From Clostridia bacterium (GTDB taxonomy: Bacteria; CBDUZB01; JAGLHV01), in NCBI GenBank assembly GCA_030595925.1, contig JAUVLC010000070.1, positions 1 through 13,243 on the forward strand: DNA of 13,243 bases, given 5' to 3'. The notes below the pieces were generated by a model. It ran no database searches. It was not told the DNA's origin and was given only the letters and a program-made list of their open reading frames with translations. This document shows positions 1-13,243 of this stretch, one piece after another. Every line of letters begins with the position of its first letter. Positions within the stretch are counted from its first letter, which is position 1. Both the position numbers and the translations under genes were made by a program.

Positions 1-504
1 AGGTGGAGCAAAGGCTGCAGCCAGAGACACAAGCAAACCGATGCCTAATGTTCCCATCAAGATTAAATTCCAAACAGAAAAGGACTTTTTTTGTACTTGT
101 CTAGCTGAGACCCTTATAGACAAGAAAAAATATTTTATCTCCCTTTTTAAAAAAACAACTAAACCTAAAAAAATTAAATAAACTAAACTCCGATAAAGCA
201 AGCCGCAAACACCTAAAGCAAATACCAGATAAGATAGCACCCCCCAACCTAAACCTAAAGAAAAAACAAATTCCTCTAAGAACCCCATAAAAGAAACATT
301 AAAAAATTTAAAAACTTTATACCCCAACGCAAACCCTACTAAAACAATCAAAAAAAGAGAAAATAATTCTAATAATTTTATCCCAAAATCCGCTATGGGA
401 AAATCAACAAAATAATTAACCCCTACCAAACTTATCCAGGATAAGAAAAATAAAGGTAAAAAATATTTTTTTATGTAAAATTTTATGGCAAAAATAAACG
501 ACAT
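1..504 (-). CDS. Polytopic membrane protein, N-terminal part (3' end outside window)
   Basis: An open frame runs from an ATG at 504-502 to the window edge (168 codons, no stop). It was found by translating the minus strand. An in-frame TAA lies two codons upstream of the ATG, so the start is fixed; GGGGAAT about 7 bases upstream is a plausible ribosome binding site. The protein is very hydrophobic, with about four membrane segments (near residues 15-35, 48-68, 82-105 and 110-125) and another starting near 150. The last visible residues, AAAFAPP, resemble the loop after the first long helix of GT39/PMT-like sugar transferases, where a PPT-x-x-D-x-L-x-Y motif often follows. That motif lies outside the window, so the family is inferred. 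The gene overlaps the end of the glycosyltransferase gene by 22 bases, suggesting one operon for surface glycan or glycolipid synthesis. Confidence 0.7.
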
Positions 505-1229
505 TTTTTAATTCCCCATTTATGTAATATAAATTTAACTAAAACAAACAACGTTTTTATTCCATAAACTACGCTATTAATAAAGCTAATAGTCGAAGCC
601 TCTTTAAAATACCGCGTAGGCACAGGAATTTCCCCTATTCTAAAATTAAAAAACACTGACTGTGCCAATATCTCGGAATCAAAAACAAAATCATCCGAAT
701 TTTTCTTATAAGGAATTGTTTCTAATACTTTCCGGTGAAAAGCACGAAAGCCGCTATGAAATTCACCCAGGTTTTGTCCTAAAATAATATTTTCAACAAA
801 GGTTAAAAATCGATTACCGATATATTTATATTTAGGCATTCCACCGGCTAAAACTTCTCTTCGTGTTCTAATCCGGGTTCCAATCATTACATCACAAATT
901 CCATCTTTAATTAATCCTGTCAAATAAGGAACAAGCCGGCTATCATACTGATAATCAGGATGAATCATCACTACAATCTCTGCCCCTCTTTTCAAAGCCT
1001 CTTCATAACAAGTTTTCTGATTAGCTCCGTAACCTTTATTTGCCTTATGCTGCAAAACATGCATTCCCAAACTATGGGCAATGGCAACTGTATCATCACT
1101 ACTTGCATCATCCCCCAAAATTACTTCATCTACTGCACCTTGAGGAATATCCAAAAAAGTCTGTTTGATCGTACGCTGGGCATTATATGCCGGCATAACG
1201 GCAATAACCTTCTTTTTATTATTAATCAT
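483..1229 (-). CDS. Family 2 glycosyltransferase, DPM1/polyprenyl-phosphate sugar transferase-like
   Basis: 248 residues. The N-terminus has the GT-A nucleotide-binding start ([10 protein letters not shown], 11-20), acidic GDDASSDDT (39-47), NKGYGANQK (64-72) and HPDYQYD (90-96) in the place of the metal-binding DxD. Later come [10 protein letters not shown] (155-164) and FDSE (183-186), typical of family 2 enzymes that move a sugar from a nucleotide donor to an acceptor. One hydrophobic segment at about 217-236 probably anchors it to the inner face of the membrane. By family it most likely makes a polyprenyl-phosphate sugar or adds a residue to a lipid-linked glycan; substrate cannot be read. 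Its ATG overlaps the upstream stop by 8 bases (ATGATTAA), implying translational coupling to the GT-C-like protein, whose donor it could supply. Confidence 0.9.
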
Positions 1230-2799
1230 TTTTCTCCCTTTCTTTTATCTGAAACAGACTTAATCCTTTGTCTTCCATGCAAAAAAACAACCGATAATTT
1301 TTACTCAACAACTGTTTGTTTCTTAAATCCGATATATCAGAAAGAAAAAAAACATTATTACCTCTTGCCAATTTGTCAAAAATTATTTTTTTAAGTAAAG
1401 AAAAATCTTTTTCTTTAAAGCGATTTAAAATTAAAGTCTGCCTCCGGGCAAAATAAGGAATATATACTTTCCCAACAGCAAAAATCCCCTTACCCGATAT
1501 AAGCACTAAATCCTCTTCGGAAGTGTTTTCTTCTACTAAAAATGCTCTCTCCAAATTAACATTATTTATATTCAAAGAATAAGGATATATCCCTCCGCAA
1601 AAATTAGAAAAAACTAAACTAAGCAAATATCCGCTTAAACAAAAAAATTTTATTTTTTTATTAATGTGCAAAAATGAGAAAGACATGAAAACTAATAAAT
1701 AAAGTGGTATTAATTCAGGCATTCTATACATTATAGTTCCCGGTTCCCAGGTAGAAAAAAACAAGCTATAACATATTAACCAGACAAAACACAAATTTAT
1801 CATAAATTTATGTTTATAATAAATTTTTCCAAATCCTAAAAAAAGATAAAACAAAGCACTATAAAAAAAGATCTTGGATATATTAACTGCTATCTTAATT
1901 ATCTGAAAGGGAAAAAGTTGTTTAATGAAAGATACTTTTTTAAAATTTATCCAGATTATATCCTGTAAGGATGCAGGTATTTTTAAAAGATTATTCAGAC
2001 TAAGTTGTCCGTGCCAGCTTAACGAATTAGTAGAAACATCCAGAGCATTTCCCAAAAACCATAAATAAATGCCTCGTAAACTAAAGATTTTAAGTACCAC
2101 AACTATTACCAATAAATAAGACACAACACAAAATGCGGCTAAAATAATTAAATAGAAAAAAATATTACGTAAATTTTGTTTTCTATTACTTTTATATTGC
2201 CATAAACATACACATACTACAGGAATAAAGATTATATGCGAAATATGAGACAAAACAGCCATTCCATGACAGAGAGCTAATATAAAAAGGATGCTTTTTC
2301 CCGGTTTATGATATTGATGAAAAGAACTGTCATACCTTAAAAGTAAAATCACCAATAATAAAATAAAAAACATGCCCAATAAATAAACCTGAGCTTCCAT
2401 ACTCCAAAGCCAATAACTATAGGAAAAAGCTAAAAACAGACTCCAAAAAAAAGCATATGTTATATTTTTACTAATTTTTTCCATTAAAATGAAAAATAAA
2501 ACAACTCCTATGCTTCCCAAAAGGCAATTTAAAATTTGAAGAGAAAGAAGAGCGGTTCCGGCATATCCGAAAAAAATCCTGATTAAATGATGAAAAAGAT
2601 ATCCGATAAAACCATAAATAAGATGGTTACCATGAAAAAGATTTTTCATTTCTCCTAATTCAACAGCCATAGCACAAGCTACACCATCATAATTATACAT
2701 CTTTGATAAAAAAGTAATATAGATGAAAAAAACAGCTATTCCTAAACCAAACGACGAAATAAACAAGTCAACTTTTGCATCAAATAAATTCCGTTTCAT
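1222..2799 (-). CDS. GT-C / DUF2723-like polytopic membrane protein, probable glycosyltransferase
   Basis: 525 residues, with about ten membrane helices across residues 12-420 and a soluble C-terminal tail of about 100 residues. The first outer loop carries an aspartate (YNYDGV, 35-40) followed by HGNHLIYG (56-63), and a later loop has [10 protein letters not shown] (133-142). These echo the GDSGE, HPPGYPLY and AEVYSL loops of DUF2723 and related GT-C transferases, which use polyprenyl-phosphate sugars on the outer side of the membrane. The match is partial, so the family call is moderate. AGAGGA is well placed before the ATG. It is the first gene of an operon of three overlapping genes; the adjacent GT2 would make a sensible donor-producing partner. 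The tail resembles the periplasmic end of such enzymes but holds no motif I recognise. Confidence 0.7.
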
Positions 2800-2821
2800 T
2801 TGTTCCTCTTTTTACTTATTA

Positions 2822-2837
2822 TAGTATTGTCAAAAAT
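2822..2837 (+). repeat. TAGT-n(3)-GTCAAAAAT box, copy 1
   Basis: TAGTATTGTCAAAAAT lies left of the DUF559 cassette. An inverted, slightly shorter copy lies right of the cassette (3453-3465) and a third copy lies at 6093-6108. It could mark the outer ends of a larger mobile block, but the sequence is short and AT-rich. Confidence 0.3.
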
Positions 2838-2943
2838 ATTTGATGTTTAATTTATAATTTGTATAATTTACCAACGAGAATATTTGTTTCGTTTTGTATT
2901 CCCGTCGTCCTCCCCCTTTTTTTAAAAATGAATCTATGTTTTT

Positions 2944-2974
2944 CCCCCTTTGAAAAAGGGGGCTAGGGGGATTT
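2944..2974. repeat. Left 31-bp inverted repeat of the DUF559 cassette
   Basis: It begins CCCCCTTTGAAAAAGGGGG, then CTA, a run of five G and ATTT. It is identical over all 31 bases to the reverse complement of 3341-3371. The first 19 bases are themselves a near-palindrome able to fold (CCCCCTTT against AAAGGGGG). It is not followed by a T run on the minus strand, so it does not look like a standard terminator. A partial CCCCCTTT copy lies just outside at about 2912-2919. Confidence 0.9.
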
Positions 2975-2977
2975 TAT

Positions 2978-3337
2978 TCATATTCTTTCTTTTACTGCCT
3001 GATAAATCACTTCCATAACAGAATCCAGTTCTTGCAAAACTTGTAGATTATTAAAACGCAATATATATAATCCCTCGTTCTTCAAGTATATATCTCGTTG
3101 TACATCTTTTTGTTCCTGACCTGTTTCCTTATGTTGCGATCCGTCCACTTCTACTACAATCTTTGCTTGGGATACATAAAAATCTACAATATAGCTCCCA
3201 ATAGGCTTCTGTCGATAAAATTGGACCTTCAAAATTTGTTTTCCCCGTAATCCTGCCCATAATGCCCTCTCACTATCCGTCATTTCCCTGCTTAATCGAC
3301 AAGCACTGTGTTTTAAATTCGCATTGTATTTTAACAC
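2978..3337 (-). CDS. DUF559 domain protein, Vsr-like endonuclease
   Basis: 119 residues, the usual length for free-standing DUF559 (PF04480) proteins, which have a PD-(D/E)XK/Vsr-type nuclease fold. Family landmarks are in order: MTDSERALW (19-27, conserved E23), FYRQKPIGSYIVDFY (40-54, catalytic-type D52), KIVVEVDGSQH (59-69, E63 and D65) and RD (81-82). The active-site residues look complete. The start is GTG; AGGGGG from the flanking repeat is the likely ribosome binding site. The protein is probably a DNA nicking or cleaving enzyme of unknown target. The gene sits alone between inverted repeats and is not coupled to neighbouring genes. A repair role is possible by analogy with Vsr, but its setting favours a selfish or homing-like role. 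Confidence 0.85.
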   Translation of the reverse strand: MLKYNANLKHSACRLSREMTDSERALWAGLRGKQILKVQFYRQKPIGSYIVDFYVSQAKIVVEVDGSQHKETGQEQKDVQRDIYLKNEGLYILRFNNLQVLQELDSVMEVIYQAVKERI

Positions 3338-3340
3338 CTT

Positions 3341-3371
3341 AAATCCCCCTAGCCCCCTTTTTCAAAGGGGG
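3341..3371. repeat. Right 31-bp inverted repeat of the DUF559 cassette
   Basis: It begins AAATCCCCCTAGCCCCC and ends TTTTTCAAAGGGGG, an exact reverse complement of the left repeat. On the minus strand it immediately precedes the nuclease gene, and its G run probably serves as the Shine-Dalgarno element. Confidence 0.9.
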
Positions 3372-3430
3372 GAGATATTATTCCTTTTTCAAAGGGGAGA
3401 GATATTATTCCTTTTTCAAAGGGGGAAATT
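3355..3430. repeat. About 27-bp tandem repeat of the outer half of the inverted repeat
   Basis: Three successive copies of CCTTTTTCAAAGGGG are spaced about 27 bases apart, joined by near-identical AGATATTATT linkers. The first copy is the end of the right inverted repeat. This looks like slippage or repeated end-duplication at that end; nothing comparable is seen at the left end beyond a single CCCCCTTT. Confidence 0.8.
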
Positions 3431-3564
3431 ACTTTTCATATTTTTTCATCTAATTTTTGACACTACCACATAAATTTATTATGCTGATATCATTTTATGA
3501 CATTTTTTATTACATAACATTGTTAAATAGTTAAAATGTTATTAAGAATATTCCTTCCCTTGAT
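3431..3564. other. Intergenic stretch with a TAGTGTCAAAAAT box and weak dyad
   Basis: No coding frame is convincing here. It contains the inverted copy of the TAGT/GTCAAAAAT box (3453-3465) and a weak dyad ATAACATT/AATGTTAT (3514-3521 and 3535-3542). With the transposase remnant (3565-3790) and the empty AT-rich stretch 3791-3869, it accounts for the gap between the DUF559 cassette and the AlbA_2 gene. Confidence 0.5.
3453..3465 (-). repeat. TAGTGTCAAAAAT box, copy 2 (inverted)
   Basis: Read on the minus strand this is TAGTGTCAAAAAT, matching copy 1 except for three missing spacer bases. Copies 1 and 2 face each other across the DUF559 block. Confidence 0.3.
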
Positions 3565-3790
3565 TTAGGCTCTACTTATATCAGTACTACTCTTGTTTAA
3601 TTCTAAGCCTATTGCAACATCTTGTTCCCTCAAATACCTTTGCCCTATATATAATATTAACGCTCTATTTTTCACCCTTCCTATTTTCTTTCAATTCTAC
3701 CACCTCAATTATTAATTTTTTGGCGAACAGATTAATTAACTATTTAATAATGTCCTCGTCATTTTTTATCAAAATTTTTACTTTTATATT
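3565..3790 (-). pseudogene. Decayed C-terminal remnant of a Y1 (IS200-like / REP-associated) transposase
   Basis: Minus-strand translation gives, in one frame, DEDIIK-stop-LINLFAKKLIIEVVELKEN and then, after a one-base shift near 3670, NRALILYIGQRY, LREQDVAIGLELN and KSSTDISRA before a TAA. This matches the layout of the C-terminal DnaA-like helix-turn-helix domain in many Y1_Tnp transposases: a short helical segment, a basic RK linker, R-A-x-x-x-x-Y-I-x-x-R-Y-L, then an I-G-x-x-L-N-x-S-x-x-x-I-S-R-A helix-turn-helix. The catalytic HUH and Tyr part is absent. A stop and a frameshift show it is dead. Assignment rests on recalled family pattern, not a search. Confidence 0.55.
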
Positions 3791-3869
3791 ATACAAAAAA
3801 TGATACGACTCTTAAAGTTTTACCATTATAGGAATATTTTATGTTTATATAGCTTCTAAATTAAGTCTC

Positions 3870-5162
3870 CTAAAGTTTTCTTTCGATTAATTTTTTTTGC
3901 CACATATTAATGGTTTCTTCAGCTATGTCATCACAATTAAATACCAAAAATATTTGTTTAACAAACTTATTAGCAATTTCTTTATAAAAAGCTCTAATAT
4001 CAACAAATTTTATATCTTCTTTTATAAATACTGAGCTCTCTTTGGAAACATACGTACCATGAAGAATACCTACCCCAAAAGAAACCAAATTTCTTTCCTT
4101 TGTGCCATTTAATCTTATTTCAATATGTAAACTTTCATCTTCGGCAAGAATATTCTCATAATATCTTTTGAAAAAAATAAAAAATTCCGTTATTGCGTAA
4201 ATTGTAGAAGTAAATGATAAAACTGATTTACCATTATGTCTTTGTGTATCTTCCCAAAACGCCCTTTTCCAAACAAATAATCCACACCTGTAAGCTCGAT
4301 AACCTTCGAGAGCATTATCCATGGTAAAGGATTCTCTTCCATTCATAAAATTAAAAACATTCTCCCTATCAGTATGAGGAAAATTCCATCCCCTTAAATC
4401 TACTTCTGCCTCCTTTATTACTTGTCCAATCTTTAATTGGTCTGTAAATCTTTCTCCATCATAACTTGTAGGATATACCACAACTTCCCAGAAACCACCT
4501 TTTTGTAATTCGTCTCCTATACTTTCCTCTAAAAACTTATCCGCTTCTATTATTTCTTGACTATAATTTTCTTTTGATTCATCAGAAGTCTTCAAAGGTT
4601 TACCTTTTATTAATCGTGCAATAGAATTTAATAGTTCATCTCCTTTTTTGGCTATTGCTCTTCCTAAAAATTCCCGCATATTTTCCGAAGAAGAGATGAT
4701 TTCAGTAGTTGCTTTATCGGTTCTAATATAAATTTGTCCACTTTTTAAAATTTGCTTATTATCCGATGTAAATCCATTTTTCTCACAAATTACAGGTATT
4801 TCTTGAAATTCAGACACATTTATAATAATAAGACATTTATCTTTAATTTTTTCCTTATAAACTTGACAGGTTATCTTAGGGTCCGAATATTTATGGATAT
4901 AATCATTAATCTTAGTTTGGTTGAAAGACTTAAAATCTTTTTCTGAAACCCCAATAAATTCAAACGTTTCATCCTTTACCCCAATTATAATTCTCCCGCC
5001 ATCTTGCGTATTGGACATTGCAAGAATATCCTTAACTATGTTTAATTTATCCTTGTTAGAAGGGTCATCCCAATTAAGACATTCTTTATAATCTAAATTT
5101 TTCGTTTCTGTCTTCTGTTCTAATAACCGTTTTATGTCTTCTTCCTTTATTCCTTCAATCAT
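3870..5162 (-). CDS. AlbA_2 (Schlafen-type) domain protein with long C-terminal region
   Basis: 430 residues. Residues about 12-125 are an AlbA_2/Schlafen-like domain (PF04326): acidic ETKNLDYKE (19-27), ILAMSNTQDGGRIIIGVKDE (46-65) and GQIYIRTDKATTEI (142-155). Members bind or cut nucleic acid, or act as putative ATP-binding regulators; the activity here is unknown. Residues about 195-430 contain VDLRGWNFPH (255-264) and a GYRAYRCGLFVWKRAF stretch (288-303), a pattern I associate with other AlbA_2-linked proteins of unknown function. The start has a clear AGGAAGA eight bases upstream. No partner is overlapped; Fic lies 174 bases upstream. Context points to a role in defence or stress response, by inference only. 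Confidence 0.8.
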   Translation of the reverse strand: MIEGIKEEDIKRLLEQKTETKNLDYKECLNWDDPSNKDKLNIVKDILAMSNTQDGGRIIIGVKDETFEFIGVSEKDFKSFNQTKINDYIHKYSDPKITCQVYKEKIKDKCLIIINVSEFQEIPVICEKNGFTSDNKQILKSGQIYIRTDKATTEIISSSENMREFLGRAIAKKGDELLNSIARLIKGKPLKTSDESKENYSQEIIEADKFLEESIGDELQKGGFWEVVVYPTSYDGERFTDQLKIGQVIKEAEVDLRGWNFPHTDRENVFNFMNGRESFTMDNALEGYRAYRCGLFVWKRAFWEDTQRHNGKSVLSFTSTIYAITEFFIFFKRYYENILAEDESLHIEIRLNGTKERNLVSFGVGILHGTYVSKESSVFIKEDIKFVDIRAFYKEIANKFVKQIFLVFNCDDIAEETINMWQKKLIERKL

Positions 5163-5336
5163 TATTTCTTCCTGTTCTTCCTGTTATTTTCCCCTCATTA
5201 TTGTACTATCCACAATATCTATTCATTCTTTTCTTTCCGGAAATCATTTTTACGCTTAGATTTTTTTATTCCATATATAACAATAAACTGCCAAATCACT
5301 TTTGTGATAATTTCAAATTCTTATTCAATCCGGAAT

Positions 5337-6071
5337 CTATCCTTTTAACAGCCGCAAATAATCCTTTTGCGTTTCTTTTAACGCCCTTGCTATAAACCTT
5401 ACAAAATCCCTATGATCAGTATGTGCCTTCTCTATTTTCTGGATATACTCTCCACGCAAAACAGGAGGAATGAGGGCTATAACATATCCTTTTTGTAAAA
5501 AAATCAAATTCATTAAAAGCCGGGCGACCCTTCCATTCCCATCGATAAAAGGATGAATAAATACAAATTCCTTGTGTACCAAAGCAGCATATTCTACAGG
5601 ATGATAATTCTTGGCTAATTCTTCCAATCTACCTACAAATTTTTCCATAAGCAGAGGAACCTTTTCAGGAATGGGAAGACTATATTGAGAACCGGATATA
5701 AAAACTCTTTCTTTTCTATATTTACCGGCTTCCTTTTCACTAATACGCTTGTAAAAAAGTTTGTGTAATTTTTTAATACTCCCTTCGGTAAGAAAAGCTT
5801 TTTTTTTCACTAATTGATACATAAAATCATAAGCTTCACTGTGCCCCAACGCCTCATAATAATCTTTAATCGGCTTACCGCCAATAGTTATTCCATCCTC
5901 CAAAATCACCTTAGTCTCTGTCTCAGTCAAGGAATTTCCTTCTAAAGCATTGCTGGTATAAGTCAAACCTATTCTATAATATTCTTTAAATTCTCTAAAC
6001 AAATGTTTCGATAACGGTCGAAAAGCATCAATTTCTTTTTGCAAAACATCTATCTCGTCAAATATTTTCAT
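5337..6071 (-). CDS. Fic family protein (class II, self-inhibited), putative AMP transferase
   Basis: 244 residues. The Fic core is intact: HPFIDGNGRVAR (173-184) carries the catalytic histidine, the anion-binding loop and both arginines. The N-terminal inhibitory helix motif is present as TSNALEGN (39-46), that is S-x-x-x-E-G, where the glutamate normally blocks ATP placement, so this is a class II Fic with its own brake. Fic enzymes usually transfer AMP, sometimes another phosphate group, onto a hydroxyl of a target protein; the target cannot be read. The ATG has AGGA about 9 bases upstream. No DNA-binding tail is fused, unlike longer 300-370 residue Fic proteins. It is unlinked to an antitoxin gene, as expected for class II. 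Confidence 0.9.
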   Translation of the reverse strand: MKIFDEIDVLQKEIDAFRPLSKHLFREFKEYYRIGLTYTSNALEGNSLTETETKVILEDGITIGGKPIKDYYEALGHSEAYDFMYQLVKKKAFLTEGSIKKLHKLFYKRISEKEAGKYRKERVFISGSQYSLPIPEKVPLLMEKFVGRLEELAKNYHPVEYAALVHKEFVFIHPFIDGNGRVARLLMNLIFLQKGYVIALIPPVLRGEYIQKIEKAHTDHRDFVRFIARALKETQKDYLRLLKG

Positions 6072-6092
6072 TATTTATTCCTATCTCCGCCC

Positions 6093-6108
6093 TAGTAAAG
6101 TCAAAAAT
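6093..6108 (+). repeat. TAGT-n(3)-GTCAAAAAT box, copy 3
   Basis: TAGTAAAGTCAAAAAT lies 14 bases before the first REP-like hairpin and upstream of the Fic gene. It matches copy 1 at 13 of 16 positions. Function unknown. Confidence 0.3.
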
Positions 6109-6121
6109 GTTTTATTTTTTG

Positions 6122-6144
6122 GTAGTCGCCCACCTAAGGCGGAC
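6122..6144 (+). repeat. REP-like hairpin, copy A (GTAG followed by imperfect hairpin)
   Basis: GTAG is followed by TCGCCCACCTAAGGCGGAC, which folds through CGCC against GGCG with a seven-base loop. A GTAG tetranucleotide 5' of a GC-rich hairpin is the hallmark of REP elements mobilised by REP-associated tyrosine transposases. It is strikingly GC-rich against its surroundings. Confidence 0.5.
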
Positions 6145-6190
6145 ATTTTTGTATAATAATTTCTTCTAAGTCAAAATCCAACAAACCTTT

Positions 6191-6243
6191 AAACACATAC
6201 TCTTCCTAAGTATCAATTAAACCTTTTAAGGTAATATGTGTTT
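6191..6243. repeat. Dyad between the two REP-like hairpins
   Basis: AAACACATA (6191-6199) pairs with TATGTGTTT (6235-6243), with a 35-base interior that contains the palindrome CCTTTTAAGG. It occupies the space between the two REP-like hairpins, so the whole 6122-6277 segment could fold as one structured BIME-like unit. Confidence 0.4.
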
Positions 6244-6253
6244 CCTTTCCCCA

Positions 6254-6277
6254 CGCAGGCTAAAGCCTGCGGCTACC
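6254..6277 (-). repeat. REP-like hairpin, copy B (inverted partner)
   Basis: CGCAGGCTAAAGCCTGCG gives a perfect 8-bp stem with a two-base loop. On the minus strand it is preceded by GGTAGC, so GTAG again lies 5' of the hairpin. Copies A and B point in opposite directions, as in a bacterial interspersed mosaic element. Copy B lies about 30 bases past the hepT stop and could slow or end transcription or protect the mRNA end. Confidence 0.65.
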
Positions 6278-6307
6278 ACATAAAAATCTTATGATACAGT
6301 CTTTTCC

Positions 6308-6655
6308 TTAGATTTCCTTAAAATCTTCCATTATTTTTTGAAATTTAGGCTTGATTTCCGGAATTTCTTTTTTCACCGTGTCCCAAACAATCTCTAATTT
6401 AACACCGAAATACTCATGGATTAGTTTGTTTCTCATCCCTGCAATATTTTTCCAGGGAATTTCCGGATATTTTTTCTCTATTTCTTCCGGAATATTCTTA
6501 ACCGCTTCGCCGATAATCTCTAAACCTCTTACAACTGCAAAGACAGTTTTATCATCTTTACTAAATTCATCGAAATTCATATTCTCCGTAAATTTGCTTA
6601 CCTTATTCATTGCATCTAAGATATCTTCAATATAATCACCATACTCCCTTTTCAT
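6308..6655 (-). CDS. hepT: HepT-like toxin (DUF86, HEPN RNase)
   Basis: 115 residues, the normal size for HepT. It carries the catalytic R-x4-H-x-Y motif as RNKLIHEY (75-82) in an all-helical HEPN fold. In the characterised MntA/HepT pairs HepT is an RNA-cutting toxin, and MntA silences it by adding AMP units to the tyrosine of this motif, here Y82. Its ATG overlaps the mntA stop by four bases (ATGA), with a strong AAGGAGG inside the end of mntA, so synthesis is coupled to the antitoxin. All key residues are present, so the toxin is probably functional. Confidence 0.92.
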   Translation of the reverse strand: MKREYGDYIEDILDAMNKVSKFTENMNFDEFSKDDKTVFAVVRGLEIIGEAVKNIPEEIEKKYPEIPWKNIAGMRNKLIHEYFGVKLEIVWDTVKKEIPEIKPKFQKIMEDFKEI

Positions 6656-6945
6656 AAATAAACGACCTCCTTGAGGATATGCTTCCCTATCCGTGGTTTT
6701 AAAACTCCTTTCATTACAAGATCAACCTTAATACCTAAAATATTACTTAAGTAATTTTCCAGTTCTACAAACATTAACAACCCTATACTTTTTTCAAATT
6801 CCACAAGTATATCTAAATCACTACTTTCTTTTGCCTCCGACCTCAAATATGAACCAAATATGCCCATACCTTTTACTCCATATTTCTCCCTCAAAAATTT
6901 CTTGTTTTCCTCAAGAATCTTTTTTATTTCACTAAGGTTTTTCAT
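6652..6945 (-). CDS. mntA: MntA-like antitoxin, minimal nucleotidyltransferase
   Basis: 97 residues. The nucleotidyltransferase signature G-S-x10-D-x-D is complete: G31-S32 followed by D43-L-D45 in SSDLDILVEF, with the third acidic residue in IKVDLV (D75). Family members add AMP to HepT and so neutralise it. It is the first gene of a two-gene operon with hepT, with a four-base overlap. AAGGGAAG lies about 6 bases before the ATG. Regulation may come from a weak promoter at 6998-7026. Antitoxin-first order and the intact active site agree with a working module. Confidence 0.92.
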   Translation of the reverse strand: MKNLSEIKKILEENKKFLREKYGVKGMGIFGSYLRSEAKESSDLDILVEFEKSIGLLMFVELENYLSNILGIKVDLVMKGVLKPRIGKHILKEVVYL

Positions 6946-6997
6946 AATCTTCCCTTTATCATTATGTAATTTTTAGTAGTTTTATCCTCTTAACAAT

Positions 6998-7026
6998 ATC
7001 TTATGAAATTTCGCCCACAAAATCAA
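6998..7026 (-). promoter_or_regulatory. mntA: Possible promoter for mntA-hepT
   Basis: On the minus strand TTGATT is followed 17 bases later by TAAGAT, about 50 bases before the mntA start. The -35 matches four of six consensus bases and the -10 four of six; in AT-rich DNA this is suggestive only. Confidence 0.3.
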
Positions 7027-7109
7027 GATATTATTTACCTCGTTTGTAAGACTTTTAAAATGACCTTTCTAACGGGTACGGGTATATCCATTGAGTTTTT
7101 GGAAGTTTT

Positions 7110-7361
7110 TTAATTATTTTTAATTATTTTTTCAACTTCTTCTTTTGCTTCTTTCAATCCAACATTCTTTATTTCACGATATAATTTAATTGCTTCTATC
7201 ATATAGCCTTCATTCACCAGTTTTTTTACATCATTTAGAGTTCCTGTTCCTTTTTTGGGATAAAGCCCAATTTTTCTTAATTTGCTTATTTTGTTTTGTG
7301 CAATAATAAAGGCACTGACTAATACAAAAATTATTACTATGACTATGTATAATAATGTCAT
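7110..7361 (-). CDS. Small membrane-anchored protein with L7/L12 C-terminal-like domain
   Basis: 83 residues. Residues 3-21 are one membrane helix. Residues about 43-80 (DVKKLVNEGYMIEAIKLYRE, then GLKEAKEEVEKI) match the fold-defining pattern of the ribosomal L7/L12 C-terminal domain (AIK-x-x-R-E-x-T-x-x-G-L-K-E-A-K), the part that contacts translation factors. Short membrane proteins with this tail occur in many bacteria and their function is not known to me. GGAGGAGG lies five bases before the ATG, inside a 38-codon ORF whose TGA overlaps the ATG (ATGA), so translation may be coupled. It is not a ribosomal protein: it is too short and membrane anchored. Confidence 0.7.
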   Translation of the reverse strand: MTLLYIVIVIIFVLVSAFIIAQNKISKLRKIGLYPKKGTGTLNDVKKLVNEGYMIEAIKLYREIKNVGLKEAKEEVEKIIKNN

Positions 7362-7474
7362 TTGCCTCCTCCATAATTTAATTTTTCCAACTCTTTAATC
7401 ATTTGCCTCATTATAAAAGATTTTTCTGCTCTTCCAGAACCGGTTATTATAATAATTATTTCATTTTTATCCAT
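7358..7474 (-). pseudogene. 38-codon remnant of an AAA-type (AAA_14-like) ATPase with broken P-loop
   Basis: Minus-strand frame from ATG at 7474 to TGA at 7358. It reads MDKNEIIIIITGSGRAEKSF and continues IMRQMIKELEKLNYGGGK. The N-terminus resembles AAA_14/DUF4143 ATPases, which start with a hydrophobic strand, TG-x-R-R-x-GKS and then L-x-x-Q-x-I-x-E-L. Here the Walker A GKS is EKS, one base change from GGA to GAA, and the rest of the protein is missing. Its upstream 80 bases copy the leader of the AlbA_2-HATPase gene. It ends in ATGA over the next start, so it may survive as a leader ORF rather than be pure debris. Family assignment is inference from a short stretch. Confidence 0.4.
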
Positions 7475-7549
7475 TTTGTCAACTATATTAGGTAAAATTT
7501 ATAAATTTTGCCTAATATGCTCTGTTAAATATAACAATATTATAAAAAA
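7466..7549 (-). repeat. Duplicated leader, copy 1
   Basis: About 73 of 84 bases match 8931-9014 in direct orientation. The repeat covers the start codon and first codons (ATGGATAAAAA), a palindrome and about 45 AT-rich upstream bases. Copy 1 lies before the broken P-loop ORF; its Shine-Dalgarno position has AGTT where copy 2 has AAGG. Confidence 0.85.
7485..7518. promoter_or_regulatory. 34-bp near-perfect palindrome, probable operator
   Basis: The core AAAATTTATAAATTTT (7494-7509) is a perfect palindrome. It extends outwards through one mismatched pair to ATATTAGG on the left and CCTAATAT on the right. It lies 10 bases upstream of the ATG of the broken P-loop ORF. A dimeric regulator could bind here; the winged-helix protein encoded at 7557-8939 is the obvious candidate. 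Confidence 0.55.
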
Positions 7550-7556
7550 CATATTT

Positions 7557-8939
7557 TTATAACACCTTCCAATATCCACCTTTATCAGAGCCTACCCTTT
7601 TAAGTAATCCTTTTTGTTTTAGTTTAGCAATATTCTTATCAATGGCTGTCGTACTAATACCAATCTTATCCGACAATTCTCTTTTGGAAATATAGGGATT
7701 TATTTTTACCAAATCTAATATTTTCTTTTGACTTTCTACCAACCCATCTACCAACCCATCTACCAACCTTTTCTGACGACCTGTTCTGACTTTTTCTTCC
7801 TTCACCTCTGCCATCTTCAAATATTCTCTGCTTTGTTTAAAAACAATATAAAAATGGGTATCCGTGTATTCTATTTTTGGGTAAGGACAATTATCTCTTT
7901 CACAAATATCCTTCATTCTCTTCATACCCAACCCAATTTTTTCGCCAAAATGAATACGCAAAAATAAATCTGCAATAAGATGATTTCTTCTAAAAATAGT
8001 TTTACCTAAAATAAACTTCTTTGGCTTAACCCAAATGTTCTCAAGCTGAATTTTGTCAGGAAAAAATTTTAATATATTATTATGCCCATGCTCAAAATAA
8101 TCTTTGTGCATCACAGAGTTTATAACTGCTTCCCTCATTGCCTCGAAAGAGTATTCATAAATATTTTCTCGCTGAGGCTTACCTGTAATTTTATAGGCTA
8201 CCTTTGCATATAATTTTACAAAATCCATAACCTGCTCAACAACTTCAAATAGCCCACCTGTTATTTCTTTCCTATCAATTATATCTACGCCTTCTTTGTC
8301 TTTGAAAAGGACTACAGTAAAGACTGACCAGGGAATTAACTTCTGCGGATCCTTAGCAAAGAATAGAATTCCGGCATTGCTAAAATAAATTCTTCTTCCC
8401 TGAGTTTCTACCACTCCTAAATTGAAAAGAATTCTTTCGGTGGATAAAGTCTTAGAAAGACCGGCAAATTCTAAAAATTTATTTAATCCCTCTCTATTAA
8501 AGTCTTTTGGATATTTAAATTTTGTATTTATTAGCTCATCAAATCTCACCTTTCCTTCTGATTTAAAGAACTCTAAAATTTCGCTTCTGGTCATCTTTTG
8601 AGAATTTGAGCCGATTCTTTTATGAAATCCGGACGAACACCTATAAGGCTTATCTTTTCCTTCTTTTACTTTTATAATTAAAATATTTTCTAACGACTCA
8701 ATGCTAACTTTTATAGTCGGGTCACAATTTCTAACAATATTTTGAACATCAGATTTTAATCTATTCGTTATCCTTAACCCTTTAATTTTACCCTCATCGG
8801 TCACTCCTAAAAATAATTTTCCTCCGGAAGAATTAGCAAAAGCAACAAACTCTTTTTCGATACCTGACAAGCTTTCTTTAAATTCTATGAAATATCCTTC
8901 GCCCTCTTTTAGAATTAGAGCAAGCTCTTTTTTATCCAT
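7557..8939 (-). CDS. AlbA_2 - HATPase_c_4 - winged helix protein (COG2865 type)
   Basis: 460 residues from the ATG at 8939. An in-frame TTG at 8960 would add seven codons, but AAGG lies 8 bases before the ATG and the duplicated leader keeps this ATG. Residues 8-125 are AlbA_2 (FIEFKES 17-23, FANSSGGKLFLGVTDEG 34-50). Residues about 265-345 are a GHKL-type ATP-binding region (EAMREAVINSVMHKDY 266-281, LENIWV, GLGMKRM 337-343). Residues 405-460 are a winged helix (ISKRELSDKIGISTTAIDKN 417-436). Such proteins are annotated as putative transcriptional regulators and recur near defence genes; their activity is poorly known. A LVDGLVDGLV repeat links the last two domains. A palindrome just upstream suggests self-regulation. 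KAP is the next gene upstream. Confidence 0.85.
   Translation of the reverse strand: MDKKELALILKEGEGYFIEFKESLSGIEKEFVAFANSSGGKLFLGVTDEGKIKGLRITNRLKSDVQNIVRNCDPTIKVSIESLENILIIKVKEGKDKPYRCSSGFHKRIGSNSQKMTRSEILEFFKSEGKVRFDELINTKFKYPKDFNREGLNKFLEFAGLSKTLSTERILFNLGVVETQGRRIYFSNAGILFFAKDPQKLIPWSVFTVVLFKDKEGVDIIDRKEITGGLFEVVEQVMDFVKLYAKVAYKITGKPQRENIYEYSFEAMREAVINSVMHKDYFEHGHNNILKFFPDKIQLENIWVKPKKFILGKTIFRRNHLIADLFLRIHFGEKIGLGMKRMKDICERDNCPYPKIEYTDTHFYIVFKQSREYLKMAEVKEEKVRTGRQKRLVDGLVDGLVESQKKILDLVKINPYISKRELSDKIGISTTAIDKNIAKLKQKGLLKRVGSDKGGYWKVL
7736..7767. repeat. 12-bp in-frame tandem repeat in the AlbA_2-HATPase gene
   Basis: CTACCAACCCAT occurs twice and then for 8 more bases. It encodes LVDG-LVDG-LV between the ATP-binding and winged-helix domains. 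The unit length keeps frame, so copy number can change without breaking the gene and would alter linker length. Confidence 0.85.
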
Positions 8940-9014
8940 TTTATCAACCTTATTCGTCAAAATTTATAAATTTTGCCTAATATACTCTGTTATATATACT
9001 AATATCATAAAAAA
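8931..9014 (-). repeat. Duplicated leader, copy 2
   Basis: Direct repeat of 7466-7549. It forms the start region of the AlbA_2-HATPase gene and fills most of the gap after the KAP stop. It probably holds that gene's promoter, but no convincing -35/-10 pair stands out in the AT-rich run. Confidence 0.85.
8959..8974. promoter_or_regulatory. 16-bp perfect palindrome, probable operator
   Basis: AAAATTTATAAATTTT is identical to the core of copy 1, but the outer left arm has drifted (TATTCGTC instead of TATTAGGT). It lies 19 bases before the chosen ATG. Preservation of the core in both leader copies, while flanks vary, favours a binding site. Confidence 0.5.
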
Positions 9015-9093
9015 TATTCTCTATCAATGTAAACTTGAAATTATAATCGGTTTTTATAAAAAATTTTCGAATATCAAACATGTTATATCAATT

Positions 9094-11823
9094 TTACTGT
9101 TTTTTTCCATCTTTGTTTTTTTTGTCCTCACATTGTTTTAAAAAAATTTCTATCACTATTTTTTCTTCACTTGACAAAGAATTATCCTCCTTGAACTTTT
9201 CTGCTAATTTTTGGAATTCTGCAAGATTGTAAATTAGATTAAGTTCTTCGGATTTAAAAATAAAACCCAATGAAGAGTTTTTCTTTGTATAGTAACTAAT
9301 AAATTTAATAAACTTTTTGGCATCATCTTTAATAAGTGAAAAAACATAATTATTTACAGTTTCATTATTATCTCCTGTAAACATCTTCCAATTAGTTGCC
9401 CACTGGTATAAGACAAAAACCCAATCTCTTTCTTCTGGTAATTCCTCAAAAATATCCTTTTTCCCATCAACAAAATATTTTTTTAATCGGTTTGCCACGA
9501 TATCTTGCATCTGTCTAATTTCTACTGAACTATAAGTCTTTTCCGTTTTACAAGAATATACAATATCAACAGCGAAAGGGAAATCTGAAATATTGGTAAT
9601 AACTTCTTTTAATATAGCCTGCCTTTCATTCTTGTCTGTTTTCTTATTAATTAGATGTAATAGAAAACTTTCACTTCTATCACCTCCATCGCTTAAGGAA
9701 CCCCCTATACCCTTTCTATGAAATTTATCAACATTCTTATAAATAACCCTTACTATATCGGGAACTATCTCTTCCTGTATTTTATCCATAGACAATATAA
9801 GTTTATTAAAAAAATCCGGTAATTTTTCTTTGTTTTTCATATAAAAAATACTTTTCTCAATAATATTTTCCCTCTCAGTTTTTTCTGCTGAATGCCACAA
9901 TTTTAGAGTTGTTTTCATATATTCATCAGATATTTCTAATGAAGGCACTTTCAACATAAAGTAATTTCTGAAATATTTAGGATTCGTAATTCGTTGTTTT
10001 AGGATGTCATTTCCATAGGTCGCTCTATATTCACGAAAAGCATTTCCCACTTCAACAAAGAAGATGGTCTTCAATAATTCTTCTAAAATTTTTTCTTCTT
10101 TTTCATTTTTAACTATATCTTCGATATGTGTCTTAATCTCTGAATATCTTTCTTCATCTGTGAGAGAAATAAGAGGAGACACAAAATAATCCGAATTACT
10201 CCCGTCCAAATGAATATAAAACCAAGGCTTTTGCCAAATATCGTTATAAACATTTGGATAAAAATTTCTAATTACCTCTAAAATAAAGAAATCGCTTAAA
10301 TTCACCTCACTTTTGATTGGCGAAAGTGTTGAATATATACCATTTAAAAACCTTTTCACCTGACGCAAAGTCTTAAATAATTTACCGATTTGCGTTTGGT
10401 AAATAGAATTAAACTCCTTATAAAATCTTTCTTTATCTTCTTGACTAATCCCAATTACATCAAAAAAATTATTTTTAGATGTTTTCCAAAATCCTACAAC
10501 TTTAGTTTTTTTCTTTTTATCGGTTATAAAATCAAAATCTTTTTCTGTAATACCGACCTTAAACTTAAGAACTTTTTCCTTTGGATCAACAAATATATCC
10601 ATCCAATTCTCATTTGAATATTTCAGAATAATATCTGTAAATGATTTTCGGTAAATACTACCGTCGAGATGAATATCCAAAAACTGAACAAGAGCTCTTT
10701 GTTCAACTGCCGGTAACGAAATAGGTTTCTGTACAATTTTTTCTAAGAATTCCGAGGCAACATTTAACAAATTCTGAATTATAACGGGATCAAAACTTAA
10801 AATAAAAATTGTATTTTTAAATTTTACATTAAGACGGATAAGTTTAAAAACAAGTAAAATTTCTTTTGCCTGAAGTCTATCAATATCATCAATAAAGATA
10901 ATAATTTTCTTTTCTGTCTGATCTATATATGATTGAATTCTTTGTTGGGTTTCCTCTATAGACTCCTCCATATGAGAAAAGTCCATTTTTATTCCTGCTT
11001 GGGACACCCCCAAAGAAATTAGATTATGATACTTTGTAAAAGTTTCTTCAAGATTGGGAAAGATAAATTTTTTACTAAGAGTTTGTTCAATCTGTTTATA
11101 AAAAGCAGTTAAAACTGCTTTTTCATTTCCAAAATACCACGGATTAAAATTTACAACTAAAAAATCATCCTTCTCTTCAATCTTATCCCTCAATAAGTTG
11201 AGGACCGATGTTTTACCCTCACCCCATTTCCCATTTAATCCAAAGACAAAAGAATCCTCAAATTCCAACTTTATAATGTTCTGATATAAATTTTCAATAA
11301 AATCTTCTCTTCCCAATAAATCCTGCTCAGTAGACTTGATAGGTTCATCAATCAGTGAATAATTATCTACAGGGGTAACCTCTGGGGTTCTTTCTTTTTT
11401 CTTACAAACTAAAATAAAAACACCCCCGAAAAGTATTGATATAATATTAATCCCGGCAAATATATTAAATTTTGAGGATGAATCAGGAATATACTTTTTT
11501 TGAAATATAAAAATTAATAAAGCAGAAAAAACAATAAAGAAAATTATAACAAAGGGATAAATACAGGGTGGTTTTTTTAATTCATAGGTATTTTTACATC
11601 TTTGCCACAAATCTTGTGCCTCTCCCCATGAATATATGATAAAAATGAATACAAGGGCTGTTACTGCAATAAAAGGTCCCCAGATGTCTATATTTAAAAA
11701 TTTTTTTATACATTCCAGATTTATTAAAACAGGAAACAACAAAAACACAAAAAATATTGACATCAATCCCACAACACAAAAATTCCGAATGTTTTTTAAA
11801 ATATAATCTATAAATTTCTTCAT
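9094..11823 (-). CDS. Membrane-anchored KAP family P-loop NTPase
   Basis: 909 residues. Four hydrophobic helices open the protein (about 15-35, 48-65, 89-108, 120-140), followed by the KAP NTPase (PF07693). Walker A is GKWGEGKTS (198-206) with the typical tryptophan; FNPWYF (226-231) follows; Walker B is IIFIDDIDR (308-316), then ILSFDPVIIQ (341-350). Further on, TLRQVKRFLN matches the family's RDVKRFxN element before an F-I-L-E-x-I-R helix. The C-terminal 350 residues are helical and unrecognised. KAP NTPases sit at the membrane; one known member, PifA of plasmid F, excludes phage T7. The target here is unknown. The ribosome binding site is weak (GATAATTAAAA). The next gene downstream is the AlbA_2-HATPase protein, which has its own leader. 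Confidence 0.88.
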   Translation of the reverse strand: MKKFIDYILKNIRNFCVVGLMSIFFVFLLFPVLINLECIKKFLNIDIWGPFIAVTALVFIFIIYSWGEAQDLWQRCKNTYELKKPPCIYPFVIIFFIVFSALLIFIFQKKYIPDSSSKFNIFAGINIISILFGGVFILVCKKKERTPEVTPVDNYSLIDEPIKSTEQDLLGREDFIENLYQNIIKLEFEDSFVFGLNGKWGEGKTSVLNLLRDKIEEKDDFLVVNFNPWYFGNEKAVLTAFYKQIEQTLSKKFIFPNLEETFTKYHNLISLGVSQAGIKMDFSHMEESIEETQQRIQSYIDQTEKKIIIFIDDIDRLQAKEILLVFKLIRLNVKFKNTIFILSFDPVIIQNLLNVASEFLEKIVQKPISLPAVEQRALVQFLDIHLDGSIYRKSFTDIILKYSNENWMDIFVDPKEKVLKFKVGITEKDFDFITDKKKKTKVVGFWKTSKNNFFDVIGISQEDKERFYKEFNSIYQTQIGKLFKTLRQVKRFLNGIYSTLSPIKSEVNLSDFFILEVIRNFYPNVYNDIWQKPWFYIHLDGSNSDYFVSPLISLTDEERYSEIKTHIEDIVKNEKEEKILEELLKTIFFVEVGNAFREYRATYGNDILKQRITNPKYFRNYFMLKVPSLEISDEYMKTTLKLWHSAEKTERENIIEKSIFYMKNKEKLPDFFNKLILSMDKIQEEIVPDIVRVIYKNVDKFHRKGIGGSLSDGGDRSESFLLHLINKKTDKNERQAILKEVITNISDFPFAVDIVYSCKTEKTYSSVEIRQMQDIVANRLKKYFVDGKKDIFEELPEERDWVFVLYQWATNWKMFTGDNNETVNNYVFSLIKDDAKKFIKFISYYTKKNSSLGFIFKSEELNLIYNLAEFQKLAEKFKEDNSLSSEEKIVIEIFLKQCEDKKNKDGKKQ

Positions 11824-11903
11824 TTTTAATTATCTATTCAATTATTTTTTTATCTTCTTTGTCTGATTTTTTTTATTTTTAAATTTTATCATCAAATATT
11901 TAG

Positions 11904-12380
11904 CTATTTCTCATCTAATCCAAATCTTAATTCCAATTGTGGATTTTGAGACTTTGCTTCCGCTAATATCTTTTGCACCAAAGAAATCGCATCGGAGAAA
12001 CATTTATCTGCTTCAGATTTCGATAAAAGCACCCCCGCCTCATAAGTCATTCTATTGCGTTTTCTACGCATTGTTTCAAACCGCTCTGTTAGATTCTTAT
12101 ATTTGCTTCCTAAAACAACACTGGTTATTTCTACTACAGTTTTATGTTGTGCTCCATCATCCGGTCTATAGCCCTTTAACAGAAGCAATGCCCGTCTTGC
12201 CCTTTAACATCGCCATATAAGCTAACAAATAAGCCGCTCTCTGGGCAGTGTGGATATCTTTTTGGCTTCCTCAAGGTCAAATACCGCCTGTCTTAACAAA
12301 GCTTCTACCTGAATAATACCTGCTTTTTGTTTTTTTACTTTACCTTCTTTCTCCAGTTTTTTAATAAGCTTATTTATCAT
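11904..12380 (-). pseudogene. HEPN domain protein with two compensating frameshifts
   Basis: The true start is the ATG at 12380, which overlaps the upstream nucleotidyltransferase stop by 11 bases, with AAGGGA about 7 bases before it. The first part reads MINKLIKKLEKEGKVKKQKA to TLPRE. Frame is lost near 12235-12240 (one base missing), AAYLLAYMAML follows in another frame, and frame returns near 12203-12205 (one base extra in AAAGGG), continuing RARRALLLLKGYRPDDGAQH to the stop. Undoing the two indels gives a seamless 158-residue HEPN protein with KGYRPDDGAQHKT and MRRKRNRMTYE, typical of HEPN partners of MNT genes. Uncorrected, in-frame TAG and TAA truncate it after about 52 codons. Either a real pseudogene or assembly errors. 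Confidence 0.8.
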
Positions 12381-12936
12381 TCAATTTCCCTTTTAAAATT
12401 ATTATTTTATCTTTAAGAATTATGTTTAAAAATCCACCTTCTTTTTTTCTTTCTTTATTAAATTCTTTTTTTGTATAAAAAGTAAAATTAATTTCTCTGT
12501 TTAATCTTGATTCTAAAATACGAATCCGGCTAATAAATTTATCCTGAGGAAATTTGCCCACTAAAACTAAGTCCACATCGGACATCCTCTTTTCTTTATC
12601 TTTTGCATATGAACCATAAATAAAAGCAAAGGATATCCCTTTATATTGAGAAACTAAATCTTTCAAGCTCCCCTGGATACCTTCTGTTTTAAAAATAATC
12701 TTTTTTAGTTCTTTATACAGACAATAAGCTTTATTGGGAGAATAAAATTTTATTCTTCCTTTTGAAAAGGAATTATATATGCCTTCTTCTTCCAATTTCC
12801 TGAGTTCTCTGGAAAGATTCCCGGCATCTTCATCAATAAGACCAGCTAATTCTCTGACATAATAATTTTCATCGGGATGGGTAAAGGAATAGGTTAATAA
12901 TTTTTTTCTTAATTTTGTTTTAAATAACAAAGACAT
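12370..12936 (-). CDS. Winged helix - nucleotidyltransferase protein (MNT of an HEPN/MNT pair)
   Basis: 188 residues. Residues about 8-75 are a winged helix (YYVRELAGLIDEDAGNLSRE, 25-44), of the ArsR-like type often fused to minimal nucleotidyltransferases. Residues 100-185 are the transferase: GSYAKDKEKRMSDVDLVLVG (108-127) fits G-S-x10-D-x-D exactly. REINFTFYTKKEF follows, as is usual in this subfamily. By analogy with MntA it would modify and restrain the HEPN protein encoded next, and the winged helix probably binds the large palindrome at 12952-12999 to control the operon. AGAGG lies 11 bases before the ATG, a rather long spacing. Overlap with the HEPN start suggests coupling. Confidence 0.85.
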   Translation of the reverse strand: MSLLFKTKLRKKLLTYSFTHPDENYYVRELAGLIDEDAGNLSRELRKLEEEGIYNSFSKGRIKFYSPNKAYCLYKELKKIIFKTEGIQGSLKDLVSQYKGISFAFIYGSYAKDKEKRMSDVDLVLVGKFPQDKFISRIRILESRLNREINFTFYTKKEFNKERKKEGGFLNIILKDKIIILKGKLNDK

Positions 12937-12951
12937 CTTTTAAAAAACCTC

Positions 12952-12999
12952 TTTTTGTTGTATAATTTACATCAAACAATGTAAATTATACAACAAAAA
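12952..12999. promoter_or_regulatory. 48-bp palindrome (21-bp perfect arms), probable operator
   Basis: The left arm (12952-12972, core TTGTATAATTTACAT) is the exact complement of the right arm (12979-12999), separated by CAAACA. It lies 16 bases upstream of the winged-helix nucleotidyltransferase gene and covers its likely -10 box and transcription start. That placement is typical of an autorepressor operator. It could also form a hairpin in the 5' leader. Confidence 0.75.
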
Positions 13000-13013
13000 A
13001 CATATTAATTCAA
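12985..13013 (-). promoter_or_regulatory. Promoter of the nucleotidyltransferase-HEPN operon
   Basis: On the minus strand TTGAAT (13013-13008) and a perfect TATAAT (12990-12985) are 17 bases apart. The -10 box lies inside one arm of the 48-bp palindrome, so repressor binding would block polymerase. Confidence 0.55.
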
Positions 13014-13109
13014 CTCATATTTTTTATTATATTAAAGAAGCTTTCGAATATTAACCAAGTCAAGTTTGTTCTTTATTCCGTCAAAAACCGGTCGTTGTCT
13101 CTAATGAAC

Positions 13110-13135
13110 TACCCTGTGGCAGAGACCACAGGGTA
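13110..13135. repeat. Right-end hairpin of an IS200/IS605-type element
   Basis: TACCCTGTGG pairs perfectly with CCACAGGGTA around the loop CAGAGA. It lies 8 bases beyond the stop of the transposase fragment. IS200/IS605 elements carry such subterminal hairpins, which TnpA recognises as single-stranded DNA, with cleavage a few bases further out (here probably within 13090-13108). A terminator role is less likely, as no T run follows on the minus strand. Confidence 0.65.
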
Positions 13136-13143
13136 TCAACAAC

Positions 13144-13243
13144 CTAAAATAATCGTAATTGCACTGCTTCTGGCTTATACCCTTGACCCTTAATATATTT
13201 TTCAACCACTATCCAATTCCCTCTTTCTCCTACTGTCCCTACA
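13144..13243 (-). CDS. tnpA: IS200/IS605 family TnpA transposase, C-terminal end (5' end outside window)
   Basis: Thirty-two codons are visible before TAG, running into the window edge. The residues VGTVGERGNW, VVEKYIKGQG and VQLRLF fit the C-terminal tail of Y1 HUH transposases, which typically have a YFVSTVG strand followed by a V-x-x-Y-I-x-x-Q helix. Position next to a strong hairpin supports the call. Such enzymes move the element as single-stranded DNA. The catalytic HUH and Tyr residues lie outside the window, so activity cannot be judged. It would be transcribed towards the nucleotidyltransferase-HEPN operon. Confidence 0.6.
   Translation of the reverse strand, partial: VGTVGERGNWIVVEKYIKGQGYKPEAVQLRLF

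Follow-up and report, generated by a model that had tools for sequence, protein, structure and literature searches.

A small nuclease gene that lies exactly between two perfect copies of an inverted repeat raises the question of what ties the gene to the repeats, and whether the two spread together. Such a locus, with a gene of the DUF559 family, is present in the window analysed here (the whole stretch of DNA, 13,243 nucleotides, taken from a Clostridia genome that we call the source genome).

The gene and its flanking repeats

A repeat search of the window returned two arms of 31 nt that are complementary in 31 of 31 bases (100%) and lie 366 nt apart, while the remaining long inverted pairs of the window are at most 84% complementary, save one 21-nt hairpin. 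Three bases separate the stop codon of the gene from one arm and three bases separate its start codon from the other, which confirms the exact packing reported in a preliminary description of this DNA. The encoded protein matches Pfam DUF559 with E = 1.2e-33 (115.7 bits against a curated cut-off of 20.6). The inner end of the gene-upstream arm, which runs into the start codon as AGGGGGATTT-AAG-GTG, is a plausible ribosome binding site, as had also been suggested. The coordinates are collected in Table 1.

Table 1. Features of the DUF559 locus in the window (positions of the whole stretch).
Feature	Position	Strand	Remarks
Whole TIR-bounded element with the bracketed DUF559 gene	2823..3467	.	645 bp; TIR pair in the window
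Left terminal inverted repeat AGTATTGTCAAAAAT	2823..2837	+	2 mismatches to GGTARTGTCAAAWAY
Left (gene-downstream) TM/PIT repeat	2944..2974	+	CCCCCTTT-gaa-AAAGGGGG-cta-GGGGGATTT; class II layout per PMC4666352
DUF559 (PF04480) PD-(D/E)XK nuclease gene	2978..3337	-	GTG start, 119 aa, motif IVDF...VVEVDGSQH
Right (gene-upstream) TM/PIT repeat, inward facing	3341..3371	-	inner arm AGGGGGATTT, likely Shine-Dalgarno of the DUF559 gene
Two more degenerate outer half-repeats, 27-bp tandem, CCTTTTTCAAAGGGG[A/G]GAGATATTATT	3372..3425	.	direct repeat family in the window
Right terminal inverted repeat GGTAGTGTCAAAAAT (minus-strand reading)	3453..3467	-	exact match

By its base pattern, each 31-bp arm is one complete class II intrastrand triplex motif of the BoxC/PIT/TM type, repeats known from E. 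coli since the 1990s, present in hundreds of genomes and linked to genome instability (PMC4666352). The class II layout is Y-loop-R-spacer-R, in which the third, purine-rich arm mirrors the second (PMC4666352), and the parts of the left repeat in Table 1 are, in order, a pyrimidine arm, a loop, a purine arm, a spacer and a reverse-Hoogsteen arm; the motif accounts for the entire 31 bp. A scanner that we wrote for this layout detected it on both sides of the gene, and the hairpin of the window repeat folds as DNA when its fold is computed. Triplex formation in vitro has been demonstrated for the E. coli motif (PMC4666352). A search of Rfam gave no match.

Beside the right arm, the outer half of the repeat recurs in tandem with a 27-bp period over 3356-3443, and similar half-repeats are present in two other copies of the unit (L077 and L085); repeated breakage or slippage may have left them behind. 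The rest of the window (3870-13000) is rich in defence- or toxin-antitoxin-like genes, among them Schlafen/AlbA_2-type genes, a Fic gene, a HepT/MntA-like pair and the gene of a P-loop NTPase that resembles PifA/QatA. A 92-nt direct repeat (86%; 7461-7552 and 8926-9017) with the palindrome AGGTAAAATTTATAAATTTTGCCT brackets a gene of 467 aa (7557-8960) and is a possible duplicated operator, and a perfect 21-bp inverted repeat with a 6-nt loop (12952-12999) is located upstream of the MntA-like gene (12370-12936).

Copies of the repeat and the gene in the source genome

The 27-nt core of the repeat occurs 103 times in the source genome at up to 3 mismatches, and a reversed control pattern occurs 0 times, which excludes a chance origin of the repeat. 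Of 21 copies examined, 20 lie outside any open frame of 100 aa, and the window repeat therefore shows the many dispersed, largely non-coding copies by which BoxC/PIT/TM repeats are recognised. By our own count, about 30 of the 103 adjoin a DUF559 copy, complete or partial, and the remaining 70 or so are solo. Some 16 places carry an intact or decaying DUF559 gene of the window type, or a fragment of one; every copy with enough sequence is bracketed by the repeats in the same orientation, and where a copy is cut by a contig end, the repeat flanks the side that remains. Most of these copies are frameshifted or deleted, the intact ones being those in the window and on contig 184. Between these two, dN/dS equals 0.059/0.131, so selection acted on the protein during at least some of its history.

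The search of the host and its relatives proposed in the preliminary description thus found the gene-plus-repeats unit at many unrelated positions, and across phyla. It had also been proposed that a repeat scattered without DUF559 genes would speak against such a unit. About 70 of about 103 copies are indeed gene-less, yet a system like RAYT/REP would show the same picture.

A larger element carries the unit in the source genome

Homology between the DUF559 copies reaches past the repeats, up to terminal inverted repeats (TIRs) of the GGTARTGTCAAAA type, which measure 13-15 bp in this element family. The TIR-bounded element with the bracketed gene is approx. 510-660 bp long and makes 8-bp target-site duplications (TSDs). 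Genome-wide, the TIR pattern gave 80 matches vs. 4 in the control. Two sister copies are flanked by perfect 8-bp TSDs, TTAATAGA at one (631 bp, C184) and AAAACGAG at the other (509 bp, C163), the perfect-TSD copies being labelled L077 and L088. Among 40 candidate TIR pairs, the duplications of 9 agree in at least 7 of their 8 bases, against a control rate of 0.2%; at the window copy, no recognisable TSD was found. Both hallmarks of a TIR-bounded DDE-type transposon or MITE, the TIRs and a duplication of fixed length, are thus present in the sister copies. In the source genome the bracketed gene is cargo of a larger TIR element and, since TIRs and TSDs enclose it, the TM repeats are not its transposition ends there. 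The idea that gene and repeats alone form a minimal self-propagating unit is not borne out by these copies, as they sit in the larger element.

Other sequences bounded by TIRs of the GGTARTGTCAAAA family are MITEs (120-320 bp), a 1.8-kb element in which a DDE transposase has decayed (rve_3 remnants, TSD TATTTGTA), and Y1-transposase genes. The family of the DDE enzyme could be resolved in part only (rve_3, weak IS240); an IS1595-type transposase was considered as the source of the TIRs, and none is present in the source genome. The Y1 (RAYT-like) genes inside GGTARTGTCAAAA TIR elements are located at 2899-3546 of locus L150 and 1103-1699 of L159, and an HUH transposase as cargo of an element with TIRs and TSDs looks unusual. 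A divergent DUF559 gene, 34% identical (L078, 1827-2404), has the same TIR family with a 7/8 TSD and is bracketed by a different, C/G-rich type of hairpin repeat; because of this different repeat type, capture of DUF559 genes by TIR elements may have happened at least twice in the source genome.

From these data it could be argued that only the TIR element with its 8-bp TSD is mobile, its transposition probably catalysed in trans by an rve/IS240-like DDE transposase, and that DUF559 and its repeats are passengers that take no part in it. The perfect-TSD copies, the excess of matching TSDs over the control and the MITEs, the 1.8-kb rve_3 element and the Y1 genes within the same TIRs all agree with this, and the multiplication within the source genome would be accounted for. 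The host-specific bracketing of DUF559 genes in unrelated phyla (see below) would not, and neither would the many repeats of the source genome that lie outside TIR elements, so as an explanation of the whole we regard it as rather unlikely.

Bracketing of DUF559 genes across genomes

In unrelated genomes, the repeats that flank DUF559 genes share the layout of those in the window and differ in sequence. With our scanner, inward-facing motifs within 250 bp of a gene were scored. Among 80 DUF559 loci from many phyla, 52 had inward motifs on both sides, against 1 of 427 shifted windows of those loci (Fisher 4e-49), a sample possibly biased by its ranking with a query whose C-terminus is translated repeat. 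The fairer sample consists of 31 standalone DUF559 loci found by the Pfam HMM alone, with the source genome excluded: 21 of them are bracketed on both sides and 25 on at least one side, and about one fifth have no flanking repeat. TM motifs on both sides were found at 0 of 30 Vsr genes (PF03852) and 0 of 30 Y1/RAYT genes (Y1_Tnp, PF01797), while DUF559 domains within long ORFs were bracketed in 1 case of 13. Y1/RAYT enzymes were also considered as the true partner of the repeats and rejected, both on this count and because the Y1 elements of the source genome do not have such a repeat.

The median gap from the end of the upstream repeat to the start codon is 12 nt. At the other end of the gene, the ORF reaches the start of the downstream repeat or passes it in 71 of 85 loci. 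Many DUF559 proteins (those of L110, L106, L112 and others) have C-termini with PHPNPLPQGERE-like tails, translated from the repeat. In the cyanobacterial plasmid loci L297, L298 and L294, DUF559 adjoins DUF499/DUF1156 or BREX-like methylase genes, with C/G-rich repeats nearby.

Similarity is higher between the two repeats of a locus than between repeats from separate loci (0.74 vs. 0.61, 0 of 1002 permutations), and repeat similarity follows protein similarity (Mantel r 0.48, 0 of 2000 permutations), to both of which the shared ancestry of hosts and loci may contribute. Repeats of the CCCTCTCC type are present in 11 of 98 genomes surveyed, and a strong standalone DUF559 is present in 8 of these 11 against 11 of the other 87 (p 6e-5); in the remaining three (G026, G042 and G070) no DUF559 match was found despite the repeats. 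The pairing of DUF559 with TM repeats is, in our opinion, well supported.

The pairing could also mean that the repeats are expression or insulation signals, a ribosome binding site before the gene and a terminator behind it, for a nuclease that spreads horizontally, e.g., as a repair or defence enzyme, with no mechanistic tie between the two. The inner arm is a plausible Shine-Dalgarno sequence, one terminator-like site is present at the right arm in the window, and the authors of the Enterobacter 638 genome presumed termination (PMC2869309). On the other hand, T runs are as a rule missing behind the hairpins in the source genome, and the tests cited in PMC4666352 showed neither promoter nor terminator activity for PIT elements. 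Moreover, most copies of the repeat are away from the gene, and the repeat sequence covaries with the nuclease. We regard the proposal as quite improbable.

Filled and empty sites

Compared with a genome of the same genus (G001), homology of the window stops at position 2828, at the edge of the left TIR, and no pre-existing repeat is present at the homologous site of G001. In Deinococcus psychrotolerans, a DUF559 gene between inverted repeats of ~55 bp, with triplex motifs that face outward, separates paaD from paaZ; the two genes are adjacent in Deinococcus sp. QL22, which does not have the unit and has no pre-existing repeat between paaD and paaZ. The junctions represent insertion of a whole unit and do not themselves demonstrate movement directed by the repeats. 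Comparison of filled and empty sites, as the preliminary description had advised, therefore gave relatives without the unit (G001, QL22), while a base-exact empty site was found neither at paaD-paaZ nor between genomes G097 and G098. In G097 the unit lies at a rearrangement breakpoint relative to G098, and the repeats at the compared loci look inherited and decaying, not freshly inserted; this pair was set aside as evidence of insertion because of the breakpoint and the ancestral-looking solo repeats.

The DUF559 gene of E. coli K-12, ycjD, has repeats on one side only: it runs at its end into a degenerate repeat, and the motif TM_ECO no. 9 (1,351,204-1,351,239) is ~170 bp beyond its stop codon. 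The ycjD region is kept in ~3,300 of 5,426 E. coli genomes and was rejected as a clean filled/empty site, as strains without ycjD hold an efflux operon there. Gene-less, MITE-like pairs of inward-facing repeats, which had been proposed as something to look for, exist in E. coli (PMC4666352), and we saw one between ygfF and gcvP; as a junction it is not clean, since one strain is without the whole intergenic stretch.

These sites bear on the possibility of homing, in which the nuclease would cut solo repeats as empty sites, break repair would copy the gene into them from a bracketed locus, and solo repeats would be landing sites. Solo and filled repeats do coexist in one genome, and the EDxHD homing nuclease I-Bth0305I (3r3p) is a relative of the protein. 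With no repeat at the QL22 and G001 sites, homing into solo repeats is disfavoured there, and some 70 solo repeats would be a heavy burden if they were freely cut. We consider homing unlikely.

The DUF559 protein

Profile searches matched PDB 3hrl, a solved DUF559-like structure, with 5.8e-38, and the mobile-intron nuclease I-Bth0305I with 1e-5, and the conserved nuclease positions E, D, ExD and H are kept in the window protein. The Pfam search gave DUF559 and a weak MTES_1575 only, and the protein does not count as a Vsr (PF03852) member. It is already known that YcjD belongs to the PD-(D/E)XK superfamily and that its profile detects Vsr (PMC1189080); the description of the protein as a Vsr-like nuclease holds in the sense of a PD-(D/E)XK protein related to Vsr and to a homing endonuclease. 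Caulobacter cells without ScmA need the DUF559 protein VsrA for their DNA-damage response (PMC12907096).

With such relatives, the nuclease could be a host enzyme of repair or genome hygiene, one that clears away or resolves triplex repeats and is drawn to them instead of spreading them. Its Vsr-like fold, the instability of TM loci in E. coli (PMC4666352) and the tie of VsrA to DNA damage would suit this role, which leaves the exact packing between inverted repeats, the decay of multiple copies and the sporadic distribution unexplained; we give it very little credence.

A possible mechanism

Starting from the observed architecture and its recurrence, the specificity against control families, the covariation of repeat and nuclease, the dispersal of solo repeats and the TIR element with TSDs, we infer recognition, nicking and a role in spreading the repeats by the nuclease. 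By analogy with the RAYT enzymes, standalone DUF559 proteins would be the cognate nucleases of BoxC/PIT/TM repeats, which they recognise, nick and help to disperse; we think the chances of this are evenly balanced. The wider form is put forward tentatively, at slightly less than an even chance: as structure-specific nucleases, they would recognise intrastrand-triplex repeats and disperse them through bacterial genomes. Enzyme and repeat would then make up a second system of this kind, evolved independently of REP/RAYT and parallel to it, and DUF559 would be the source that BoxC/PIT repeats have lacked so far, those of E. coli (with YcjD) included.

To hypothesize, two inward-facing repeats would hold a DUF559 gene between them and provide its ribosome binding site, often together with its final codons. 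The protein would most likely recognise the folded repeat (a hairpin with a purine third strand) when it is single-stranded, e.g., on the lagging strand, and nick it, and repair or recombination at the nicks could then duplicate or relocate pairs of repeats, whether or not the gene goes with them. Solo repeats might be seeded across the genome in this way. RAYT enzymes are thought to act likewise on REP/REPIN sequences, but they are HUH tyrosine transposases, where DUF559 is a hydrolytic PD-(D/E)XK enzyme. In the source genome, the bracketed gene was multiplied as cargo of the larger TIR/DDE-type element.

For the long-known BoxC/PIT repeats, whose origin and means of spread were reported as unknown (PMC4666352), DUF559 would be the first candidate enzyme, and the function of this widespread nuclease family is itself not settled. 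A link between them puts both questions within reach of direct experiment.

Comparison with known systems

Like the arms in the window, BoxC/PIT/TM repeats are complete class II motifs, dispersed, mostly intergenic and sometimes in inverted pairs. The window repeat is a C5TTT/A3G5 variant, unlike the CCCTCTCCC/GGGAGAGGG of BoxC/PIT/TM. Holder et al. (2015) found no mobility gene nearby and left the origin open (PMC4666352); no gene is tied to the repeats in that work, whereas here a nuclease gene is bracketed by them across phyla. In the open-access literature searched on DUF559 and on the repeat, we found no report that links them.

The window protein is a clear member of the DUF559/YcjD/COG2852 'very-short-patch-repair' family (PDB 3hrl, Caulobacter VsrA; E 1.2e-33), which earlier work treats as Vsr-like repair, with repeat bracketing unmentioned in the papers found. 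It has profile similarity (E 1e-5) to I-Bth0305I, a nuclease of a mobile element; the window gene differs in that it is not in an intron or intein, and the orthologous sites without the unit (G001 for the window, QL22 for the Deinococcus locus) hold no repeat. The GGTARTGTCAAAA MITE/DDE element is the carrier of the unit in the source genome, and it differs from a usual MITE/DDE insertion sequence as it carries DUF559 and the repeats instead of a transposase.

A close parallel in organisation is REP/RAYT (TnpA-REP): in REPtrons, the cognate repeats are dispersed and also stand on either side of the nuclease gene (PMC6006769). Both have inverted hairpin repeats on either side of a nuclease gene, many solo repeats elsewhere, a repeat type specific to the enzyme, and gene-less inverted doublets of the repeat. 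The DUF559 unit differs in its PD-(D/E)XK enzyme, which is not HUH-Y1, and in its triplex-type repeats, which bracket none of the 30 Y1 genes. Since the DUF559 enzyme is of another fold, DUF559-TM is not a member of the REP/RAYT system, and we propose it as an analogue; if the link holds, it would be a non-HUH counterpart of RAYT/REP.
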